Positions 1 to 64,000 of a stretch of 64,000 nucleotides of DNA are shown in pieces. The translations under genes and the position numbers were made by a program. The stretch comes from Mesoterricola silvestris. GTDB taxonomy: Bacteria; Acidobacteriota; Holophagae; Holophagales; Holophagaceae. The notes beneath the pieces were generated by a model. It did not search any database. It was not told where the DNA came from and saw nothing but the letters and a program-made list of their open reading frames with translations. The first letter of the stretch is position 1. Every line of letters starts with the position of its first letter. The DNA lies in the NCBI RefSeq assembly GCF_030295405.1, contig NZ_AP027080.1, forward strand, positions 3,890,001-3,954,000. Reading direction: 5' to 3'.

Positions 1-55
1 GGGATCACACCTTGGTCCCCCCCGCCGGGCGGACTAATCTGGATGAGGGGTTCGC

Positions 56-1138
56 ATGGCGATCCAGACCATCATCACGGGCACCGGGCGGTGCATTCCG
101 GGCCGCGTCGTGCCCAATTCGGCCTTCCTGGGCCACCCCTTCCACGGTCCCGACCACCAGCCGATCGATAAACCCAACGAGGAGATCCTGGCCCAGTTCG
201 AGGCCATCACCGGCATCCAGGAGCGCCGCTACGCCTCCGACGACCTCCTCACCTCGGACCTGGCCGCCGCCGCCGCCCAGGACGCCCTGGAATCCTCCGG
301 CACGGACCGGGAATCCCTGGACGGCATCATCGTGGCCCACAACTTCGGCGACGTCCGCCCCGGGAGCCACCGTTCCGACTTCGTGCCGTCCCTGGCGGCG
401 CGGGTGAAGGCGAAACTGGGCATCCGCAACCCGGGCGCCGTGGCCTTCGATCTCATCTTCGGGTGCCCCGGCTGGCTCCAGGGGGTGATCCAGGCCGACT
501 CCATGATCCGCGCGGGGGCGGCCCGGCGCGTGCTGGTCCTGGGCGCCGATATCCTCTCCCGGGTCTCGGACCCCCACGACCGGGACAGCCTCATCTACGC
601 CGACGGCGCCGGCGCCGTGATCCTCGAGGGCCGCGAAGGCGCCGCCGGCGAGGGCATCCTGGCCCACAGCGCGCGTTCCGACGCCTTCGAGCATTCCCGC
701 ATGCTGGTCATGGGCCCCTCCTACCTTGACGGCGCCTTTCCCGAAGCCCTCTTCCTGAAGATGGAGGGCCGCAAGCTCTACCGCTACGCCCTCAACCACG
801 TGGCCGGCGCCGTGAAGGACTGCCTGGACAAGGCGGGGGTGGACCTGCGCCAGGTCGCCAAGGTCCTCATCCACCAGGCCAACCTCAAGATGGACGAGGC
901 GATCCTGGAGGCGCTCTGCCGCCTCGAGGGGCTGGGGACCGTCCCGCCCGGGATCATGCCCATGACCATCTCCTGGCTGGGCAACAGCTCCGTGGCCACC
1001 ATCCCCACCCTGCTCGACCTGGTCCTCAAGGGCGATCTGGAAGGCCAGGCGATCCGCCCCGGCGACACCGTCGTCTTCGCCTCGGTGGGGGCGGGCATGA
1101 ACATCAACGCGGTGACGTACCGCTTTCCCCGGGCCTGA
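56..1138 (+). CDS. 3-oxoacyl-ACP synthase III-like condensing enzyme (KASIII fold)
   Basis: This 360-residue protein has the full thiolase-fold KASIII triad: Cys137 in the motif FGCPGW, His273 in IHQAN and Asn310 in WLGNSS. Such enzymes condense an acyl-CoA or acyl-ACP with malonyl-ACP, or transfer an acyl group to another acceptor. The ATG at 56 is preceded by GAGGGG at good spacing. Its 3' end overlaps the convergent methyltransferase gene by 35 bp. It faces a minus-strand cluster holding an acyl carrier protein, an acyl ligase and an amidotransferase, so a role in a dedicated acyl-transfer pathway is at least as likely as housekeeping FabH. The region 'HNFGDVRPGSHRSD' is unlike standard FabH and fits the CerJ/secondary-metabolism side of the family; that last point is inference. 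Confidence 0.9.
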   Translation: MAIQTIITGTGRCIPGRVVPNSAFLGHPFHGPDHQPIDKPNEEILAQFEAITGIQERRYASDDLLTSDLAAAAAQDALESSGTDRESLDGIIVAHNFGDVRPGSHRSDFVPSLAARVKAKLGIRNPGAVAFDLIFGCPGWLQGVIQADSMIRAGAARRVLVLGADILSRVSDPHDRDSLIYADGAGAVILEGREGAAGEGILAHSARSDAFEHSRMLVMGPSYLDGAFPEALFLKMEGRKLYRYALNHVAGAVKDCLDKAGVDLRQVAKVLIHQANLKMDEAILEALCRLEGLGTVPPGIMPMTISWLGNSSVATIPTLLDLVLKGDLEGQAIRPGDTVVFASVGAGMNINAVTYRFPRA

Positions 1139-1955
1139 GCTCCAGCACCGCCACCCGGGGCTCCCCCGCCGCGTCCGCGGCGAAGCGGCAGTCCCGGTAG
1201 CGGCCGTTCTTTGCCACCAGGGCCTGGATGATGCGCGCCTGGCCCAGGCCGAATTCGAACAGCACGCGCCCGCCGGGCCTCAGGAAGGCCGGGGCCTCCT
1301 GCAGGAGCCGGGTGACGATGGAGACGCCGTAGGGCCCGCCGTCGAAGGCCTCCCGGGGCTCGTGGCGGAGCAGTTCGCTGTGGTTCTTCTCCAGGGCGGT
1401 GGAGGGGATGTAGGGCGGGTTCATGGCCACCACGTGCATGGTGCCCTCCAGGCCCCGGCCCTTCAGGGGCTCGAAGAGATCCCCCTGCGACACCTGGACC
1501 CTTTCCCCCAGGCCGTGCAGATCCACGTTCTCCCTCGTGAGGGCCGCGCAGCTTTCCGTGAGGTCGGAGGCCCACACCCGCACTTCGGGCAGGAGCACGG
1601 CCACCGCGCAGCCCAGGTTTCCCGAGCCGCAGCCCATGTCGATCATGCGGAGCTCGCCCTGCCCGGCCTCGCGCAGCGCGGCCAGCACCTCGCGCCCCAG
1701 GATCTCCGTCTCCTCCCGGGCGGCGAGCACGTCGCTGCCGGTGAGCAGGTCCACCCCCAGGAAACGCTGCCGGCCCAGCACCAGCCCCAGGGGGGCGCCC
1801 CCCGCGCGCTTGGCGGCCCAGGCCGCCGCCTGGGCTTCGGCCTGGGCCGCCGGCAGACTCCGGGCGGCGTCCAGGATGCGGTCGGCTTCCGCGCCGGCCT
1901 CGCTTCCGGCCACGGGGGCCAGGAGGGCCTCGATCCTCGCCTTGAGCTGGTCCAT
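1104..1955 (-). CDS. PrmC/HemK-like SAM-dependent methyltransferase
   Basis: The 283-residue protein has SAM motif I (DMGCGSGNLG, residues 106-115) and the amide-N-methyltransferase motif NPPY (179-182), which is the substrate-gripping loop of the HemK/PrmC family. An upstream segment 'VLAAREETEIL' corresponds to the family's conserved PRxETE stretch but is degenerate. True PrmC methylates the GGQ glutamine of release factors; the divergence of that stretch and the position at the end of a biosynthetic run make a different amide or amine substrate possible. The gene follows the exported-protein gene by 9 bp, so both are probably co-transcribed, and it overlaps the end of the convergent KASIII-like gene. 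Confidence 0.85.
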   Translation of the reverse strand: MDQLKARIEALLAPVAGSEAGAEADRILDAARSLPAAQAEAQAAAWAAKRAGGAPLGLVLGRQRFLGVDLLTGSDVLAAREETEILGREVLAALREAGQGELRMIDMGCGSGNLGCAVAVLLPEVRVWASDLTESCAALTRENVDLHGLGERVQVSQGDLFEPLKGRGLEGTMHVVAMNPPYIPSTALEKNHSELLRHEPREAFDGGPYGVSIVTRLLQEAPAFLRPGGRVLFEFGLGQARIIQALVAKNGRYRDCRFAADAAGEPRVAVLELRPGESGTSPR

Positions 1956-1964
1956 GGTGCCTCC

Positions 1965-2840
1965 TCAGCGACCGGTGAGGCTGGAGCCGTCGCCCCGGCC
2001 CTCGATGACGTCCACGATGCGCCGGCCCAGGAGGGGCGCGACGCGCTTCGAGAATTCCGGCGACGGATGGGAATCGCCGGCGCCCACGGACCGCCCCGGC
2101 ACCAGGAAGGGACCGCCGTCCGTCTCCAGCTCCCGGAAATCCCACACGTAGATGTTGTCGCCCTTCTCGTCCCACACGTCCTTCACCCAGGCCGCGAATT
2201 CCCGGGCGCGGGCGGCGTCCTCCGGCCGGGTGGAGGCCTCGGTGAGGGCCGGCCCCGTCCAGACGATGAAGGTCCGGTCCGGGAACTGGTGCATGCGGGC
2301 CTTGAGGGCCTCGTACTGCAGCTTGTAGTTGGCGAGGGTCTTCGTCCGGGAGGAGACGGAGGGGGCCCCGTCGTCGGCGCGGATGGAGCTCACCGGGAAG
2401 CAGTGCTTGAACACGATCACGTCGAAGGACTTCGCCAGGTCGTCCAGGTTCGGCTCGGACCGGTCCCGGGACGCGCCCTGGTGGGCCACCCACAGGTTCC
2501 AGTAGTCGTAGGGATAGTTCTCCCAGGGGTAGTGGTCGCGGAAGAGCCGGTTGAAGACCCGCGCCGGCAGGAGCCGGCCCAGGCGCGGGTGGGTGCCCTT
2601 GGTGTGGGGGTAGTCCTGTTCGGTGATGACGTACCGGGTGCCGTGCTCGGCGTTCCAGGCGTCGAAGAAGGGGGCCACGCCGCCCTTCCAGATCTCGCCG
2701 CCGGTGCTGTGGTGCAGCAGGACGATGCGGACGGGGGCTTGGGCCATGGCGGCCTCCTTGGGTTTCGTGCCGGGGCACGCGACGCACAGGGCCAGGGCGA
2801 TCCCCAGGGCCGCGGCGCGCAGGGCCGGGAGGAGGGCCAC
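1965..2840 (-). CDS. Predicted exported SGNH-like protein of unknown function
   Basis: I do not recognise a named family. The N-terminus from the GTG at 2840 reads as a signal peptide ending in a possible lipobox (LCVAC, atypical Cys at -3). The mature part opens with 'VLLHHSTGG' and later has 'IVWTGPALT' and a terminal 'SHPS', the general block pattern of SGNH/GDSL hydrolases (last block resembling DxxH), so an ester or amide hydrolase fold is a reasonable guess. A TGAGG element precedes the GTG. A second start at the ATG at 2747 has an even better AAGGAGG and would give a leaderless protein, so the start is uncertain. It lies 8 bp after the NAD-synthase gene and 9 bp before the methyltransferase gene. 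Confidence 0.7.
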   Translation of the reverse strand: MALLPALRAAALGIALALCVACPGTKPKEAAMAQAPVRIVLLHHSTGGEIWKGGVAPFFDAWNAEHGTRYVITEQDYPHTKGTHPRLGRLLPARVFNRLFRDHYPWENYPYDYWNLWVAHQGASRDRSEPNLDDLAKSFDVIVFKHCFPVSSIRADDGAPSVSSRTKTLANYKLQYEALKARMHQFPDRTFIVWTGPALTEASTRPEDAARAREFAAWVKDVWDEKGDNIYVWDFRELETDGGPFLVPGRSVGAGDSHPSPEFSKRVAPLLGRRIVDVIEGRGDGSSLTGR

Positions 2841-2848
2841 GGGGCGCC

Positions 2849-3847
2849 TCAGCCCCGGCCGGGCACGGGCCGCCCCAGGCCGGCCATGTCCAGGGGGGGC
2901 GTGCGCAGGTAGTGGGTGGCCCGCGTCTTGCGGGTGAAGTCGTCGAAGGCGTTGCGCACCTGGGCGGGGGTGAGGTCCAGGGCCTGGGCCGTCTCCTCCG
3001 GGCTGACGCCGTTCTCCTGGGCGTACCAGAGCAGGTCCATGGTGGCGAAGGGCATGCGGAAGAAGAACTCCTCCTGGGTGGCCGGGGCGCTGTAGGTGTC
3101 GGAGGTGGGGGTGCGCTCCTGGATGACCTTGGGCACGTCCAGGTGGGCCGCGAGCTGGTACACCTGCGTCTTGTACAGGTGCACGATGGGCTTGAGGTCC
3201 ACGCCCCCGTCACCGAACTTCACGAAGAAGCCCTGGTCGTGCTCGTTCTTGTTGGGGGTGCCCACCACCGCGTAGTTCCGCAGCTCGGCGTGGTAGTAGA
3301 GCATGGCGGTGCGGGTGCGCTGCTTGAAGTTGGAGGCGGCCACGATCTGGGCGAACTCCGCGGGGCCCAGGCGCGCGGTCTTCTCCTCCCCCGAGGGCGT
3401 GATGATGGTGAGGGAATAGACGTTGAGCGTGCCGTTGTCCAGCAGGCCCGGGGGCAGCACGATCTTGGCCAGGTAGCCCTTGCGGGCGTCGAACTCGGGG
3501 AACACCCGCGCGATGGCCTCGTCCCGGCGGCCGTAGCAGTCGTAGCCGTCCAGGGCCGGGGTGATGACCTCCTTGATGGGCGTCAGGCCGTAGTGGGCCG
3601 CCAGCATGCGGGCCAGGTCCTCGGAGGCAGGTTCCGAATCCTTCTCGGGGAGGATGAGGGGCACCACCTTCCCGGGGCCGAAGGCCTTGACGCACAGCGC
3701 CAGGCACACCGAGGAGTCGATGCCGCCGCTGATGCCCAGCACGGCGCCCGTCCTGTGCAGGCCCCGCATGTTCTCCCGGAGCCACGCCACGATGCGGTCG
3801 GTCTCGGCGGCGGGATCGATGTCGAGGATGTGCCTGTTCATGGCCAT
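2849..3847 (-). CDS. nadE: NAD(+) synthase family ATP-pyrophosphatase
   Basis: The 332-residue protein starts at the ATG at 3847, two bases after the amidotransferase stop, or at the ATG six bases later. It has the ATP-PPi loop SGGIDSS (residues 40-46), an ATP/NaAD region ('KQRTRTAMLYYHAE') and the conserved 'GTPNKNE' and 'DLKPIVHLYKTQVY' blocks of NadE. It lacks the N-terminal nitrilase (glutaminase) domain, so alone it would be ammonia-dependent. NadE adenylates a carboxylate (NaAD) and releases NAD by ammonia attack. Its placement immediately after an AsnB-type glutaminase/synthetase in a cluster with an ACP suggests it may have been recruited to amidate a different carboxylate; this is inference. 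Confidence 0.88.
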   Translation of the reverse strand: MAMNRHILDIDPAAETDRIVAWLRENMRGLHRTGAVLGISGGIDSSVCLALCVKAFGPGKVVPLILPEKDSEPASEDLARMLAAHYGLTPIKEVITPALDGYDCYGRRDEAIARVFPEFDARKGYLAKIVLPPGLLDNGTLNVYSLTIITPSGEEKTARLGPAEFAQIVAASNFKQRTRTAMLYYHAELRNYAVVGTPNKNEHDQGFFVKFGDGGVDLKPIVHLYKTQVYQLAAHLDVPKVIQERTPTSDTYSAPATQEEFFFRMPFATMDLLWYAQENGVSPEETAQALDLTPAQVRNAFDDFTRKTRATHYLRTPPLDMAGLGRPVPGRG

Positions 3848-3849
3848 GG

Positions 3850-5823
3850 TCAGTCCTGTTGGGGGGCCGCAGGGACGGTGACGACCTTGATGTCGTCGGA
3901 GCCGTCCAGGGCGGGGGAAGGCTTGAAGCCGGAAAGGAACTGGCGGTGCACGAGCTGGGTGGAGACGATGCCGGCCAGCGCCATGTCGTCGGTCTCGCTG
4001 TGGGCGTGGCCCTGCCTGAGCTTGGCCACCAGCTGGTCCACGGCGCGGGGATTGAAGTACCCGGCGTCCGCGATGGCGGCGGGGGAGAGGAGCTCCTCCA
4101 GGTACTCCGGCGCCGAGGGCCCGAAGAAGGCCCGCTGGATGGGGGCCCGGAAGGGCTGCTTGGGCCGGTCCGTGATCTCCGGGGGCAGCCACTCGCGGCT
4201 CACCTCCTTGAGCAGGAACTTCTCCGTGAGGCCCCGGAGCTTGAGGCCGGGGGGGAGGCGGTTGCAGAAGTCCACCACCCGGTAGTCCAGGAACGGGAAG
4301 CGCCCCTCCACCGAATGGCCCATGGCCATGCGGTCGCTCTGGGAGGAGAGGAGGTACTGGCTAAGGAAGATGGAGATCTCCAGGAACTGCGCCTGGTGCA
4401 GCGGATCCCACCCGTCGAAGCCCTCGGGGTAGGCCGGGCTCCGGGCCGGGCCCACCCGTTCGACGAACCCCGGGCTGAAGAAGCGCTTGGCCCGGGCCGT
4501 GGTGCGCCAGCGGATGGCGTGGGAGTAGTCCCGGGCCCCGGTGTCGGAAAGCCCCATGCCGAAGAAGGCCGAGGCGTAGCTGGCGTTGCCCTGGGTGAGG
4601 CCGGCGATCCAGGGGTAGATCCGGCCGAAGAGGTCCTGGCGCAGCTTGGAATCGGGCCGGGCCGCCCAGAAGCGGCGGATGCGGGCCTCCTTGAAGAGGT
4701 CGTAGCCCGCCAGGAACTCGTCGGCGCCTTCGCCGGTGAGCACCACCTTGAAGTCCTTGCGGCGCACCAGGCCCGAGAGCAGGAACATGGGCGCCGGCGA
4801 CGTGCGCATCATGGGCGTCTCGGCGTGCCAGACCACCTCGGGGAAGATGCGCCCGATGTCGGCGTGGCTCGCATGGACCACGTGGTGGCGCGTGCCCAGG
4901 GACCGGGCCATGCTGGCCTGGAAGCCGCTCTCGTCGAAGGCCGGGTCGTCGAAGGCGATGGAGAAGGTCTCCAGGGGATTGGAGGTGAAGGTGCGGATGA
5001 TGGCGGTGATGGTGGAGGAATCCAGCCCGCCGCTGAGGTAGGCCCCCACCGGCACGTCCGCCCTCAGGCGCAGCCGGGTGGCGTCGATGAGCAGCTCCCG
5101 CAGTTCGGCGGCGCAGTCCGCCAGGGAGCGCACCGGGCCCGGCTCCGGGAAGCCCATCTCCCACCAGGGCTCAAGGGCCACCTGCCCGTCCCGCACCAGC
5201 AGGTGATGGCCCGGGGGCAGTTCCCGCACGCCCTTGAAGAAGGTGCGGGGGGAAAGGGTGCTCCAGTAGGTGAAGATCTCGTCCAGGGCGCCGGGATCGG
5301 CCTCCGCCGCCACGTCCGGGTGGGCGAGGATCGCCTTGATCTCCGACCCGAAGACGAGGCTCCCCCCGCCCTGGGCGTAGAAGAGCGGCCTCACCCCGAG
5401 CCGGTCCCGGGCCAGGAAGAGGGTGCGCTTGACGGTGTCCCAGATGGCGATGGCGAACTGCCCGTTGAACCGGGAAAGGCAGTCCGGGCCGAACTCCTCG
5501 TAGGCGTGGAGCACGGTCTCGGTGTCGCAGGAGGTGGCGTACCGGTGGCCCCGCGCCTCCAGTTCGAGGCGCAGTTCGGGGTGGTTGAAGATCTCGCCGT
5601 TGAAGACGATCCAGAGGGTGCCGTCCTCGTTGGAGATGGGCTGCTGGCCGGTGCTCAGGTCGATGATGCTGAGCCGGGCGTTGCCCAGCCCGGTCGGGCC
5701 GTCCAGGTAGATGCCGAACTGGTCGGGGCCCCGGTGGCGGATGGCCCCCAGCATGGCGCGCAGGGTCTCGGCCCGCGCCGGGGCCGCTTCCCCCAGGGCG
5801 CAGAAGCCCACCACGCCGCACAT
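3850..5823 (-). CDS. asnB: Asparagine synthase-type glutamine amidotransferase (AsnB family)
   Basis: This 657-residue protein begins MCGVVGF, giving the Cys2 nucleophile of class II glutaminases, with RHRGPDQFG (about 29-37) and NGEIFN (75-80) as glutaminase landmarks. The C-terminal synthetase half has the PP-loop SGGLDSS (264-270). The family transfers glutamine-derived ammonia to a carboxylate activated as acyl-AMP. Its ATG directly follows the stop codon of the acyl-ligase gene, and the NadE-like gene starts 2 bp after its own stop, so the three are almost certainly one operon. Homologues with neighbouring ACP and ligase genes occur in exopolysaccharide/exosortase and lipopeptide loci, so a specialised amidation role is more likely than bulk asparagine synthesis. 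Confidence 0.92.
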   Translation of the reverse strand: MCGVVGFCALGEAAPARAETLRAMLGAIRHRGPDQFGIYLDGPTGLGNARLSIIDLSTGQQPISNEDGTLWIVFNGEIFNHPELRLELEARGHRYATSCDTETVLHAYEEFGPDCLSRFNGQFAIAIWDTVKRTLFLARDRLGVRPLFYAQGGGSLVFGSEIKAILAHPDVAAEADPGALDEIFTYWSTLSPRTFFKGVRELPPGHHLLVRDGQVALEPWWEMGFPEPGPVRSLADCAAELRELLIDATRLRLRADVPVGAYLSGGLDSSTITAIIRTFTSNPLETFSIAFDDPAFDESGFQASMARSLGTRHHVVHASHADIGRIFPEVVWHAETPMMRTSPAPMFLLSGLVRRKDFKVVLTGEGADEFLAGYDLFKEARIRRFWAARPDSKLRQDLFGRIYPWIAGLTQGNASYASAFFGMGLSDTGARDYSHAIRWRTTARAKRFFSPGFVERVGPARSPAYPEGFDGWDPLHQAQFLEISIFLSQYLLSSQSDRMAMGHSVEGRFPFLDYRVVDFCNRLPPGLKLRGLTEKFLLKEVSREWLPPEITDRPKQPFRAPIQRAFFGPSAPEYLEELLSPAAIADAGYFNPRAVDQLVAKLRQGHAHSETDDMALAGIVSTQLVHRQFLSGFKPSPALDGSDDIKVVTVPAAPQQD

Positions 5824-7338
5824 CTAGGCCAACCCGAGCTTGCTGATCTTTCCGGAGGAGGTCATGGGCAGTTCCGCCATGAACTCCACGAACTTCGGCA
5901 CCATGAAGTCCTCCAGGTGCCGCCGGCAGTGGGCGATGACCTCGGCCTCCGTCAGGGGGGCGCCGGTGCACACCACGCAGGCCTTGATCACCTGCCCCGC
6001 CACGGGATCGGGAACCCCCACCACCGCGGCCAGCACCCCGGGCAGCATGTGGAGGACGTTCTCCACCTCCTTGGGGGCCACCTTCTCGCCGCGGCTCTTG
6101 ATGATGTCGTCCTGGCGCCCCACGAAATAGAAGAACCCCTCCGCGTCCGTGCGGAAGAGATCCCCGGAGCGGCACACGCGCTCGCCCGGGATCGCTCCGG
6201 GCCGGTAGCGGCGGGCGGTGGCCTCAGGGCTCTCCCAGTAGCCGCGCATCACGTGGCGGCCCCGCACCACCAGCTCCCCGGTCTCCCCGGGGCCCAGGCG
6301 GCGGCCCGATTCGTCCTCCAGCCACGCCTCCGTGCCGGGGATGGGAATGCCCACCGAACCGGGCCGGGCGTCCAGCTCCGCCGGGGGCAGGTAGAGGGTG
6401 CGCTTGGTCTCCGTGAGGCCGTACATGGAGTAGAGCGTCACCCCCGGGAAGGCCGCCCGCAGGTCGGCGATGTGGCTCGGGGGCAGCGCCGCGGCGGTGT
6501 TGGTGAGGTAGCGCAGGCTGCTGAGATCGAAGGAGCTGCGGTCCAGGGCCAGGAGCATCGCGAAGATCGTCGGCACCCCGGGGAAGCCCGTGATGCGCTC
6601 CTCCTGGATCCGCTGGAGGATCAGCGCCGGGTACGTGAAGCTGCGCTCCAGCACCAGCGTCCCCCCGAACTTCAGGGTCATCAGGAGCTGGTAGAGCCCG
6701 TAGTCGAAGGAGAGCGGCAGGACCCCCAGGACGATGTCCTCCTCCCGGTTCTCCAGGTAGGTGATGATCGACGTGGAGGCGAAGTCCACGTTGCTGTGGT
6801 CGCACATGACGCCCTTGGGCTCGCCGGTGCTGCCCGAGGTGTACACGAGGCAGGCCAGGTCCAGGTCGATGTTGACGATGGGCAGGGGCGCCGCGGAAGC
6901 CGCTTCCTGGATCTCCTCGAAGGTGCGCACCCGCCCCGCCGCGGGGCGCTTGGAGAAGCAGGACACCCCCAGCGCCAGGGAGGGCACGTCCCCCCACAGG
7001 TCCTGGAAGCCCACCACCCGCTCGTCCATGAACAGCGCCGAGGCCCGGCAGTTGTTGAGGATGAACTTCAGCTTGTCCAGCTTGGTGGAGGCGTTGATGA
7101 ACACGAAGGTGCCGCCGGCCTTCAGGGCCCCGAAGATCCCCGCCACGGCCTCCACCGAATTGTGCAGGTGGATCGCGACCCGGTCCCCCCGCCCCACCCC
7201 GGCCTCCACCAGGGCGTGGCCCACGCGGTTGGCCATGGCGTCCAGTTCCGCGTAGGTGACCCGCCGGGCGCCGCACACCAGCGCCACCTTGTGCGGCATA
7301 CGGGCGGCCGTGGCCGATAGGAATTGATGGACCAGCAT
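5824..7338 (-). CDS. AMP-dependent acyl ligase (ANL superfamily)
   Basis: The 504-residue protein has the P-loop-like motif YTSGSTGEPKG (166-176), the 'YGLTE' block and a terminal 'SSGKISK' containing the candidate catalytic lysine. ANL enzymes adenylate a carboxylic acid with ATP and pass it to CoA or a phosphopantetheine carrier. The gene sits 13 bp downstream of an acyl carrier protein gene, which makes that carrier the most plausible acceptor. The protein stops only a few residues after the catalytic-lysine loop, slightly shorter than many relatives. It abuts the AsnB-like gene with no gap. The substrate cannot be read from the sequence. Confidence 0.9.
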   Translation of the reverse strand: MLVHQFLSATAARMPHKVALVCGARRVTYAELDAMANRVGHALVEAGVGRGDRVAIHLHNSVEAVAGIFGALKAGGTFVFINASTKLDKLKFILNNCRASALFMDERVVGFQDLWGDVPSLALGVSCFSKRPAAGRVRTFEEIQEAASAAPLPIVNIDLDLACLVYTSGSTGEPKGVMCDHSNVDFASTSIITYLENREEDIVLGVLPLSFDYGLYQLLMTLKFGGTLVLERSFTYPALILQRIQEERITGFPGVPTIFAMLLALDRSSFDLSSLRYLTNTAAALPPSHIADLRAAFPGVTLYSMYGLTETKRTLYLPPAELDARPGSVGIPIPGTEAWLEDESGRRLGPGETGELVVRGRHVMRGYWESPEATARRYRPGAIPGERVCRSGDLFRTDAEGFFYFVGRQDDIIKSRGEKVAPKEVENVLHMLPGVLAAVVGVPDPVAGQVIKACVVCTGAPLTEAEVIAHCRRHLEDFMVPKFVEFMAELPMTSSGKISKLGLA

Positions 7339-7351
7339 GGGCGTGCCCCCC

Positions 7352-7621
7352 TCAGGAGGCCTTTTCCATCTTGCCCGCCACGTAGGCGCTGAGCTTGGCC
7401 ACGGAATCGAAGTTGTCCGGCAGCAGCTCGCTGTCGCTCACGGAGATGCCGAAGGCCTTCTCCACGAAGGCCACCAGCTCGATGATCCCGAGGGAATCGA
7501 TGATCCCCTCCTCCAGGAAGGAGGTGTCGTCGCCGTAGCCGTAGCCCTGGTCGCTGAAGAGGAAATTCTCCGCGATGTAGTCGCGGATCTTAGGAGCAAC
7601 GGAGGTCGTTTCCAATGCCAT
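7352..7621 (-). CDS. Acyl carrier protein
   Basis: An 89-residue acidic protein with the phosphopantetheine attachment motif DSLG (Ser43) followed by 'IIELVAFVEKAFGI', the helix II signature of ACPs. I chose the ATG at 7621, which has GAGGGG seven bases upstream, over the TTG at 7627. It is the first gene of the minus-strand run, so its promoter must lie in 7,622-7,831. It is distinct from a housekeeping AcpP (DSLD) and, with the adjacent ligase and KASIII-like genes, probably serves a dedicated acyl chain. Confidence 0.88.
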   Translation of the reverse strand: MALETTSVAPKIRDYIAENFLFSDQGYGYGDDTSFLEEGIIDSLGIIELVAFVEKAFGISVSDSELLPDNFDSVAKLSAYVAGKMEKAS

Positions 7622-7831
7622 TCGCAATCCCCTCGACCGGGCGGTTCAGTGACGGTCCAACGTGGATAGGTGCTGCTGGTATTATGAATCTTCTAAAGTT
7701 TAGCCGAAGTTTGCCCCAATGCAACAGGCCCGATGCAGGGAATTACCAACCGGCCCTTTCATCTGACTATGGTTGGACGGGGGGTGGTCCCGCACCAGGG
7801 TTCCCCCCCAGCCCCGCCCCCGAGACCCCCC

Positions 7832-8755
7832 ATGGCCAAGCAGCCCCCTCCCGGAACCGGCGCCAAGCCCGGCCTCCACCCCCGCAACCCCCACCGGGGG
7901 CGGTACGACATCCCGGCTCTTCTGGCGGTCTGCCCGGAACTGGCCCCCTTCCTGCGGCCCAACCCCTCGGGCGAACCCACCGTCGACTTCACGGACCCCG
8001 CCGCCGTGCGCACCCTGAACCGGGCCCTCCTGGCCTCGGTCTACGGGGTCCGGCACTGGGACCTGCCCCCCGGCTACCTGTGCCCCCCCGTGCCCGGCCG
8101 GGCCGACTACATCCACCACCTGGCCGACCTCCTGGCCACGGACGGCCTCCCCCCCCGGGGGCCCGCCACCCGCGTCCTGGACGTGGGCGTGGGCGCCGGC
8201 GCCATCTACCCCCTCCTGGGCCACCGGTCCTACGGCTGGAGCTTCCTGGGCACCGACATCGACCCCGGGGCCCTGGCCAGCTCCCGGGCCATCCTCGCCG
8301 CCAACCCGGACCTGGAAGGGGCGATCCAGCTCCGCCTCCAGAAGGACCCCGCCCGGATCCTGGCCGGGGTCCTCCTCCCCGGCGAAACCTTCGCGGCCAG
8401 CCTCTGCAACCCCCCCTTCCACGGCTCCCCCGCCGAAGCCCGGGAGGGCACCCAGCGCAAATGGCGCAACCTCGGCCGCCCCGGAGCCCCCGTGCTGAAT
8501 TTCGGAGGCCGTGCCGGCGAGCTGTGGTGCGAGGGCGGCGAAGTGGCCTTCCTCTCCCGCCTGATCGAGGAAAGCGCGGCGGCCCCCCAGGCCTGCCGCT
8601 GGTTCACCAGCCTCCTCTCCAAATCCTCCAACCTCCCCCCCATCCAGGCCGCCCTCCGCAAAGCCCGCGCCCCCCACGTCCGCATCCTCGAAATGGCCCA
8701 GGGCCAGAAGCGCAGCCGCATCGTCGCCTGGTCGTTCCAGGAACCTGGAAGGTGA
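7832..8755 (+). CDS. rlmF: 23S rRNA (adenine-1618-N6)-methyltransferase
   Basis: The 307-residue protein carries the RlmF hallmark N-terminus '[12 protein letters not shown]', a SAM-binding segment '[13 protein letters not shown]' and the N6-adenine methylase motif NPPFHGS. RlmF methylates A1618 of 23S rRNA in a loop near the peptide exit region. I placed the start at the ATG at 7832 (MAKQPPPG) because the open frame further upstream adds a proline-rich segment with no family match. It is divergent from the ACP operon and convergent with a small hypothetical gene. Confidence 0.9.
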
Positions 8756-8761
8756 GCGTGC

Positions 8762-8808
8762 GTGTCCCAGCCGAGCGTCAGGGATTCGCTGACGCTCGGC
8801 CGGGACAC
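8762..8808. terminator. 20-bp inverted repeat between convergent genes
   Basis: Arms 8762-8781 and 8789-8808 are complementary at 19 of 20 positions around a 7-nt loop. It begins 7 bp after the rlmF stop and ends 22 bp before the stop of the convergent small gene. There is no T-run on either side, so it may block readthrough as a stable hairpin or be a dispersed repeat. Confidence 0.6.
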
Positions 8809-8829
8809 GGTCGCCCGCCTGTTCAATCG

Positions 8830-9042
8830 TTAATCATGGTCATTGATGTGCCCGCGCTCCGCGAGCTTCCGCGCCAGGCGCTCCGCCACGTCGATGGCGA
8901 AATCGATGTCGCCGTCGCTGAGCCCCGCGCTGCCGCCCGCGGCCATGCTGTTCAGCATGATCAGGGCGTAGTGCTCCACGCGCTTGAGGTTCCAGGGCGG
9001 CACGGGCTGCCTCGGCACTGGGATTTCCCGGGAGTCGTTCAT
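8830..9042 (-). CDS. Small hypothetical protein (70 aa)
   Basis: I do not recognise it. The start at the ATG at 9042 has AGAGGA seven bases upstream. The product is acidic to neutral with a helical middle ('HYALIMLNSMAAGG') and a C-terminal 'IDFAIDVAERLARKLAERG' helix; there is no signal peptide or membrane segment. It is single-copy here, transcribed towards rlmF and divergent from the cold-shock gene, so it is likely monocistronic. Confidence 0.65.
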   Translation of the reverse strand: MNDSREIPVPRQPVPPWNLKRVEHYALIMLNSMAAGGSAGLSDGDIDFAIDVAERLARKLAERGHINDHD

Positions 9043-9129
9043 GGGGGATTCCTCTGCCTGAAAGCATAGTCCTCTGAGGGGCACATCCCTTTAAAAAACG
9101 GGGACTTCGACCTCGCCCGGTCGGCGCGG

Positions 9130-9145
9130 TTGAAAATAATTTCAA
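9130..9145. promoter_or_regulatory. AT-rich inverted repeat upstream of the cold-shock gene
   Basis: TTGAAA at 9130 and TTTCAA at 9140 form a perfect 6-bp inverted repeat around ATAA in an otherwise GC-rich genome. It lies in the divergent region between the small hypothetical gene and the csp gene. TTGAAA is also a fair -35 match for the csp direction, but I see only a weak -10 (ACGAAT). Confidence 0.3.
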
Positions 9146-9290
9146 AATCCCTCACGAATTTCTGGTTTTGCGATGGAAGTACGTCATCATGACTCTAGAG
9201 AATCCATACGTCGTGGGTAATCTACGCTGGGCCGGCCACTGTCTCGACTCGCACACAGCGCTTAAATTCGAGACAACTTCAGGATCTCCA

Positions 9291-9494
9291 ATGGCTCAAG
9301 GTACTGTTAAGTGGTTCAACGCTGAAAAGGGTTTCGGCTTCATCACCCCCGACGGCGGTGGCGCTGATCTGTTCGTCCATCACACCGCCATCCAGGGCTC
9401 GGGCTTCAAGACGCTGGACGAGAACCAGCGCGTGAGCTTCGAGAGCGGACAGGGCCAGAAGGGCCCCCAGGCGATCAACGTCACCAAGCTCTAG
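9291..9494 (+). CDS. Cold-shock domain protein (CspA family)
   Basis: A 67-residue protein with RNP1 'KGFGFI' and RNP2 'DLFVHH', the single-stranded nucleic-acid binding motifs of the OB-fold cold-shock domain. These proteins act as RNA chaperones. The ATG at 9291 is chosen because the family always starts close to 'GTVKWFN'; the frame is open further upstream but without family similarity. The 200-base AT-richer stretch before it (9,085-9,290) would give a long 5' leader, as is usual for csp genes whose leader controls stability and translation. A terminator follows directly. Confidence 0.93.
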
Positions 9495-9513
9495 TCCGGC
9501 ATAGACCGGTTCC

Positions 9514-9547
9514 GGCCCGCCCCTGAAAAGGTGGCGGGCCTGTTTTA
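9514..9547 (+). terminator. Rho-independent terminator of the cold-shock gene
   Basis: Stem GGCCCGCC (9514-9521) pairs with GGCGGGCC (9533-9540), followed by TGTTTTA. It sits 20 bp after the csp stop and just ahead of the next gene's ribosome site. Confidence 0.8.
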
Positions 9548-9560
9548 TTCAGGAGTCCCC

Positions 9561-9725
9561 ATGGCCAGAGTGAACTACCAGCGCGACAAGCGGCTCAGGG
9601 ACCTGGACCGCCAGCGCAAGCAGGAAGAAAAGCGCGCCAAGAAACTCCAGAGGGACAAGTCCCCCACCCAGGACGAAGCCCAGGTCGCCGAAGAAGGTCA
9701 GGAAATAGCCCCGGTCGAGGAATAG
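9561..9725 (+). CDS. Small highly charged protein (54 aa)
   Basis: The ATG at 9561 has AGGAG eight bases upstream. The product is almost entirely Lys/Arg/Glu/Gln/Asp in its middle ('KRLRDLDRQRKQEEKRAKK') and predicted to be one long charged helix with an acidic tail. No catalytic motif is visible. Similar short charged proteins are common beside cold-shock genes in several phyla, but their function is not established. A strong terminator separates it from the next gene. Confidence 0.65.
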   Translation: MARVNYQRDKRLRDLDRQRKQEEKRAKKLQRDKSPTQDEAQVAEEGQEIAPVEE

Positions 9726-9743
9726 CCCCGCGACCGCCGCCGA

Positions 9744-9774
9744 AAGGGCCGCCCCCCCGGGGCGGCCCTTTTCA
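9744..9774. terminator. Bidirectional terminator
   Basis: AAGGGCCGCC (9744-9753) pairs perfectly with GGCGGCCCTT (9761-9770). T-rich sequence on the plus side and A-rich on the other serve the small charged gene and the convergent HEAT-serine hydrolase gene. Confidence 0.75.
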
Positions 9775-11475
9775 CAGGTCCCCCACCCGGTTCACCAGGC
9801 GCACCCAGAGGTCGGTGCCGGAGAGGGCGTTGGTGAGGATCACCAGGCCCGTGCCCCGGGCCGGGTCGAACTGGCTGAAGCAGCGGAAGCCGGTCTGGTT
9901 GGCGCCGGAGTGGTGGTAGATGGCGCCGCCCCGGGTGGCATTCACGGACCACCCCAGGCACCAGCCCACCCCCAGGCCCCGGGCGGCGCCGGGGCGCTCC
10001 ATGGGCTCCCGGGCGTCCAGCTTCACCTGGGCGGTGAGGGCGGCCTTGAGGGTCTCCGCCTTGAGGCCCCCCACGGCGGGGTCCAGGAAGGCCAGGAGGA
10101 ACCGGGCGTAGTCCTCCCCGGTGGTGTAGAGGGTGTAGGCGGCGTTGGCGTGCAGGTACCGGGAACGGGCCTTGAAGGACCCGTCCAGGCCGTGGCCCGC
10201 CGCGAGCCCGGCCTCCACGGCGGGGGTCCACGCGAAGCTGGAGTGGCCCATGCCCAGGGGCTTGAAGACCAGCCGCTCCGCGAGCAGTTCCAGGGGCTCG
10301 TCCGCGATGCGCTCCACCACCCGCTGCAGGAGGTACATCCCCTCCCCCGAATAGAGGAACCGGGACCCCGGCTGGAACGCCACCGCCACGGGCCCCTCCC
10401 GCTCCTCGCCATCCTTGCGCCAGTTGGGCAGGCCCGAGGTGTGGGAGAGGACGTGGCGCGCGGTGATGAGCCGGAACTCCGCCTGGGGCGGGTAGCCCTC
10501 CCCCGGAAGGTAGGCGCAGAGGGGCCGGTCCAGGTCCAGCACCCCCCGGTCCGCGAGCAGGAGCGCCAGGTACGCGAACACGGGCTTGGACATGGAGCAG
10601 GCCTCGAACACCGTGTCCCGGGCCACGGGCGTGCCCGCGAGGGCGTCGGCCACCCCGAAGGTCCCGGTCCACGCGATCTTCCGGTCCCGGATCACGGCGA
10701 TGGACACCCCGGGCACCTTCAGTTCCTTCATGAGGCGCGGGGTCAGCGTCCGGATCGTGTCGAGGGTGCCCCCGGGGGCGGCCCCCATGCGGTCCAGGGC
10801 CCAGGCCGCGGCCCAGCGCACGTCCTCGTCCGGGTCCGCCAGGGCCTCCCGCAGGGCGGGGGCCCCCGCGCCGGCCGCGCCCAGGGCGAAGGCCGCCCCC
10901 TGGCGTTCGGCCCCCTCCGCCGCCCCCAGGGCCTTCACGAGGCCCGGCGCCGCGGGCGCCGCCGCGGAGCCCAGGCGCCCCAGGGCCGTGGCGGCCCCCT
11001 TGCGGGCCGCGGCCTCCTTGGCCTCCAGGGCCCGGGCCAGGACCGGCACGGCCCCGGGCCCCAGACAGCCCAGGGCCGCCGCAGCCTGGCCCTGCACGAA
11101 GACATCGGGATCCGCCAGGACCTCCGCCAGCGCCGGGGCCGCCGGCGCCGCACCGGGCCCCAGGGCCCCCAGGGCCTGGGCGGCCCGCTCCCGCACCCGG
11201 GCTTCCGGATCCTTCAGGGCCCGGACCAGGGCGGGCACCGCGGCGTCGGCCGCCGGTCCCAGCCTCCCCAGCACCCGGGCCGCGGCCTCCCGGCCCGGGG
11301 CGTCGCCGGTCTCCAGCACCCGGAGAGCCTCGGGCAGGGCCCCGGCCCCCTGGGCGGCCAGGGCCACGACGGCCTTCCACCGCGCGGCCGGATCCGGGTC
11401 CGAGAGCCCCCCGGCCTGGGCCGAAGCCGGGAGGCAAAGGAGGAGACCGGCCACGGAAAGGGGGGGAATCCGCAT
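9772..11475 (-). CDS. Exported HEAT-repeat / beta-lactamase-fold serine hydrolase fusion
   Basis: The 567-residue protein starts with a Sec signal peptide (cut near Ala21, 'ASAQAGG'). Residues about 28-235 are repeated Ala/Leu-rich HEAT units ('AAAALGCLGPGAVPVLARAL' type). The rest is a class C beta-lactamase/DD-peptidase/esterase fold: nucleophile motif SMSK (Ser294, Lys297), YSG (375-377) where the family usually has Y-x-N, and HSG near residue 515 replacing KTG. Such enzymes act on peptidoglycan peptides, D-amino peptides or small esters in the periplasm. The HEAT domain is a likely protein-binding scaffold; the pairing is unusual. It is divergent from a FadL-type porin gene. Confidence 0.85.
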   Translation of the reverse strand: MRIPPLSVAGLLLCLPASAQAGGLSDPDPAARWKAVVALAAQGAGALPEALRVLETGDAPGREAAARVLGRLGPAADAAVPALVRALKDPEARVRERAAQALGALGPGAAPAAPALAEVLADPDVFVQGQAAAALGCLGPGAVPVLARALEAKEAAARKGAATALGRLGSAAAPAAPGLVKALGAAEGAERQGAAFALGAAGAGAPALREALADPDEDVRWAAAWALDRMGAAPGGTLDTIRTLTPRLMKELKVPGVSIAVIRDRKIAWTGTFGVADALAGTPVARDTVFEACSMSKPVFAYLALLLADRGVLDLDRPLCAYLPGEGYPPQAEFRLITARHVLSHTSGLPNWRKDGEEREGPVAVAFQPGSRFLYSGEGMYLLQRVVERIADEPLELLAERLVFKPLGMGHSSFAWTPAVEAGLAAGHGLDGSFKARSRYLHANAAYTLYTTGEDYARFLLAFLDPAVGGLKAETLKAALTAQVKLDAREPMERPGAARGLGVGWCLGWSVNATRGGAIYHHSGANQTGFRCFSQFDPARGTGLVILTNALSGTDLWVRLVNRVGDL

Positions 11476-11583
11476 GATTTGCTCCTGGGAGTGCGGCCAG
11501 TTTACCTGCCCGCCAGGATTTCAGTTCGTGTCCTGACGGGTTCCTTTGGTATTCTGATCCCTTGTTGGAAAAATGAGGATCTT

Positions 11584-12909
11584 ATGCAAACGCCCCTGCG
11601 CCGCCCCCTGACCTGTTCCGCCCTGACCCTCCTGCTCGCCCCCGCCGCCCTGGCCTCGGGCTTCCAGCTGCGGGAACAGAGCCCCAGCGCCCAGGGCAAT
11701 TCCTTCGCCGGCATCTCCGCCGGGGGCACCGACATCGGATCCATGTTCTTCAACCCCGCCACCCTGACGCTCTTCCAGGGCAACGAATTCGTGGCCGGGG
11801 CCAGCCTCGTCCAGCCCTCCGCCAAGCTCGAGGGGGGCAGCGCCTCCCGGGCCACGGCCCTGGGGGGCGGCGCCATCACCGGCACCTCCGGGGGCGACGC
11901 CGGCCGCAGCGCGCCCCTGCCGGTGCTCTACGGCCTCTGGAGCCTCAGCCCCGACCTCAAGCTGGGCTTCTCCCTGAACAGCCCCTTCGGCCTCACCAGC
12001 GAGTACGGCGCCGACTGGATCGGGCGCTACCACGCCATGAAGTCCACCATGAAGGTGGCCGAGCTCGCCGCCAGCGTGGCCTGGCGCCTGAACCCCCAAT
12101 GGACCGTGGCCGCGTCGGTGGTGGCCCGGCACGTGGACGCCACCCTCAGCAACGCGGTGGATTTCGGCGCCGTGGGCGCGGCCTACCGCATCCCCGGCTA
12201 CGTGCCCGGGGCCCGGGACGGCGCCGCCACGGTGCGGGGCACCCAGTGGCGCCCCGGCTACAAGGTGGGCCTCCTCTTCCAGCCCGCCGCCGGCGTGCGC
12301 ATCGGCGCCGCCTACCACTCCGCCATCGATTTCAAGCTCAAGGGGGACGTCACCTACCAGGGCGTCCCGGCGGCCCTGGCCGCGGGCTTCCGCGACTGCG
12401 ACGCGACGCCCATGGCCAACCAGCCCGGCACGGCCTCCCTGGGCGCGGCCTGGGACGCCACCCCCACCCTCACCCTCCAGGCCGAGGCGGCCCGCACCTT
12501 CTGGTCCCACTTCAAGGAGATCCGCATCGCCTTCGCCTCCGGCCAGGCCGATTCGGTCACGCCCGAACACTGGAAGGACACCTGGTTCCTGGCCCTGGGC
12601 CTCACCTGGCGCCCCGGCGGGGCCTGGACCCTGCGCACCGGCGCGGCCCTGGACCAGACCGCCACCACCGACACCTACCGCACGCCCCGCATCCCCGACG
12701 CCGAGCGCATCTGGGCCTCTGTGGGCGCCGGCTACGCCGTCACCCGGGCCTTCTCCGTGGACCTGGGCTGGAGCCGCCTCTTCGTGAAGAACGCCAACCT
12801 CGGCCTCAACGCCACCCCCGGCGGCCCCGACTTCTTCCGGGGCACCATCAACGGCACCTTCCACAACCGGGTGGATATCCTCGCCCTGCAGGGGCGCCTG
12901 AAGTTCTGA
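11584..12909 (+). CDS. FadL/TodX-type outer-membrane transport protein
   Basis: The 441-residue protein has a signal peptide ending 'LAPAALASG', directly followed by the FadL N-terminal hatch motif 'FQLREQSPSAQGNSFAG' and 'NPATLTLF', the classical OMPP1/FadL/TodX start. The C-terminus ends in a beta strand with terminal Phe ('LQGRLKF'), the BAM recognition signal. The family passes long-chain fatty acids or hydrophobic compounds laterally through the barrel. The ATG at 11584 has GAGGA at ideal spacing. Its stop directly abuts the stop of the convergent panE gene. Confidence 0.92.
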   Translation: MQTPLRRPLTCSALTLLLAPAALASGFQLREQSPSAQGNSFAGISAGGTDIGSMFFNPATLTLFQGNEFVAGASLVQPSAKLEGGSASRATALGGGAITGTSGGDAGRSAPLPVLYGLWSLSPDLKLGFSLNSPFGLTSEYGADWIGRYHAMKSTMKVAELAASVAWRLNPQWTVAASVVARHVDATLSNAVDFGAVGAAYRIPGYVPGARDGAATVRGTQWRPGYKVGLLFQPAAGVRIGAAYHSAIDFKLKGDVTYQGVPAALAAGFRDCDATPMANQPGTASLGAAWDATPTLTLQAEAARTFWSHFKEIRIAFASGQADSVTPEHWKDTWFLALGLTWRPGGAWTLRTGAALDQTATTDTYRTPRIPDAERIWASVGAGYAVTRAFSVDLGWSRLFVKNANLGLNATPGGPDFFRGTINGTFHNRVDILALQGRLKF

Positions 12910-13824
12910 TCAGCCCCGGGCCCGCCGGGCCCCGTAGGTGCGCAGGCTGGCGTCCACCATCGCCAGCATGGGCAGGGGCCCCGCGCCGCGGCGCAGGAGA
13001 TCGCCGATGAGGTGGTCCCCCTCGATGCGGCCGCCGCTTTCCAGGTCGCGGAACATCGAGGAGGTCATGGGCGAGCCCGGCTCCGTGAGGATGGCCCGGG
13101 TCTTCTCCAGGCTCTGGGCCCGGGGGGCGTGGCCGTGGGCCGCCGCCACCGAGGCGCATTCCTCCATGAGGGCCACCGCCAGGCCCTGGTTGCCCGCGGC
13201 CACGATATCGCCCACCGAGCCCCGCAGGAGGCAGGTGATGCCGGCGGCGGAGGCGATGAACACCCACTTCTCCCACAGCTCCTGGACGATGTCCCCGCTG
13301 AGGCGGCCGTCGAAGCCCGCCCCGCAGAGCTGGGCCTCCAGGGCCCGGATCCGGGGTGTCGCCTCGCCAGTCCGCTCGCCGAACACCAGGCCGTGGAGCC
13401 GGTTGAAATGCACCACGGCGCCCTGGGCGTCCAGGGCCGAGGAGATGAAGCAGGACCCGCCCAGCACCCTCCCCGCCCCGAAGCGCCGGTCCAGCGCGTC
13501 GAAGTGGGCCATGCCGTTGAGCAGCGGCAGCACCATCGTGTCCGGCCCCACCGCGGGGGCGAAGGCCTCCACCGCGTCCTCCAGGTCGTAGGCCTTGCAG
13601 CTGAGGAGCACCGCGTCGAAGGGCTCCCGCGGCTCCCCGGCCAGGACCGTGGGCGGGGCGGCGAGGTGCAGGTCCCCGAAGGGGCTGCGCACCACCAGGC
13701 CCGTTTCCGCCAGCTTCCGGGCCCGCGCCGGGCGCACCAGGAAGGTCACGTCCCGCCCCGCCTCCAGGAGCCGCCCCCCGAAGTACCCCCCGATGCCGCC
13801 CGCGCCCACCATCAGAATCCGCAT
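12910..13824 (-). CDS. panE: 2-dehydropantoate 2-reductase (ketopantoate reductase)
   Basis: A 304-residue protein starting 'MRILMVGAGGIGGYFGG', the NADP-binding Rossmann loop of ApbA/PanE, with the catalytic-lysine motif 'SCKAYD' and the C-terminal helical domain with 'ELWEKWVFIASAAGI'. PanE reduces ketopantoate to pantoate for CoA biosynthesis. The start at 13824 is set by the Rossmann strand; the longer open frame upstream has no family support. It is divergent from the M14 peptidase gene across 67 bp containing a perfect palindrome. Confidence 0.9.
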   Translation of the reverse strand: MRILMVGAGGIGGYFGGRLLEAGRDVTFLVRPARARKLAETGLVVRSPFGDLHLAAPPTVLAGEPREPFDAVLLSCKAYDLEDAVEAFAPAVGPDTMVLPLLNGMAHFDALDRRFGAGRVLGGSCFISSALDAQGAVVHFNRLHGLVFGERTGEATPRIRALEAQLCGAGFDGRLSGDIVQELWEKWVFIASAAGITCLLRGSVGDIVAAGNQGLAVALMEECASVAAAHGHAPRAQSLEKTRAILTEPGSPMTSSMFRDLESGGRIEGDHLIGDLLRRGAGPLPMLAMVDASLRTYGARRARG

Positions 13825-13858
13825 TCCCGTGCTCCTCGGACCCAGGATACGACGTAAC

Positions 13859-13872
13859 CTGGAAGCTTCCAG
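13859..13872. promoter_or_regulatory. Perfect 14-bp palindrome in a divergent promoter region
   Basis: CTGGAAGCTTCCAG is perfectly self-complementary and lies between the divergent starts of panE (13824) and the M14 peptidase (13892). It could be an operator for either gene; no regulator can be named. Confidence 0.35.
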
Positions 13873-13891
13873 TCTTTCGATGGAGGCACCC

Positions 13892-15670
13892 ATGCGGTTC
13901 GGCACACTGGCCCCGGCCCTGCTCAGCGCGGCCCTGTGCGCGGGAAGCCCGCCCCCCACCCGCTTCGAGCGCTCCGGGGGCCTGGAGACGCCCCGGCTGG
14001 AGGAGACCGTGGCGGAGTGCCGGGCCCTGGCCAAGGCCTCCCCCTGGATCCGGGTGGGCACCTTCGGCCGCAGCCCCCAGGGCCGCGCCCTGCCCCTGGT
14101 GATCGTGGACCGGGACCGGGCCTTCGACCCCGCCCGGGCCCGGGCCAAGGGCAAGCTGGTGGTGATGATCCAGGCCTGCATCCACGCCGGCGAATCCGAC
14201 GGCAAGGACGCGGGCTTGCGCCTGCTGAAGGAGCTGTGCGTGGACCGGGCCCACCCGGAGCTCCTGGACCGCCTCGTCGTCCTGTTCCTGCCGGTGTTCA
14301 ACGTGGACGGCCACGAGCGCTTCGGCCCCCACAACCGCATCAACCAGAACGGCCCCCGGGAGATGGGCTGGCGCAGCAGCGCGGCGGGCCTGAACCTCAA
14401 CCGGGACTACCTCAAGGCCGACACCCCGGAGATGCGCGCCTGGCTCAAGCTCCACCAGGCCTGGCTCCCGGACGTCTTCCTGGATTGCCACGCCACCGAC
14501 GGCGCCGACTACCAGTACCCCCTCACCATCGCCCGGGAGGCGGGCCCCGGGGACACCTGGTTCCTGGAGGCGGGCCTGGGGTCCTGGATCCGGGACAGCT
14601 TCCTCCCCGGGCTCCGGTCCCGCCTGGAGGCCGACGGCCTTCCCACCACCGAGTACATCGTCTTCCGCACCTGGCACGACCCCCGCAGCGGCCTCGTCAT
14701 CGGCCCCTCCGGCCCCCGCTACTCCCAGGGCTACCAGTCCGCCCAGAACCGCCTGGGCCTGCTCCTGGAGACCCACATGCTCAAGCCCTACCCCGTGCGG
14801 GTGGAGGCCACCCGCGCCGCGCTGCTGCGCACCTGCGAGATCGTGGCCCGGGAGCGGGACACCGTGGCCCGCCTCAACCGCCAGGCCGACGCCTTCACGG
14901 CCAGCCCCGCCTTCCGCACCGCCCCCATGCCCCTGGGCTTCCGGGACGACGGCACCTCCGAATCCATCCCCTTCAAGGGCGTCGCCTACCAGAGGACCAC
15001 CAGCGACCTCACCGGCGGCGACTGGTTCACCTACGACCCCTCCCGCCCCCAGACCTTCCAGATCCCCCGCTTCGGCCACCTGAAGGTCACCGCCTCGGCC
15101 CGGGTGCCCGAAGCCTACCTCGTCCCCCCCGAATGGACCGAGGTCATCGCCCGCATCGAGGCCCAGGGCATCCCCCACCACCGCCTGGCCAAGCCCGCGA
15201 CCCTCCCCGTCTCCGGCTGGCGCTTCCGGGACCCCGTCTTCCGCCGCACCCCCACCGAAGGCCGCCAGCGGGTGGAAACCGTCGTCCAGGAGGAATTCAC
15301 CGCCACCCGCGATTTCCCCGCCGGCACCGTCGTCATCCCCACCTCCACCCGCCTGGCCCGCATCCTCGTCCACCTCCTGGAGCCCGCCTCCGAGGACAGC
15401 CTCCTGCGCTGGGGCTTCTTCAACACCATCTTCGAGCAGAAGGAATACGGCGAAAGCTACGTCCTGGAGCCCCTCGCCCGCCAGATGCTCGCCGCCGACC
15501 CCGCCCTGAAAGCCGCCTACGAAAAGCGCAAGGCCGACGACAAGACCTTCGCCGCCGACCCCGACGCCCAGCTCAACTGGTTCTACCAGCGCTCCCCCTG
15601 GGGGGACCCGACGCTGGGAGTCTATCCCGTGGGCCGGATCTTCGACGCCGAGGTCGCAGCCAGGTTGTGA
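13892..15670 (+). CDS. M14-family zinc carboxypeptidase, exported
   Basis: The 592-residue protein has a short signal peptide and the M14 zinc site: HAGE (His98, Glu101) and His200 in 'LDCHATDG', with the substrate-binding 'LNLNRDYLK' (167-175). M14 enzymes remove C-terminal residues from peptides or cleave amide bonds in cell-wall peptides. A long C-terminal region (about 330 residues) beyond the catalytic domain has no motif I can name. The start at 13892 is preceded by GGAGG at 5 bp; an in-frame ATG at 13880 is less well placed. Confidence 0.85.
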   Translation: MRFGTLAPALLSAALCAGSPPPTRFERSGGLETPRLEETVAECRALAKASPWIRVGTFGRSPQGRALPLVIVDRDRAFDPARARAKGKLVVMIQACIHAGESDGKDAGLRLLKELCVDRAHPELLDRLVVLFLPVFNVDGHERFGPHNRINQNGPREMGWRSSAAGLNLNRDYLKADTPEMRAWLKLHQAWLPDVFLDCHATDGADYQYPLTIAREAGPGDTWFLEAGLGSWIRDSFLPGLRSRLEADGLPTTEYIVFRTWHDPRSGLVIGPSGPRYSQGYQSAQNRLGLLLETHMLKPYPVRVEATRAALLRTCEIVARERDTVARLNRQADAFTASPAFRTAPMPLGFRDDGTSESIPFKGVAYQRTTSDLTGGDWFTYDPSRPQTFQIPRFGHLKVTASARVPEAYLVPPEWTEVIARIEAQGIPHHRLAKPATLPVSGWRFRDPVFRRTPTEGRQRVETVVQEEFTATRDFPAGTVVIPTSTRLARILVHLLEPASEDSLLRWGFFNTIFEQKEYGESYVLEPLARQMLAADPALKAAYEKRKADDKTFAADPDAQLNWFYQRSPWGDPTLGVYPVGRIFDAEVAARL

Positions 15671-16044
15671 TCGACCCTGCCGGGCAATCCCTCCGGGGGC
15701 CTCAAGCCGTTTGGGGAGGTTCCCGAGGGAGGCGCCGACCCATAGGGGTCCCAAACCCTCGCCCCGACCCACCGGTAGCGCGAGCAGCATTACTGCCGCC
15801 CGCGCTTGCCGTGGCCCACGGGGAATCAGGTTTCGAAAACATGAGTGGCCCCAGGCCCGAAGGTTCCACCCATCCGATGCCCGGATACGGCTAGCGCTCG
15901 CAGGCATGCTGCCTGCGAGCGCCACGGTGGGTCGGAGCCCCGGGACGGAACCCCGGTGGGTCGGAGCGGTGGACAGGAACGGAATCCACCCCCCCCGCGG
16001 CCCCCGGCGGGGACCGCTGGAACGGGCCGAAATGCCCGTCCTGC
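15671..16044. other. 374-bp non-coding stretch with inverted and direct repeats
   Basis: No gene is supported here. Two direct copies of CGGTGGGTCGGAGC occur near 15924 and 15953, and an inverted counterpart (CGACCCACCG) lies near 15764. Between them is the hairpin listed separately. This arrangement resembles REP-like palindromic intergenic elements. Confidence 0.5.
15894..15922. repeat. 13-bp stem hairpin, REP-like element core
   Basis: GCGCTCGCAGGCA and its exact complement are separated by TGC only. No T-run follows, so it is not a standard terminator. Flanking CGGTGGGTCGG repeats on both sides suggest a mobile or dispersed palindromic element. Confidence 0.6.
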
Positions 16045-19000
16045 CTACTTGTTGTATACGTGGTACCCGAGCCTGAAGGAATCCGTCTCGGTGGAGTTTT
16101 CAACCTCGGCCATGGTCTTCTGGATCCATTCGGCGGCGGTGTAGACGGGGTTCCCCGCCAGGACCGAGGGCACGCGGTAGAAGCTCTTGTCCGCCCCGGG
16201 ATTGGCGGCGCCCCAGCTCAGGTCGCCGATGGCGTCGATCCGGGCGTCCCAGGAGGCCGAGGTGGCCGTGGGGACGGTGGTGATGTAGACGGCGTCGTTT
16301 CCGTTGAAGTTGATCACGGTGCTGTTGGCGATGGCCGCGGCGCCGTTGGTGAGGTGGGCGGCGTCGGGGAGGGGCGGGGTGGAGGCGGTGGCGCTCTTGA
16401 AGAGGAGGCTGGCGCCGGGGGCGATCGTGCCGGGAATGGGCATGGTCTTGAAGGTGTTGCTGGTGTTGGGGTTGGTCCAGAGGCCCAGGTGGAGGGGGGT
16501 GACGGCGGCGTCGTAGGTGCCGGTGCCGACGTTGGTGACCTCGATCCACTTGTTGTAGCTCGTGCCTTCGTAGTACTGGCTGATGATCAGGGAGGGCACC
16601 CCCGTGGGGCCCGCGGGGTCGACGGTGAGGGTGAAGGTCGCCGTGGTGCTGGCGCCGTCGCCGTCGGTGGCGGTGAGGGTGACGGTGGCCGTTCCGGTGA
16701 GGCCGGCGGCGGGGATCAGGGCCAGGCTGCAGGTGCCGGAGGCGTTCACCACCGCCAGCGCGGAGGGCAGCAGGACCGTGTTGTCGGCCGTGGCGGTCAC
16801 CGCGAGGCTGCCGGGGGCGGTGGTGTCGTCGGCCACCGTGAAGGAGACCGTGACGGGGTTGCCGGCGGTGGTGGTCTGGTTGGCGACGCCGGAGAAGGTG
16901 GGCGCCTCGTTGGGGCCCTTCACCTTGATGACGCGGGTGATGGTGTTGCTGGCGCCCAGGCTGTCCTGGACCGTGAAGGAGGCCGAGAAGGAGCCTCCCA
17001 GGGAATAGGTGTGGCTCGCGGTCATGCCGGTGGAGACGGGGGTCCCGTCGCCGAAGTTCCAGGTGGCCGAAGCGAGGGTGGTGCCCTCGGGCGAAGCGGA
17101 GGAGGGCGTGGCGGCCCCCGCGAAGGTCACGGTGTCATTGACGTTGATCTGGGTGTCCCAGCTGGGCTCGACCATGTGGACGTTGGGGCCGGAAGCCTGC
17201 TCGAAGGGGGCGCGCCAGCCGCGCACCTCCACCGTGGCCTTCCAGGCGGGGATGTCCAGCCCGGGGGCCATGGCCTGGAGGTTGGGGAAGAAATCCAGGC
17301 CGGTGAGGGCCTCGATGCGGGCGACGGAGGTCACGTAGCGGGTGAGGGTGGCCGGCGCGTTGATCTGGCCCCAGGCGTTGGGCAGGATCAGGGCCAGGGC
17401 CTTGGGGTGGCCCGGGGTGGGCTCGGACACCACGATCTTGTAGCAGGCGGTGGGAATGGCGATCTTCAGGTCCGGCTGGACCCGGGACGTCCACCACGCG
17501 GGGCTGGGGGGGAAGTAGGAGCCGGTGTAGACCCACACCCGGCCCATGTACGAGGTGACGCCGTCGGTGTCGCCGCCCTGGGAGCCGCCGATGGTCTCCT
17601 CCAGCCGCTGCCAGAGCTGCTGGTTGAACTGGGAGATCTGGGGCACGAGGTTGCTCATGATGGTGGCGTCGTCGCCGGCCACCGGGGAGTAGCGGTAGGA
17701 CACGTCGGCCCGGGGCACCTGGTGGCCGCGGTCGTAGCTGTCCGGGGAGCCCGCGCCGCCCGTGTAGATGCCGGTGTAGTCGTCCTTGCCCACCTGGGGC
17801 GCCGCCAGGCGCAGATCGGCGGTGTAGTCCTTGGTGGAGTTGGCGTAGGGCTTGTGGACCGGGAAGTTCAGGTACGAGGTCCAGACGGGGTTCTTCAGGG
17901 ATTCGTCGTAGCCCAGGCGGAAGGCGCCGTTGGGGTACTTCTCCGCGTCCACGTGCAGGGAGGGCAGCACGGTGATGGGCCGCGCGGGCACGGGGACGGG
18001 GTCGCCGGCGTAGACGGGGCTGGGCACCGCGGCCACGGCGAAGGCGTTGGCGCTCTCCACCTGGAAGGTGCCGTCGCCGACCACCACCGAATAGGCGTCC
18101 CCGTTGGTGGGGAACTCGGTGGAGGCCACCGTGTAGGAGGCGCCGTCGGCGCCGCTGATGGGCGTGCCGTTGAGCCTCCAGGAATAGGTGAGGGGCCCGC
18201 CGTGGTTCGCCGCCGCGGTGACGGTGAAGGTCACGCCGTCGGGGGGCAGGACGGTCCGGCTCTGGGGCTGGGTGAGGAGGGTCGGCGGGGCGTGGACGGC
18301 CACGGCCGCGGCCTGGCTCACGGTGGAGGTCGCCGTTCCGTTCAGGGTGCAGGTGGCGACGGCGTCATAGCTCCCCCCGTCGGCGACGGTGACGGCCGCG
18401 AGGGCGAATTCCGGGGAGGTGGCCCCGGCGATGGGCTGGCCATCCTTGCGCCACTGGAGCGTGACGGAGCCCTGCCCGGCGGAGGCCGCGGCGCTGAGCG
18501 CCAGGGGCGCGCCCAGGTCCACGGTCTGGGAGACGGGCTGGACCGTGAAGACCGGAGGCACGTTCACCTGCAGGAGGGCCGCCGCGGAGGTGGCGGTGGT
18601 GACGGTGCCGTTGAGGGTGTTGGTGACCACGGCGTCATAGCTGCCGGCGTCGGCCCCCGTCACGGAAGGCAGGCTCAGGGCGGCGGAGGTGGCGCCGGCC
18701 AGGGCCGCGCCCCCCCTGCGCCACTGGTAGCCCAGGGTGCCGTTGCCGGTGGCCTTCACCGCGAAGGAGGCGGCCCCGCCCTGCACCACCGTGAGGCCCG
18801 CGGGCTGGGAGGTGATGACCGGGGGGACGTTGATGGCCAGGGTGGCGGGGTGGCTGTGGACCCAGCCCGTGGGATTGCTCACGATCACCGTGTAGACCCC
18901 CGCGCTGGCGGCCGTGGTGGCCGGCAGGGTCAGGGTGGCCGAATCTCCGCCCACCCGGTGGAGCCCCTTCAGCCACTGGTAGTGGAAGCGGCTGGGCTTG

Positions 19001-19218
19001 CCCGTCACCTCCACGTGGAAGGTCACCGCCTGCCCGCTGATGACGGTCTGGCTCAGGGGCTGGGTGACGATCCTCAGGTGATCGGGCTTGTGGAACCAGC
19101 CCAGGTGCCTGTCCTGGTCATGGTCCGGTCCCCCGGCCCTGGCGGGGGAGGCGAAGGTGCCCAGGCCGAGCACGGCCAGGCACAGGCTCATGCGAGCCAA
19201 GCATCGAAGTGCCAACAT
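16045..19218 (-). CDS. Secreted DNA/RNA non-specific endonuclease with Ig-like, PKD and lamin-tail-like modules
   Basis: This 1,057-residue protein has a Sec signal peptide, then about four Ig-like repeats (residues 50-400; each with 'VTFHV...YQWLK...AGVYTVIVSN'-type strands). The nuclease domain follows: DRGH (496-499, catalytic His499) and 'SNLVPQISQFNQQLW' with the Mg-binding Asn, as in Serratia nuclease/NucA. Next come a PKD domain ('WNFGDGT'), another beta-sandwich and a C-terminal segment ('LIISQYYEG...NKWIEVTN') typical of lamin-tail domains in extracellular nucleases. It probably degrades extracellular nucleic acid for nutrition or biofilm remodelling. AAGGAGG precedes the ATG. An inverted repeat lies just upstream. 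Confidence 0.88.
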   Translation of the reverse strand: MLALRCLARMSLCLAVLGLGTFASPARAGGPDHDQDRHLGWFHKPDHLRIVTQPLSQTVISGQAVTFHVEVTGKPSRFHYQWLKGLHRVGGDSATLTLPATTAASAGVYTVIVSNPTGWVHSHPATLAINVPPVITSQPAGLTVVQGGAASFAVKATGNGTLGYQWRRGGAALAGATSAALSLPSVTGADAGSYDAVVTNTLNGTVTTATSAAALLQVNVPPVFTVQPVSQTVDLGAPLALSAAASAGQGSVTLQWRKDGQPIAGATSPEFALAAVTVADGGSYDAVATCTLNGTATSTVSQAAAVAVHAPPTLLTQPQSRTVLPPDGVTFTVTAAANHGGPLTYSWRLNGTPISGADGASYTVASTEFPTNGDAYSVVVGDGTFQVESANAFAVAAVPSPVYAGDPVPVPARPITVLPSLHVDAEKYPNGAFRLGYDESLKNPVWTSYLNFPVHKPYANSTKDYTADLRLAAPQVGKDDYTGIYTGGAGSPDSYDRGHQVPRADVSYRYSPVAGDDATIMSNLVPQISQFNQQLWQRLEETIGGSQGGDTDGVTSYMGRVWVYTGSYFPPSPAWWTSRVQPDLKIAIPTACYKIVVSEPTPGHPKALALILPNAWGQINAPATLTRYVTSVARIEALTGLDFFPNLQAMAPGLDIPAWKATVEVRGWRAPFEQASGPNVHMVEPSWDTQINVNDTVTFAGAATPSSASPEGTTLASATWNFGDGTPVSTGMTASHTYSLGGSFSASFTVQDSLGASNTITRVIKVKGPNEAPTFSGVANQTTTAGNPVTVSFTVADDTTAPGSLAVTATADNTVLLPSALAVVNASGTCSLALIPAAGLTGTATVTLTATDGDGASTTATFTLTVDPAGPTGVPSLIISQYYEGTSYNKWIEVTNVGTGTYDAAVTPLHLGLWTNPNTSNTFKTMPIPGTIAPGASLLFKSATASTPPLPDAAHLTNGAAAIANSTVINFNGNDAVYITTVPTATSASWDARIDAIGDLSWGAANPGADKSFYRVPSVLAGNPVYTAAEWIQKTMAEVENSTETDSFRLGYHVYNK

Positions 19219-19230
19219 CGGGGCCTCCTT

Positions 19231-19264
19231 GGATATTCATTAGGTATTGGTTAATGAATTATCC
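19231..19264. promoter_or_regulatory. Long AT-rich inverted repeat upstream of the secreted nuclease gene
   Basis: GGATATTCATTA (19231-19242) is complementary, with one bulged base, to TTAATGAATTATCC (19251-19264). It begins 12 bp before the nuclease start codon on its 5' side and is much more AT-rich than the surroundings, suggesting an operator or a leader hairpin. Confidence 0.45.
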
Positions 19265-19334
19265 AGCCACCGACCCGGCATCCCAAATTTATTTTTGTGA
19301 ATTTCCGGCAACAAAACCCGGCGGTCCCGGAGGA

Positions 19335-21077
19335 TCACTGGACGTCGCTCACCCGGCCATTCAGGAATGTTATCTTCAGATCACGGTAGACATAGATCTT
19401 CTTGGCGCCCAGATCGACCGTGTTCTTCGGCCGCCCCAGGGCCGCCTCCACCTGCCCGGGGGTCATGCCCAGGGAGATGGTCGTGCCGGAGGCGGTCGTC
19501 TCTCCGCCCGATTGGATGAGGGAGCGCTCCGAGCTGTTGGCTTCGCCCACGGCCCGGGCCAGTTCGGCCTGGGCGTCGGCGTCGGGCCGGACCTCCTGGG
19601 CGTAGGGGGCGTCCACCGTGCCCTGGGCCGAGGCCGGCAGGGCCGGGATGCCGTTGCGGCCCTGGTCCGTCTGGAGCTTGGCCAGGCCCCGCTCCATGGA
19701 GGCCTGGAGGGTGTTCTGCATCTCCTGCAGGTCCGTGGTGCGCACCGACACGTAGCTGCCCCGGGGGCAACTGGCCCCGCGGGTGGAGAGCACGCGCACC
19801 TCGGCCCACTCGTCGCCCGGGGCGGGAGTCTGGGAGAGCTGGAGCACGTCCCCCTCCACCAGGGAGCACTCCGAGTTCCCGGCGTAGGCCATCACCCCGC
19901 TGGCCACCACGAAGATGCGGGGCCCCCTGGCCGTGAAGATCGGCGGCGGCGCCGAGCCGTCCCCCGCGTCCTGGGCGGCCTTGGCCTGGTCCATCTGCCG
20001 CCGGACCTCGTCGGCGATGGCGTCCTTCACCTCCGGCGACAGGCCCGTGGACGTGTCGTAGACCACCGGGGGCGAGGAGACCGTGACGTTCTGGGCCATG
20101 TAGGCCGATTCCAGGGAGGCCGCGATGATGAAGTCCGCCAGCCAGAAGGCGGGGCTGCGGTACACGGGGTAGGGCGTGAAATAGCCGCCGTAGTACCCGT
20201 ACCACGGCCGGGAGGACCACCCCCAGCTGTAGGCCACGGGCCGGGACCACGGGGAGTAGCACCAGGTGTAGAAGGCCGGACGGTAGTAGTGGCGGGGCAT
20301 GTACACGACGTACTCCCGCCCCCCGTGGAACCAGGGCCGGTATACCGCCGCGTGGGGCACCCCGTTGACGATGTAGGTGCGCTGCACGTAGGAATGGCCA
20401 TGCACTTCCAGGGGCCGCTGGATGTAGCCCGCGCGCCCCGTGGCATTGGCCACGATCACCCGGCCTCCGGGGCGGACCACCTCCACCTGGCGCACCCCGC
20501 TGGGGGAGTGCCGGATCACGGCGCCGCCGGGGGTCCGCACCTCCCGGATGGCCCCCGCGGGGGTCCGCCGGATCTCGCCCCCTTCGCGGGTGCGCACCAC
20601 CTCATGCACCGGGCCGCGGCCCGCGGGTCCGGGACGGACCTCCGCGGGGCGGACCCCGGAGGGCCTGGAATCGGGCCTCGGCTCGATCCGGCGGTCCGGA
20701 CGGGATTCGGGGCGGGCCTCCATCCGGCGCTCGGTGCGGGGCTCAGGCTGGGTCTCCGTCCGGCGCTCGTTCCGGGGCTCGGGGCGGGGCTCGACCCGGC
20801 GCTCCATGCGGGGCTCCGGGCGCCGTTCCTGGCGAAGCTCCTGGCGGGGCTCCTGCCGGGGCTCCGGGCGCCGCTCCTGCCGGGGCTCCATGCGGGGCTC
20901 CGAGCGCCGCTCCTGCCGGGGCTCGGGCCTGGGTTCCGCCTTGGGCGCGGGCCGCGCCGGCTCCTGTTTCCTCTCCCTGCCCTCCTCCTTCTTCCGGTCC
21001 TCGGCGTGGAGGCCGAGGGTGGCCGCCACGAGGCCGGCCATCAGCGCCGTTCCGAATCTCCCGTTCCCCGTGGCCAT
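19335..21077 (-). CDS. Exported protein with Arg/Pro/Glu repeat region, function unknown
   Basis: A 580-residue protein with a signal peptide ('ALMAGLVAATLGLHA'). Residues about 40-150 are a low-complexity series of EPRxE/ERRxE units (Arg, Pro and Glu only), which are encoded by a visible tandem DNA repeat near 20,690-20,940. The central part is Tyr/Trp/Arg-rich ('HYYRPAFYTWCYSPW') and the end has 'GMTPGQVEAALGRPKNTVDLG...YVYRDLKITFLNGRV', which resembles the SmpA/OmlA (BamE-like) beta-alpha unit. It is probably periplasmic or cell-surface. I cannot assign a function. Confidence 0.75.
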   Translation of the reverse strand: MATGNGRFGTALMAGLVAATLGLHAEDRKKEEGRERKQEPARPAPKAEPRPEPRQERRSEPRMEPRQERRPEPRQEPRQELRQERRPEPRMERRVEPRPEPRNERRTETQPEPRTERRMEARPESRPDRRIEPRPDSRPSGVRPAEVRPGPAGRGPVHEVVRTREGGEIRRTPAGAIREVRTPGGAVIRHSPSGVRQVEVVRPGGRVIVANATGRAGYIQRPLEVHGHSYVQRTYIVNGVPHAAVYRPWFHGGREYVVYMPRHYYRPAFYTWCYSPWSRPVAYSWGWSSRPWYGYYGGYFTPYPVYRSPAFWLADFIIAASLESAYMAQNVTVSSPPVVYDTSTGLSPEVKDAIADEVRRQMDQAKAAQDAGDGSAPPPIFTARGPRIFVVASGVMAYAGNSECSLVEGDVLQLSQTPAPGDEWAEVRVLSTRGASCPRGSYVSVRTTDLQEMQNTLQASMERGLAKLQTDQGRNGIPALPASAQGTVDAPYAQEVRPDADAQAELARAVGEANSSERSLIQSGGETTASGTTISLGMTPGQVEAALGRPKNTVDLGAKKIYVYRDLKITFLNGRVSDVQ

Positions 21078-21139
21078 GGGACCTCCTGGTGGTTTGGAAC
21101 CACTCTACACCCGGCCCGGCCGGCGGGGTCCACCGGCGC

Positions 21140-21466
21140 CTACCCCTGGTCCGGGCAGGCTTCGATCCACTCCACCATGCCCCGGTAGGAATCCGGCAGC
21201 GCGGTCATGTGGTGGAACCAGTTCGTGGGCCCGTGCAGGAGCCCCTCCAGGGTCCTGCGGTGGGAGGTTCCCGAGGCCCCCACGAAGGTGCGCCGGATCC
21301 GGCCGTTGGGGTGGTGGAACACGGCCCCGTCCACGTCGAAGGCGCCCCGGGCGGGATTGTCGTTGATGGCCTCGAGGATCCGGAGGTCGACCCGGATGGA
21401 TTCGCATCCGTCCGAAATGTAGGCCGAAATGGCGTGGCGCCGGTAGGCTTCGATGGCCGTGAACAT
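21140..21466 (-). CDS. Hypothetical protein (108 aa)
   Basis: Not recognised. The ATG at 21466 has GGGAGGT at good spacing. The product has no signal peptide; it contains 'GAVFHHPNGRIRRTFVG' and 'LHGPTNWFHHMTAL', rich in His and aromatic residues. It stands alone between the Arg/Pro/Glu repeat gene and the SDR gene, all on the minus strand. Confidence 0.55.
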   Translation of the reverse strand: MFTAIEAYRRHAISAYISDGCESIRVDLRILEAINDNPARGAFDVDGAVFHHPNGRIRRTFVGASGTSHRRTLEGLLHGPTNWFHHMTALPDSYRGMVEWIEACPDQG

Positions 21467-21570
21467 GGGTACCTCCCGTGGATCCACCTTCAGCTTCCAC
21501 CCGCCGCGTGACGGCCCCGCCTTTTTTCCGTGAACGGGCGAAAACGGGGGTTGAACGGGACGGAAGGGCC

Positions 21571-22464
21571 TCAGCCCGCGAAGTAGCCCGCGGGCTCCAG
21601 GTCCTCCAGGAGGCCGGGCTGCTCCGGGCTCCAGCCCAGATTCCGGCGGGTTTCCAAGGCGGTGGCGGCGCCTTCCATGGCCGCGAAACCCGCGAACCAG
21701 GCGAAGTGCTCGGCCACCTCATCCCCTTCCTTGGCCACCACGGGAACCTTCAGGCCCTCGCCGATCCGGCGGGCCAGGTCCCGGAAGGGGATCCCCTCGT
21801 CGCCCACGGCGTGGAAGCGCTCCCCCCTACCCGCCCGCTCCAGGGCCAGCCGGAAGACCCGGGCCGCGTCCAGGCGGTGCACCGCGGACCAGCGGTTCAG
21901 GCCCTCGCCGATGTGGGCGGAGACCCCCTTCCGCCGGGCCAGTTGGATGAGCATGGGCACGAACCCGTGGTCCCCCGCGCCGTGCACGGAAGGGGGAAGC
22001 CGCACGATGGAGGCCCGCACCCCGCGCTCGGCCAGGGCCATGGCGGCGGCCTCCGAGGCCCGGGGATAGGCCTCCCCCGGGGCGGGCGCGGGGTCCGCTT
22101 CGTTGGCGGCCCGGCCCCGCACCAGCAGGCCCAGCCCCCCGGTCACCAGCAGCGGACGCGCCGAGCCCGCCAGCACCTCCCCCAGGGTCTCGATGGCCCG
22201 CCGGTCCAGGTCGCAGTTCGCGGCGAACTTCGAGAAATCATGGTTGAAGGCCGTGTGGATCACCCCGTCCGCCCAGCGGGCGCCCGCGCGCAGGCTCTCC
22301 AGGTCCTCCAGGCTCCCCGCCTGCACCCGCACCCCCGCCCCCCGCAGGCCCGCGGCGCCGGACTTCGACCGCGCGAGCCCCAGCACCTCGTGCCCCGCCC
22401 GGCGCAGCTCCTCCACCACCACCGAACCCACGAACCCCGTCGCACCCGTCACGAAAACACGCAT
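21571..22464 (-). CDS. NAD(P)-dependent epimerase/dehydratase (extended SDR)
   Basis: The 297-residue protein begins '[14 protein letters not shown]' with the GxxGxxG nucleotide loop at 7-13. The usual catalytic YxxxK is not obvious: the expected site reads '[10 protein letters not shown]', so Tyr is present but Lys is replaced, as in atypical SDRs that act as reductases or regulators. It lies 55 bp after the TetR gene and ends the efflux operon, suggesting a detoxifying or redox role linked to the pump. The start is fixed by the Rossmann strand; a longer open frame upstream overlaps the TetR gene and is rejected. Confidence 0.85.
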
Positions 22465-22519
22465 TTCAAGCTCCTCCCGGCCGGAAACCCGGCAGAGGCG
22501 CCGGGACCGTGAAGGCATC

Positions 22520-23215
22520 CTACGGAATCGGCGCCGGCGGGGCCATGCGCGGGAGTTCGGATTGGGTTCGCCATCGTCCGGATTCCAGCACATGGGCGAT
22601 GAGCGCCGGGAGGCCCGGGTCGAAGCCCGCGGGGGCCCTGGCGAGCAGGCCCGGGCGCCGCAGGGGGAGCAGCAGCAGGTTCTCGATTTCCAGCACCATC
22701 CAGGCCCGGGCGGGTTCGTCCAGATCCGGGCGGAGGGCGGCGACGCAGGCCTCGAGGCGGAGCACCAGGGGGCGGATGGCCTCGGCGGCCGCCGCCTCGG
22801 TGCCCTCCCGGGGGCTGGCCATGGCCCGGGCCAGCAGCGCCACCACCACCTTCCCCAGCCGCGGCCCCGCCGGCCCCGGCAGCCCCGCCCCCGGCACCAG
22901 GGCGCACAGGGCCCGGAGGGCCTCCCTGGCCGCCGGAGCCGGATCGCCCTCCGCCGGAAGGTCCGGCACCCGCGCCGCCATGCGCGCCGCGAGGCGCCCC
23001 GAGAACCGCAGCGCCTCCAGGTACAACCCGTCCTTCCCCCCGAAGTGGAACCAGATGGCCGCGATGCCGGCGCCCGCCTCCTGGCTGATCTTCCGGGTGG
23101 TGGCGCCTTCGTACGCATTGCCGGCGAACACGACGATGGCGGCCTTCAGGAGGTGCCACCGGGTGAGGTCCCCCGGGGCCAGGGCGGCGCGGCCCGGGGC
23201 GGAGGGGCGGCTCAT
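22520..23215 (-). CDS. TetR/AcrR-family transcriptional regulator
   Basis: The 231-residue protein has an N-terminal TetR helix-turn-helix ('[32 protein letters not shown]') and a larger C-terminal ligand domain with hydrophobic helices. Its ATG overlaps the stop of the pump gene (ATGA), so it is translationally coupled to the efflux system it presumably represses in response to a substrate. I found no clear palindromic operator immediately ahead of the operon apart from the GGCAC/GTGCC repeat at the sigma-54-like site. Confidence 0.88.
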
Positions 23216-26200
23216 GACCGGCCCAGCAGCTGGTTCAGTTCGGCATAATCCAGTTCCAGCGCCAGCTTGGCAGCCAGGAGGTCGGCCTCCGCGCCCCGGG
23301 CGGCCGCGTCGGCTTCCGCGGCCCGGGCGGCGGAGATCACCCCGGCCTTGCGCTGGTTTGCGGCCAGGCGGGCCCTTTCCACCTGGAGCTCCCGGGCCTC
23401 CGACGCGGCCTCCGCCAGGAGCTTGGCGGTCTCGATCTTGCGCAGGACCTTGCCCAGGTCCACGTCGATCCGCCGGCGCAGCCGGTCCCGGTCCTCCCCG
23501 GCCTGGGTCAGCTGGGCCCGGCGCTGGCTCACCACGTAGGCCTTGCGCCCCCCGTCGAAGATGGACCAGGACAGGGCCAGCCCGTACGACGTGTAGTTGC
23601 TCCGCAGGAAGGGCGCGCCGTCCTGGTGGGTCTGCCGCGCGAAGGCGCTCACGTCCGGGATGAAATCGGCCAGGCCGGCCCGCACGCCGCTGCGCCCCTG
23701 GTCCACCTTGGCCTGGGCCCGGCCCAGATCGGGGTTGCCCTTGAGGGCCTCCTCCAGGAGGAGCTCCCGCGCGGGCAGGTCCCGGACCCCGGCCGCGATG
23801 GGGGCGGGCTCCACGGGCGCGTCCAGGGGGCGCCCCATCAGGTCGTTGAGCTCGGATTCCAGGTCCAGGATGGAGGCCCGCTCCGTGAGTTCCCGCTGGC
23901 GGCTCTGGAGCAGGAGGGCCCGGCTGCCGGTGCGCAGCACCGGGAGGGCGTTGCCGGCCTCCACCGACGTGCGGGCGTCCTGGTCGGCGGCCTCGGCCGC
24001 CGCCACCCCGGCCAGGGCCGCCTCCACCCGGGCCCGGGCGATGAGGAGGCCCACGAAGACCTGGCGGGTCTTGAAGGCGATCTCCACTTCCATGCGGCGC
24101 AGCTCGGCCCGGGCCGCGCGCTCCTCGGCCGAGGCGGCCTCGTAGCCGTGGTGGCTCTTCAGGAGCTGGGTGAGGGGCTGGCCCACGGTGAGGTTGGCCA
24201 GCTTCATGCTGTCCTTCCCCTGGCCCAGGGTCATGTCCTGGGTGGGAAAGGGCCCCAGGCCCGGCACGGCGCCCAGGGAGCCGGCGGGGACCTTCACCAG
24301 GTTCTCCGCGTTCAGTCTGGTATAGGTGGCCTCCAGGGACACCTGGGGCAGGAAGTCCGCCCGGGCCCCGCGCCGCCGGGCCTCGAACTCCTTCACCCGG
24401 GCCCGGGCGATGCGCACGCCGGCGCTGCGGTCCAGGGCCCCGGCCACGGCCTGGTCCAGGGTGAGGGGGGCCGTCTGGGCCCCCAGGGAGCTGCCCGCCC
24501 CCAGGAGCAGCAGCGCCAGGAGGCCGGCGGCCACCGGGGCCTTCCGCCGGCGGAACAGCAGCACGTAGAGCACCGGCACCACCAGGAGGGTGAAGAACAT
24601 GGAAAAGACCAAACCCACCGCCAGCACGCTGGCCAGGGGGCTCCACAGCTTGGATCCGGAGACGATCATGGGCGTCACCCCCACGGCCGCGGCCATGGTG
24701 GTGAGGAAGATGGGCCGGAGCCGGCGTTCACCGGCCTGCTTTGCCGCATCCTCCAGGGTGGCCCCCTGGCGCAGGCGCTCCTTGATGTAGTCCACCAGGA
24801 TGATGGCGTTGCGCACGACGATGCCGCACAGGCTGATCATGCCCATGAAGGCCGTGAAGCCGAAGGTGTTGCGGGTGAGCAGGAGCCCCGCCACCACCCC
24901 GAAGAGGGACAGCGGGATGGACGCCATGACCACCAAAGGCTCCGTGAGGTTGCGGAACTGGATCATGAGGATGAGGAAGATGGCCAGGAGGCTGATGCCG
25001 AGCGCGACGATCATCTCCGGGAGGGTCTCCTCCTGGTTGGCCACTTCGCCGCCCCGTTCCACCCGGTAGCCCGGGGACAGGGGCAGGGCATCCACCTTCG
25101 GCTGGGTTTTCGCCAGGATGGCGGAGGCATAGACCCCGGCCGCGGGCAGGCAGCGCACCGTCAGGGTGGGAACCCCGTTGCGGCGAACGATCCGGCTGGT
25201 TTGCCAGGCGGGCGACAGGTCCGCCACCGCCCGCAGGGGCGCCTTGCTTCCGGACACCCCGGAATTCACGTAGGTGTTGCCCACCGCGTCGAAGGAGCCC
25301 CGGTGCTCGGGATCCGCGCGGAGCAGGATGTTCACGGCCCGGTCCCCCTCCCAGAAGGTGCTCACGGGCACGCCGTCGAAGGCCCCCCGGAGGAAGCCCG
25401 AGGTCTCCTCGTGGGTGAGCCCCAGCCGGTCGGCCAGGTTGGTGTTCAGGTTCACGTCCAGCAGGGGCGAATCGTTGCGGAAATCCGTGTGCACGAACCG
25501 GGAGCCCGGGTCCGACCGCAGGATGGCCTGGATCTGCTCGCCGATGACCTTGAGCTGGGCGGGGTCGTCCCCGCTGATGCGGTACTCGAGGGGGGCCTCC
25601 ATGACCGCGCCCTGCTGGAGCTCCTGCACCAGCACCATGGCCTCCGGGGCCAGGTCCGCCAGGCGGGAGCGCAGGGCCATCACCAGGGCGGGGGTGGCCT
25701 TGGCGTCCCGGGTGTTGACGATGAACTGCCCGTAGGCCGGATCCGGCTGCTGGGGGTTCACGTTGTAGTAGAAGCGGGGCGAGCTCTGGCCCACGAAGCT
25801 GGCCACGTGGTCCACCTGGCCGTCGCCCAGGAGCTCCCCTTCGATGCGGCGCATGACCGCGTCCGTGGCCTCGAAGCGCGCCCCCTGGGGCATCCACACA
25901 TCGATGACGAACTGGTTGCGTTCGGCGTTGGGGAAGAACTGCTGGGGAATGAACCGGAAGAGAAACACCCCCAGGGCGATGGCCGCCGCCCCCAGGGCCA
26001 CCGCCATGGCCGGCCGGCCCATGAAGACTCCGATGGCCTTGCCGTAGGCCCCCTGGAGCCGGTCCAGGGCGCTGGGCCGTTCCTTCTTCGCCGCGGCGGC
26101 GGGGTCATGGAGGCCCTTGTGGATGAAGGTCCGGCACAGGAGCGGCGTGAGGAACACCGCCACCAGGAAGGAGACGGAAAGGGCTACGGCCACGGTGATG

Positions 26201-27597
26201 GGCAGGGCCATGATGAATTCCCCCGCCGACCCGGTGATGATGAGCAGCGGCAGGAAAGAGGCGATGATGGTCAGGGTGGCGGTGAGCACCGGCACCAGGA
26301 CCTCCTGGGCCGAACGCCAGGCCGCCTCGGCCTTGGGCACCTGGTGGTCCAGCAGTTCCACGTAGTTGTCGGCGATGACGATGGCGTCGTCCACGACGAT
26401 GCCCAGCACGAGGATGAGCGCCGCGATGGACACCTGGTGGAGCTGGAGCCCGATGGCGTTCATGACGCCGATGGTGGAGAGCATCGTGGTGGGGATGGCC
26501 AGGGCCGCGATGACCGCCACCCGGAAGGGGAGCAGGAGCACCGTCACCAGGATCACGCAGGCGATGGCGATGATGAACTCGTGGCCCATGCTCTCCATGC
26601 GCTGCTCCACCACCCGGGGCTGATTGGCGATGTAGTCCAGCTTCAGGTCCGGCGGCAGGAGCGGCCTGATGCGCGCCAGCACCTCCGACACCCGTTCGCC
26701 CATTTCCACGATGTTGTGGCCCTTCTGCATTTCAACGGAAAGCATGAGGGCCGGCTTGCCGTCGTAGCGCACCATGAATTCCGGGTCCTGGTAGCGGCGC
26801 TCCACCTTGGCGAAATCCCCAATGTAGCTGGGCTGGCCCGTGGGCGAGGCGCCGACCATCACCCGGCCGATCTCCTCCTCCGTGCTGAACAGGGACCGGG
26901 TGTGGATGGGAATCCGCTCCTGGTCCGTGCGCAGGTTGCCCGCCCCCTGCACCGCGTTGCGCTGGGCCAGGGCCGCCGCGACCCGGCGCGGATCGGTGAA
27001 GTACTGGCTCATGCGCTCCAGGTTGCTGGTGATCCAGATCTGTTCGGACTGGTTGCCGTACAGGGCGATCTTGCCCACGGAGGGCACCGTGCGCAGGGCG
27101 TCCTGGATCCGGTCCGCGTAGTCCTTCAGTTCCCGGTACCCGTAGCGCTGGCCGGAAACGGAAACCAGCATGGCCACCGTATCGCCGAAGTCCGAATCCA
27201 CCACGGGGCCCATCACCTGGGGCGGCAGGGAGGCCGCCTTGGCCAGGAGCATCTCGTGGCGGAGCTTGGACCAGAACTGATCGGGGTTCTTGACGCCCTT
27301 CTCCAGTTCCACGTTGATGATGCAGAGGCCGGGGCGGCTGGTGGAGTAGGTCTTCTCCTTGCGCACCTCCTGGAACTTCAGGATGGTGGCTTCCAGGGTC
27401 TTGGTGACCTGCTTCTCCACCTGTTCGGAAGTGGCGCCGGGATAGGCGGCGGCCACGATCCCGGTGCGGATGGTGATGGTGGGGTCCTCGGTGCGGGGCA
27501 TGCCCAGGAGGGAACGGATCCCCACCAGCACGGCCATGGCGGCCAGGATCACCGTGAGGGTGGGGTAGCGGAGGCAGGCCTTGATCACGCGCGTCAT
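23212..27597 (-). CDS. RND efflux pump fused to a TolC-type outer-membrane factor
   Basis: The 1,461-residue protein has two complete parts. Residues 1 to about 1020 are an HAE1-type RND pump: 'VILAAMAVLVGIRSL' TM1, two large periplasmic loops and the TM4 proton-relay motif 'GIVVDDAIVIADN' with paired Asp. After the last pump TM ('VLYVLLFRRRK') comes a signal-peptide-like segment (about 24,480-24,540) and then about 420 residues of TolC/OMF sequence ('LTLDQAVAGALDRSAGVRIARARV', 'PLTQLLKSHHGYEAA', 'ELNQLLG'). I chose the ATG at 27597, with GAGGGG 8 bp upstream, over a GTG six bases earlier. It overlaps the TetR gene. The substrate is unknown; HAE1 pumps export organic toxicants. Confidence 0.92.
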   Translation of the reverse strand: MTRVIKACLRYPTLTVILAAMAVLVGIRSLLGMPRTEDPTITIRTGIVAAAYPGATSEQVEKQVTKTLEATILKFQEVRKEKTYSTSRPGLCIINVELEKGVKNPDQFWSKLRHEMLLAKAASLPPQVMGPVVDSDFGDTVAMLVSVSGQRYGYRELKDYADRIQDALRTVPSVGKIALYGNQSEQIWITSNLERMSQYFTDPRRVAAALAQRNAVQGAGNLRTDQERIPIHTRSLFSTEEEIGRVMVGASPTGQPSYIGDFAKVERRYQDPEFMVRYDGKPALMLSVEMQKGHNIVEMGERVSEVLARIRPLLPPDLKLDYIANQPRVVEQRMESMGHEFIIAIACVILVTVLLLPFRVAVIAALAIPTTMLSTIGVMNAIGLQLHQVSIAALILVLGIVVDDAIVIADNYVELLDHQVPKAEAAWRSAQEVLVPVLTATLTIIASFLPLLIITGSAGEFIMALPITVAVALSVSFLVAVFLTPLLCRTFIHKGLHDPAAAAKKERPSALDRLQGAYGKAIGVFMGRPAMAVALGAAAIALGVFLFRFIPQQFFPNAERNQFVIDVWMPQGARFEATDAVMRRIEGELLGDGQVDHVASFVGQSSPRFYYNVNPQQPDPAYGQFIVNTRDAKATPALVMALRSRLADLAPEAMVLVQELQQGAVMEAPLEYRISGDDPAQLKVIGEQIQAILRSDPGSRFVHTDFRNDSPLLDVNLNTNLADRLGLTHEETSGFLRGAFDGVPVSTFWEGDRAVNILLRADPEHRGSFDAVGNTYVNSGVSGSKAPLRAVADLSPAWQTSRIVRRNGVPTLTVRCLPAAGVYASAILAKTQPKVDALPLSPGYRVERGGEVANQEETLPEMIVALGISLLAIFLILMIQFRNLTEPLVVMASIPLSLFGVVAGLLLTRNTFGFTAFMGMISLCGIVVRNAIILVDYIKERLRQGATLEDAAKQAGERRLRPIFLTTMAAAVGVTPMIVSGSKLWSPLASVLAVGLVFSMFFTLLVVPVLYVLLFRRRKAPVAAGLLALLLLGAGSSLGAQTAPLTLDQAVAGALDRSAGVRIARARVKEFEARRRGARADFLPQVSLEATYTRLNAENLVKVPAGSLGAVPGLGPFPTQDMTLGQGKDSMKLANLTVGQPLTQLLKSHHGYEAASAEERAARAELRRMEVEIAFKTRQVFVGLLIARARVEAALAGVAAAEAADQDARTSVEAGNALPVLRTGSRALLLQSRQRELTERASILDLESELNDLMGRPLDAPVEPAPIAAGVRDLPARELLLEEALKGNPDLGRAQAKVDQGRSGVRAGLADFIPDVSAFARQTHQDGAPFLRSNYTSYGLALSWSIFDGGRKAYVVSQRRAQLTQAGEDRDRLRRRIDVDLGKVLRKIETAKLLAEAASEARELQVERARLAANQRKAGVISAARAAEADAAARGAEADLLAAKLALELDYAELNQLLGRS

Positions 27598-27599
27598 GG

Positions 27600-28679
27600 T
27601 CACTTCCCCTCGGGGGCGAGGCGCACGTCCATGCCGTCCCGCAGGCCGTTCTGCCCGGCCACGACGATGGGCTCGGTGCCCAGGAGGCCCGAGCGGATCT
27701 GGATGCGGGTGCCCAGCACCTGGCCCGCCTCCACCCGCTTGGAATAGACGCGCCCTTGGTCCGGGAAGAACTGGTACACCAGCGTCGCCCCCTGGGCATC
27801 GCGCACGATGGCCCCCATGGGCAGGCTGAGCATGTCCAGCTTCCGGGTGCCCGAGATGGCCACCTCGGCCACCATGCCCAGCTTGAGCTCCTTCCCGGGG
27901 TTGGGCACGGAGATGCGGGTCATGTAGGTGCGGGTGGCGGGGTCCGCCGAAACGTTCACCACCTTCACCCGCCCCTGGAAGAACCGCCCCGGCAGGGCCG
28001 GCACCCGCACGCTGGCCGCCTGGCCCACCTTCACCAGGCGCACATCGGTTTCAGGCACGCCCACGTTCACTTCCACCGGATCCAGGGGGGAGATCTCGAA
28101 GGCCGGCTGGCCCGGCGCCACCATCACCCCCGGTTCCACCAGGCGCCGGGAGAGGTAGCCGCCAATGGGCGCCACCAGCCGGGCGTCGTCCAGGTTCCGG
28201 CGCGCCGCGGCCTCCCCGGCCTGGGCCTGCCTGAGCTGCTGGGCCGCCGCGTCCCGGGCCGCCGTGAACTTGGCGAAGTCGTTGGGCGCCAGGCTCCGGC
28301 TATCGTGGAGCTGCTTCATGCGCCCGAACTCCTGCTCGGCCTGCCGGGCCCCGGCCGCGGCCGCCTCCGTCTGGGCATGGGCCGCCTCCAGGGCATGGCG
28401 CAGGTTCTCGGCGTCCAGTTCCGCCAGCACCTGCCCCTTGCGCACCGGCTCCCCTTCGCGGGGCATCACACGGAGGGTGCGCCCCGGCACCAGGAAGGCC
28501 ACCGTGGAGGCGTTGCCGGGGGAGGAGAGGGTGCCGCTCACGGTCACCTGCTCGAATTCCAGGGTGTGGGTGGGTTGGGCGACGGCCACGGGAACCCGGG
28601 CGTCGGCCGGCTTGGGATCCTTGCCGCGGCCGCAGGCCACGAGGAGGACCGCGGTCCAGGGAATGAGGTATCTGTTCAT
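27600..28679 (-). CDS. RND efflux adaptor lipoprotein (membrane fusion protein)
   Basis: The 359-residue protein starts at the ATG at 28679 (AAGGAAG upstream) and has a lipobox LLVAC with Cys16. It shows the HlyD/AcrA layout: lipoyl half-motifs ('PGRTLRVMPREGEPVRKGQV' and 'RLVAPIGGYLSRR'), a coiled-coil hairpin between them, a beta-barrel and a membrane-proximal domain. It bridges the pump and channel portions across the periplasm. It lies between the STAS gene and the pump gene; its stop overlaps the upstream alternative GTG of the pump. Confidence 0.93.
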   Translation of the reverse strand: MNRYLIPWTAVLLVACGRGKDPKPADARVPVAVAQPTHTLEFEQVTVSGTLSSPGNASTVAFLVPGRTLRVMPREGEPVRKGQVLAELDAENLRHALEAAHAQTEAAAAGARQAEQEFGRMKQLHDSRSLAPNDFAKFTAARDAAAQQLRQAQAGEAAARRNLDDARLVAPIGGYLSRRLVEPGVMVAPGQPAFEISPLDPVEVNVGVPETDVRLVKVGQAASVRVPALPGRFFQGRVKVVNVSADPATRTYMTRISVPNPGKELKLGMVAEVAISGTRKLDMLSLPMGAIVRDAQGATLVYQFFPDQGRVYSKRVEAGQVLGTRIQIRSGLLGTEPIVVAGQNGLRDGMDVRLAPEGK

Positions 28680-28704
28680 GGTCTTCCTTGGGAAACGGGG
28701 GGAA

Positions 28705-28989
28705 TCAGCCTTGGGGGACATGGGGGAGCTCCTGGAGCAGGGCCGTGACGAAGGGGCCGGAGCCCTGGAGAACGCAGCCGAGCCGCTGGAGCGCGCCCAG
28801 GGTCGCCAGCCCCTGGGCGTCCACGAAGGAAACGGCCGCCAGGTCGATGGTCACGGCTCCGCCGGCCTTGGGGAGCCGGGGCAGGTCCATCCACACCCGG
28901 AACAGTTCGGCGCTCCAGGGATCGATCAGCTTCCCTTCCAGACGAAGGGTCACCCGCGCGGCATCGGTCTCGATATGGATCCTCAGCAC
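28705..28989 (-). CDS. STAS-domain protein (anti-sigma-factor antagonist-like)
   Basis: A 94-residue single-domain protein with the STAS pattern: N-terminal strand 'VTLRLEGKLI', then 'VTIDLAAVSFVDAQGLATLGAL', in which the phosphorylatable Ser of SpoIIAA-type antagonists is replaced by Ala ('DAQG'). It therefore probably acts as a non-phosphorylatable or NTP/lipid-binding STAS module. The GTG start at 28989 has GGGAGG at 6 bp. It is the first gene after the sigma-54-like promoter and 25 bp ahead of the adaptor gene; STAS domains also accompany lipid transport systems. Confidence 0.8.
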   Translation of the reverse strand: MLRIHIETDAARVTLRLEGKLIDPWSAELFRVWMDLPRLPKAGGAVTIDLAAVSFVDAQGLATLGALQRLGCVLQGSGPFVTALLQELPHVPQG

Positions 28990-29013
28990 GGAGAACCTCC
29001 CCGGAACCCTTAA

Positions 29014-29029
29014 GGCACAGGGGGTGCCA
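29014..29029 (-). promoter_or_regulatory. Candidate sigma-54 (-24/-12) promoter of the efflux operon
   Basis: Read on the minus strand, TGGCAC (29029-29024), five bases, then GTGC (29018-29015) match the sigma-54 consensus TGGCAC-N5-TTGC at nine of ten fixed positions with exact GG/GC spacing. Transcription would start about 14 bases before the STAS GTG. The gene just upstream encodes a sigma-54 activator. The same bases contain a GGCAC/GTGCC inverted repeat, so an operator is the alternative. Confidence 0.5.
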
Positions 29030-29146
29030 GTTCCGCGGGGTTCGCGAACGCCAGCTATTTTAATAATTAGCGCTGAGGCTCCCGCTGGCGCGCCGCCGGA
29101 CGGTGACGACGGGGAGCCAGGGTGATCTCATTTCGTCACGGCGCCC

Positions 29147-30772
29147 TCAGCGGGGGCGGTGGAGGCCCAGCTTGCGCATCTTGGAATGGAGGGTGGTCCG
29201 CTTGAGGCCCAGCCGGTCCGCGGCGGCGCTCACCACCCACCCCGAGGCCTCCAGCGCCTCCCGGATGCCCTGGCGCTCCAGTTCCTCCAGGGTCGCCTCC
29301 GGGGAGGCGGCCCGGGGGCCCCGGCCCTGGACCATCTCCCCCAGGGGGATCCGCAGGTCCGGGCCGGGGCTGAGGATCACCGAGCGCTCGATGAGGTTCT
29401 GCATCTCCCGGATATTGCCCGGCCAGGGCCAGTCCACCAGGACGGCCATGGCCTCCGGGGGGATGTGCTCGATGCGCTTGTCCATGGCCTTGGCGAATTT
29501 CTGGGTGAAGTAGCTCACCAGGGTCGGGATGTCCGCCCGGCGCTCCCGCAGGGGGGGCACCTGGATGGGGAAGACGTTCAGGCGGTAGAAGAGGTCCTCC
29601 CGGAAGGTGCCCTGTTCCACCATGCGGGCCAGGTTCCGGTGGGTGGCCGCGATGAGCCGCACGTCCACGGAAAGGGTGCGGCTGCTGCCCAGCCGCTCGA
29701 ATTCCCGTTCCTGCACCGCCCGCAGCAGCTTGGGCTGGAGCTCCAGGGGCAGGTCCCCGATCTCGTCCAGGAAGAGCGTGCCCTGGTGGGCCAGTTCGAA
29801 GCGCCCCACCTTCCGGGCGATGGCCCCGGTGAAGGCCCCCCGCTCATGGCCGAACAGCTCGCTCTCCACCAGGCCCATGGGGATGGCCGAGCAGTTGAGC
29901 CGCACGAAGGTCCGCTCCCGGCGCTTGCTGCCCTCGTGGATGGCCCGGGCCAGGAGCTCCTTCCCCGTGCCCGATTCCCCCAGCAGGAGCACCGTGGCGT
30001 CCGAGGGCGCCACGGTGCCGATCTGGTCCAGCACCCGCGCCAGGGAGGGGCTGGAACCGATGATCTCCCGGGTGGCGAAGGTCCCCCGCACCTCCTCCTC
30101 CAGGTACTGCTTCTCCTCCTCCAGCTTGTCCCGGTTGGAGCGGATGCCCTGGAAGGTGAGGGCGTTGTCCAGGGCCACGGCCACCAGCCGGGCCACTTCC
30201 TCCAGGAGGATCAGCAGCTCCCCCGTGAAGGTGCCCTCCTTCCGGCTGCCGAAGCTCAGGACACCCAGGATCCGGTGCCGCGAAAGCAGGGGCAGGTGGC
30301 AGGTGGCCGCGATGCCCTCCCGCTCCATGAGCCGCGCCAGGGCCGGCGGCTGGATGGTGGCGATGCGGTCCGGGCCCAGGATGTCCACCTTGCCCGTGTT
30401 CAGGGCCTTGCTGGCCACCGGCAGGAATTCGGGAATCTCCTCGCCCACGGTGTACTGCCCCCGCATGGCGGGCAGATCCAGGAGCCGGAGCCGCTCCTGG
30501 GAGAGGTCGTCGTTCACGGCCGTGAGGGCGATGAAATCGTGGTGGACCCGCTCCTGCAGGGCCGAGGAGATGGCCACGAACAGTCCCTCCGGATCCAGAT
30601 GCTCCAGGAGCAGGTGATTGATATGGAGCACCAGGGTCTGCCGGTCCCGTTCGGCCTCCAGCCGCTCCACCCGGCTCCGCAGCTCGCCCAGACGCGCGGC
30701 GCTCCGGCGGGCCCGGGCCAACCACGCGCGCCGCCTGGGCGAAACCCCGCCCGGGGAAAGGGGCACCATCAT
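29147..30772 (-). CDS. Sigma-54-dependent activator with GAF sensor and Fis-type HTH
   Basis: The 541-residue protein has an N-terminal coiled coil and GAF domain (about 35-200), a AAA+ module with Walker A 'GESGTGKE' and the sigma-54 contact loop GAFTGA, 'LFLDEIGDL' as Walker B, and a C-terminal Fis helix-turn-helix ('VVSAAADRLGLKRTTLHSKM'). The layout is that of FhlA/NorR-type regulators, in which the GAF domain senses a small molecule. I prefer the ATG at 30772 (GGAG 8 bp upstream) to one at 30808. It lies directly upstream of a candidate -24/-12 promoter for the STAS-efflux operon, its likely target. Confidence 0.92.
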   Translation of the reverse strand: MMVPLSPGGVSPRRRAWLARARRSAARLGELRSRVERLEAERDRQTLVLHINHLLLEHLDPEGLFVAISSALQERVHHDFIALTAVNDDLSQERLRLLDLPAMRGQYTVGEEIPEFLPVASKALNTGKVDILGPDRIATIQPPALARLMEREGIAATCHLPLLSRHRILGVLSFGSRKEGTFTGELLILLEEVARLVAVALDNALTFQGIRSNRDKLEEEKQYLEEEVRGTFATREIIGSSPSLARVLDQIGTVAPSDATVLLLGESGTGKELLARAIHEGSKRRERTFVRLNCSAIPMGLVESELFGHERGAFTGAIARKVGRFELAHQGTLFLDEIGDLPLELQPKLLRAVQEREFERLGSSRTLSVDVRLIAATHRNLARMVEQGTFREDLFYRLNVFPIQVPPLRERRADIPTLVSYFTQKFAKAMDKRIEHIPPEAMAVLVDWPWPGNIREMQNLIERSVILSPGPDLRIPLGEMVQGRGPRAASPEATLEELERQGIREALEASGWVVSAAADRLGLKRTTLHSKMRKLGLHRPR

Positions 30773-31390
30773 CCGTTCATCTCCAGGGACACCCGAAGGG
30801 CCCAGCATACCATCGGGCCGCCCGCCTCTCCGGGCCGAAGCGGAGCCCCTTCCGGTTACACTGGAACGTGGCCGCCTTCCTCCAACAGCTCTTCATAACG
30901 CTGGCGATCTTCGCCAGTTGTGGGCTGTCCGGCCTGGCCCGCGGGGCGCCGCGGTGGGTCCTGGGCGCCGCGGCGGGCCTGCCCCGCCCCGCCCTGGTCC
31001 ACGGCTTCGACCTCTTCGGCAAGGCCACCCGGCCCGGAGGGGCGGCGCGCCCCACCCGCAGGGCCGAAGCCCCCTCCGGCCCGAAGCTCATGGGCCCCGG
31101 CGGCGACGGCCCGGATCACCCCTGCCTCGCCCAGGCCTTCTCCGCCCCGTCCTGGCCGGCCCCCTGGGGGTGCGCGCCCGGTGGGCGCCCCGGCGAAGCC
31201 GGCCGGCCCCTGAAGGGCCTGCAGCCTGAACAGGGCGGAATGCGCGGCCCCCCCACCGCCCGCGGGTAGCCCCGGAATCGCGGAAAGGGACGTCCGGGAG
31301 CCTTCCCGGCGGGAGGGCGCCCCGGACCGGAATCGAAGCCGCGGCCGGCCGGAATCCCCGGCGCGGCCGCCGTGGTGGAAGTGCAGCCCC
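30773..31390. other. 618-bp stretch with no confident gene
   Basis: This GC-rich interval separates the divergent sigma-54 activator and the hypothetical/antiporter pair. Both strands have long open frames because of composition. One plus-strand frame is listed as a doubtful gene; otherwise I see no terminator, tRNA or repeat. Confidence 0.4.
30868..31269 (+). CDS. Doubtful small exported protein
   Basis: A 133-residue frame from a GTG at 30868 has a signal-like start with a possible lipobox ('IFASC') and third-position GC similar to real genes here. The rest is low-complexity Pro/Gly/Ala/Arg without any recognisable motif, and there is no good ribosome site. It could equally be non-coding. 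Confidence 0.25.
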   Translation: MAAFLQQLFITLAIFASCGLSGLARGAPRWVLGAAAGLPRPALVHGFDLFGKATRPGGAARPTRRAEAPSGPKLMGPGGDGPDHPCLAQAFSAPSWPAPWGCAPGGRPGEAGRPLKGLQPEQGGMRGPPTARG

Positions 31391-31999
31391 ATGATCAGCT
31401 CAACCGGGCAATTGACGCGCCAGGTGGACCTCTGGACCCGGCAGACCCTCGCCTTCGGGGGTTTCCTGGTCCACCTCTACCGGCGCCTCCAGGACGAAAA
31501 ACAGGCGGCCACCGCCCTGGAGGTCATGGCCCCCTCCCAGGAACGGGCCGCCCGGCTGGGCCTCGCCCCCGTCGAGCCCCTGGACCGGGACCCCCCGGAC
31601 GAGACCGAGGCGGAGGCCCGGGCCTGGCAAGGGCTCGTGGAAGCCCAGATGGGCTTCTGCTCCTTCCATGCCATGGTGGACGGCCCCCGGGGGCCGAGGC
31701 GCAGGGCGGAACGGGCCTACCGCGCCGCGGTGCGGGGCTTCGTGACCGCCTTCCCGGTGGAATGGGTGGCGGAGCGCTGGGAGGCCATCCTGGACCAGGT
31801 CTCCACCCGCTGCGCGGACGGCTTCATCCAGGACCTGGGCGAGGACGGCGACCCCGAGGACCGGGCCGAACTGCACCGGCTCATCAGGTCCAACCTCCAC
31901 CAGGGCTTCACCCGGGCCTGGGCCGAACAGCAGGCCCCCGCGGCGGGCCCCGGCGACGTAAACTACCAGCCGGCCGAACCCCTGGGAGCCAGGCCATGA
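31391..31999 (+). CDS. Hypothetical protein (202 aa)
   Basis: No family recognised. The protein is soluble, charged and Arg/Glu/Trp-rich, with helical segments ('QVDLWTRQTLAFGGFLVHLYRRLQDEKQAA', abbreviated here to its hallmark 'FLVHLYRRLQDEKQ'). Its stop overlaps the start of the antiporter gene (ATGA), so the two are translationally coupled and the protein may be an accessory or regulatory partner of the antiporter. Confidence 0.7.
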   Translation: MISSTGQLTRQVDLWTRQTLAFGGFLVHLYRRLQDEKQAATALEVMAPSQERAARLGLAPVEPLDRDPPDETEAEARAWQGLVEAQMGFCSFHAMVDGPRGPRRRAERAYRAAVRGFVTAFPVEWVAERWEAILDQVSTRCADGFIQDLGEDGDPEDRAELHRLIRSNLHQGFTRAWAEQQAPAAGPGDVNYQPAEPLGARP

Positions 32000-33177
32000 C
32001 CCACGCCATCCTACCCACCATCGCCCTGGGCCTCCTGGCCGCCTTCGTCCTGGCCCTCCTCCTGGCCCGCCTCAAGATCCCCAGCATCGTCGGCTACCTG
32101 CTGGCCGGCATCCTCGTGGGCCCCCACACCCCCGGCTTCGTGGGCAACAGCGCCGCCGCGGGCGAACTGGCCGAGGTGGGCGTCATCCTCCTCATGTTCG
32201 GCGTCGGCCTGCACTTCTCCCTGCAGGACCTGCGCAAGGTCTGGAAGATCGCCGTGCCCGGCGCCCTGCTCCAGATCCTCGTGGCCACCCTCCTGGGGAC
32301 CTGGCTGGCCACGGCCTGGGGCTGGCCCTTCGCCTCGGGCCTGGTCTTCGGCCTCAGCCTCTCCTGCGCCAGCACCGTGGTCCTGCTCAAGGCCCTGGAT
32401 TCCCGGGGCCTCGCCAAGGTCCCCCAGGGCCACATCGCCATCGGCTGGCTGCTGGTGGAGGACATCGTATGCGTGGTGGTGCTCCTGCTGCTCCCCACCC
32501 TCGCCGCCATGCAGGGCGTCCAGGGAAGCGCCGGTTCCTCCCTGGTGACCGTGGGCAAGCTGGTGCTGGCCGCCCTCCTGAAGATCACCCTGCTGGCCAC
32601 CCTCATGCTCTTCGCCGGCACCCGGGGCGTGCGCTGGCTGCTCCACGAAGTGCTCCGCCACAATTCCAGCGAACTCTTCAACCTGGCCATCGTCGGCATC
32701 TCCGTGGGCCTGGCCTTCCTGGTGTCCGTCCTCTTCAACGTCAGCTTCGCCCTGGGCGCCTTCCTCGCCGGCGCCCTGGTCAACGGCCAGCCCATCAGCC
32801 ACCGCATCCTCAACAACATCCAGCCCCTCCAGGACACCTTCTCGGTGCTGTTCTTCGTGTCCGTGGGCATGCTCTTCGACCCCGCCGTGCTCCTCCACCA
32901 CCCCGTCAAGGTGCTGGCGGTGCTGGGCATCATCCTCTGCGGCAAGTCCTTGGCCGCCTTCCTCCTCATGCGCCTGATGCGCTTCGGCAACCGCCCCGCC
33001 CTCGTCGTCTCCGCCGGCCTGGCCCAGATCGGCGAATTCTCCTTCATCCTCGCCAGCCTCGCCATGTCCGTCGGACTCCTGTCCCCGGAGGGCTACCAGC
33101 TCATCATCGCGGGATCGATCCTGTCCATCGCGCTGAACCCCAGCCTCTTCGCCGGGGCGACGCCGGCGGAGGCCTGA
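31996..33177 (+). CDS. CPA2-family cation:proton antiporter (KefB/GerN-like)
   Basis: The 393-residue protein starts at the ATG at 31996 inside the previous gene's stop. It has 12-13 predicted TM helices and typical CPA2 blocks: 'PSIVGYLLAGILVGPHTPG', 'LLMFGVGLHFSL', 'LSCASTVVLLKAL' and 'LGAFLAGALVNGQP'. These exchangers swap Na+ or K+ for H+ across the inner membrane. It ends without the cytoplasmic TrkA-N/RCK domain present in KefB/KefC, so regulation by that route is absent. A strong terminator follows. Confidence 0.9.
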   Translation: MTHAILPTIALGLLAAFVLALLLARLKIPSIVGYLLAGILVGPHTPGFVGNSAAAGELAEVGVILLMFGVGLHFSLQDLRKVWKIAVPGALLQILVATLLGTWLATAWGWPFASGLVFGLSLSCASTVVLLKALDSRGLAKVPQGHIAIGWLLVEDIVCVVVLLLLPTLAAMQGVQGSAGSSLVTVGKLVLAALLKITLLATLMLFAGTRGVRWLLHEVLRHNSSELFNLAIVGISVGLAFLVSVLFNVSFALGAFLAGALVNGQPISHRILNNIQPLQDTFSVLFFVSVGMLFDPAVLLHHPVKVLAVLGIILCGKSLAAFLLMRLMRFGNRPALVVSAGLAQIGEFSFILASLAMSVGLLSPEGYQLIIAGSILSIALNPSLFAGATPAEA

Positions 33178-33188
33178 GCCCCGGGAAA

Positions 33189-33218
33189 CGAAAGCCCCCG
33201 GGCTGCCGGGGGCTTTCG
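33189..33218. terminator. Bidirectional hairpin terminator
   Basis: CGAAAGCCCCCGG (33189-33201) pairs perfectly with CCGGGGGCTTTCG (33206-33218) around a 4-nt loop, between the convergent antiporter and tandem-thioredoxin genes. Confidence 0.8.
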
Positions 33219-33237
33219 GGTCACGGGGTCCTGGAGT

Positions 33238-35265
33238 TCAGCGCAGGAATTTCTCCAGGGTCTTTTCCAGGTTCTCCTCACGCAGGTCGCCGCCCTTGGC
33301 GAGCAGTTTCCCGTCGGGTCCGATCAGGAAGAGGGAGGGGAATCCGGCGACCCCGAAATCCGTCACCATGGGATCGGCGGCCTCCTTCGTGTCGTGGAGC
33401 AGGCCGTGCTTCCAGGGCATCGGGAACCCGGGCTTTTTCCGGAAGGCGATCACCGCGTCGGCCTTGGCCTCCTTGGCGACGGAGAGGATCTCGAAGCCCT
33501 TGTCCTTGAATTTCGCGTACACCTTGTGGGTCGTGGGCAGCTCCTTGACGCACCAGCCGCACCAGGTGCCCCAGAAGTCCACGAGCAGGTACTTGCCCTT
33601 GAAGTCGGCGAGGGTGTACGTCTTGCCCGGATCCTCCAGGTTCTCGATCCGGAAGGCGGGAGCCATGCTGCCGATGGCGGTCTTCAGTTCCCCCTGGACC
33701 ATCTTTTCCACCATCTTCACGGTCTGGGATTCCGGATCCAGGGCCTTGGCCTTGGCGACGGTGGCCAGGGCGGCCTGGGGGTCCTTGGCGAGGAGCTCAT
33801 AGGCGTCCGAGGCGAACAGGGCGGCCCGGACCTGGGGAATGCCTTCGGCGCGCAGGGCCTCCACGTAGGGCTTGGCCTCGTCCCCCCAGATCTGGGCCAG
33901 GCCGGGCGCGGCGTCGGGGGCGACCCTCCAGGCCTCCGAGGAGGGCTTGACCTCCTTGAGCACCTGGTCCTTGAAGGCCGATTCCAGGCGCAGCTGGGGC
34001 GCGAAGGTGGCCTCCTGGACCAGGAGGGCTTCCCTGAGCAGCCCGGTGGCCTTCCGCGCCCGTTCCCGGAGGGGTCCCAGGATCGCGGGATCGACCTGGA
34101 ACGGGTCGGGCTTCTTGGCTTCCCCGTGGGCCTGGACCGCGGCCCTGACCTTGGCGGCGATGGCCTCCAGGTCCTTCTGGAGGGCCGCGAAGTCGACCGC
34201 CGGGGCCCCGGCGCCGATGAACCTGGCCACCGCGGCCTCCAGGTCCCCGTGGAGGGCCTTGTCGTCGGCCAGGACCTTGCCGTCGGGGCCGATGAGCACC
34301 AGGGTCGGCAGCTGATGGATCCCGTAATCCTCGGAGATGGGGTTGTCCCGGGTGCGGCTCTTGGAGTCGAACACCACCACGACGTTGTGCCAGGGCATGG
34401 GCGTCGCGGGGTTCTTCCGGTAGGCCTGGACCACCTCCGCGCTCTTGTCGTCGGCCACGCTGAGCATTTCCAGGCCCTTGTCCTTGTAGGCCGCGTGGAC
34501 CTTGTGGAGGGTGGGCATCGCCTCCTTGCAGGGAACGCACCAGGTGGCCCAGAAATCCATGAGGAGGTACTTGCCCTTGAAGCTCTCCAGGGTCAGGACC
34601 TCCCCGTTCCCGTCGAGGGTGCGCACCTTGAACGCCGGCGCGGGCTTGCCGACGTTGATGCGGACCGTGGCGTAGGACCTGATCTCGGCCGTGATCTTCG
34701 CCTTGGGGAATTCCTTCTCCAGGCGCGCCAGGGCCTTCTTCCAGGCCGCCTCGTCCCCACCGGAATGGGCCGCGTAGAAGGCATTCACCAGGAGGGACTG
34801 GCGCAGTTCGGGCACCGTGGCCCGCTCGGTGAACCGTTCCAGGAAGGCGCTCATGTCGGCGGGCGACTTGAAGTCCCGGGCCAGGAACAGGGGCCCCTGA
34901 GGGTAGAGGGCCCAGAGGGGGGAGTCCATGGGCACCGTCTTCAGGAGGGCCAGGTCCTCGGGATCGAGGGTGTTCGCTTGGACCGGCTTCATGCTCTTGT
35001 AGGCGCACAGGGCCAGGCCCAGGGCCATGCGCATCTCGGGCCGCTTCTCCCGCTTGAGCCGGGCGGCGCAGGCGTCGATGTCGGGCTGGAGGTCGAAGGT
35101 GAAGGAGGTGTAGGGCTTGCCCGCACCCAAATGGACCGTGAGGGCCTTGGTGAAGGCTTCGTTCCGGGCGCGCACGGCCTTGATGAGGGCCTGGGCGTCG
35201 GGGGACGGGGCCTTGGCCGCGAACAGGGCGGGTCCAAGGCAGACAACGGCTGCGAGGGTTCTCAT
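33238..35265 (-). CDS. Exported protein with two TlpA-like thioredoxin domains
   Basis: The 675-residue protein begins with a signal peptide ('LAAVVCLGPALFAAKA'). It has two TlpA/ResA modules: the first with WCVPC (242-246), the second with WCGWC (568-572); each is followed by 'LPTTHKVYAKFKDKGFEILSVA'-like sequence and a cis-Pro loop ('GIHQLPTLVLIGPDGK', 'GVAGFPSLFLIGPDGK'). A helical spacer separates them. Such proteins reduce or rearrange disulfides in the periplasm, for example during cytochrome c maturation. The ATG at 35265 has GGAG 7 bp upstream. It lies 71 bp downstream of the TonB receptor gene, with a hairpin between. Confidence 0.88.
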   Translation of the reverse strand: MRTLAAVVCLGPALFAAKAPSPDAQALIKAVRARNEAFTKALTVHLGAGKPYTSFTFDLQPDIDACAARLKREKRPEMRMALGLALCAYKSMKPVQANTLDPEDLALLKTVPMDSPLWALYPQGPLFLARDFKSPADMSAFLERFTERATVPELRQSLLVNAFYAAHSGGDEAAWKKALARLEKEFPKAKITAEIRSYATVRINVGKPAPAFKVRTLDGNGEVLTLESFKGKYLLMDFWATWCVPCKEAMPTLHKVHAAYKDKGLEMLSVADDKSAEVVQAYRKNPATPMPWHNVVVVFDSKSRTRDNPISEDYGIHQLPTLVLIGPDGKVLADDKALHGDLEAAVARFIGAGAPAVDFAALQKDLEAIAAKVRAAVQAHGEAKKPDPFQVDPAILGPLRERARKATGLLREALLVQEATFAPQLRLESAFKDQVLKEVKPSSEAWRVAPDAAPGLAQIWGDEAKPYVEALRAEGIPQVRAALFASDAYELLAKDPQAALATVAKAKALDPESQTVKMVEKMVQGELKTAIGSMAPAFRIENLEDPGKTYTLADFKGKYLLVDFWGTWCGWCVKELPTTHKVYAKFKDKGFEILSVAKEAKADAVIAFRKKPGFPMPWKHGLLHDTKEAADPMVTDFGVAGFPSLFLIGPDGKLLAKGGDLREENLEKTLEKFLR

Positions 35266-35307
35266 GGGGGATCTCCAGGTGTTTCGCCCCGGGCGGGGGC
35301 AGTGCGC

Positions 35308-35327
35308 GGGCCGGCTTGCGCCGGCCC
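35308..35327. terminator. 8-bp hairpin between TonB receptor and TlpA-like genes
   Basis: GGGCCGGC (35308-35315) pairs with GCCGGCCC (35320-35327) around TTGC, 9 bp after the receptor stop. No T-run follows, so it may attenuate rather than stop transcription. Confidence 0.45.
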
Positions 35328-35336
35328 CCATGGTTT

Positions 35337-38210
35337 CTAGAACTTGAAGACCGTCACCAGTTGGACGGAGCGCCCGGTTTGATAGGCGCTGGTCATGCCG
35401 TCATAGGGTGCCTGGGGCGTGTAGACCCCGCCCATGCCCATGCCGTAGTGCAGGATGTTCATGACGGGCATCCAATTGAGCAGGTTGTTGATGTTCACCT
35501 TCGCGAAGACCGTGGCCTTGCGGTAGACCGGCTGTTCGAAGCCCATCTGCAGATCGAGGGTGAAGGAGGCGGGCTGGTGGTCCACGCCCAGGGCGGCGAA
35601 GGTGCGGGTGAAGGTGGCGGCGTAGCCCTGGGCGACGAGGGCGCCGGGGGTCAGGTCCATACCGGTCTTGAATCCGGCCGCGGACCGGCCCCGGTAGGTG
35701 GCCATCAGTCCGGCGTTGGCCCTGCCCTTGCCCACCGGCTGCGTGTAGGACGCGGAGAAATTCCCGGAGAGGGGCATGTCCACGCTGGGGATGGGGCCGT
35801 AGGGATTGAGCGCCTCGGAGGAGATGCCGCCGCCGAAGTTGTTGGCTTCGGAGGTGGAGCCGTTGAGGGTCTCGCTGGCGTTGCCGAGGGTGCGGGACCA
35901 GGTGAAATTCGCGTTGTAGCTGAGGCGCTCGGTCACCTGTTGGTTCCAGGTGACCTCCAGGCCGGTGTAGTTGGATTTGCCGTTGGGATCGTTGGTGATG
36001 ATCACCTTGGCGACGCCGGGGCCCATGCCGTTGCCGTACCAGAAATCGTCCAGGAACCGGTCATTCCAGCGGCGGACGAAGGTCGCGGTGAAGGCGCGTC
36101 CCGGCGCCTCATGCCGGTAACCCAGGGTCAGTTCCCTCACCCGGGGGGCCTTGAGGTTGGGATCGACGAATACATTGCGATTGGTGATGGGGTCCTTGGT
36201 GAACACGGGGTTGGCCTGCCCCGTGCCTCCGGCCCCGTTGCCCCAGGCCGCCCAGTTGATCTGGCCGTTGGCCGTGAGGGCGTCGGCGCCCGTGCCCTGG
36301 GCCCCGCCGCCCGTGCCCACATAGACATACTGCCGCTGGACCGGTGTTTGGGAAACGGAAGCGGCGCCCAGCTGGCCCTGCAGAACGGCGCCCGCGTATT
36401 CGGCGGCGCTGAGGGTCAGCTGGTGGGCCTTGTCCCCCTTGAAGTCGTAGGTGGCCGAGAAGCGCGGCGTGAAGGCGTCGAACTCGAAGCGGTTGCCCTC
36501 GGGGGTGCTGGTGCTCTTGTAGCGGTCGTAGCGCAGGCCCAGGTTGAACCACCAATGGGTGTCGAAGGTCCAGGCGTCATTGATGTAGAGGGAGTTCACG
36601 TGGGTGTCCACCTTCCCCTCCACGGGCTGGTACCAGTCCAGGCTGGTCTCCACCACGTTGCCGGCCACCAGGTTGCGGTTGGAAAGGGCGGAGGTGGCCG
36701 GGCGGTCCCCATCCCGGTAGCCGTAGAACGTGATGAAGTACCCCGAGGGGTACTTGCCGGCGGCCGCCTCGTGGGTGTACGTGTACCCCTGGAAGCCGGC
36801 CTCGATCTGGTGCTGGCCGGCGGCGTCCAGGAACTTGGTGACGCTCGCGGCGGCCATCTTCATGTGCGATTCGACCCGGGAACCGGCATTGGTGCCGTTG
36901 TCCAGGATGTCCCGGCTGAGGTAGTCGTACCAGGTGGGCACGGTGGCGCCGCCCGTGGAGCCGTCGCCGGATCCGCCCGACTTGCTGTACGAGTCATTGT
37001 ACTTGGCGTCGAGCAGGAGGGTCTCCGACAGCTGGCCCGTGTAGCCCAGGGACCACAAGCCCTTCTTGGTGCGGCGCCGTCCGTCCAGGGTCGCGAGGGA
37101 GGTGGAATTGCCATCCGGGGCCGAGAGGTTCAGCCAGTTGGTTTCGGTCTCGTTGAATTGGGTGAAGAGGCGGTGGGAGGTGGTGATGTTCCAGTCCAGC
37201 TTGGCGTCCTTGCGGGTCTCATCCTGCGTGTAGCTGTAGGGAACGCCGCCGAAGTTGAGGGACGTGGTCTTCGTGTGGTACGTGGGCACGGGGGACTGCC
37301 CCTGGTACCCGAAGGCGAAGAAGAGCTTGTCCTTGAGGATGGGCCCCATGAAGGTGTAGCTCTGGGTGATGTGGTGGGCGTCCTCGGGCGGTGTGGGGCT
37401 CATCCCGAACAGCGCATAAAGTTCCGGGTACTTGCCCCGGCTGTTCCATTTCTGGTTGCTGATCTCCAGCCGGCTGGTGCCCTGGAATTCGTTGGTGCCG
37501 CTCTTGGTCGTCACATTGATGACGCCGCCGGAAAAGCGCCCGTAACGGGCGGAGATGCCCGAGGTGAGCACCTGCACCTGGTCGATGAAGTCATTGTTCA
37601 TCTTCGCGTTGCGCCCGCCGTAGTTGCCGTCCGTGACATTGACGCCATCCACCTGGTAGCTGTTCTGGTATTCGTCCGCGCCGTGGATGATGAATTTATT
37701 TGCGCCCGGAGTGAGCCCGATGACCTGGTCCACCCGGTCGAAGCTGGTGTTGCCCACCACAGGCAATTCATTGATCTGGTCGAAGTTGGTCATGAGCCCC
37801 GTCTTGGCCTGGCTGGGGTCCACGGCCAGGGCTTCGGCCATGGCCACCACCTCCACCACCGCGCTGGCCTGGGGCCGCAGCTGGAGGTTGAGGGTCGAGG
37901 TTTGGTTCACGGTGATCACGATATCGGTGCGGATATCCACCATGCCGGGAACGGCCACCTTCACGGTGACCTTGCCGGGCACCAGGTTGGGGACCAGGAA
38001 CTGGCCCTTGGCGTCGGTGGTGGCTTCGTGGTTGCCCCGGGGTGTGGCGACGCGCACCAGCTGATGGCTGACGGGCTTGCCGTCGGGGCTCTTGATGTTG
38101 CCGACCAGGTGGCCGACGGGGCTGGTCTGCGCCCAGACCAGGGTGGGGGAAGCGGCGATGAGCAGGGCAATGAGACGGGACCTGCCGGTACGGGGGAGGA
38201 CGGCTCTCAT
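35337..38210 (-). CDS. Oar-like TonB-dependent receptor with carboxypeptidase-regulatory N-domain
   Basis: A 957-residue outer-membrane protein: signal peptide ('LIALLIAASPTLVWAQ'), a CarboxypepD_reg Ig-like domain (about 25-110; 'GNIKSPDGKPVSHQLVRV'), a plug domain ('VDGVNVTDGNYGGRNAK' and 'GVINVTTKSGTNEFQGT') and a 22-strand-type barrel ending in 'VQLVTVFKF' with terminal Phe. Family members import large ligands or act in protein secretion and surface adhesion. The ATG at 38210 has GAGG at 6 bp, whereas the ATG at 38222 has none. A pair of CCGG-palindromes lies 88-123 bp upstream beside the MocR gene. Confidence 0.92.
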   Translation of the reverse strand: MRAVLPRTGRSRLIALLIAASPTLVWAQTSPVGHLVGNIKSPDGKPVSHQLVRVATPRGNHEATTDAKGQFLVPNLVPGKVTVKVAVPGMVDIRTDIVITVNQTSTLNLQLRPQASAVVEVVAMAEALAVDPSQAKTGLMTNFDQINELPVVGNTSFDRVDQVIGLTPGANKFIIHGADEYQNSYQVDGVNVTDGNYGGRNAKMNNDFIDQVQVLTSGISARYGRFSGGVINVTTKSGTNEFQGTSRLEISNQKWNSRGKYPELYALFGMSPTPPEDAHHITQSYTFMGPILKDKLFFAFGYQGQSPVPTYHTKTTSLNFGGVPYSYTQDETRKDAKLDWNITTSHRLFTQFNETETNWLNLSAPDGNSTSLATLDGRRRTKKGLWSLGYTGQLSETLLLDAKYNDSYSKSGGSGDGSTGGATVPTWYDYLSRDILDNGTNAGSRVESHMKMAAASVTKFLDAAGQHQIEAGFQGYTYTHEAAAGKYPSGYFITFYGYRDGDRPATSALSNRNLVAGNVVETSLDWYQPVEGKVDTHVNSLYINDAWTFDTHWWFNLGLRYDRYKSTSTPEGNRFEFDAFTPRFSATYDFKGDKAHQLTLSAAEYAGAVLQGQLGAASVSQTPVQRQYVYVGTGGGAQGTGADALTANGQINWAAWGNGAGGTGQANPVFTKDPITNRNVFVDPNLKAPRVRELTLGYRHEAPGRAFTATFVRRWNDRFLDDFWYGNGMGPGVAKVIITNDPNGKSNYTGLEVTWNQQVTERLSYNANFTWSRTLGNASETLNGSTSEANNFGGGISSEALNPYGPIPSVDMPLSGNFSASYTQPVGKGRANAGLMATYRGRSAAGFKTGMDLTPGALVAQGYAATFTRTFAALGVDHQPASFTLDLQMGFEQPVYRKATVFAKVNINNLLNWMPVMNILHYGMGMGGVYTPQAPYDGMTSAYQTGRSVQLVTVFKF

Positions 38211-38297
38211 GAAGGACCTCATGGGGGAGGGGGTGGAAGGGAATGGGAATGAAACCAGGGGAGTACAGCCCCTAGGGTGATCCCCCCCTTCCCGGGC

Positions 38298-38333
38298 CCG
38301 GTTATCCGGTTTTGCATCTGGCCGGTATACCGG
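38298..38333. promoter_or_regulatory. Two CCGG-N4-CCGG elements, candidate MocR operator
   Basis: CCGGTTATCCGG (38298-38309) and CCGGTATACCGG (38322-38333) are near-identical 12-bp elements, centre to centre 24 bp, between the MocR stop (38340) and the TonB receptor start (38210). Repeated sites with helical spacing are typical of MocR-type dimers. They probably control the receptor operon. Confidence 0.45.
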
Positions 38334-38339
38334 TCCCTG

Positions 38340-39800
38340 TCACCGGGGCCTCGCGGCCCCGGCGCGGGCGGCCTCCAGGCGCCGGACCGCCGCCTCCAAT
38401 TCCGTTTCGTCCACCTGGGCAAAGCCCATGCGGAAGCCCTGCCCGGGCTCGCCCAGGTAGAACCGCGAGGGGGGATTCAGCACGAGGCCCTTCGTCCGCA
38501 CCGCCTGGATCCAGGCCTCCACCTCGACCCCTTCCCTTCCCCGGAGCCAGAGGCTCATGCCCCCCAGGGGGGCCTGGACCTCCAGCGCGTCCCCCAGCCC
38601 GCTTCGCAGCCTTCCCACCAGGAAGTCCCGGCGGGCGGCGTAGACCTTGCGCATCTTCCGCAGGTGCCGGGCCAGGTTCCCGTCCCGGATGAGGTCCGCC
38701 ACGGCCCATTCCAGCACCGGGTCGCCCTGCTCCCCCAGGGTGCGCTTGATGCGGGCCAGGAAGGGCACGAGAGGCTGCGGAATGACCAGGTAGCCCAGCT
38801 TCAGGCCGGGAGCCAGGAGGCGGGACAGCGATCCGATGTGGAGCACCTGGCCCGTCTGGTCCACGGCCAGCAGAGGCTCGGGACGCACCTCGCCATAGTG
38901 GATCTCCCCGTCATAGTCGTCCTCCAGGACCGCGACCCGGTATTCGGCGGCCAGACGAAGGATCTCGGCCTTGCGCTCGGGCGCCAGGGTGGCGGTGGTG
39001 GGGAACTGGCGGCGGGGGGTGAGGTACAGCAGGTGGATCCGCTCCCGCTTCAGCAGTTCCTCCAGGGCCGCGGGAATCAGCCCGTCGGCGTCCACCGGCA
39101 CGGGCCGGAGGTGGAGCTTGGCGGCCTGCTGGAGGATCTCCCAGGCCCCCCGGTGGCCGGGGTTCTCCACCGCCGCCAGGCTTCCGGGTTTGAACAGGCT
39201 GGCGGCCACCATGGCCAGCGCGCCCCGGCTTCCCCGGGTGATGAGCACGCGGTCGGCGGTCACCCGCACGCCGTGGCGCTCCGAGATCCAGGCGGCCACC
39301 GTTTCGCGGAGCAGGGGCGTGCCCAGGGGGTCCCGGTCCTCCAGCAACCGGGCTCCATCCCGCCGCAGCGCCCGCTGGTAGCCCCGGGCCAGTTCCTCGG
39401 CCGGGGCGAGGCGGGGATCGGCGGCCCCGTCCTCCAGGAGGAGGCTGCCGTCCAGGGCCGTGGACATGGGCCGCAGGAGGCTGGGCAGGTCGAAGCCCAC
39501 CCGGGTCGTCGGGAGGGTGACCGGACGCCCCTTCTCGCCCGAGGGCAGCTCCGTCGCCACGAAGGTCCCGCAATTGGGTTGGGTGACAAGCCAGCCCTGG
39601 GCCTCCAATTCCTCGAGGGCGAGAATGATGGTCCGCCGGCTGACGTCCAGTTGCTCGGCCAGGACCCGGGACCCGGGCAGGGCGGTGCCGGGCGGCAGGC
39701 GTCCTTCCAGGATGGCCTTCTGCAGGGTCAGGGCGATGCGTTGGCCCAGGGTCGCGCCGGGGGCCTCCACGAGGGCAAGGGAGAGTTCACGGGCGCGCAA
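38340..39800 (-). CDS. MocR/PdxR-type regulator (GntR HTH + aminotransferase fold) lacking the PLP lysine
   Basis: The 486-residue protein has a GntR winged helix (about 10-80; 'GSRVLAEQLDVSRRTIILAL') and a fold type I aminotransferase domain with 'ITRGSRGAL', 'LTPRRQFPTTATL' and 'EDDYDGEIHY'. The Schiff-base position, normally Lys in G-(S/T)-x-S-K-x-L-A-P, is Arg327 (GSLSRLLAPGLKLGY; codon CGC at 38820-38822). It therefore should not form the internal aldimine with PLP and may be a PLP-independent or PLP-non-covalent sensor. Its start overlaps the kinase gene by 14 bp, suggesting coupling, and the candidate operator lies at its 3' end ahead of the TonB receptor. Confidence 0.9.
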   Translation of the reverse strand: MRARELSLALVEAPGATLGQRIALTLQKAILEGRLPPGTALPGSRVLAEQLDVSRRTIILALEELEAQGWLVTQPNCGTFVATELPSGEKGRPVTLPTTRVGFDLPSLLRPMSTALDGSLLLEDGAADPRLAPAEELARGYQRALRRDGARLLEDRDPLGTPLLRETVAAWISERHGVRVTADRVLITRGSRGALAMVAASLFKPGSLAAVENPGHRGAWEILQQAAKLHLRPVPVDADGLIPAALEELLKRERIHLLYLTPRRQFPTTATLAPERKAEILRLAAEYRVAVLEDDYDGEIHYGEVRPEPLLAVDQTGQVLHIGSLSRLLAPGLKLGYLVIPQPLVPFLARIKRTLGEQGDPVLEWAVADLIRDGNLARHLRKMRKVYAARRDFLVGRLRSGLGDALEVQAPLGGMSLWLRGREGVEVEAWIQAVRTKGLVLNPPSRFYLGEPGQGFRMGFAQVDETELEAAVRRLEAARAGAARPR

Positions 39801-42800
39801 GGGGACCTTCCGACGTCAGGGCGCGGGCCTGCTCCAGGAGGGGGAGCAGGGAGCGCTGGAGGTTGCGGTTCGCACGGAGGGCCTGGCGGAAGGCTTCCGC
39901 GGCCTCCCGGGCCCGCCGGGCACGGGCGGCGGGGGACGGCTCCGCCTGCGCCAGGGCCAGGAGGATCTCTCCGCGCAGGCGGAGGGATCGGCCCTTGCCC
40001 TCCCGGCAGATCTCGCCCAGACGCGACCTGCGGCGCGTATCACCGGCCACGTCCCCGGGGGACATGGGGCCCAGCGTCCGGCATGCCTGGTCGCTGAGCC
40101 GCAGCCCCTCCAGCAATTCGGCGATCCCCCCAGAAGGGGTGCGGCCCTGGAGGTAGAGCCGGGTGGCCCGGGACATCAGCATGAAGCCCGGAACCTCCGG
40201 TTGCTTCAGGAAGAACGTCTCCTGGGCCTTGGCCCGTTCGAGCCAGGGACCAGGGTCCCTGCCCGTCTCCAGGCGGCGCCGGGCCGCGGCGAGTTCGGCG
40301 TCGATGAGTTGGAGATAGCGCTGGTTGGCCCCGGAGCCATCCGGGCTGGCGGGCTCCCGCGAAAGGCGGTTTTCCAGGGCCTCCCAGGCGGCGGGACTAT
40401 CCAGGCATTCCGCCTTCCGTAGCAGGATCATCATGTCCTCATCCGGCCACAGGGCGGCATTGGCGGGCAGGCTCCCGAAGGTGGCCTCCGCCCGGGCAAG
40501 GGCTTCGCGCGGGTCCCCACCGGTCTGGTGCGCATAGGACGCGAGGAGCAGATCGGCCAGAACGCGGTAATGGCCATTGAAGACGCCAGAAGCCTGCCGG
40601 TTCGCCGCCACCGCCTCCAGGATCTCCGTGGGGTCGCCCCCGGTTTCCAGGAGCATCGAACCGGCATGGCATCCCATCGGGGCCACGTAGTCGTCCCCGG
40701 GTTCGTGGTTGCGGAGGGTATTCCAGCCCAGGAGCCCAGCCTCCAGGCCCGATTGGCCGTACGCCTCGCAATAGGACCCGTAGGAGAGCAGAGCGAAGGT
40801 CAGGGCGCGGAGGTTGCGCCGGGAGGGAGGATGCTCCGAGGCCTGGATGAGGGTCCTGAGCTCCTGGAGGATGGGCGAGGGGTCCAGGCCCCGCTCCAGG
40901 CGATGGACGACCGCCGTCGAACCCAGGAACCGCGCCTGTCCCTCGACCAGGTGGGGATCGGTGGCACTGACCCGCATGCCCAGATCCAGCCAGTACCGGG
41001 CCTGGCCCAGGAGCCGGGACGGGGGCGCGGTCCGCTCCGTGGGGCAGGTGTCCTGGGTCCAGAAGGCGCCGGCGAGGGCCGCATAGACCCGGGGATGGCT
41101 GGGCGCGACCCGGCGGATTTCCAGGAGCAGATCCAGGGCCTGTTGGCGGAGGGGCTCCACGTGGGAGGAGCATTCCGGCGGCCACACGGCTGAATCGCGC
41201 GCGGCCTTGTAGGCAAGGTCATCCGCCTGGTCCACCAGGGCTTCCGCCTCCTCGAACATGGCGTCCAGGTCGCTGGGAAACTGGGCCCGGTAGGCCCGGG
41301 CCATGCGGACGCGGTCCTCCATGCGGGCATTGCCCTGGACGGAGGTTTCCGCGAGGTCCACCAGGTGGGCCAGGCGGGCCTGGTCCGTGCTTCCGCGGCC
41401 CCTGAGCAGGGAACGCGCGGGGACCAGGTAGCGCCGGATGGCCTCCTCCCGTTTCCGCAACAGGGCGGCCCGGTCCCCTTCCATGGCCTGGTCCTGCAGC
41501 CGCGTCTGGTACTGGGCCACCAGGGCAAGGGCCAGCCAGGACCGGGCGGCTTCGGTCCGGTATCCTCCGTCCCAGGCCTTCTGGAAGTAGGCGGCCGCTT
41601 CCGTCTCCTCCGCGCCAAGAAGCAGATGGGCCTGGCCGAGGGCCATCAGGCCGGGGCCCTGGGCCGATGCGCCCCCCTTGGCCAGGGTCTGCTCGATCAC
41701 CTTCAGGGCCCCGCGGGCCTGGTCCACTTCGGCATCGATGGCATGGAAGGGCAGCCGGTGGATGCGGTCCAGTTCGCCCCGCAGATCCTCCACGATGCGC
41801 TGGAAGTGGTGGTCCCAGTCCGCCTGTTGGGAGATGAAGGCCGCGTGGCGGGTGAGGGGGATGACCGTGCCCACCAGGAGGACGAGACCGAGGGCCCCCA
41901 CCCACTGGACCTTGCGGTTGCGCCGGACCCACTTGCTCAGGCGGTAGAGGCGGCTGGTCCCCATGGCCCGCACCGGTTCGGCCCTCAGGAAGCGGTCCAG
42001 GTCCTCCGCCAATTCCCGTGCGGTGGCGTAGCGGTCCCCGGGACGCTTTTCCATGCACCGGTGCACGATGCGGGCCAGATCCGGGGGCACCTCCGGGCTC
42101 CGCTGGCGCAGGGGCACGGGCGGGGCCTGGGCCATCGCTGCCAGCAGGCCGTCGAAGTCCCGGGCCTCGAAGGGGATCCTGCCCGAAAGCAGGACGTAGA
42201 GGATGACGCCCAGGGCGTAGACGTCCGTGGCGCGGCCCAGCTGGGAGACCTCGCGGGCGAGCTGTTCGGGGCTGGTGTAGGGCGGCGTTCCCATGGGGCA
42301 GGCGCCGCTTCCGTCCGGGGTCTGGCCCCTCACCATGCCGAAGTCGCCGATGGTGGGATGGAGGCTGCCGTCCTCGCCGGTTTCCACCAGCACGTTGTTC
42401 AGCTTGAGATCCAGGTGGATGAGCCCCTTCTGGTGGGCGGCGTGCACGCCCAAGGCGATGTCCCGCACGATGCGGACCTTCTCCTCCATCCCGAGGCCCG
42501 AGGCCACGCCGGCCAGGGTGGGCCCGTCCACCAGCTGCATGACCAGGAAGCCTTTCCCCACTTCGTAGATGCGGCAGACATTGGGATGCTCCACCTGGGC
42601 CTGGGCCCGGGCCTCGTCCAGGGTGGGCCCGTCCGGATCCTTCAGCACCTTGATGGCCACCTGGCGCTGGAGCAGCGAATCCATGGCCTTGAAGACCCGC
42701 GCCGTCGCGCCCTCCCCCAGGAGCACCAGGTCCCGGTACCGGTCGCCCAGGCCCTGCAGTTCCCCCACGGGCGCCGGCCCCTTGAAGAGGGGATCCACCC

Positions 42801-43011
42801 AGGAGCCCGCCTCCCGTCCGATGGCGTCCCAGGCCAGGGAATGGAGAAGCCCCTCGGGCAGGTCCCCCGAGGCCACCAGGGAGGCCAGTTTGTCCCCCCA
42901 GTAGGCCGAAGCGCCCTGACCCGATGCCGGGCCCTCCGGGCGGTCCTCCCCCAGGATGCCCTGGGCTTGGGCGTCCTTGAGGATGCGGGAGGTCAGGGAT
43001 CGGGAGAACAT
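39787..43011 (-). CDS. Membrane-anchored Ser/Thr protein kinase with long helical-repeat tail
   Basis: The 1,074-residue protein has a Hanks-type kinase domain (about 92-350): glycine loop 'LGEGATARVF', VAIK lysine, catalytic loop 'HLDLKLNNVL' (Leu replacing the Arg of HRD and the Pro of KPxN), 'DFGMVRG' and 'GTPPYTSPEQ'. A single TM ('GALGLVLLVGTVIPL', near 375) is followed by about 680 residues of helical, probably TPR-like repeats on the other side of the membrane. Kinases with this layout sense periplasmic cues and phosphorylate cytoplasmic regulators. The absent HRD arginine indicates that activation-loop phosphorylation is not required. It is cotranscribed with the MocR gene. Confidence 0.9.
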   Translation of the reverse strand: MFSRSLTSRILKDAQAQGILGEDRPEGPASGQGASAYWGDKLASLVASGDLPEGLLHSLAWDAIGREAGSWVDPLFKGPAPVGELQGLGDRYRDLVLLGEGATARVFKAMDSLLQRQVAIKVLKDPDGPTLDEARAQAQVEHPNVCRIYEVGKGFLVMQLVDGPTLAGVASGLGMEEKVRIVRDIALGVHAAHQKGLIHLDLKLNNVLVETGEDGSLHPTIGDFGMVRGQTPDGSGACPMGTPPYTSPEQLAREVSQLGRATDVYALGVILYVLLSGRIPFEARDFDGLLAAMAQAPPVPLRQRSPEVPPDLARIVHRCMEKRPGDRYATARELAEDLDRFLRAEPVRAMGTSRLYRLSKWVRRNRKVQWVGALGLVLLVGTVIPLTRHAAFISQQADWDHHFQRIVEDLRGELDRIHRLPFHAIDAEVDQARGALKVIEQTLAKGGASAQGPGLMALGQAHLLLGAEETEAAAYFQKAWDGGYRTEAARSWLALALVAQYQTRLQDQAMEGDRAALLRKREEAIRRYLVPARSLLRGRGSTDQARLAHLVDLAETSVQGNARMEDRVRMARAYRAQFPSDLDAMFEEAEALVDQADDLAYKAARDSAVWPPECSSHVEPLRQQALDLLLEIRRVAPSHPRVYAALAGAFWTQDTCPTERTAPPSRLLGQARYWLDLGMRVSATDPHLVEGQARFLGSTAVVHRLERGLDPSPILQELRTLIQASEHPPSRRNLRALTFALLSYGSYCEAYGQSGLEAGLLGWNTLRNHEPGDDYVAPMGCHAGSMLLETGGDPTEILEAVAANRQASGVFNGHYRVLADLLLASYAHQTGGDPREALARAEATFGSLPANAALWPDEDMMILLRKAECLDSPAAWEALENRLSREPASPDGSGANQRYLQLIDAELAAARRRLETGRDPGPWLERAKAQETFFLKQPEVPGFMLMSRATRLYLQGRTPSGGIAELLEGLRLSDQACRTLGPMSPGDVAGDTRRRSRLGEICREGKGRSLRLRGEILLALAQAEPSPAARARRAREAAEAFRQALRANRNLQRSLLPLLEQARALTSEGPLARP

Positions 43012-43107
43012 GGAATTGGAAACGATCCGTCCAGTCAGGAACCGACGTGGTTATCGGGGGAGGGCTTTCCTAATCATAACGGAGGGCGGTTCCGGCGCCC
43101 CTGCCCT

Positions 43108-43653
43108 TCAGAAGAGATATCCGATCTTGACGGAGACCTCCGCCTGCAGGGCCTTCGGCCGGCATTCGCCCTGGGAGCTCGACACCGCCCGGTCCCCCCC
43201 GATGCGCCGGTGGACCGCCACCCAGGGATTCACCTGGAACCCCCGCCCCAGGGGAACCACCCATCCCATCCCGAAGGTGGCCTGGAGGCTTTCCAGCCGC
43301 ACCCGCTCCGGCCCCCGCGCCCCTTTCAGATCCTCGTCCCACCGCTCCAGCCCTCCCCCGATCCAGGGCCCCGCGAACCCCGCCCGGAAGAACCGGTCCA
43401 CCAGGAGCGCCTGCGCCCGCGTCCGCGCCTTCTCCCACCCCGCGGGCGCGAAGCGATCGGGAAGGTGGACCTCCGCCGCCACCAGGCGCAGCCGCCACAC
43501 ATCCCGGCCCGCGGCCACGGAGGCGTACCACCCCCCCGTGGCCACGGGAAGCACATCCACTTCAGTGGCCCAGCGCGTGGGTCCCGGGGCGGGGGTTTCC
43601 GCCCCCAGGAAGAGGCCCGGGACGAGCAGCAGAAGCAACGTGAGTCGTTTCAT
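43108..43653 (-). CDS. Predicted outer-membrane beta-barrel protein (181 aa)
   Basis: The protein has a short signal peptide ('LLLLLVPGLFLGAE') and amphipathic strands ending in 'VSVKIGYLF', a terminal Phe typical of BAM substrates; its size suggests an 8-strand barrel. No family assigned. The ATG at 43653 has GGAG at 5 bp. An 18-bp operator matching one in front of the neighbouring TetR gene lies 18 bp upstream, so it is very likely a direct target of that regulator. It ends 97 bp ahead of the kinase gene. Confidence 0.7.
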   Translation of the reverse strand: MKRLTLLLLLVPGLFLGAETPAPGPTRWATEVDVLPVATGGWYASVAAGRDVWRLRLVAAEVHLPDRFAPAGWEKARTRAQALLVDRFFRAGFAGPWIGGGLERWDEDLKGARGPERVRLESLQATFGMGWVVPLGRGFQVNPWVAVHRRIGGDRAVSSSQGECRPKALQAEVSVKIGYLF

Positions 43654-43670
43654 GGGATCTCCAAAAATCT

Positions 43671-43688
43671 TGTCACCAATCAGTGACA
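43671..43688. promoter_or_regulatory. TetR operator copy A upstream of the outer-membrane protein gene
   Basis: TGTCACCAATCAGTGACA is an inverted repeat of TGTCAC/GTGACA with a 6-bp spacer, the same architecture as copy B at 44393-44410. It lies between the TetR stop and the target gene start. Confidence 0.7.
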
Positions 43689-43731
43689 TTAAGGACACAG
43701 GCACCCGAACGCCATCCGGTCCCCCCCCCGG

Positions 43732-44370
43732 CTATCGGCGGGATTCCGTCCGGCCCAGAAGGCCCTCGCACAACGCATGAACGGCCGCTTCGATCCGCTC
43801 CCAGCCTTCCGGGGACCCAAGGGGCACGCCGTTGTATCGCTCCACCGTCCGGGCGCGCAGCAGCAGGTGCTGCAACCCCGCCCCGAGCAGGGCCGAGACG
43901 GCCGGAAGATCCCCGCCCCTGCCCCGCAGGTGCTCCGGAAGGGCCTCCATCAGTTGCCCGGACCGGGCCTCCCGGACCCGGTCCAGCACCCGGGTCAGCG
44001 GATGCCGTTCCACCGCCTCCCACGCCATCACCTCCAGCGTGAGGGGCCGCTTTCGAAGGGCCTGGAGATGCCGGATCAGCATCCCGGCCGCCAAGGCCGC
44101 CGGTTCCGGTTCGGGTGAATCCCCGACGATCTCCTCCACGGAGGGCCAGAAGTCCATCTCGCTCGCCCAGGCCTCCGTCAGCTGGTCGATTCCCCCGAAA
44201 TACCGGTAGATCAGGACCTTGTCGACCCCAGCCTCCCGCGCTACCGCGTTCACCCCCAGGGCCCCGAATCCCTCCCGGCTGAGGAGAGTGCCCACCGCGG
44301 CGAGGATCCGCTTGCGCGTCGCCGCGGCGTCTCGGGCTTTAACGGGGTTGGCGGGGGGGCGGGTCGGCAT
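43732..44370 (-). CDS. TetR-family transcriptional regulator
   Basis: The 212-residue protein has a TetR N-terminus ('RILAAVGTLLSREGFGALGVNAVAREAGVDKVLIYRYFGG', here recognised by its terminal 'VDKVLIYRYFGG') and an all-helical ligand domain. Its start at 44370 lies just downstream of a good sigma-70 promoter whose spacer contains an 18-bp inverted repeat, and the same repeat lies ahead of the next gene. Autorepression and control of the outer-membrane protein gene are therefore well supported by sequence; the ligand is unknown. Confidence 0.9.
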   Translation of the reverse strand: MPTRPPANPVKARDAAATRKRILAAVGTLLSREGFGALGVNAVAREAGVDKVLIYRYFGGIDQLTEAWASEMDFWPSVEEIVGDSPEPEPAALAAGMLIRHLQALRKRPLTLEVMAWEAVERHPLTRVLDRVREARSGQLMEALPEHLRGRGGDLPAVSALLGAGLQHLLLRARTVERYNGVPLGSPEGWERIEAAVHALCEGLLGRTESRR

Positions 44371-44387
44371 CGGGTCCTCGGGGGTTC

Positions 44388-44416
44388 AGGATAGTCACCG
44401 CGTGGTGACAAGTCAA
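44388..44416 (-). promoter_or_regulatory. Sigma-70 promoter with embedded TetR operator copy B
   Basis: On the minus strand, TTGACT (44416-44411), a 17-bp spacer and TATCCT (44393-44388) form a near-consensus promoter. The operator AGTCACCGCGTGGTGACA (44393-44410) fills the spacer exactly, so the bound repressor would block polymerase. Confidence 0.75.
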
Positions 44417-44487
44417 TCCAGGTGGCTTCATGGAGGAACCTCCAGTACGTCCAGCGTCGTCCGGGAGATTTCCGGGCTTGCCCATTC

Positions 44488-44503
44488 ACAATTCGTGAAT
44501 TGT
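44488..44503. promoter_or_regulatory. 16-bp palindrome in an intergenic stretch
   Basis: ACAATTC and GAATTGT flank a central GT, giving a near-perfect AT-rich palindrome downstream of the putative small membrane protein gene. Function unknown. Confidence 0.35.
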
Positions 44504-44600
44504 AGATATCCATCACCGGAGAAGCCCACGAGCAGCAAACAGCGTCATCGCCTTACAAAAATGGGGTGTGCTCTCCAACGCTGGGTCAGGACCAGCGTGC

Positions 44601-44777
44601 TTATCTCTTGAAGATCCGGCCAAGCATGAAGATGAAATCAGAAAGCAATGGAATTTGAAGTTCGCGTTTGAGGTTCCGTCGCTTGAATCGCCTCCAGCCG
44701 GCCCAAAGAAGGACCAACAGGACCAGCAGTCCAATCTCAACGGCAAAAGGTATGAACCGCGTTTCTCGTTGGCTCAA
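44601..44777 (-). CDS. Small membrane protein or gene remnant (58 aa)
   Basis: From a TTG at 44777 the frame encodes a basic protein with one clear TM segment ('VEIGLLVLLVLLWAGW') followed by 'RRFKRRNLKRELQ', a positive-inside pattern, and a natural end 'MLGRIFKR'. The same frame is open for another 20 codons upstream without a good start, and a different frame just before it encodes a natural-looking N-terminus ('MFILERERIAAGLNPG') that ends in TGA near 44797. This looks like one gene split by a frameshift. Not recognised. Confidence 0.35.
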   Translation of the reverse strand: MSQRETRFIPFAVEIGLLVLLVLLWAGWRRFKRRNLKRELQIPLLSDFIFMLGRIFKR

Positions 44778-44919
44778 CGTGATCTCGTCAGGGTGCTGGA
44801 TGATGCCTCTTGGAGACGCGACGGGCCCCAGGATTCAAGCCCGCGGCAATTCTTTCCCTTTCCAGGATAAACATAATTTACCTTGAGCTCCGGAACCAAA
44901 GCGAACCTGAGGAGCGCCC

Positions 44920-45105
44920 GTGGAAAAGAGCCTCATCAACGAGATCCTCCATTTCCGCGACGCCAGGAACTGGAATTCCTCGATACCGTCGATCCGAGGC
45001 CATCATGCAGCCGGCGCGACGCTCCTCCGGCTGCAAACGCAGCCTGCATTCAGCCAAGCCCCCCCGTCCGGATCCGGTAAGATGGCTGGGCCCGGCCAAC
45101 CTTGA
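44920..45105 (+). pseudogene. Truncated MazG-like nucleotide pyrophosphohydrolase fragment
   Basis: From the GTG at 44920, with GAGGAG 6 bp upstream, the first 19 residues (MEKSLINEILHFRDARNWN) match the N-terminus of MazG-like dNTP pyrophosphohydrolases, which continue with a 'FHxPKNL' and EAxEL metal-site helix. Here similarity stops abruptly after RNWN and the open frame continues as unrelated sequence to 45105. The catalytic helix is absent, so the gene is broken. Confidence 0.5.
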
Positions 45106-45120
45106 ACCCGCGAGGCCCCC

Positions 45121-45504
45121 ATGAGCGACCCGAACACCCTCAAGAACTGCATCGTCTGGGCCGACATCCCCGTCAAGGACCTGGACCGCGCCGCCGGCTT
45201 CTACCGCGACGTGCTCGCCCTCGGCGTCCACCGGGAAGAATCCGGCCCCACCCCCTTCTGCGTCTTCCAGCACGACCAGGGCAACGGCGGCTGCCTCGTG
45301 CTCCAGCCCGGGGACGTGAGCGCCTCCGGCATGCTCACCTATTTCAACGTGGACGGCCGCATCCGCGAGGCCCTGGCCCTCGTCGAAGCCAAGGGCGGCC
45401 ACGTGCTGCAGCCCCTGCACGGCATCGGCCCCCACGGCTTCCGCGCCGTCATCCTGGACAGCGAGGGCAACCGCATCGCCTTGCATTCCCAGGTGGACGC
45501 GTAG
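45121..45504 (+). CDS. VOC-superfamily (glyoxalase/bleomycin-resistance-like) protein
   Basis: The 127-residue protein shows the two beta-alpha-beta-beta-beta half-modules of the VOC fold: 'CIVWADIPVKDLDRAAGFYRDVLAL' type start (residues about 9-32) and 'FRAVILDSEGNRIALHS' near the end. Family members are small metalloenzymes or drug-binding proteins; 'GFRAVILDSEGN' is typical of the widespread PhnB/YaeR-like group with no defined substrate. GAGG precedes the ATG. The GNAT gene starts at the next base after its stop, so the two form an operon. Confidence 0.85.
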   Translation: MSDPNTLKNCIVWADIPVKDLDRAAGFYRDVLALGVHREESGPTPFCVFQHDQGNGGCLVLQPGDVSASGMLTYFNVDGRIREALALVEAKGGHVLQPLHGIGPHGFRAVILDSEGNRIALHSQVDA

Positions 45505-46005
45505 ATGTTCGTGCGCCCAGGCCAGCTTGAGGACGTAGCCCCCGTCATGGCCCTGATCCGCCGCGTCGTGCCCCTGATGCGGGCGGCCGGCAACCTCCAG
45601 TGGGACGACACCTACCCCAACCCGGAGGTCTTCACCCAGGACGTCCAGCGGGCAAACCTCTGGGTTGCCGAGGAGGACGGTCGCCTCGCCGGTGTGGCCG
45701 CCATCACCATGGATCAGGAACCGGAATACGCCGACGTGGGCCTGGACCCGGACGAGCCCGCCATCGTGGTGCACCGCCTGGCGGTGGATCCCGGGTTCCG
45801 GGGCCGCGGCGTGGCGGAGGCGCTGATGCTCCGGGCGGAGGACCTGGCCCGGGAGCGTGGGATCAAGGCGCTGAGGCTGGACACCAATACCGAGAACCCG
45901 GCGACCCGGCGGCTGTTTCCCAAACTGGGTTACGTGCTGGTGGGAGAGATCGGGCTGAGCTTCCGGCCGGGGCGGCGGTTCCTTTGCTATGAGAAGCGGC
46001 TATAG
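45505..46005 (+). CDS. GNAT-family N-acetyltransferase
   Basis: The 166-residue protein has the GNAT core: 'VHRLAVDPGFRGRGVAEALM' with the acetyl-CoA pyrophosphate loop R/Q-x-x-G-x-G/A, then 'LRLDTNTENPATRRLFPKLGYV'. The Asp-Thr-Asn pattern resembles the RimI/small-molecule acetylase groups. The ATG abuts the stop of the VOC gene. The acetyl acceptor cannot be deduced. Confidence 0.88.
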   Translation: MFVRPGQLEDVAPVMALIRRVVPLMRAAGNLQWDDTYPNPEVFTQDVQRANLWVAEEDGRLAGVAAITMDQEPEYADVGLDPDEPAIVVHRLAVDPGFRGRGVAEALMLRAEDLARERGIKALRLDTNTENPATRRLFPKLGYVLVGEIGLSFRPGRRFLCYEKRL

Positions 46006-46072
46006 GGCCGTTGGAAGATCCTAGAAGCCCACCGGACTGGAGGTCTTGATCCGGGGTGCGAAAGGGATCGGG

Positions 46073-47158
46073 TCAGGGCAGGCCCAGGCGGCGCTTGAGC
46101 CCTGCGCGGTCATGGTCCCAGTCGTGAACGACCTTGGCGTGACAGACCCTGGTCGTGCGGGTCACCATGCCGGGGTTCACGCGGATGTGGGCCGCCTTGG
46201 TGCGGCCTCCGAACCTCTGGATGCACTTCAGGGCTTCCAGCTCCTTCAGGGCCTCGGAGAACCGCGAAGGTTTCATGCCGAGGATTCCGGCCAGTTCCTG
46301 CTGGGTCTCCTGGACCACATTCCATTCATCCATGTGGGTCAGGAGGATCAGGAAGACCTTGAAATGGGCGGCGCTCGGCCGCGGGAGCCCGGAATCCCCG
46401 CCTTTGCCCAGGAGCCGCTCCTCCATGGCGGGGATGTTCAACCGGACCCAGCGCTGCCCCTTCCACGGATCCTCCGGGGTCCCATCCTTGGGTTCCTCTC
46501 TTTTGGCGGGGTCCGCCTTGCGGTCCTGCTCTGGGGCTGCGGGAACCGCAGAAGGAATCCCGATGGGATGGGCGTACCAGGCGTGCCCCTGGATGCGGCC
46601 CAGGGGGCTGACTTGCGCGGACGGGTTCTGGAGGTCCAGCGCCAGCCCCAGGCCATAGGTGCCCGCCAGTTTCTGCAGGTCCTCCGGGATGGCGCCGGCC
46701 TCCGACCCCTCCTGGCCGGCCACCTTCACGGCCTGTTCCCGCAGCGTGAGAAGGACGTGCGTTGACATCCCGGGCGCCCCGATCCAGGTGATGTCGACAT
46801 CCCTCCGCGCCAGGTCGTTGAGGACGCCCTGGGCCTCCTCCCGCCTCGCCGGATCCTCCACGGGTTTCAGGAGCCAGGTCTTGGTCGGTTTCTTGTAGGA
46901 TCCCCCCACTTTCTTGATCTCATCCCGGTAGTCGAAGGCCCCCTTCCCCAGGACGGCGGCCTGGTAACCGATACGGGGCATCCTTCCCTCCCGGATGGCC
47001 GTCTCAAACGCTTCCCGCTCTGCCGCCCGCCTCGCCTTCTCCTCCCCGTAGACCTTGACCCTGGCCCGCCCCTGGGCCACGGACGGTGGCAGCGCTTGAT
47101 CCCGGATCGAAAGCGCCTCGCCGCCGGGGTGGTCCAGGGAATCGTTCAGGTCGTTCAT
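46073..47158 (-). CDS. Winged-helix protein resembling plasmid replication initiators (RepL-like C-terminus)
   Basis: The 361-residue protein has a charged N-terminal half with 'GKGAFDYRDEIKKVGGSYKKPTKTWLL', resembling small nucleic-acid-binding modules, a Pro-rich linker and a C-terminal winged helix ('FKVFLILLTHMDEWNVVQETQQELAGILG', then 'SRFSEALKELEALKCIQRFGG'), the pattern of RepL/RepA-type initiators and some phage regulators. Residue strings are truncated to their cores here. It marks the left side of the accessory block and may come from an integrated plasmid or phage. No partition or integrase gene is nearby. Confidence 0.55.
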   Translation of the reverse strand: MNDLNDSLDHPGGEALSIRDQALPPSVAQGRARVKVYGEEKARRAAEREAFETAIREGRMPRIGYQAAVLGKGAFDYRDEIKKVGGSYKKPTKTWLLKPVEDPARREEAQGVLNDLARRDVDITWIGAPGMSTHVLLTLREQAVKVAGQEGSEAGAIPEDLQKLAGTYGLGLALDLQNPSAQVSPLGRIQGHAWYAHPIGIPSAVPAAPEQDRKADPAKREEPKDGTPEDPWKGQRWVRLNIPAMEERLLGKGGDSGLPRPSAAHFKVFLILLTHMDEWNVVQETQQELAGILGMKPSRFSEALKELEALKCIQRFGGRTKAAHIRVNPGMVTRTTRVCHAKVVHDWDHDRAGLKRRLGLP

Positions 47159-47501
47159 CGGGCGTCTCTGGGAAACAGATCGGCCTGGCCTCGCCTTGGC
47201 AAAGGGGAGGCTGGCCGGCCTGGAGGGGAGGCCTTGATCCTACCAGCTCCCCGGACACTACCGGGAAAAGGGTGGAACCCTACCGCTTTTCGGCCCATTC
47301 CGGATACACCCGGCCATGAGTTACAACGCCTCGCCGCTATTGGTACTGATGTTGCGCCCCTGAGGGAGGGATCGGATTTTCCCTCGGCGGGGGGGGTCGA
47401 CCATGGATTCAAGCCTCCAACCAAGGCCGAGCGATCCACGAAAACCCGTTCGATCCACCCCATCGGCCGGGACCACCCAACCCATCCTACCAGGAGACTC
47501 C
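47159..47501. other. 343-bp divergent intergenic region
   Basis: It lies between the divergent RepL-like and lipoprotein genes and must contain promoters for both. I see no terminator, tRNA or strong palindrome; it has a G-run near 47391 and no convincing -35/-10 pair. Confidence 0.4.
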
Positions 47502-48086
47502 ATGCGAGCCCACCCGACCCTCCTCACCGCCCTCCTCGTCCTTCCCCTCCTGAGCCTCGGCACGGCATGCCGGCGCAGCGCGGAAGCCAGGACCCAGGAG
47601 GCCACCGCCCTCATGCGCGCCATGGACCAGGAAGTCCTTGCCGCCCAGCGGACCATCATCACCCAGTTCAAGGCACTCCCCCAGGCCGACGAGTACCGGC
47701 TCGCCCTGGACAAGGGCCTGGACACCTGGGACATCTCCGACAAGAAGCTGGCCGAGAACGAGGAGGCCATGGAGAAGGCCTTGATCGGGTTCCAGAAGGA
47801 CGCCAGGGAGGACGCCCTGATCGGGGAGTACCGCCTCTACGCCAAGAAGATGGCCCGGACCGCCCAGGAGCAGGAGGCGGAGTACGACAGCCGGCGGATC
47901 AACACCCGCAAGGAGATGGAGCGCGGAACCTTCAATTACCAGGGGGCCACCATCCCCCTCGGGGAGCCGGGGAAGCGGATCCGGTCCGCGGTCCTGGCCA
48001 TCCTGCCCCTGGAGATCCACCTCCAGGCGGAGACCCGCAGGATCTCCGCCGAGTACGAAGCGAAGCTGTCGAAGCTCCTCCCCTGA
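47502..48086 (+). CDS. Predicted lipoprotein (194 aa), unknown function
   Basis: The ATG at 47502 has AGGAG at good spacing. A signal peptide ends in lipobox LGTAC (Cys23). The mature protein is highly charged and helical ('AYDSRR', 'EYRLYAKKMARTAQEQEAEYD'), consistent with a periplasmic coiled coil. No family recognised. It precedes the accessory operon by 81 bp on the same strand and may or may not be part of it. Confidence 0.7.
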   Translation: MRAHPTLLTALLVLPLLSLGTACRRSAEARTQEATALMRAMDQEVLAAQRTIITQFKALPQADEYRLALDKGLDTWDISDKKLAENEEAMEKALIGFQKDAREDALIGEYRLYAKKMARTAQEQEAEYDSRRINTRKEMERGTFNYQGATIPLGEPGKRIRSAVLAILPLEIHLQAETRRISAEYEAKLSKLLP

Positions 48087-48167
48087 CGAGCCCTTCGCTT
48101 CCGGACCGGGACGCCCTGCCGGCGGGCGCCAGCGCCGGATCACGCTTTCCCTTTGTGAGGAGACACC

Positions 48168-48767
48168 ATGGCCCTGACCTCGGGCGATCTGATCAAGCAC
48201 CTGTCCAAACTTGGCTTCAGCCCCGAATCCGGGGCAGGAAGCGAGACCGTCCTCGTCTCGAGGCCCACGCACCACTGGCTGGACGACGCGGGCCGCCACC
48301 TCATGGCGCTGGAAGTCCGGTTGGACCCGGATGGGCACTACACCCAGGTGCTGGGTCCCGCCTTCGCCTCCGGGAACCTCTTCGCGGAGCCGGACCAGGC
48401 CTTCGCGCTCACGGAGACCATGACGGCCTTCCATCTTCTCCGTTTCGTCCATGCGCCCGATGACGGAGAGATCCGCCCCAAGATCGAGCACGTGAACCTC
48501 GCGGCCGAAGCCCTGGGCGTGGAGGCGGTGCCCTCCCTCATCAGGCTGGCCATGGAGATCTTCGATCCCACTTTGACCTTCCTGGAAACCCTGGCGAGGA
48601 CCGGACGGCGGGACACGTGGCTCCTGGAAGCCGACCCTCCGGAGCTCCAGCGCCAGCAGGCCCGCCTGCGGAGCCTGCAGGAGCAGGTGGAGGCGGCCGA
48701 ACGCGAGCTCGACAAGGTCCGCCAGGCCCGGACCTTCAGCGCCCCCAAACTGCCCAAGTTCATCTAA
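48168..48767 (+). CDS. Unknown protein at head of the AAA/protease-restriction operon (199 aa)
   Basis: Not recognised. The protein is soluble with a central 'ALTETMTAFHLLRFVHAP' helix and a C-terminal coiled coil ('LQRQQARLRSLQEQVEAAERELDKV', abbreviated to 'LQEQVEAAERELDKV'). Its stop lies 11 bp before the start of the Clp-FtsH fusion gene, so the two are almost certainly co-translated partners; it could be an adaptor or substrate receptor for that protease. GAGGAG precedes the ATG. Confidence 0.75.
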   Translation: MALTSGDLIKHLSKLGFSPESGAGSETVLVSRPTHHWLDDAGRHLMALEVRLDPDGHYTQVLGPAFASGNLFAEPDQAFALTETMTAFHLLRFVHAPDDGEIRPKIEHVNLAAEALGVEAVPSLIRLAMEIFDPTLTFLETLARTGRRDTWLLEADPPELQRQQARLRSLQEQVEAAERELDKVRQARTFSAPKLPKFI

Positions 48768-48778
48768 GGAGAAACCAG

Positions 48779-51700
48779 ATGCCCCTTCAGAATGCGACCT
48801 CGCTGCAGAAGGACCTCTTCGCCGGGGCCCGGCGCTGCGCGCTGGCCCATGGCCGGAAGGCCGTCGGCATCGAGGACGTCCTCGCGTCCTTCGCCGGCCT
48901 TGCCAGGGACCCCCGCCTCGCTCCCGTGACCCGCGAGGGCCTGGGCCTCCCCCCGGAGGCGGTGGTCTGGCCGGAGGACCTGGTCCGGCGCTGGCGCACC
49001 GCCGTGGACCGGGTCCGCTCCGCCGAAGCCCCCATGCCCTACGAACCCGCCCTGCAGCCTCCCCTGGACCACGCCCTCCGGGCCCGCGGTTTTGATCTCG
49101 GGGCCCTGCTCGCCGGGATCGCGAAGCTGGACGCCCCCTCCGCCCGCGAACTGCGGCGCCTGAATCCGCGGCAGGAAGGGGACGGCACGCCGGAAACCCT
49201 GGCCCGGCGCCTGCGCCGGGCGGGTGAAGCCGGCGAGGACCTCCGGACCTACCTCGAGGCCCGGCTGTTCGGGCAGGACCACGCCATCGAGACCCTGGTG
49301 AAGGCCTACGTCAGTTCCCAGATCAGGCCCCAGAGCGCGGGCCCGCGCGCCATCTTCACGCTCATGGGCCCCCAGGGCACCGGGAAGACCCTGGCCGCCA
49401 GGTGCCTCGCGGAGCACCTGGGCCAGACGGGAGACCGCTGTGGCGAACCCCTGATCCTGGACATGGCCACGCACACCGGCCACCAGGCCCAGGAAAAGCT
49501 CTGGGGCTTCAGCAAGTCCTACACCGATGCCCGTCCGGGCATCCTCACCGGTTTCGTGAAGGCCAACCCCGAGGGCGTCGTCGTCTTCGACGAGATCGAA
49601 AAGGCCTCCTCCGCGACCCTCCAGGCCCTCCTGGGCGTCCTGGACCGCGGCAAGGGCCGGGACGACTACGACGAGGAGGAGGTGGACTTCTCCCGTGCCA
49701 TCCTCTTCTTCACCACGAACCTTGGCCGGACGCGCCTGGCTTCCGCCCGCGGGGCCCTGGACCGGGAAACCCTTCTGGACATCCTGGGGTCAGAAGTCGG
49801 GCTTCCCCCGGGACAGTCCGGCGCCCCCGTCCCGCTCCTCTCCCCCGAGCTGGTGTCCCGGCTCGCCAAGGGCGCGGTCCTGGCCATGGAACCCCTGACC
49901 CAGGACGGCTTCCTGGCGGTGTTCCGCAAGGCCTTCAGCCAGTCCCTGGAGGCCGCGAAGCTCCCCATCCCCCACCTGCCCGGGGACGCCGCCCTGCTCT
50001 TCCTGCTGCGGCACGCCCAGGGCCTGGACGGCCGCAAGGCGCAGGCTGTCGGCGTGGACCTGGCCGACCGCGTCATCCAGGACCTCGTGCGGGCCACGGA
50101 AGAACGCCCCGGGACGGAGCTCGCGGACATCCGGTTCCAGGTCTCCCCCGAAGCGGCCCACTGGCTCCGGCGCAAGGCGGACGCGGTCGCCGTGAACCTC
50201 CTGGTCGTCGGCGAGGACCTTGACGCCAAGCGCTTACTTGGCGGGCCCGGGATCACCTGGCGGTCCGTGGCGTCCCTCGCCGAGGCCGCGACCGCCCTGG
50301 AAACCCTGCGGCCGGATGGAGTGGCCTTCCTGGGGACGGCGCAGGATGGGCAGGATCTCCCCTTCAAGGGGCCCCGGATCGCCCTGGCGGAGGCGGTCCC
50401 CGGCCGGGACCCGCGCGCCGAGGCGGCGTCCTTCCTGAACCAGGTGCGCCGCGGACGGCTCGTGAAGGAGCAGGTCCGCTCCCATCAGTCGCTCTCCTTC
50501 GTCCTGGAGTCGAAGGTCCTGAGGACGGAAGGCCTGCCGCACACCCTGGAACTGCGGCTGTCGAGCCCGAAGGAGACCCGCTTCCTCCGCCACGGGGTCG
50601 CGGACAGCCCCATCCGCATGATGGAACGCCCTGAACAGGGCTTCGAAGCCATCATCGGGCACGGCCAAGCCAAGGCCCGGTTGTCGAAGCTCGCGGAGCG
50701 CCTGGGCGCCGCGGGGTTCCAGCCGATGCCGGCCAAGGGCTACCTCCTCGCGGGCCCTCCCGGCACCGGCAAGACCAGCCTCGCCCGTGCCTTCGCTGCG
50801 AAGGCCGGCGTGCCCTTCTTCGCCCTGGGCCCCGCCGACCTCGCGAGCCCCATGAAGGACGAAGGCGCCCGCCGGATCCGCGAGGTCTTCGCACTGGCGG
50901 CGGAGTACGCGCCTTCCGTGGTCTTCATCGACGAGCTGGACGGCATCGCGCCGAACCGGAGCCAGGCCGGCCATTCCATGGAAGGGCGGCAGATCCTGAC
51001 GACCCTCCTCACCTGCATGGATGGGATCCGCCCCAACGAAAGGCCCGTGTTCGTCCTGGGCGCGACCAACAGGCCGGATCTCCTGGACGAAGCCCTCCTC
51101 CGGCCGGGGCGCCTGGATGCGGTCCTGGCCCTGGACCTGCCCGGCGCCGCCGATCGGGAAGCCCTCCTCCGGGCCCGCCTCCAGCGGATTCCGGACCAGG
51201 TGCCGCTGGACCTTGAAGCCCTGGCGAAGCGGAGTCTCGGACTCAGCCAGGCCGCCCTGGACGGCCTGGTCCGGGAAGCGCTCCAGGCCGCCGCCTGGGA
51301 GGGCCGCTCCACCCTCACCCTGCGGGACCTCCAGCGGGCCCTGGAGACGGCACGCCTGGGCGACCGGTCCGAAAGCGCCCCGCACACCGAAGCCGTGAAG
51401 CGCCTGGTCGCCGCCCACGAGGCCGGCCACGCCATCGTCAGGGCGGCCCTCCTACCTGATTCCCCCGTGACCCGCATCGATATCGTCCCCCGCGTGAGCG
51501 GAGCCGGCGGAGTTACCGAAAGCCTGCCGCAGGAAGGTTCCTGCGCCCTTCGAAGCCGCTCGAGGCTGCGTGCCGAACTGGCCGCCCTCATGGGCGGACG
51601 AGCTGGCGAGCTGATGCTGGTGGAGAGCGAGGACCTGGTGACGGATGGCTGCCAAGGTGACTTGGCCCAGGCCACTCGGATGACCCGCCGGGCAGTCCTC

Positions 51701-51958
51701 GAAGGGGGAATGGATCCCGAAGTGGGATTGGTGAACGTGACGCTGGCCGCGCGGGAAGGGTGGGACGACAGGATCACCGCTCGTGTGGCCGCCTGGATTG
51801 AGGAAGGTCATAGCCGCGCGTTGGAGGTGCTGAGCGCGAACCGGAAGGCCTGGGAGGGCTTGGTGGAACTGCTTCTGGACAAGGAGTCCCTCGAGGGCGA
51901 GGACCTGGGGACGCTCCTGAAGGATGTGGGACCTTGCCGGTGCGTATCGACGAAGTAG
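48779..51958 (+). CDS. Clp-type AAA+ module fused to FtsH-type AAA+ and M41 metalloprotease (soluble)
   Basis: The 1,059-residue protein starts at the ATG at 48779 with AAGGAG upstream. Residues 1-150 resemble a Clp N-domain ('ALAHGRKAVGIEDVLASF'). A ClpA/ClpB D2-like AAA+ follows: Walker A GPQGTGKT (197-204), Walker B 'VVFDEIEKA' (Asp271-Glu272). A second, FtsH-like AAA+ has GPPGTGKT (659-666), 'VFIDELDGIAPNRS' and 'GATNRPDLLDEALLRPGRLD'. The C-terminus is an M41 zinc protease: HEAGH (880-884) and third ligand Asp961 in 'TDGCQGDLAQAT'. No TM helices are present, unlike FtsH. It is probably an ATP-driven protease with two motors, in an operon with restriction-like genes. Confidence 0.9.
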   Translation: MPLQNATSLQKDLFAGARRCALAHGRKAVGIEDVLASFAGLARDPRLAPVTREGLGLPPEAVVWPEDLVRRWRTAVDRVRSAEAPMPYEPALQPPLDHALRARGFDLGALLAGIAKLDAPSARELRRLNPRQEGDGTPETLARRLRRAGEAGEDLRTYLEARLFGQDHAIETLVKAYVSSQIRPQSAGPRAIFTLMGPQGTGKTLAARCLAEHLGQTGDRCGEPLILDMATHTGHQAQEKLWGFSKSYTDARPGILTGFVKANPEGVVVFDEIEKASSATLQALLGVLDRGKGRDDYDEEEVDFSRAILFFTTNLGRTRLASARGALDRETLLDILGSEVGLPPGQSGAPVPLLSPELVSRLAKGAVLAMEPLTQDGFLAVFRKAFSQSLEAAKLPIPHLPGDAALLFLLRHAQGLDGRKAQAVGVDLADRVIQDLVRATEERPGTELADIRFQVSPEAAHWLRRKADAVAVNLLVVGEDLDAKRLLGGPGITWRSVASLAEAATALETLRPDGVAFLGTAQDGQDLPFKGPRIALAEAVPGRDPRAEAASFLNQVRRGRLVKEQVRSHQSLSFVLESKVLRTEGLPHTLELRLSSPKETRFLRHGVADSPIRMMERPEQGFEAIIGHGQAKARLSKLAERLGAAGFQPMPAKGYLLAGPPGTGKTSLARAFAAKAGVPFFALGPADLASPMKDEGARRIREVFALAAEYAPSVVFIDELDGIAPNRSQAGHSMEGRQILTTLLTCMDGIRPNERPVFVLGATNRPDLLDEALLRPGRLDAVLALDLPGAADREALLRARLQRIPDQVPLDLEALAKRSLGLSQAALDGLVREALQAAAWEGRSTLTLRDLQRALETARLGDRSESAPHTEAVKRLVAAHEAGHAIVRAALLPDSPVTRIDIVPRVSGAGGVTESLPQEGSCALRSRSRLRAELAALMGGRAGELMLVESEDLVTDGCQGDLAQATRMTRRAVLEGGMDPEVGLVNVTLAAREGWDDRITARVAAWIEEGHSRALEVLSANRKAWEGLVELLLDKESLEGEDLGTLLKDVGPCRCVSTK

Positions 51959-52044
51959 CGGACCGGCAGGTCCGAAGCCCATGCTACGATTCACCACCCG
52001 TTGAAAACTGTTTGGTTGCTTTGCTTTACATACCGAGGCAGTAC

Positions 52045-53442
52045 ATGGCGTTTCGATTGGCGTTGCCGCAGATCCAGCTTGTGGATTTCGACCCCGAGGG
52101 CGTACTGCTCATCCGTGGCCAGGCGGGAAGCGGGAAGACCACGGTCCTGCTGGAACGGGCCCAGGCGCTGCTGAGGACCTACCCGAGGGCCACCGTGCTG
52201 GTGCTTGCCTTCAACGAAGCGCTCTCGTCGCGGGCCAGGCGTACCCTTGGCGCGGCCGTCGCGGAGGGGCGACTGGAAGTCCGGACGCTCCACGACTGGG
52301 CGAAAACCTTGGCACGCCATGAAGGCGTTCAGTTCCCACCGGGCTTCTGGGCGGATTCCACGACCCGCGAACGCTTCCTGGGCAACATCCTTAAGCGCCC
52401 ATCCATGAACATCCAAGGAACACGGCTGGAGGCCTGGACGGTTTCCCAATGGAGTGATGAGGTGGAGTGGCTGATCGGCCAGGATATCCAGTCTCTTGAG
52501 GACTATCTGGATACGCCTCGCCGAGGGCGTGGCCGATCGGGGGGCCCAGGGCGGGAGGACCGGGCCAAGGTCTGGGCCGTTTTCGAGCAGTACCGGAAAG
52601 AACTTTCGGCCAAAGGCAAGCACGACCTCCACGACATTCTTGGCCTGATCCGCAAGGCCAGTGAACAAAGCCAGAAGCCTCAACCGCAGAAGGCTTCCTT
52701 CGATTTCGTGCTTGTGGACGAGGTCCAGGACCTCGACCTGGCGTGGCTGAAGGCCGTGGCCTCCATCGCAAGGGTCGGCACGACCTTCTCGGGCGATTTC
52801 GCCCAACGCATCTATCGCCGCCATTTCACCTGGAAGGCCGCGGGAATCGAGCTCCCCCCGGCGCGCTCCCGATTCCTGGCGGGCACCCATCGCAACCCCA
52901 GGGCCATTGTGGCGCTCGCGCAAAAGGTTCTCGGCGAAGCGGATCCCTCCGCGGATACGGGGTTCGAGTCCCCAAGCCCCGACGCCATGCTGGACGACGG
53001 GCAGGATCACGTTTATTTCATCCAGCATCCCCAGGTGCGGGAGGCGCGCAAACGAGCCCTTCTGCACGCAGTCGATTGCTGGAAGGGGGGAAGGGACGTG
53101 GTCATCGCCGTCCCCTTCAGGCGGATCGCCGATGAATCCATCAAGGTTCTCGGGGAGCTCGGCACAAAAGCCGGATTCCTCCAACGAAGGGACCTGGCTG
53201 ATCGGGATGGTGCGGTTCTGCCGCTCACCACCTTCCACCAGATGAAGGGCCTGGAATGCGAGGACCTCGTGCTCCTGGGCATGGAGGACGACTTGTTCCC
53301 AGGGTGGTTCCTCTCTGACCTGCAAGGTGCCGAACTCGAGGACAAACAGGCAGAACTCCGGAACCTGCTCTACATGATCGTGACCCGGCCACGCCGTTCC
53401 CTGACGCTTTCCATGGGCGGGAAGGTGTGCCGGTTCCTGTAA
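52045..53442 (+). CDS. Short UvrD/Rep-like superfamily I helicase
   Basis: The 465-residue protein has Walker A 'GQAGSGKTTVL', Walker B 'LVDEVQDLDLAWL', motif III-like 'SGDFAQRIYRRH', motif V 'TFHQMKGLECEDLVLLGM' and motif VI 'LLYMIVTRPRRSLTL'. It has the 1A and 2A cores but little of the 1B/2B subdomains of full-length UvrD, a shape seen in defence-associated helicases. It probably translocates on single-stranded DNA. I use the ATG at 52045 (GAGG at 6 bp). It lies 86 bp after the protease gene and 38 bp before the McrB-type gene. Confidence 0.88.
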   Translation: MAFRLALPQIQLVDFDPEGVLLIRGQAGSGKTTVLLERAQALLRTYPRATVLVLAFNEALSSRARRTLGAAVAEGRLEVRTLHDWAKTLARHEGVQFPPGFWADSTTRERFLGNILKRPSMNIQGTRLEAWTVSQWSDEVEWLIGQDIQSLEDYLDTPRRGRGRSGGPGREDRAKVWAVFEQYRKELSAKGKHDLHDILGLIRKASEQSQKPQPQKASFDFVLVDEVQDLDLAWLKAVASIARVGTTFSGDFAQRIYRRHFTWKAAGIELPPARSRFLAGTHRNPRAIVALAQKVLGEADPSADTGFESPSPDAMLDDGQDHVYFIQHPQVREARKRALLHAVDCWKGGRDVVIAVPFRRIADESIKVLGELGTKAGFLQRRDLADRDGAVLPLTTFHQMKGLECEDLVLLGMEDDLFPGWFLSDLQGAELEDKQAELRNLLYMIVTRPRRSLTLSMGGKVCRFL

Positions 53443-53480
53443 GTGCGTTCAAGTATTCGACAAGCCCCCAAGGAGTCCGC

Positions 53481-55403
53481 GTGGAAGTACTCAACCTGCA
53501 GCCTTACAGCGTAGTGACGGAAAAGCCGGGCGGACATGGCCTGACGTTTCGTGACCATGGCGACCTGCAATTCAACTTGAACAGGGCCTTCCGCGAGATT
53601 CGCGCAAATCAAGAATATCTGGCGATCGATGGAAGCCATCTCTGGCAGATCAGCTTCATCCAGACTCCATGCAATGGGACCAAACAATATCTTCACTTCA
53701 AAGAAGAGGAGGCACAGGAACTGGCGGAGGTAGGCCTCCAGTGGCTCAACCCCGTCGAGGACCAGGCACAGGTTCCCAAAATGGGAAAGGAGCACATCCT
53801 TGAGCTGCTCGGGAGCCTCCGGGATGCCGGGAAGGAAAGCTTCTGGAACTGGGCCATCGAATCCCATCGTGAGCAGGAAAACCATTTCGCGAGTCTGTTG
53901 AGCACCAACGGAATCGACCCCATCGGCTGCTTCAAGGTCCTCCTGGAAGCGGACCGGAGCGGGCCTTTCTGGCGATGGGCCGTTCAGATCGACAAGGAAG
54001 GTCGAAACAACCTTGCCCGCCTTTTCGACCTGAACGCCCTGCGGCCGTTTCTGGAGGAATGGAGGGCCCAGTTCTGGGAAGAGGCGGGGCGGCGCGGGGA
54101 TGTCCTCGGATGGTTCGGCCTCGTGGATGAGTGGATGGACTTCGCTGCCCGGGGTTCCAGGTTGTCGTCCCAGCCCTCCGTTCAAAAGGCTTCGCCCCTG
54201 CCCTTGGCCGCGGAGCCAATGCCTGCGCAGACCATCTATTTCGGCCCCCCCGGAACGGGCAAGTCCTGGACCATCGCCGCCCGGATCGCCTCGGACAAAC
54301 CCTCCTCCTTCCCCATCCAGTTTCATCCGGAATATACCTACGGTGACTTCTTCGGCAAACTGGTGCCCCTCACCGTCAATGACCCTTCAAAACCCGATGA
54401 GCACCGGATCGACTACCGTGTCCACTTGGGCCCTTTCCTGAAGGCCCTCTCGAAGGCGTATACATGGATGGCTTCTGGCCAATCCAATGCCTCGAATGGA
54501 TCGGGTGAAGTTTGTCTTGTCATCGATGAGATCAATCGAGGGAACTGCGCTGCCATTTTCGGGGAAACCTTCCAGCTCCTGGATCGCGAGATCGGCGATC
54601 GCCACATTCCTCATGAACTTCGCGAAGAGGGACCTGTCGTTTCCAGGGCGGGGTGGTCGTCCTATCACATCGAACTCCCGCCTGTTCTCAGGAAGGCGTT
54701 CTTCGAATACTTCCTCGAGGCATTGCTGGAGGGCACGTCCGAGGAAGGCCTCGAATTCCCAAAGGAGCCCTGGAAGGATGCCGCGAAAGTCCTGAACCGG
54801 CTTCACGAAGGTGGGGAACCCAAGGTCACGCCGGAAGACTTCCCGGCCAGTCCCATTGCCGTGCGGAGGAAGGAAGATTTTGCTCTCCTGCGTCAATTGG
54901 CCCACGACGGGTTGATCGCGTTACCGCCGAACCTGCACATCCTGGCATCCATGAACACCTCCGATGAATCCGTCTTCTTCATGGATTCGGCCTTCAAGCG
55001 ACGGTGGGACTGGGAGCATGTGGGGATTGGTGAAGTTGCTCCCACCCGGCTTTCGGGAATCAGGGTTGAAGGCAAGGAGTACACGTGGTGCGAGCTGGTC
55101 GGCAAGGTCAACGCGTTCCTCAAGGCCAATGCGGATCGCATTCGCGGGATCGATGACAAGCAGATCGGCTACTGGTTCATCAAGCCGGAACCCAGCTCCC
55201 AGCCAGGAAACGCCTTCGAGGTCTCCCTCAAGTCCTTGAAGGGAAAGCTGCTCCATTACCTCTGGGACAGCGTCTTCAGCCGCGACCGGAGGCCTTTGAA
55301 GGATCTTTTGCCGGATGAGGCCCGGGCCCGGACCGTCACGTTCGGGGACTTCGTGGGAGGCAACAACCTCGAGTTGATCCTAGATAGACTCATGACCATG
55401 TGA
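53481..55403 (+). CDS. mcrB: McrB-type AAA+ NTPase (restriction motor subunit)
   Basis: The 640-residue protein starts at a GTG at 53481 with AAGGAG at 5 bp. An N-terminal region (1-240) of no clear family would be the specificity domain. The AAA+ core has Walker A GPPGTGKS (255-262), Walker B 'VIDEINRGN' (Asp349-Glu350) and the McrB signature 'MNTSDES...FKRRWDW' (from Met491). McrB proteins hydrolyse GTP, assemble as hexamers and drive an McrC-type nuclease on modified DNA. The nuclease gene begins 10 bp after its stop. The N-domain does not look like the DUF3578 or EVE readers I know, so the recognised DNA mark is open. Confidence 0.9.
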   Translation: MEVLNLQPYSVVTEKPGGHGLTFRDHGDLQFNLNRAFREIRANQEYLAIDGSHLWQISFIQTPCNGTKQYLHFKEEEAQELAEVGLQWLNPVEDQAQVPKMGKEHILELLGSLRDAGKESFWNWAIESHREQENHFASLLSTNGIDPIGCFKVLLEADRSGPFWRWAVQIDKEGRNNLARLFDLNALRPFLEEWRAQFWEEAGRRGDVLGWFGLVDEWMDFAARGSRLSSQPSVQKASPLPLAAEPMPAQTIYFGPPGTGKSWTIAARIASDKPSSFPIQFHPEYTYGDFFGKLVPLTVNDPSKPDEHRIDYRVHLGPFLKALSKAYTWMASGQSNASNGSGEVCLVIDEINRGNCAAIFGETFQLLDREIGDRHIPHELREEGPVVSRAGWSSYHIELPPVLRKAFFEYFLEALLEGTSEEGLEFPKEPWKDAAKVLNRLHEGGEPKVTPEDFPASPIAVRRKEDFALLRQLAHDGLIALPPNLHILASMNTSDESVFFMDSAFKRRWDWEHVGIGEVAPTRLSGIRVEGKEYTWCELVGKVNAFLKANADRIRGIDDKQIGYWFIKPEPSSQPGNAFEVSLKSLKGKLLHYLWDSVFSRDRRPLKDLLPDEARARTVTFGDFVGGNNLELILDRLMTM

Positions 55404-55413
55404 GGGGTATCGG

Positions 55414-57063
55414 ATGCCGGCTCCGGAGCAAAATCCGCATCCCTGGAAAATCGTAGGCCCCAGGCCCGGCATGGGCTGGGGCAGAGTCGGCTGGAAGGGG
55501 AATGAACTCGTCTTCCCGGAAGGCCTTTCCACGGAAGCTGAAGGCTGCGCCCATCGCCAGATCAAGCTCGCCATGGTCCTTCAGCTTATGACCCCAGGGT
55601 CCAACAACCAGAAGATCGCGGTCAGCGAATCACCTGGATCAGAAGGGACGGGGGCCGTCCATACCGTCGACGGTGAAGCTCCTCCCCGCCGGGAACAAAC
55701 CATGGACGGGGGTTTGGCCAAGCTCCTGGCCTTGGCGGATGATCCGGAACTGCCATGCCTGGTGCAGCGCAGGGGAATCGTAAGGGATCCGGACTGGGAC
55801 CAGTTCGAGCGCCACCTGGCCCACGCCATCTATGAGCCCAATAACGCAATCTACCTGCCCGAGGGCATCGGACCACGCAGGATCAAGACTCACGGCATCA
55901 CGGACATCGCATGCCTGTATGCCTTCATCGTCGAGGAGCTCCTGAGAGCGGGCCACCAGGATCTTGCCCAGGGGATGCCGCTTTTCCTGAGGAGCCTCGC
56001 GGAGGAATTCCGGGAGCGCTGGCCGGATTTCGCCGTCCCCTTTCTTGACGATGCCCAGGGGTTCAACAGGTTGCGGCATCTTCTCGACCAGATCCACCGG
56101 ACGACGCCCCTCCGGGATGACCGGTATTTCGATTTCTTTGAAGCCATCGAAAGCTACCTCTACGAGGGCGACGCCTGGACCGATTCACCCACCTGGGGTA
56201 CGGACTCCTTCGCCCATGTGTGGGAGGCGCTCTGCATGAACCACGTGGAGATGCACCCGGAAACCTACGGCAGCCTCCTGGCCATGGATAGACGGGAATG
56301 CGACTGGCCGGCCCCGGCCCACATGGACCGCTGGAACGGGTCCGGGCGGTCCGAGGAGAGCTTCTGGATCCACAAGGGATTCCGGAGCAAACTTGCCTCC
56401 GCCCTGAAATGGGTCAATCCGGGCAACGAGGAGGTGGAATCCGGCCATCGCGAGGATTGCCCGGCCAGGGGCACAAAAAGAAAAGTCACCGGCCGTGGGG
56501 ACTGCCCGGATTGCCGTGAGCTCCGAGCCAGGAAGCCCCTGGAACCGGACGCGGTTCTGGTATCGGAACGGGTTCTGCCCGGCAACGGTCTAGGGAAAAA
56601 GAAGCGCCTCCTGCGCCGCTGCGCCTCAGAAGGACCCAAGAAGCTGATCCCGAAACCAAGCCGCCGCTCCGCGTTCCGCGTCCGCAGCAAGGTTGTCGTT
56701 GTGGATGCCAAGTACAAGCACGTCTATTGCAAACTTGTCACCCGGCAGGACCCTGACCTCCCTGATCGCGAAATCTCCATCCTCCTGAACCAGGATTTCG
56801 AGAAGCAGCTTCGCTACGAGGTTGCCCTGCGCCGCGCCATCCCGTGCGAAAGGGTCACGCACGAGTTCTGGGTTCCTGCCTCCGCCGGCGGAACACGAAG
56901 GATCGTCATCCCCAGCTGCCCGTGGGTTGCCCTGCGCCCCATGCCCATCGAACGGCTCCTGGATGAATACCTTCAACGCCACGGTTGGAAGCTTCTGGGC
57001 TCAAGACTTGCCCCACCAGGGCTTGCATCAAATCCGCCAAGGCCAGTCACTCAACCCGGGTGA
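55414..57063 (+). CDS. PD-(D/E)XK nuclease, McrC/LlaJI-like partner of McrB
   Basis: The 549-residue protein has a C-terminal nuclease core: Asp379 in 'EPDAVLV', then 'VVVDAKYKHV' with Asp431 and Lys433, the D...D-x-K arrangement of PD-(D/E)XK enzymes and the 'DAKYK' form seen in McrC/LlaJI nucleases. Residues about 345-372 contain a His/Cys cluster ('HREDC', 'DCPDC') that may bind zinc. The N-terminal 300 residues are unfamiliar. Position directly after mcrB supports a two-subunit motor-nuclease complex. The start has GAGGGG upstream. Confidence 0.82.
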   Translation: MPAPEQNPHPWKIVGPRPGMGWGRVGWKGNELVFPEGLSTEAEGCAHRQIKLAMVLQLMTPGSNNQKIAVSESPGSEGTGAVHTVDGEAPPRREQTMDGGLAKLLALADDPELPCLVQRRGIVRDPDWDQFERHLAHAIYEPNNAIYLPEGIGPRRIKTHGITDIACLYAFIVEELLRAGHQDLAQGMPLFLRSLAEEFRERWPDFAVPFLDDAQGFNRLRHLLDQIHRTTPLRDDRYFDFFEAIESYLYEGDAWTDSPTWGTDSFAHVWEALCMNHVEMHPETYGSLLAMDRRECDWPAPAHMDRWNGSGRSEESFWIHKGFRSKLASALKWVNPGNEEVESGHREDCPARGTKRKVTGRGDCPDCRELRARKPLEPDAVLVSERVLPGNGLGKKKRLLRRCASEGPKKLIPKPSRRSAFRVRSKVVVVDAKYKHVYCKLVTRQDPDLPDREISILLNQDFEKQLRYEVALRRAIPCERVTHEFWVPASAGGTRRIVIPSCPWVALRPMPIERLLDEYLQRHGWKLLGSRLAPPGLASNPPRPVTQPG

Positions 57064-57398
57064 ATCTCAGTCCACGGTAAGCCCAGCCCCAAGGCCACCT
57101 GTGGAAGGCGTTGGGCCAGCCTTACCCGGTCACCCACTCAAAACAGCGAGGCCCCCCCTTATCCGGGGCCCAAATCCGGCCCCCGGCCCGGGAACTTACC
57201 TCCGCTTCGACCCGTTCATCCCCCGTTTTCGACCGTTCAGGGAAATTTTCCGGTTCGGGCCGGGATTGGGTGTAGCCTGTCTCCAACCCAACCCATGCCC
57301 GCGGATTGAACCCAGATCCCATGGCATAAATGCTGGATAAACAATTGCTTAAACATAATTGATTTAGTTATTAACTCGCAATGTCGAGGGGGAGTTTT
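57064..57398. other. 335-bp intergenic region with an AT-rich promoter zone
   Basis: The first half is GC-rich without features. From about 57,320 the sequence is strongly AT-rich and contains CAATT...AATTG inverted repeats, the likely promoter of the RHS gene. I could not identify a consensus -35/-10 pair. Confidence 0.4.
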
Positions 57399-60300
57399 GT
57401 GCGTAAATGGTGTTACCGGCTTTTGAGCACATCCATTAATCTGCTGTTCATCACCCTGGCCCTGGTGGGAATGCCCGGGGTTCTCCGGGCCCAGTCCTTC
57501 CAATCCAGCTTTTCCGAAGTGAAATTCGATCGGGCGAAAGGACCGGCCACCCTGAATGCGGGCGTCCAGGTGGACGTCGCCTCGGGCGCGGCGAGCATGG
57601 AGATCCCGTTCGGTCCGGGCATTGGGCAGCGCGGACTCACCTTCCGGCCGACCCTGAGCCTCCGGATCGCTCCCCAGGTGGCGGTCAGTTCCATCTTCGA
57701 AACCTACGTGGCCCAGGTCAGCAGCCGCGGAACCCTGTACTACAACACGACCACCGTGGACACGATCTACCAGCGCGGATACGGAACCTCGAGCTTCTCG
57801 CCAGGCTCCTTCGATCTGGCGCTGGGTTCAACGGATGAAACCCAGAGCGCGTACAGGCTTCCCGGCGGAGGCGGGACCCTCGTGGGCACGGTACCGCCTT
57901 CCATGACGGCCGCCGCGGCCGGGCAGCTCCTCGCGCAATTCGGCGTGTCCGGAAGCCTGGGGACCCTCGCCGGCGATGTGGGGTATCCGGCGGCGCCCTT
58001 CATCCAGGTGGGATCCACGGGCGCCTTGATTCTGGGGATCCTGGACGCCGCCGGGGACGTGCAGGACTGGCACTACCAGGAGAGCATCGACACGAATGCC
58101 ATCCAGTGCCGCTGGCCCAGGCGGATCCTGGTGGTGGAGGGGGATGTGGCCTACGAGTTCACCTATGTGAGCCACCGATTCCGGACCCAGCTCCGTCCCT
58201 ACCTCGTCAACACGTCCCGCACCTCCCTCTTCAGCGCCAACTATGCCCTCACCCACATCCGGAACCGCTTCGGGGAACGCGTCGACTTCACCTACGCTCC
58301 GGATGGGATCGGCTACACCGCCACGTGGAGCACGAACCCATCGGTCCGGATCCAGGTCGCCGTGGAGGGATCCGTGGGGGCGCCGGGCATGCCGAGCCTG
58401 GTCTCCAGCGCCTATGGCATGGGCGCCCTGACGCGGGTCCGGGTCTCCTACCAAGGCATCAGCCACCCCGTTTCCAGCTTCCTGCTGGATCTGGGCTGCC
58501 CGAAACCCATGGAGGCGTTGACCCTGGAAACCGGAGGCGAACCGGACAGCGCCGTCACGAAGCAGCTCCACGGCCAGCGGAAAATGAACGTGGTCTGGGG
58601 CGAGGCCGCCCACTGCCTCCAGCCCGTGAAGGTCCAGCAAACGGATACGGGCGAATCCGTCCAGTTCGCGTACGCCGTGGCCGGGACCGGCGCGACCTGG
58701 GATGGCGTGACCGTTTCGCCGACCGTCCTGAGGAGCGTGACCCTGCCCAACCGGATCGTCACCCTTGACTGGAAGCCGTACACCTACCAGGCCAACAGCT
58801 CCCCCAACGCCTGGGGCATCGCCCCGTCCAGCCAGCGGCGTCCTTCCTGGGCCTTCGGCGTGTCGGGCCTGACGGATGCGGACCTGATATCCGGCTCGGA
58901 ACGCGCCACCGGCTACACCCGGGTCGTGCCGCAGCTCAACTGGCTCACCGCGGTGCCGCCCGTCGGCACCGATCTGACCGAGTCCTGGGTTTCCACCGCG
59001 TTCTACACGGCCGTCACGACCCCCGACGGGCAGGTGGCCGTCCACCGGTTCGTGGAGCCCGACCCCGCGAACGGGATGCAATTCCTGGCCTACCTCAAGC
59101 ACGTGGAGCGCGAGACCCGCTACTACGCGGCCGGAGTGGGTTGGGAGGCGGACCTGCCGACCCCCGATCCCGGCGCCAGCTCGGCCTACAAGTGGGTGGT
59201 GAAGGACCGCCTCAGCGTGCACGCCCCGGGCAACGCCCGGGGGGTGCTGACGGACTACCCGGTGCCCTATGCGACCCGCACCCGCACCTGGGACAAGGAT
59301 GCCCAGACCTTCACCGCGGAGGAGACGACGAACTGGGAGGCCTCCGGCCTGGGGTGGACCCAGGTCCACCGCACCACGGCGCTATCCGCCTCCCCCTCCC
59401 TCGGGTTCGACGTGTGGAATCTGGCCAGCCAGGGCGCCGGCTGGAGCTCGCCGGGGGCGGCGTCGGGCACGGAGGACCTGGTGGTCCGAACCCTCGATTC
59501 GCGGATCCCCCAGTGGCTCCTCGGCCGGGTGGCCACCGAGACCACCTCCCGGGGAACCGACGCGACCCAGAACGGCAGCACCGCGAATCCTCCACCCAAG
59601 GTGGCCCGGGAACGGGATGGTGCCCTGAATACCCTCAGGTCCGTGACCACGGGGGACCCGGCGAGCCTTGCCGTGGTCACCACCCTGGATTACCAGGGAG
59701 CCTCGGGCCTTGCCGCCGCCGAAATGCTGAAGGCGACCCTTTCCAGTCCCAACGGCCTCGCCTTCAGCGGGAGCATGGGCGTCGCCGCCTACGGGTACGA
59801 CGGCAACGGCTATCTGTCGAGCATCGGCGTCCGGCCCAACGCCGGCCTCCTCCTGACCTCGGGCCAGGACCAGGACGAAGTGGGCCGGCCAACGGCCCAG
59901 CGTGACGCCGACAACCGGACGACCACGTTCGAGTGGGACGGGGCCGGACGCCTCACCCGCATCACGCCGCCCGGCATGCAGGCCACGGAGATCGCCTACG
60001 ACGACGTTTCCCACCGGGGCCTGACCGTCACCCGCGGCGCCCAGGTCCAGGCGCTCCGCTATAACGGGTACGGAGAACTCGTCCTGGAGCGTCGCCTCGA
60101 CCCCAACGGCGGGTGGTCCCACCGGATCCACGGCTACGACGGCGCGGGCCGCCCCACGGGTGAAACGGTCTGGTTGTCCGGGGACGGAGCCGACCACGAG
60201 ACCCAGTGGATGCTCCCGAACCTGACCCGCCAAACGACCGTGACGGTCCCCGGGGAATCCGTCTGTAAGAAGTGGGGCGCCATCAATCCCGATACCGGCG

Positions 60301-62888
60301 AAAGGGCCTGCCTCCAGTGGCAGACCAGCCCGCCCACGACCACCGTGACCGCGGCGCTGTACCGGGGTTCTTCGCTCACCTACGATTCCCGGGGAAGGGC
60401 CGACACGTCCATCGATCCGGCCGGCCTGACCACCGTGACCGCCTACCCGGCATCGGCCGGATTCAAGAAGGTGGTGACCGTTGCCGGCACCCGCACGACG
60501 CAGTTCCTCCATGACGCCGCGGGCCGCCTGAAGGCGGTCACGGACGCCCTGGGCCAGGTGGCCGCCTACGGCTACGACGCCTCGAACCGCCTCGTCAGCG
60601 TGAGCCAGTCCAGCGGTTCCCACAGCCAGGCCCGGTCCTGGACCTACAACGCGCTGGGCTGGCTCACCTCGCTGGAGCAGCCGGAAAGCGGCACCACCAC
60701 CTATTCCGGATTCACGGTCGCGGGCCGGCCCCAGGTCACGGACTACAACGGCAGGTCCGTGACGGCCACCCCCGACGGGCTGGGCCGGGTGCTTTCCGTC
60801 GTTTCCAGCGACGGCACCGTGAACCAGAGCTTCACCTATGACACGGCGCCCGGCGGCAGAGGCAAGCCCGCCTGGAGCCAGGATGGGCAGATCCAGGCCA
60901 CGTACGGGTACGACGGCACCACCGGGCGGCTCAGCACCTTGACGACCCTGGCCGCGGGCCAGAGTCTCACCCAGACGCTGGGCTACGACGCGTATGGCAA
61001 CCGGACCTCGGGTTCCACGGGGCACGCGGACTGGACCCAAAGCTATTTCGAAGCCGCCGGCCTCCCCAGGCTCCTCTCGAGCGGAGGCCAGACCATCGCG
61101 GACAGCAGCGACTGGTCGACCAGCTTCGAGCCGGTGAGCTGGCTTCCCCGGGCCGTGGCCTACGGAAACGGGGCATCCAGCCACTTCTCCTACGGCCCGG
61201 ACCAGATGCGGCTGGGGACCCTGGAGCACTTCGGTGCGGGAAACGCCGCCCTGGAGCGCTGGGGCTACGCGTACGATCCCGCCGGGAACCTGGCCCAGGT
61301 CCTGGATCTCAGGACCCTGGAGACGGACGTGTTCGGCTATGACGCGCTCAATCGCCTCGTCTCCGCCACCCTCCAGAGTCCGAGTTACGGCCCGCAGAGC
61401 CAGACCTTCACCTACGACGCCTTCGGGAACCGGATCAGCGGAGCGACCACCAGCCCGGGAACCGTTTGCCCCTCCACGGCCTACGTGAGTTTCGATCCCA
61501 ACGATGCCGCGCTGTGGGGCCACAACCGTCTGCCCGTTCAGATGGCCAACGGCGCCTACACCGGCGCCCAGTACGATGCCCAGGGAAACCTCACCCAGGT
61601 CTTTGAGCGCCCCGGGGAGTCGGGCAAGGTGATCACCCTGGGCTACGATGCCCTGGGCCGGGTGACCTCGGTGGAGCATTCCTCCCGCGGGGTCCAGGAG
61701 CGGTACCAATACCGTGCCGACGGCCTGCGCACCGTCATCCAGGACTATCTCGGGGGGACCTACCAGAAATCCCGGATTCAGCTCTACAATGATGCCCGGC
61801 AGCTGGTGAGCCAGTGGGAGGTCAGTCCCAGCGGATCCTTGACATGGACGCGTGACGTCTTCTACGTGGGCACCCAGGGCACGGCGGAACGGGATTCCGC
61901 AGGCCTCCACGTCACCCAGGTGGACCACCTGGGAAGCCCCCGGGTGGTCACGGGCCCCGCGGGGACGGTTGAATCGCGGCAGAAATACCTGCCCTTCGGT
62001 GAACTCCTCGAGCAGTCGGGGACCTTCCGGACAGCGAAGGGGTTCACGGGACATGAGCAGACGGATGCATCGGGGCTGATATACATGCAGGCGCGGTTCT
62101 ACCTGCCGCAATACGGACGGTTCGCGAGCCCCGATCCGGCCAGGGACCAGCATTTCGAGTTCACCCAGAGCTGGAACATCAACAGCTACGTGCAGAACAA
62201 TCCGGTCATGAGCACAGACCCAACGGGGCTGCAGGAAGTGCCCAAAGATCCGCGGGAAGTCACCGAAGAGGCCTCAGTGATACCGACTAAGAGAGAAGAT
62301 TCCGGTTTCGGTGATATGACCATGAGGAATAAGGAGAACCGGAAGGCGTCGAAAGCGGAGAAACCGGCGGGATGGATAACAATCCATTCTTCAACCAGAG
62401 GAGAGGCAGGTATCACTGCCGGCCATTCGTATATTGAAATTACTACCGCGGAAGGAGAGCACCACACTTACGGGACATGGGGAAACACCTCTGGTGGTGG
62501 GAACCTGGGGTTGAGAGAAGACTTTGAATTGAAGATGACACCGACCGGTGAAGCAACTAGAACCCAAGAGATGAACGGTGACCAATTGAGAGCGGTCTTG
62601 GGACTTGTTCAGGCGGCCAAGGAAAAAGGAAGGGATGCCTGGTCGCTAGGTAACCCATGTAGCACTTTTGCTCATGCTGCGTGGGAGGCCGGAACTGGTG
62701 AGGATCTAAAGTTCACCAAAGGTGGCGTGAGCAATCCGACGTCTCTAAAGGAGGGGATTATTGCTGCGAATGGTGGGGTCGCTCATGGTGGCCTTTCAAA
62801 AATACCTGCCGATCAAAATCGAACCCATCGGGCGCCGATGTCGCCGTTTCTGAACTCCCTTGGACCAGCCTTATCGTCGGTCTTTTGA
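57399..62888 (+). CDS. Sec-exported RHS/YD-repeat protein with C-terminal polymorphic effector module
   Basis: I place the start at the GTG at 57399, preceded by GAGGGGGAG, giving 1,829 residues; an ATG at 57381 has no ribosome site. A signal peptide ends 'PGVLRAQ'. The middle is YD-repeat sequence ('YDALGRVTSVEHSSRG', 'YDAYGNRTSG'). The RHS core ends with 'GFTGHEQTDASGLIYMQARF' and 'NPVMSTDPTGLQ'. Beyond that, about 210 residues with visibly lower GC form the variable effector: His1676 in 'AGHSYIEI', 'YGTWGN' and Cys1754 in 'NPCSTFAHAAWE'. The His-before-Cys order suggests a permuted papain-like (NlpC/LRAT-type) enzyme. A small gene follows that may be its immunity partner. Confidence 0.88.
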   Translation: MRKWCYRLLSTSINLLFITLALVGMPGVLRAQSFQSSFSEVKFDRAKGPATLNAGVQVDVASGAASMEIPFGPGIGQRGLTFRPTLSLRIAPQVAVSSIFETYVAQVSSRGTLYYNTTTVDTIYQRGYGTSSFSPGSFDLALGSTDETQSAYRLPGGGGTLVGTVPPSMTAAAAGQLLAQFGVSGSLGTLAGDVGYPAAPFIQVGSTGALILGILDAAGDVQDWHYQESIDTNAIQCRWPRRILVVEGDVAYEFTYVSHRFRTQLRPYLVNTSRTSLFSANYALTHIRNRFGERVDFTYAPDGIGYTATWSTNPSVRIQVAVEGSVGAPGMPSLVSSAYGMGALTRVRVSYQGISHPVSSFLLDLGCPKPMEALTLETGGEPDSAVTKQLHGQRKMNVVWGEAAHCLQPVKVQQTDTGESVQFAYAVAGTGATWDGVTVSPTVLRSVTLPNRIVTLDWKPYTYQANSSPNAWGIAPSSQRRPSWAFGVSGLTDADLISGSERATGYTRVVPQLNWLTAVPPVGTDLTESWVSTAFYTAVTTPDGQVAVHRFVEPDPANGMQFLAYLKHVERETRYYAAGVGWEADLPTPDPGASSAYKWVVKDRLSVHAPGNARGVLTDYPVPYATRTRTWDKDAQTFTAEETTNWEASGLGWTQVHRTTALSASPSLGFDVWNLASQGAGWSSPGAASGTEDLVVRTLDSRIPQWLLGRVATETTSRGTDATQNGSTANPPPKVARERDGALNTLRSVTTGDPASLAVVTTLDYQGASGLAAAEMLKATLSSPNGLAFSGSMGVAAYGYDGNGYLSSIGVRPNAGLLLTSGQDQDEVGRPTAQRDADNRTTTFEWDGAGRLTRITPPGMQATEIAYDDVSHRGLTVTRGAQVQALRYNGYGELVLERRLDPNGGWSHRIHGYDGAGRPTGETVWLSGDGADHETQWMLPNLTRQTTVTVPGESVCKKWGAINPDTGERACLQWQTSPPTTTVTAALYRGSSLTYDSRGRADTSIDPAGLTTVTAYPASAGFKKVVTVAGTRTTQFLHDAAGRLKAVTDALGQVAAYGYDASNRLVSVSQSSGSHSQARSWTYNALGWLTSLEQPESGTTTYSGFTVAGRPQVTDYNGRSVTATPDGLGRVLSVVSSDGTVNQSFTYDTAPGGRGKPAWSQDGQIQATYGYDGTTGRLSTLTTLAAGQSLTQTLGYDAYGNRTSGSTGHADWTQSYFEAAGLPRLLSSGGQTIADSSDWSTSFEPVSWLPRAVAYGNGASSHFSYGPDQMRLGTLEHFGAGNAALERWGYAYDPAGNLAQVLDLRTLETDVFGYDALNRLVSATLQSPSYGPQSQTFTYDAFGNRISGATTSPGTVCPSTAYVSFDPNDAALWGHNRLPVQMANGAYTGAQYDAQGNLTQVFERPGESGKVITLGYDALGRVTSVEHSSRGVQERYQYRADGLRTVIQDYLGGTYQKSRIQLYNDARQLVSQWEVSPSGSLTWTRDVFYVGTQGTAERDSAGLHVTQVDHLGSPRVVTGPAGTVESRQKYLPFGELLEQSGTFRTAKGFTGHEQTDASGLIYMQARFYLPQYGRFASPDPARDQHFEFTQSWNINSYVQNNPVMSTDPTGLQEVPKDPREVTEEASVIPTKREDSGFGDMTMRNKENRKASKAEKPAGWITIHSSTRGEAGITAGHSYIEITTAEGEHHTYGTWGNTSGGGNLGLREDFELKMTPTGEATRTQEMNGDQLRAVLGLVQAAKEKGRDAWSLGNPCSTFAHAAWEAGTGEDLKFTKGGVSNPTSLKEGIIAANGGVAHGGLSKIPADQNRTHRAPMSPFLNSLGPALSSVF

Positions 62889-62902
62889 TCTCTGGAGGTT
62901 TC

Positions 62903-63220
62903 ATGCTTGTTTGGGCAAAATCGGCTCTATTGTCAATTCTGTCATTGGGAACAGTGCTGGAACAGCACGCCACAATCGACCTGAAAGTAGAGGTTCGGCG
63001 AGAACAGCCGATGGTTGTGAAGGTCACTGGCGGGTGTGGGCACAGTTCGATGGGAATTAAGAAGGTTGTCCAGAAACGCGAAGGCTCTTCTATCCGCGTA
63101 CTTGTTTACCTAAGGGTAGGTGAGCCGGAAGGAGATTTCTCCACTGAAATCACTGTGCCTGATGATGTGAGACAAATTTTGTTTGGGAAAAGAGGGCAGG
63201 TGATTTTCTCCCGACCTTAG
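62903..63220 (+). CDS. Candidate immunity protein of the RHS effector (105 aa)
   Basis: It starts 14 bp after the RHS stop, with GGAGG 4 bp before the ATG. The N-terminus is a signal-like hydrophobic stretch ('AKSALLSILSLGTVLEQ'), followed by a beta-rich domain ('IDLKVEVRREQPMVVKVTGG', 'IRVLVYLRVGEPEGD'). No family recognised. Small periplasmic genes directly after an RHS toxin tip are usually immunity proteins; base composition matches the tip rather than the genome. Confidence 0.6.
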   Translation: MLVWAKSALLSILSLGTVLEQHATIDLKVEVRREQPMVVKVTGGCGHSSMGIKKVVQKREGSSIRVLVYLRVGEPEGDFSTEITVPDDVRQILFGKRGQVIFSRP

Positions 63221-63508
63221 GATGGTCGCGCTGTTGCTCTGATGCTCTATTGCGCCGACCCACTCCGTCAGAGGCGCCGGCCGGCTCACCCCGGGAAAAG
63301 GCCGCGCCTGCGCACCGCGTTGCGGCGCTCCAGCACGCCCTATGCGTCGGGGCGCCCCTGAGGCCCAGCGCCCATTCGATCGTGTAGAGGTGACAGCGGC
63401 GGCCTCCAACGGCGGCAATGCCGAGAGCCCAACGGGTCCCTCCAATTCGTAGTGGCAGCAGTCGCGGCCGCCATCCGCGGGGTTCGTCAAAAGGGTCGGC
63501 ATGCCTAG
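63221..63508. other. 288-bp non-coding stretch after the immunity candidate
   Basis: Stop codons occur in all frames that fit neighbouring genes; the sequence is GC-rich at 63,270-63,400 and mixed afterwards. It probably holds decayed RHS or insertion material, but I recognise no element. Confidence 0.35.
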
Positions 63509-63680
63509 TATTTCGTGTCGCAAGCAGGTGTTGCTGTGGCAGGAATGGCTGTAGCCAAGGGACGCCATCATGTTCCCCATGCTATCTGGAAGAGCCTCAA
63601 GAACCTTTCACCTGCAGGCCGCAAGGTTTTTGAGAAGGCGACGGCTGGACCTGTCCCGGGTGGTCACAACTACTCGGAGT
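63509..63680 (+). pseudogene. Orphan toxin-like C-terminal fragment
   Basis: After a TAG at 63506 the plus frame encodes 'AVAKGRHHVPHAIWKSL', then 'SPAGRKVFEKATAGPVPGG' and ends HNYSE-stop. The 'GRHHVPHAIW' and 'TGPVPGGHNYS' pattern resembles the tips of RHS and other polymorphic toxins. There is no ribosome site or full-length core, so it is most likely a displaced tip. Confidence 0.4.
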
Positions 63681-63870
63681 AGAACTTGCTCAGCCCCGTG
63701 ACGGTTTTCACGGCGCGACTGAAGAGGTTCCCCGTGAACTCGATCTCCAGTTCTGGATTCCGCTCACGGAACATCCGCCCAAGATCCTTTTCCAGGACGC
63801 GCCCAACTGGTTCCGTCCAGGCGATAAGGTCCACACCCTGAGAGACTACTCCGCAAAAAAAGGGGGGCAT
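63670..63870 (-). CDS. Doubtful small protein at the right edge (66 aa)
   Basis: A frame from an ATG at 63870 encodes natural-looking sequence ('LEKDLGRMFRERNPELEIEF', 'RAVKTVTGLSKFYSE'). Its start lies inside the end of another minus-strand frame across a run of seven T, so it may be the continuation of that gene after a frameshift. The plus strand over the same bases also reads well ('PRELDLQFWIPLTEHPPK'), so strand is uncertain. Confidence 0.3.
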   Translation of the reverse strand: MPPFFCGVVSQGVDLIAWTEPVGRVLEKDLGRMFRERNPELEIEFTGNLFSRAVKTVTGLSKFYSE

Positions 63871-63998
63871 TGCTCGATGACCCTCACTTCCGCTACGCCG
63901 TCGCAGGTCATCTCCCTGGGGATCCCGGCAGCCCTACACGGCTTCCAGACCTTTTCCAGCGCCTGAAAGCTATCGCATCCAGGAGATGACGGGACCGA
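63846..63998 (-). CDS. Partial C-terminal coding fragment running off the window
   Basis: The minus frame is open from the right edge to a TAG at 63846 and ends 'EMTCDGVAEVRVIEQ' followed by 'CPPFFAE'. The start is outside the window. Product unknown. It overlaps the frame ending at 63670 by 25 bases, as expected for a coupled gene pair or a frameshift. Confidence 0.3.
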   Translation of the reverse strand, partial: SVPSSPGCDSFQALEKVWKPCRAAGIPREMTCDGVAEVRVIEQCPPFFAE

Positions 63999-64000
63999 TC

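Follow-up and report, generated by a model that had tools for sequence, protein, structure and literature searches.

The closest described systems are the HAE1 pumps MexJK-OpmH/OprM and TriABC-OpmH of Pseudomonas aeruginosa, whose pumps MexK and TriC are the nearest solved relatives of the pump described here. According to an excerpt of PMC9323910, MexJK exports triclosan when paired with OpmH, and when paired with OprM it exports erythromycin and tetracycline; TriABC is listed with OpmH in a section of PMC8277102. The usual gene order is given as MFP-RND-OMF in the relevant passage of PMC4790245. In MexJK and TriABC the channel is a separate protein, whereas in the present locus it forms the C-terminal part of the pump protein. 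AcrAB-TolC resembles the locus in four AcrB residues (D407, D408, R971 and T978, all matched) and in its TolC-type channel, but it consists of three separate proteins in E. coli. The metal pumps CusCBA and CzcCBA (HME) share the tripartite plan with the locus, but not the pump score or the CusA residues given below. Fusions of outer-membrane pore proteins to other domains are rare, and the section of PMC4827864 that says so names no RND case. No description of an RND-channel fusion with an internal signal peptide was found in the literature searched (open-licence PMC papers, no preprints); both domains are known, and within that literature the new part is that they are joined, with a signal peptide inside the chain.

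The pump-channel gene and its operon

We analysed a window of 64,000 nucleotides from the genome of Mesoterricola silvestris (Acidobacteriota), which carries on its minus strand an operon in the order adaptor, pump-channel fusion and TetR. The first gene (27600..28721) encodes a periplasmic adaptor (membrane fusion protein), as indicated by Pfam HlyD_D23 (E 5e-33) and NCBIfam RND_mfp (230 bits, cut-off 94.9), and its stop codon lies 2 bases ahead of the ATG of the fusion gene (23212..27597, minus strand, TGA stop). A GTG at 27603 is also a possible start, and the frame counted from it (23212..27603) comprises 1463 aa without the stop. The ATG at 27597, which directly follows the adaptor stop and is the start given in the initial annotation, is the likelier one. 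The third gene (22520..23215, minus strand) encodes a TetR-family regulator (Pfam TetR_N, E 7e-10) and overlaps the fusion stop by ATGA. Elsewhere in the window, positions 16045-19218 (minus strand) encode a secreted-looking protein of 1057 aa with apparent Ig-like repeats and a DRGH motif, which we presume to be that of non-specific nucleases.

Positions 23212-27597 were confirmed to form a single open frame that encodes a complete RND pump, a short basic-hydrophobic segment and a complete TolC-type outer-membrane factor, with no in-frame stop between TM12 and the channel. An open frame is by itself weak proof in DNA of 70% GC, where the other two minus-strand frames are likewise open at the junction; the proof that the fusion is real is that relatives keep the junction in frame. 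The gene was present in 7/60 related genomes (56-72% identity), and in all seven the junction was in frame: five matched over the full length (56-71% identity), and two (G031 and G011) end at contig ends yet cross the joint. No match to the fusion was found in the same-genus genomes G001 and G004 (one contig each). The joint also occurs in other phyla, including the isolates Oryzomonas japonica, Geomonas and Persicobacter. An assembly or frame error in the window genome, for which the GC-rich DNA with its several open frames would speak, is contradicted by these relatives and was rejected as having practically no chance of being true. The initial annotation had described pump and channel as one polypeptide, and the frame, both domains and the conserved junction bear this out; when relatives were checked for the separate genes that would have refuted it, all seven close relatives had fused genes and a more distant one (Candidatus Solibacter, L055) had split genes.

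The pump half (24556..27582, minus strand) contained a full-length Pfam ACR_tran domain (E 4e-186), which takes up residues 8-1016 when the frame is counted from the GTG and covers profile positions 3-1020 of 1021. The nearest solved pumps were 6vej (468.7 bits), whose entry in the structure table reads just "probable RND transporter" and which is taken here to be TriC, and MexK (461.9 bits), followed by the next at 279.9 bits. The aspartates D405/D406 of TM4 align with AcrB D407/D408, AcrB R971 and T978 are matched by R and T, and R931 aligns with K940, a position that is Arg in 22/22 rows of the window pump's clade; AcrB stands on a different branch of the tree. The scores against the NCBIfam HAE1 models were below their cut-offs (TIGR00915, 411 of 940; RND_permease_2, 524 of 1250), as for a divergent branch, so the label HAE1-like is used, and by these comparisons the pump is placed as HAE1-like on the MexK/TriC branch. 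A CusA/CzcA (HME) type was ruled out by the TIGR00914 score (342.6 bits, below the cut-off of 701.45) together with the absence of the CusA residues: E939, K984 and the Met triad M573, M623 and M672 are replaced by R, I, D, Y and a gap, respectively, and none is kept. The earlier assignment to the HAE1 rather than the CusA/CzcA type therefore stands, given the DD pair in TM4 and the missing CusA residues.

The C-terminal half (23215..24477, minus strand) matched Pfam OEP twice from residue 1049 on (best match 1049-1257, E 7e-41), and TolC was the top solved structure by sequence profile (E 5e-22). The AlphaFold2 model of the mature channel, built from 16 sequences, reached a pLDDT of 86.8 and shows the elements H1 H2 S S H3(72) H4 H5 H6 S S H7(69) H8, which is the complete TolC order. 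Foldseek with this model returned ST50, OprN and TolC at E values near 1e-14 to 1e-15, with a TM score against TolC of 0.69-0.74. Profile and model together identify this half as a TolC-family outer-membrane factor; no Cys for a lipid anchor was found at the window joint.

The joint and the proposed processing of the precursor

The two halves are joined by VLYVLLFRRRKAPVAAGLLALLLLGAGSSLGAQTAPLTL, which runs from the end of TM12 through basic residues, a hydrophobic core and small residues to the start of the channel. The signal-peptide-like joint that the initial annotation had placed near 24,480-24,545 was located at about 24478..24552 (minus strand; converted from residue positions). It has a basic n-region (RRRK), a core (GLLALLLLGAG, mean 2.89) and small residues at -3/-1, with a candidate cut at SLG↓AQ or LGA↓Q. 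In the nearest split relative, the Candidatus Solibacter locus L055, the pump stop and the channel start overlap in ATGA, and the channel begins with MKFLLAILIATISLPLQA. The C-terminus of an RND pump is cytoplasmic, as judged by homology, so a signal peptide placed there would be correctly oriented. Because the channel of the split relative bears a normal signal peptide, the internal segment is best interpreted as the channel's former signal peptide.

A hydrophobic core was present in 44/44 junctions (9-residue mean of at least 2.3). An A-x-A followed the core in 35/44 junctions, against a shuffled mean of 21.4 with 0/2000 shuffles reaching 35, a count that is not a probability because the junctions are mutually related. 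The laxer rule [AVSTG]x[AG] matched 40/44 junctions against 37.6 after shuffling and showed nothing beyond composition. The window junction has no A-x-A and is a weaker site than the A-x-A of most relatives. Compared with seven close relatives, the linker was the most divergent part (12-46% identity; pump, 63-77%; channel, 40-59%). Both Persicobacter fusions have Gln directly past the predicted cut (SWG↓Q and SSG↓Q), as do split Bacteroidota channels. These sites fit the Q-rule described for Bacteroidetes signal-peptidase I substrates in part of PMC5837995, in which Gln follows the cut, and they count in favour of cutting.

From these sequence features we consider it likely that the locus is a MexK/TriC-like HAE1 drug-efflux operon whose fused genes yield a polyprotein, which signal peptidase I would cut so that pump and channel are made 1:1. 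The precursor would insert into the inner membrane by 12 helices, with the channel's former signal peptide serving as a thirteenth, and Sec would move the channel domain to the periplasm. Signal peptidase I would then cut past ...SSLG or ...SSLGA, and the freed channel would follow the usual route to the outer membrane and join the pump and adaptor. The fusion would in this way supply pump and channel in equal numbers and in one place, and 1:1 synthesis would match a pump trimer to a channel trimer. A related plan is known from FbcH, the cytochrome b/c1 polyprotein of Bradyrhizobium, in which an inner-membrane protein leads into an internal signal peptide, the site of cutting by signal peptidase. 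Both products of FbcH remain in the inner membrane, whereas the second half of the window fusion would go to the outer membrane.

The initial annotation had left open whether the protein spans both membranes or is cleaved. That pump and channel stay covalently joined, as a single chain across both membranes, agrees with the missing stop codon and with a tether in every fused member, but the linker falls far short of what the known assembly would require. In both sequence and model, helix H1 of the channel begins about 14 residues past the hydrophobic core. In solved channels H1 belongs to the equatorial domain, halfway along the 100 Å periplasmic barrel (an excerpt of PMC8277102), and in tip-to-tip models the adaptors stand between pump and channel (the relevant part of PMC4446572), so an uncut tether of about 50 Å could not reach. 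An uncut chain would also have no need of the c-region motif that is kept, or of the Gln after the predicted cut in Persicobacter, and we judge it very unlikely. A different product would result if translation of the channel began mainly at an internal start codon in frame, served by a ribosome site of its own, and the long protein were a by-product. In-frame ATG or GTG codons do lie near many junctions: the window GTG (V1024) has GGAAGG ahead of it, and in L015, L016, L047 and L053 an ATG falls on or close to the end of TM12. However, a conserved start codon in the basic n-region was looked for across the junctions and was not found, Shine-Dalgarno matches were poor or missing, the Met of L047 is replaced by Lys in L048, and the product of the window GTG would be without the basic n-region, which makes a mainly internal start improbable. 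Cutting of the polyprotein is thus the likelier outcome of the two that had been named. The accompanying claim that the fused gene fixes a 1:1 stoichiometry can hold for synthesis only, as turnover can differ after cutting, and the start codons near several junctions mean that some channel could start internally.

Occurrence and origin of the fusions

Among 25 named loci, 15 were fused and 10 were not; within the 15, L044 and L046 repeat the contigs of L013 and L011, and L045 lies in G288. The fused loci include Oryzomonas japonica, Geomonas anaerohicana and G. azotofigens as well as Geobacter MAGs, a Seleniivibrio MAG and a Bryobacteraceae MAG. Plasmid-borne fusions were found in Gemmatirosa kalamazoonensis (two copies) and in two Persicobacter strains, where the fusion WP_338399011.1 (1467 aa) is annotated only as a permease. 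Pfam detected pump and channel in 6/6 fused proteins tried, from different branches.

Within Acidobacteriota, 28/396 genomes contained a pump of the window's kind at E 1e-200 or better. In 11 of these 28, scoring above 1200 bits, all 11 frames pass the joint, that of G403 then breaking inside the channel; six scored 998-1070 bits, with five split and one (G377) fused; and 11 scored below 730 bits, of which the seven looked at (L137-L143) had no channel in frame. In the phylum around Oryzomonas a match occurred in 4/198 genomes (three fused, one split), and in Bacteroidota in 14/395 genomes (16 places), with 0/14 fused. Of the 17 pump matches in the window's own genome, the nine examined besides the window pump itself (L002-L010) had no channel in the pump frame; the long frame of L008 was considered as a fusion and rejected, being an upstream extension. 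The initial annotation had presupposed pump-channel fusions of the CzcA/CusA type; in Acidobacteriota this found no support, as the two longest frames among the matches listed (1480 and 1382 aa) have no in-frame channel.

Several further loci were recorded. In G403 (L135, 2693-6085 and 5997-7199) the break lies inside the channel domain, at query residues 1093-1103, and not at the joint. A same-family genome carries a 567-aa frame (L136/L171, contig G206:C1, 1784-3484, minus strand) with the last ~90 pump residues and the whole channel, and no further pump piece was found around it in 12 kb; it looks like a truncated fusion. In nine distant fused pumps (L040, L041, L057, L062 and L144-L148), AcrB D408 and K940 both align with Asn (9/9), and the proton relay of these pumps may differ. 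A second fused set (L149-L157), eight of whose members come from one Acidobacteriota family, has an AcrB-like Lys at K940 (9/9).

The ATGA overlap of L055 recurs in five more split pairs (L127-L131), so that 6/6 share it, and in all six the channel carries a Met-started signal peptide. Genes that overlap by ATGA lie in different frames, and one small indel before the stop would presumably join them. A 79-pump tree with 41 fused and 38 split members required at least 6 label changes, and strongly supported branches force 6; a 49-row tree with the plasmid rows required at least 5, of which 4 are forced by strongly supported branches. Both trees come from fast searches and have a single support measure; the root is a midpoint, and the label changes carry no direction. 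The simplest reading is that the fusion arose repeatedly from adjacent genes, which is favoured because the split genes are adjacent and split forms are common. One ancient fusion followed by several splits would agree with the directionless label changes and the midpoint root, but in the six split pairs the genes overlap in the ordinary way and the signal peptides begin with Met, and the split arrangement predominates in Bacteroidota as well as in those pumps of the 79-pump tree that lie outside the fused groups; we hold this order of events to be unlikely. In both trees the L135 pump falls among Geobacteraceae and not with the pumps of its own family, which is that of the window; this placement and the two Gemmatirosa plasmid fusions make transfer between phyla possible.

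Meaning of the fused architecture

Tripartite pumps are regarded as sets of three separate proteins, and the fused case is hidden by annotation, as with the Persicobacter "permease". If the precursor is cut as proposed, an outer-membrane protein would be delivered from within an inner-membrane protein, and repeated fusion hints at a benefit of equal or local synthesis. We tentatively suggest, as a possibility less likely than the processing itself, that pump-channel polyproteins evolved several times because one-chain synthesis exports and assembles each new channel beside its own pump (in cis), the inner-membrane protein carrying the channel to the translocon and signal peptidase I freeing it. 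If true, this would be a way of building a two-membrane machine that is without description in the literature searched (open-licence PMC, no preprints). The fusions are also natural pump-channel pairs that must work together, and such pairs are useful because the choice of channel is often unclear from genomes.

Follow-up and report, generated by a model that had tools for sequence, protein, structure and literature searches.

The 64,000-nucleotide window analyzed here (contig NZ_AP027080.1, positions 3,890,001 to 3,954,000) comes from the acidobacterium Mesoterricola silvestris, whose genome is a single contig of 4.99 Mb, and it carries five successive plus-strand ORFs separated by gaps of 11, 86, 38 and 10 bp. 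Gene 1 (48168-48767) encodes a 199-aa protease partner protein, gene 2 (48779-51958) a soluble two-motor AAA+ zinc protease of 1059 aa with the Pfam domains AAA_2, AAA and Peptidase_M41, gene 3 (52045-53442) a short SF1 helicase of the UvrD/Rep family (465 aa; PF00580 and UvrD_C), gene 4 (53481-55403, GTG start) a 640-aa McrB/R1.LlaJI-like AAA+ GTPase (AAA_5, PF07728), and gene 5 (55414-57063) a 549-aa McrC/R2.LlaJI-like PD-(D/E)xK nuclease. When ORF coordinates and motif positions were re-read, the ORFs, gaps and motifs reported for all five genes in the initial annotation proved real, and its component assignments (Clp-FtsH protease fusion, SF1 helicase, McrB and nuclease) are right. A 170-bp direct repeat flanks the 19-kb segment in which the five genes lie; its copies, at window positions 44806-44975 and at 122-291 of locus L039 (genome 3954122-3954291), are 90% identical, both cover the start of a MazG-like gene, and only the downstream one leads into a complete MazG-like gene and a gene for a Schlafen-group-3 helicase. 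Directly downstream of the five genes, positions 57381-62888 encode an 1835-aa RHS-repeat protein that could be a polymorphic toxin; the small ORF after it (62885-63220) has no Pfam match.

The gene 2 product starts with an N-terminal helical region (residues ~1-130), continues with a Clp-type AAA motor (~150-440), a receiver-like insert lying between the two motors (~448-570; 50120-50488, plus strand) and an FtsH-type AAA motor (~618-860), and ends in an M41 peptidase (~870-1045; PF01434, 112.5 bits). Walker A at 197 and 659, Walker B at 270 and 716 and HEAGH at 880 are all intact, the third zinc ligand, D961, is present and invariant in eight members, and the protein has no transmembrane-like segment (highest 19-residue hydropathy mean 1.13), in keeping with the soluble Clp-FtsH protease fusion proposed at the outset. 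In VIA-align comparisons of the AlphaFold model (pLDDT 78), residues 618-1048 match FtsH 3kds with Z 33.4, and residues ~134-460, returning near 580, match the second motor of ClpB/ClpC with Z about 25; because the Clp match returns near 580, the ~448-570 segment seems to interrupt the Clp small domain close to its end. The first motor also matches TIGR02639 at E 2.6e-27. The receiver-like character of the insert is suggested by an alternating beta-alpha pattern in the model and by weak Pfam Response_reg matches in sister proteins (L078, E 7.5e-4; L080, E 0.0083), which fall under the curated cut-off. In the alignment, its phospho-acceptor Asp is kept in L078, L079, L080 and L043 but not in the window copy.

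AAA+ proteases usually rely either on a separate peptidase (ClpP) or on a membrane-bound FtsH core, and one soluble polypeptide joining a Clp-type motor to an FtsH-M41 core departs from both layouts. Gene 2 shares with FtsH the FtsH-type AAA domain and the M41 domain with HEAGH and the third zinc-ligand Asp, but it has no membrane anchor, carries an extra Clp-type motor, a receiver-like insert and a dedicated partner gene, and scores 302.7 bits against an NCBIfam FtsH equivalog cut-off of 600. Its first motor resembles the second Clp motor of the ClpA/ClpB/ClpC unfoldases; unlike these, the protein has a single Clp motor, fused to FtsH-M41 rather than docking on ClpP. No description of the fused Clp-FtsH-M41 architecture was found in the open-license literature searched, the sole near case being the FtsH ternary conflict systems, which likewise contain a two-AAA-domain protein that ends in an FtsH-type ATPase, but in which the first AAA domain is an inactive FtsH type and which are defined by MoxR and vWA partners (Kaur et al., 2020, PMC7159879). 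The first AAA domain of gene 2 is an intact Clp type, and neither MoxR nor vWA was among the neighbors scanned at 45.5-63.2 kb, several of which have no Pfam match at all. The fusion, together with its dedicated partner gene, is thus apparently undescribed.

Gene 1 has no match in Pfam, PADLOC or NCBIfam, and a plasmid search found none either; a sister protein matches YbjN (PF10722) no better than E 0.063, and the domain can be described as weakly YbjN/T3S-chaperone-like. The structural model is of low confidence (pLDDT 53), and a fold search with it returned no significant match; it places an alpha-beta domain before a C-terminal helix (residues 158-189), so the "coiled-coil protein" that the initial annotation had put at the head of the five genes is a fitting description of the tail and not of the domain preceding it. 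The homology of the partner proteins is better resolved: an earlier profile comparison of the pair from the window and L036 with three others was weak when taken alone, and a seven-member comparison made it clear, with pairwise E values down to 1e-25 and a terminal P-x-x-I/L in common. In all seven of the acidobacterial fused loci found, the second M. silvestris copy included, a gene-1 homologue adjoins the protease (directly so in L036, L078, L079, L080, L146 and L149), either upstream or downstream of it, with a spacing anywhere between an 8-bp overlap and a 24-bp gap. From domain content, the most economical mechanism would be an adaptor-fed, ATP-driven, two-ring zinc protease. Gene 2 is expected to form hexamers, in which the Clp-type ring would unfold substrates and pass them through the FtsH-type ring into the M41 zinc-protease chamber; gene 1 would be a partner dedicated to it, acting most likely as an adaptor that delivers substrates or licenses them and possibly docks on the protease via its conserved C-terminal P-x-x-I/L, and control is likely to be exerted at the receiver-like insert.

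Relatives of the protease are patchily distributed. M. silvestris itself encodes two more versions. One, P0006, is again fused (40% identical); a gene-1 homologue lies 22 bp upstream of it, and no counterparts of genes 3-5 adjoin it. The other (L037) is split, a Clp-like ORF being followed by an FtsH-like ORF. Among 93 genomes of the class no further genome with a fused copy was evident, and split versions were found in G014 and G031. A sample of the phylum with follow-up searches added fused members in G328, G185, G069, G450 and G540, each with a directly adjacent gene-1 homologue, and outside Acidobacteriota fused members were found on Tannerellaceae, Lachnospiraceae and Clostridiales contigs; the fused protease thus spans loci from Acidobacteriota, Bacteroidota and Bacillota, its abundance outside Acidobacteriota being underestimated because the search there relied on peptide patterns alone. 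Downstream of the Lachnospiraceae protease (L042) lies a true YbjN-family gene (E 1.2e-6). Plasmid searches with the linker found no match, and a scan of viral contigs for the protease yielded nothing beyond partial, Clp-like matches to the AAA core. An M41-region tree unites the fused and the split proteases in a single group to the exclusion of housekeeping FtsH (ultrafast bootstrap 81), and the window copies group with the split copies (support 100 in this tree, 0.95 in another). Near both fused-protease islands of the M. silvestris genome lie identical 1164-bp ORFs in opposite orientation (L039 8851-10014 and L138 18769-19932), transposase-like by eye.

What the protease pair does in the cell can be read in two main ways. 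Close to an even chance, in our estimate, is an accessory stress or regulatory protease, serving quality control or timed proteolysis and traveling on islands. This reading draws on the pair in G540, which has ordinary chromosomal neighbors, a GC3 matching its surroundings and a protease that ranks with the window copy's closest relatives, as well as on the receiver-like insert, on small TerB- and YbjN-like genes next to L078 and L079, and on L041, where the protease lies downstream of kinase, PP2C phosphatase and FHA genes in a locus that also has response-regulator genes. It fits less well with the repeated placement in defense islands in M. silvestris, where all three versions of the protease lie in or beside such islands, and with the contexts of L080 and L042. 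Besides the window copy with its neighboring restriction genes, the second copy has Mza genes about 5-13 kb away (MzaB, 1e-89; MzaC, 1e-144; MzaE, 6e-76) and further defense-like genes in its island, and the split copy adjoins Druantia/DISARM-like genes (DruE, 1e-117; DrmD, 3e-109). In L080 (2988-13030), a fused protease and its gene-1 homologue lie beside an NYN-domain gene, a Cas6-RT-Cas1 fusion and Cas2 in a type III CRISPR locus, and the L042 protease lies downstream of a TIR gene. Both M. silvestris islands also hold integrases: the Mza operon of the second-copy island, running from L036 15480 to L138 4235, stands beside a phage-type integrase, and DruE-, DrmMI- and DrmD-like genes stand beside an integrase and the split protease from L139 9539 to L037 6346.

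These neighborhoods, with the patchy distribution of the fused copy, make it possible, at somewhat lower odds than a stress or regulatory role, that the pair is a phage-defense module in which the partner would sense or recruit and the two-motor protease would break down phage or host proteins. Set against this are the habit of islands to collect unrelated cargo, the ordinary chromosomal context of the G540 relative and the pairs in G328 and G185, which have no recognized defense neighbor as far as was looked at (here without a PADLOC scan). The most specific form of the proposal, that genes 1 and 2 constitute an undescribed anti-phage proteolytic module present in several phyla, namely a soluble two-ring Clp-FtsH zinc protease under the control of a chaperone-like partner and a receiver-like switch, carried three times in the defense islands of one genome (two fused, one split) and in one further case as type III CRISPR cargo, must be regarded as rather unlikely.

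The restriction function suggested for genes 4 and 5 is well supported. Gene 4 carries GPPGTGKS at 255 and the McrB signature MNTSDES at 491, its profile matches the solved McrB structure 6ut3 at E 4e-28, and over the region they have in common it shows 42-45% identity with three homologues from plasmids. For gene 5 no Pfam family reaches its cut-off, RE_LlaJI (PF09563; 10.8 bits, E 0.28, cut-off 23.6) included; its catalytic residues D379 and D431-x-K433 are present, and the PD...DxK pattern is kept in three homologues, each next to a McrB homologue. These McrB-nuclease pairs lie on plasmids of Geminocystis, Nostoc and Hymenobacter (L045-L047), without the protease and without a UvrD helicase, and no gene upstream of them resembles the N-terminal domain of gene 4 (~240 aa), a candidate specificity domain. 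Within Acidobacteriota the McrB profile matched M. silvestris only, among 396 genomes; an initial scan of genome contigs with gene 4 found nothing, and a phage search with gene 5 gave no match. The short SF1 helicase of gene 3 is confirmed as UvrD/Rep type (PF00580, E 7e-19). It is probably part of the same unit, to which composition and position join it; no UvrD helicase was found beside the homologous pairs on the three plasmids. Plasmid relatives of gene 3 adjoin restriction-modification or DarT genes, neighborhoods that fit an accessory role without proving one.

The characterized system closest in behavior to genes 4 and 5 is LlaJI, in which the McrB-like subunit gives specificity and the PD-(D/E)xK subunit is believed to cut (PMC1459862). 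As in LlaJI and McrBC, a McrB-like GTPase with MNTSDES stands beside a PD-(D/E)xK nuclease; the N-terminal domain of gene 4 is unrelated, however, and a helicase lies next door. LlaJI proper was rejected because the PF09563 cut-off is not reached and no 5mC methyltransferase is adjacent (of six PF00145 matches in the genome, none is in the window). An IMG/VR contig (L125, 6383-10405) carries a related LlaJI-type cassette with a 5mC methyltransferase, a McrB-like protein and an RE_LlaJI nuclease. CoCoNuT systems of type II/III also combine McrB and nuclease genes with an SF1 helicase, but theirs, CnuH, is UPF1-like and carries a coiled-coil insert (PMC11090510), whereas gene 3 is UvrD/Rep-like (PF00580, 465 aa), and this assignment was rejected as well. 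So was Gabija: gene 3 resembles GajB, yet none of the five genes matches GajA. The safest label for genes 4 and 5 is a distant McrBC/LlaJI-type pair. We would expect a LlaJI/McrBC-type restriction unit formed by genes 4 and 5, probably with gene 3, in which the N-terminal domain of gene 4 would recognize DNA, either modified or sequence-specifically, its AAA+ GTPase ring would translocate, gene 5 would cut and the helicase would assist.

The locus very probably represents two neighboring units, the protease pair of genes 1 and 2 and the McrBC/LlaJI-type restriction unit. In the 12 other protease loci (nine fused and three split; 7.5-20 kb fetched for each, with short flanks at some, L146 being an 8-kb contig and L041 ending just past the protease), no McrB, nuclease or helicase gene of this kind was found, and the protease is absent from all four other loci with McrB-type pairs (L045-L047 and the related pair in L125). 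GC3 is 0.875 and 0.886 in genes 1 and 2, against 0.770, 0.732 and 0.742 in genes 3, 4 and 5; the break falls between genes 2 and 3, and the 95% interval of gene 2 lies clear of those of genes 3-5. Since the protease and the McrB pair share no other locus found and the composition breaks between them, two juxtaposed units are favored, with the limit that rare five-gene combinations could exist in genomes outside the sample. Co-transcription is possible because the five genes lie on one strand with short gaps; a promoter scan of the 86-bp gap between genes 2 and 3 found no site with a sigma-70-type consensus, which may miss others. The single integrated defense system proposed in the initial annotation, in which the protease would activate, degrade or complement the McrBC-like nuclease, is highly improbable, for the shared strand, the short gaps and the inclusion of all five genes in one lower-GC3 segment flanked by the direct repeat are outweighed by the GC3 break and by a search across genomes in which protease and McrB were together in no other locus found, the protease pair occurring also in an ordinary chromosomal context (G540).

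The novelty claimed for the locus accordingly does not hold for the five genes as a system and survives in smaller form, as a two-gene protease module found often but not always beside defense genes. The case illustrates that two independent cassettes with operon-like spacing can be mistaken for one new system. If the protease pair acts in defense, ATP-driven zinc proteolysis would join the known effector types; if it does not, it would still be a new regulated protease worth study.

What the first reader, a model, noticed from the sequence alone, without database searches (positions are those of the whole stretch)
48779..51958. Clp-like and FtsH-like AAA+ motors in one soluble polypeptide with an M41 protease
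Residues 197-272 carry a Clp-type Walker A/B pair, residues 659 onward an FtsH-type AAA+, and 880-961 the HEAGH plus Asp zinc site. FtsH normally has one AAA+ domain and N-terminal membrane helices; here both membrane helices are absent and a second motor of another clade is added. I know no characterised protein with this order.
Basis: partly seen in the sequence, partly recalled or inferred. Interest (0 to 1): 0.8.

Follow-up and report, generated by a model that had tools for sequence, protein, structure and literature searches.

The report
Soluble two-motor bacterial protein-shredding machine
A rare bacterial enzyme joins two different protein-unfolding motors and a zinc protease in one soluble chain, normally next to a small partner protein with a conserved tail; it recurs in two bacterial phyla and I found no description of it.

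Summary
The finding is real. The 1,059-residue frame at 48779-51958 (+) joins a Clp-type AAA+ motor, an FtsH-type AAA+ motor and an M41 zinc protease, with no membrane helix. It is not an assembly error: the same chromosome holds a second fused copy and a two-gene version, and profile searches found 13 fused genes in Acidobacteriota and a Myxococcota-labelled phylum. Each motor groups as expected, and the two co-diverge (r 0.90, Mantel p 2e-4). The N-terminus is a Clp-type N-domain. A receiver (REC)-like domain sits between the motors, degenerate in the window copy. A small partner gene lies beside 11 of 13 fused genes; all 11 partners end in P-x-x-[L/I/F], a tail that partner-like proteins in three genomes without the fused gene lack. 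In two-gene versions the cut falls inside the small lid of the Clp motor, so the two chains should form one machine. Best reading: a soluble double-ring AAA+ metalloprotease served by a dedicated tail-bearing partner. The catalytic layout is well supported by sequence; ring stacking, partner role and substrates are inferred. A defence role is only suggested by neighbours. I found no published description.

The parts
48168..48767 (+). Partner gene, 199 aa, directly upstream; C-terminus LPKFI (P-x-x-I-COOH); weakly YbjN-like
   Evidence: An HMM built from 7 other partner proteins (window and its paralogue left out) finds it at E 1.3e-6, the only further hit among 3,545 ORFs; conserved tail in all 11 partners
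48779..51958 (+). Fused Clp_N - Clp AAA+ - degenerate REC-like - FtsH AAA+ - M41 protease, 1,059 aa
48779..49162 (+). Clp-type N-domain, residues 1-128, seven predicted helices, pLDDT mostly 80-93
   Evidence: Family profile of this region hits ClpC2, ClpA and ClpC N-domains (best E 1e-6); AlphaFold2; no Pfam hit for single members
49235..50113 (+). First AAA+ motor, Clp D2 type, residues about 153-445: Walker A GPQGTGKT 197-204, pore tyrosine in FSKSYTD, Walker B VVVFDEIEK, arginine finger SPELVSRLAKG, lid with sensor-2 LDGRK
50186..50443 (+). Receiver (REC)-like domain, shortened and without the phospho-acceptor Asp in this copy
   Evidence: Family profile hits response regulators (best E 5.6e-7); window shows VVGED and AFLGT where most relatives show VVDED and LLDL; beta-alpha alternation at low pLDDT
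50615..51382 (+). Second AAA+ motor, FtsH type, residues about 613-868; Walker A, Walker B and arginine fingers intact; pore loop eroded (SPMKDEG)
51389..51910 (+). Peptidase M41 with HEAGH (880-884) and third zinc ligand Asp 961

Best explanation
This is a soluble, ATP-driven zinc protease with two stacked, non-identical AAA+ motors in one chain. The order is Clp-type N-domain, Clp-class motor, receiver-like domain, FtsH-class motor, M41 peptidase. Six copies would form a hexamer. The N-domain and/or the small partner protein captures a substrate; the Clp ring grips and pulls it with a conserved pore tyrosine; it passes through the FtsH ring into the M41 chamber and is cut. The M41 ring takes the place that ClpP has under ClpA. 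The receiver-like domain between the motors would regulate transfer, mostly without classical phosphorylation. The partner would dock through its C-terminal P-x-x-[L/I/F] tail as an adaptor. Shown by sequence: domain order, catalytic residues, recurrence, co-divergence, partner linkage and tail. Inferred: hexamer, ring stacking, adaptor role, docking site, substrate.
For: Domains. HEAGH or HESGH and the zinc Asp are present in all 16 members tabulated; first-motor Walker A in all; second-motor Walker A, Walker B and sensor 1 in all. The pore tyrosine of the first motor is present in 11 of 12 fused members; the second-motor pore loop is K-[WY]-[VI]-G-E-S-E in most but eroded in the window and its paralogue. 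The motors co-diverge, r 0.895, Mantel p 2e-4. Four split pairs are cut at the same point inside the Clp lid, with the sensor-2 arginine carried by the FtsH chain, and the junctions have their own start codon, one with an AAGGAGG ribosome site. The partner lies beside 11 of 13 fused genes, co-occurs with the fused gene in the sampled phylum (p about 2e-8), and has an 11/11 tail absent from partner-like proteins in three genomes without the protease.
Against: No hexamer could be predicted; the single-chain model has pTM 0.34 and is poor between residues 385 and 617. In G069 the first motor has lost the Walker B acids and the arginine finger, and in split pairs it has lost the pore loop, so the first motor is not always an active puller. 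G633 and G532 lack a recognisable partner gene. The partner's own fold could not be settled (pLDDT 42; PF10722 best E 0.043, below its cut-off). No substrate or phenotype is known.
Confidence: 0.68

Rival explanations
1. It is an anti-phage or counter-element defence effector: the partner or receiver-like domain senses infection and the protease degrades a phage or host target.
For: All three copies in this chromosome lie beside defence-type genes: a UvrD-like plus McrB-like pair, with a possible McrC-like nuclease (VVDAKYK, by eye only) in the window; an AIPR/MzaE gene and a tyrosine integrase; a DrmD/DEAD-type helicase and an integrase. G069 has about 20 CRISPR-type repeats nearby and L088 a weak Avs2-like neighbour. 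Distribution is rare and patchy.
Against: Enrichment was not tested against background. The window pair has core-like GC3 (0.86-0.88) while the downstream UvrD/McrB block is lower (0.73-0.76), so the neighbours may be a separate insertion. In the stretches I read, other loci (G433, G462, G731, G328) showed no obvious defence gene nearby. The PADLOC hits of the protein itself are generic AAA+ matches.
Confidence: 0.27
2. It is a stress or quality-control protease and disaggregase, comparable with plasmid-borne clpK plus ftsH clusters.
For: Plasmids carry separate clpK and ftsH genes side by side, so this pair of activities is co-selected elsewhere. The Clp N-domain and D2-type motor fit unfolding of aggregates.
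Against: The family has a single Clp motor, not the two of ClpK/ClpB, and it is rare, unlike housekeeping proteases. A dedicated partner with a fixed tail suggests a narrow substrate set.
Confidence: 0.3
3. The partner is the substrate, not an adaptor: its C-terminal tail is a degron and the pair is a self-limiting module.
For: C-terminal hydrophobic tails are common degrons of AAA+ proteases (general knowledge). The tail follows a Gly-rich or charged, probably flexible linker and is absent from partner-like proteins in three genomes without the protease.
Against: A strictly conserved proline at -4 is unusual for a plain degron, and the conserved folded domain suggests more than a substrate.
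Confidence: 0.25
4. Two neighbouring genes joined by a sequencing or assembly error.
For: Two-gene versions exist in the same genome and in relatives.
Against: 13 fused loci in many genomes, a single closed chromosome here, and an uninterrupted frame with consistent codon-position GC.
Confidence: 0.01

Closest known systems
FtsH / Peptidase family M41 (i-AAA and m-AAA proteases)
   Same: AAA motor followed by M41 domain with HExxH and a distant Asp; about 35% identity over the second motor and protease
   Different: No membrane helices; an extra Clp motor, N-domain and receiver-like domain in front; Cdc48/PAN-like pore loop in most members, eroded in the window
ClpA / ClpC (double-ring Clp unfoldases working with ClpP)
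   Same: Clp-type N-domain and a D2-type Clp motor; two rings feeding a protease chamber
   Different: Only one motor is Clp-type; the second is FtsH-type; the protease is built in and is a zinc enzyme; by eye no ClpP-docking (IGF/L-type) loop in the motor
ClpK plus FtsH plasmid clusters
   Same: Clp motor and FtsH encoded side by side
   Different: Separate full-length proteins; the plasmid hits covered at most 58% of the query at about 35% identity
FtsH ternary conflict systems of Kaur et al. 2020 (PMC7159879)
   Same: One chain with two AAA+ domains, the second an active FtsH type, in conflict-system neighbourhoods
   Different: There both domains are FtsH type with the first inactive, and the system has MoxR and vWA genes; here the first is Clp type and usually intact, and there is an M41 domain
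Cdc48/p97 and proteasomal ATPases
   Same: Double-ring or single-ring classical AAA motors; similar pore loop K-[WY]-[VI]-G-E-S-E
   Different: Classical AAA in both rings of p97; no built-in peptidase
YbjN / type III secretion chaperone-like proteins (for the partner)
   Same: Weak profile similarity and a similar order of strands and helices in a low-confidence model
   Different: Below Pfam cut-off; distinct C-terminal tail; so left as a lead

Membership tests
FtsH (as usually defined) | M41 peptidase with HExxH and distal zinc Asp | tested here: met
   Pfam E 3e-32; HExxH and Asp in all members
FtsH (as usually defined) | Classical AAA module closest to FtsH | tested here: met
   Best model FtsH_fam in all four family motors tested, but 123-292 bits against 543 for a true FtsH
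FtsH (as usually defined) | N-terminal membrane helices | tested here: not met
   Maximum hydropathy 1.13 against 2.49 in the housekeeping FtsH
FtsH (as usually defined) | NCBI equivalog cut-off | tested here: not met
   302.7 bits against 600 required
FtsH (as usually defined) | F-V-G pore loop | tested here: not met
   SPMKDEG in the window, KWVGESE in most relatives
ClpA/ClpC/ClpB (Hsp100) | Clp-type N-domain | tested here: met
   Family profile hits Clp N-domains, best E 1e-6; weak, no Pfam hit per member
ClpA/ClpC/ClpB (Hsp100) | Two Clp-type AAA modules | tested here: not met
   One AAA_2 module; the other is classical AAA
ClpA/ClpC/ClpB (Hsp100) | NCBI equivalog cut-off | tested here: not met
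   95 bits against 993 for ClpA
FtsH ternary conflict system (Kaur et al. 2020) | First AAA FtsH type and inactive | tested here: not met
   Clp type and intact in the window
FtsH ternary conflict system (Kaur et al. 2020) | MoxR and vWA neighbours | tested here: not met
   None in the window operon; one relative, G532, has a weak vWA neighbour
Response regulator receiver domain | Phospho-acceptor Asp, acidic pocket and conserved Lys | tested here: not met
   Asp kept in the 10 fused members other than the window and its paralogue, Lys only in G069; window has neither. The fold relation is supported
YbjN (PF10722), partner protein | Pfam cut-off | tested here: not met
   Best E 0.043, 14.5 bits against 22
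AAA+ protease (functional class) | ATP-dependent proteolysis by a hexamer | not testable with these tools
   Needs purified protein

The most novel reading that the evidence does not exclude
A previously undescribed class of soluble AAA+ protease in which two motors from different AAA+ clades stack over a built-in zinc protease, with a receiver-like gate between the rings and a dedicated adaptor docking by a C-terminal P-x-x-[L/I/F] tail; the two motors trade the substrate-gripping task between lineages (the Clp pore loop is kept where the FtsH loop is eroded, and the reverse in split forms), and in split forms one AAA+ module is assembled from two chains.
Probability: 0.45. Interest if true: 0.82.

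Novelty: new variant of a known kind. Interest (0 to 1): 0.66.

Why it matters
Known double-ring AAA+ unfoldases use two motors of the same broad type and dock on a separate protease, and FtsH has one motor and sits in a membrane. A natural chain with a Clp-class motor, an FtsH-class motor and a covalent protease lets one ask directly how unlike motors coordinate on one substrate. The natural lineages in which one or the other pore loop is lost are ready-made mutants for that question. A dedicated partner with an invariant short tail gives an immediate handle for adaptor work.

Tried and rejected
Viral contigs: two scans gave no relative, and tblastn of the phage and plasmid collections found no record covering 80% of the protein. 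A 602-aa 'AAA family ATPase' on a Brevibacillus plasmid looked promising because its match began at residue 516, but it groups outside the family with ordinary FtsH. Fusion of the partner domain to the protease in G532 looked likely by eye, but an HMM of the partners does not find that N-terminus at E 10, so it is not claimed. Programmed frameshifting in the split pairs was considered; the junctions have their own start codons and, in one, a clear ribosome site, so a true two-gene arrangement is preferred. Structure prediction of the partner was too poor to use (pLDDT 42). Foldseek and VIA-align lists for the whole model were filled by FtsH, PAN and p97 chains, mostly over residues 572-956; absence of Clp or receiver rows there is not evidence. 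Full-text searches found no paper on this architecture; most subscription journals are not in that library, so absence there is weak evidence.

Full report
WHAT IS THERE. The frame at 48779-51958 (+) is open for 1,059 codons and begins 11 bases after the stop of a 199-aa ORF at 48168-48767, behind the sequence AAGGAGAAACCAG-ATG. Pfam places AAA_2 at 191-324, AAA at 656-785 and Peptidase_M41 at 871-1044, each far above its cut-off. There is no membrane helix: the best 19-residue hydropathy is 1.13, against 2.49 for the housekeeping FtsH of the same genome. The genome is one contig of 4.99 Mb; its relatives suggest Acidobacteriota, family Holophagaceae, which is my inference from genome sizes and titles of related records, not a tool result.

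IT IS NOT AN ERROR. A search of the own genome gives a second fused gene (1,065 aa; 45% identity over the FtsH half and 37% over the Clp half) and a two-gene version (407-aa Clp part plus 699-aa FtsH part), as well as one ordinary FtsH. Profile searches of 396 Acidobacteriota genomes found fused genes in four; one pattern scan of GTDB contigs and a sample of 377 genomes of the phylum of a Myxococcota-labelled MAG gave the others. In all 13 fused loci are known: window, its paralogue (P0002), G328, G185, L087, G069, L088 (cut by a contig end; its other half lies on a second contig), L089, G433, G462, G731, G532 and G633. Two-gene versions are known in G000, G014, G031 and G409.

DOMAIN ORDER. 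(1) N-domain: single members hit nothing relevant in Pfam, but a profile of 11 members hits the N-domains of ClpC2, ClpA, ClpC and ClpB at the top of a PDB sequence search (best E 1e-6), and AlphaFold2 gives seven helices at pLDDT mostly 80-93. (2) First motor: best models are ClpA and ClpB in their second motor. (3) Between the motors: a profile of nine members hits response-regulator receiver domains (best E 5.6e-7, and essentially the whole shown list consists of such proteins); Pfam Response_reg is seen below its cut-off in L089, G532 and G328. The phospho-acceptor Asp is present in all tabulated fused members except the window and its paralogue, the acidic pair in about half, the conserved Lys only in G069. 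It is therefore mostly a pseudo-receiver, and in the window a shortened remnant. (4) Second motor: best model FtsH in each of four members tested, though far weaker than a true FtsH. (5) M41: HExxH and the zinc Asp in all 16 members tabulated.

THE MOTORS. The first motor has intact Walker A, Walker B, sensor 1, arginine finger and sensor 2 in the window and in most fused members; G069 has lost the Walker B acids and the finger (VLVKGIERA, ALISGLSQG). The pore loop of the first motor keeps a tyrosine in 11 of 12 fused members and is deleted in G532 and in all four split pairs. The pore loop of the second motor is K-[WY]-[VI]-G-E-S-E in most members, which resembles Cdc48/PAN rather than FtsH, and is eroded in the window (SPMKDEG) and its paralogue (SRYRDTA). 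So in the window lineage the grip should lie in the Clp ring and in the split lineage in the FtsH ring. This exchange is a direct reading of the alignment; its functional meaning is inferred.

HISTORY. With housekeeping Clp proteins of related genomes, the first motors form one clade with support 1.0. With ordinary FtsH proteins, the second motors plus one divergent FtsH (L047) are separated from the rest with support 0.98. Pairwise distances of the two motors correlate at r 0.895 over 16 members (Mantel p 2e-4), and 0.83 within fused members. They have therefore travelled together.

THE SPLIT FORMS. In all four two-gene versions the cut falls at the same place, inside the small lid of the Clp motor: the Clp chain ends after the first lid helix, and the FtsH chain begins with the strand and helix that carry the sensor-2 arginine. 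Junctions show start codons in another frame, with AAGGAGG before the ATG in one and TGATG overlaps in two. If both chains fold as the alignment says, a complete Clp-type module needs both chains, so the two genes should encode one machine. I found no partner gene of the fused kind beside the split forms.

THE PARTNER. A small gene lies next to 11 of the 13 fused genes: upstream in Holophagae and most of the second phylum, downstream in Thermoanaerobaculia, G069 and G422. An HMM built without the window and its paralogue finds the window partner at E 1.3e-6, and nothing else new among 3,545 ORFs. All 11 end in P-x-x-[L/I/F]-COOH: LPKFI, LPNFI, PPDAL (three), GPSTL, APTEF, PPSVL, APREL, SPREL, GPATL. 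In a sample of 359 genomes, eight have a strong partner hit; five of these also have the fused gene, out of seven genomes with the fused gene (Fisher p about 2e-8; the two samples overlap but are not identical). The three partner-like proteins without a fused gene are shorter and lack linker and tail (REPITY, REPITY, AASYQRR). The tail therefore goes with the protease. Similarity to YbjN is below Pfam's cut-off, and the partner model is too poor to use.

HOW IT MOST LIKELY WORKS. Shown: order of domains, intact catalytic residues, recurrence, co-divergence, partner linkage and tail. Follows from what is known of FtsH, ClpA and Cdc48: hexameric rings, threading by pore loops, proteolysis in the M41 chamber. 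Inferred: the Clp ring stacks on the FtsH ring; the partner docks by its tail and brings substrates or is consumed; the receiver-like domain gates transfer. I put the double-ring protease model at 0.68, and the partner as adaptor rather than substrate at about two to one.

ROLE. Each of the three copies in this chromosome sits by a defence-type gene, G069 by about 20 CRISPR-type repeats. But the enrichment was not tested, several other loci show nothing of the kind in the stretches read, and the block downstream of the window gene differs in GC3. Defence and stress roles are left about equal.

KNOWN OR NEW. Closest are FtsH, ClpA/ClpC, the plasmid clpK-ftsH clusters and the FtsH ternary conflict systems of Kaur et al. 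2020, where one chain has two FtsH-type motors, the first inactive, with MoxR and vWA genes (PMC7159879). This protein fails at least one defining feature of each. No paper found describes it, within a library limited to open licences. I class it as a new variant of a known kind: AAA+ proteases with an undescribed architecture.

Noticed in passing
window 51934-57063 (+): UvrD-like helicase, McrB-like AAA+ and a third ORF with VVDAKYK (possible McrC-like nuclease, no Pfam hit), with lower GC3 than the upstream pair; may be a separately acquired restriction block.
   Followed up: partly
L084:8000-9588: About 20 copies of a 36-nt CRISPR-type repeat (GTCTTCATGCCGCCTTGGGGCATTCCTCTCCGGGAC) within 2 kb of the G069 fused gene; an NYN-domain gene follows the partner gene there.
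   Followed up: partly
L085:5594-6010, L087:756-1184, L109:11336-11929: Second small family (about 138 aa) beside Thermoanaerobaculia and G633 fused genes, ending in a conserved phenylalanine; in G633 it carries a zinc ribbon.
   Followed up: no
L109:463-3408 and 9196-10590: Ser/Thr kinase-TPR and FHA-kinase genes flank the G633 fused gene, which could feed the receiver-like domain or the protease.
   Followed up: no
L108:5665-10939: Tubulin-like (Tubulin_2) and vWA-like genes beside the G532 fused gene; the N-terminal extension of that protein resembles the partner by eye only.
   Followed up: partly
L010:1464-6346: DrmD/DEAD-type helicase and tyrosine integrase beside the split Clp/FtsH pair in the same chromosome.
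   Followed up: partly
L130, L131, L132: Tail-less partner-like proteins (about 150-160 aa) next to a TatD-like hydrolase gene (by eye) in three genomes; possible housekeeping relative of the partner.
   Followed up: no
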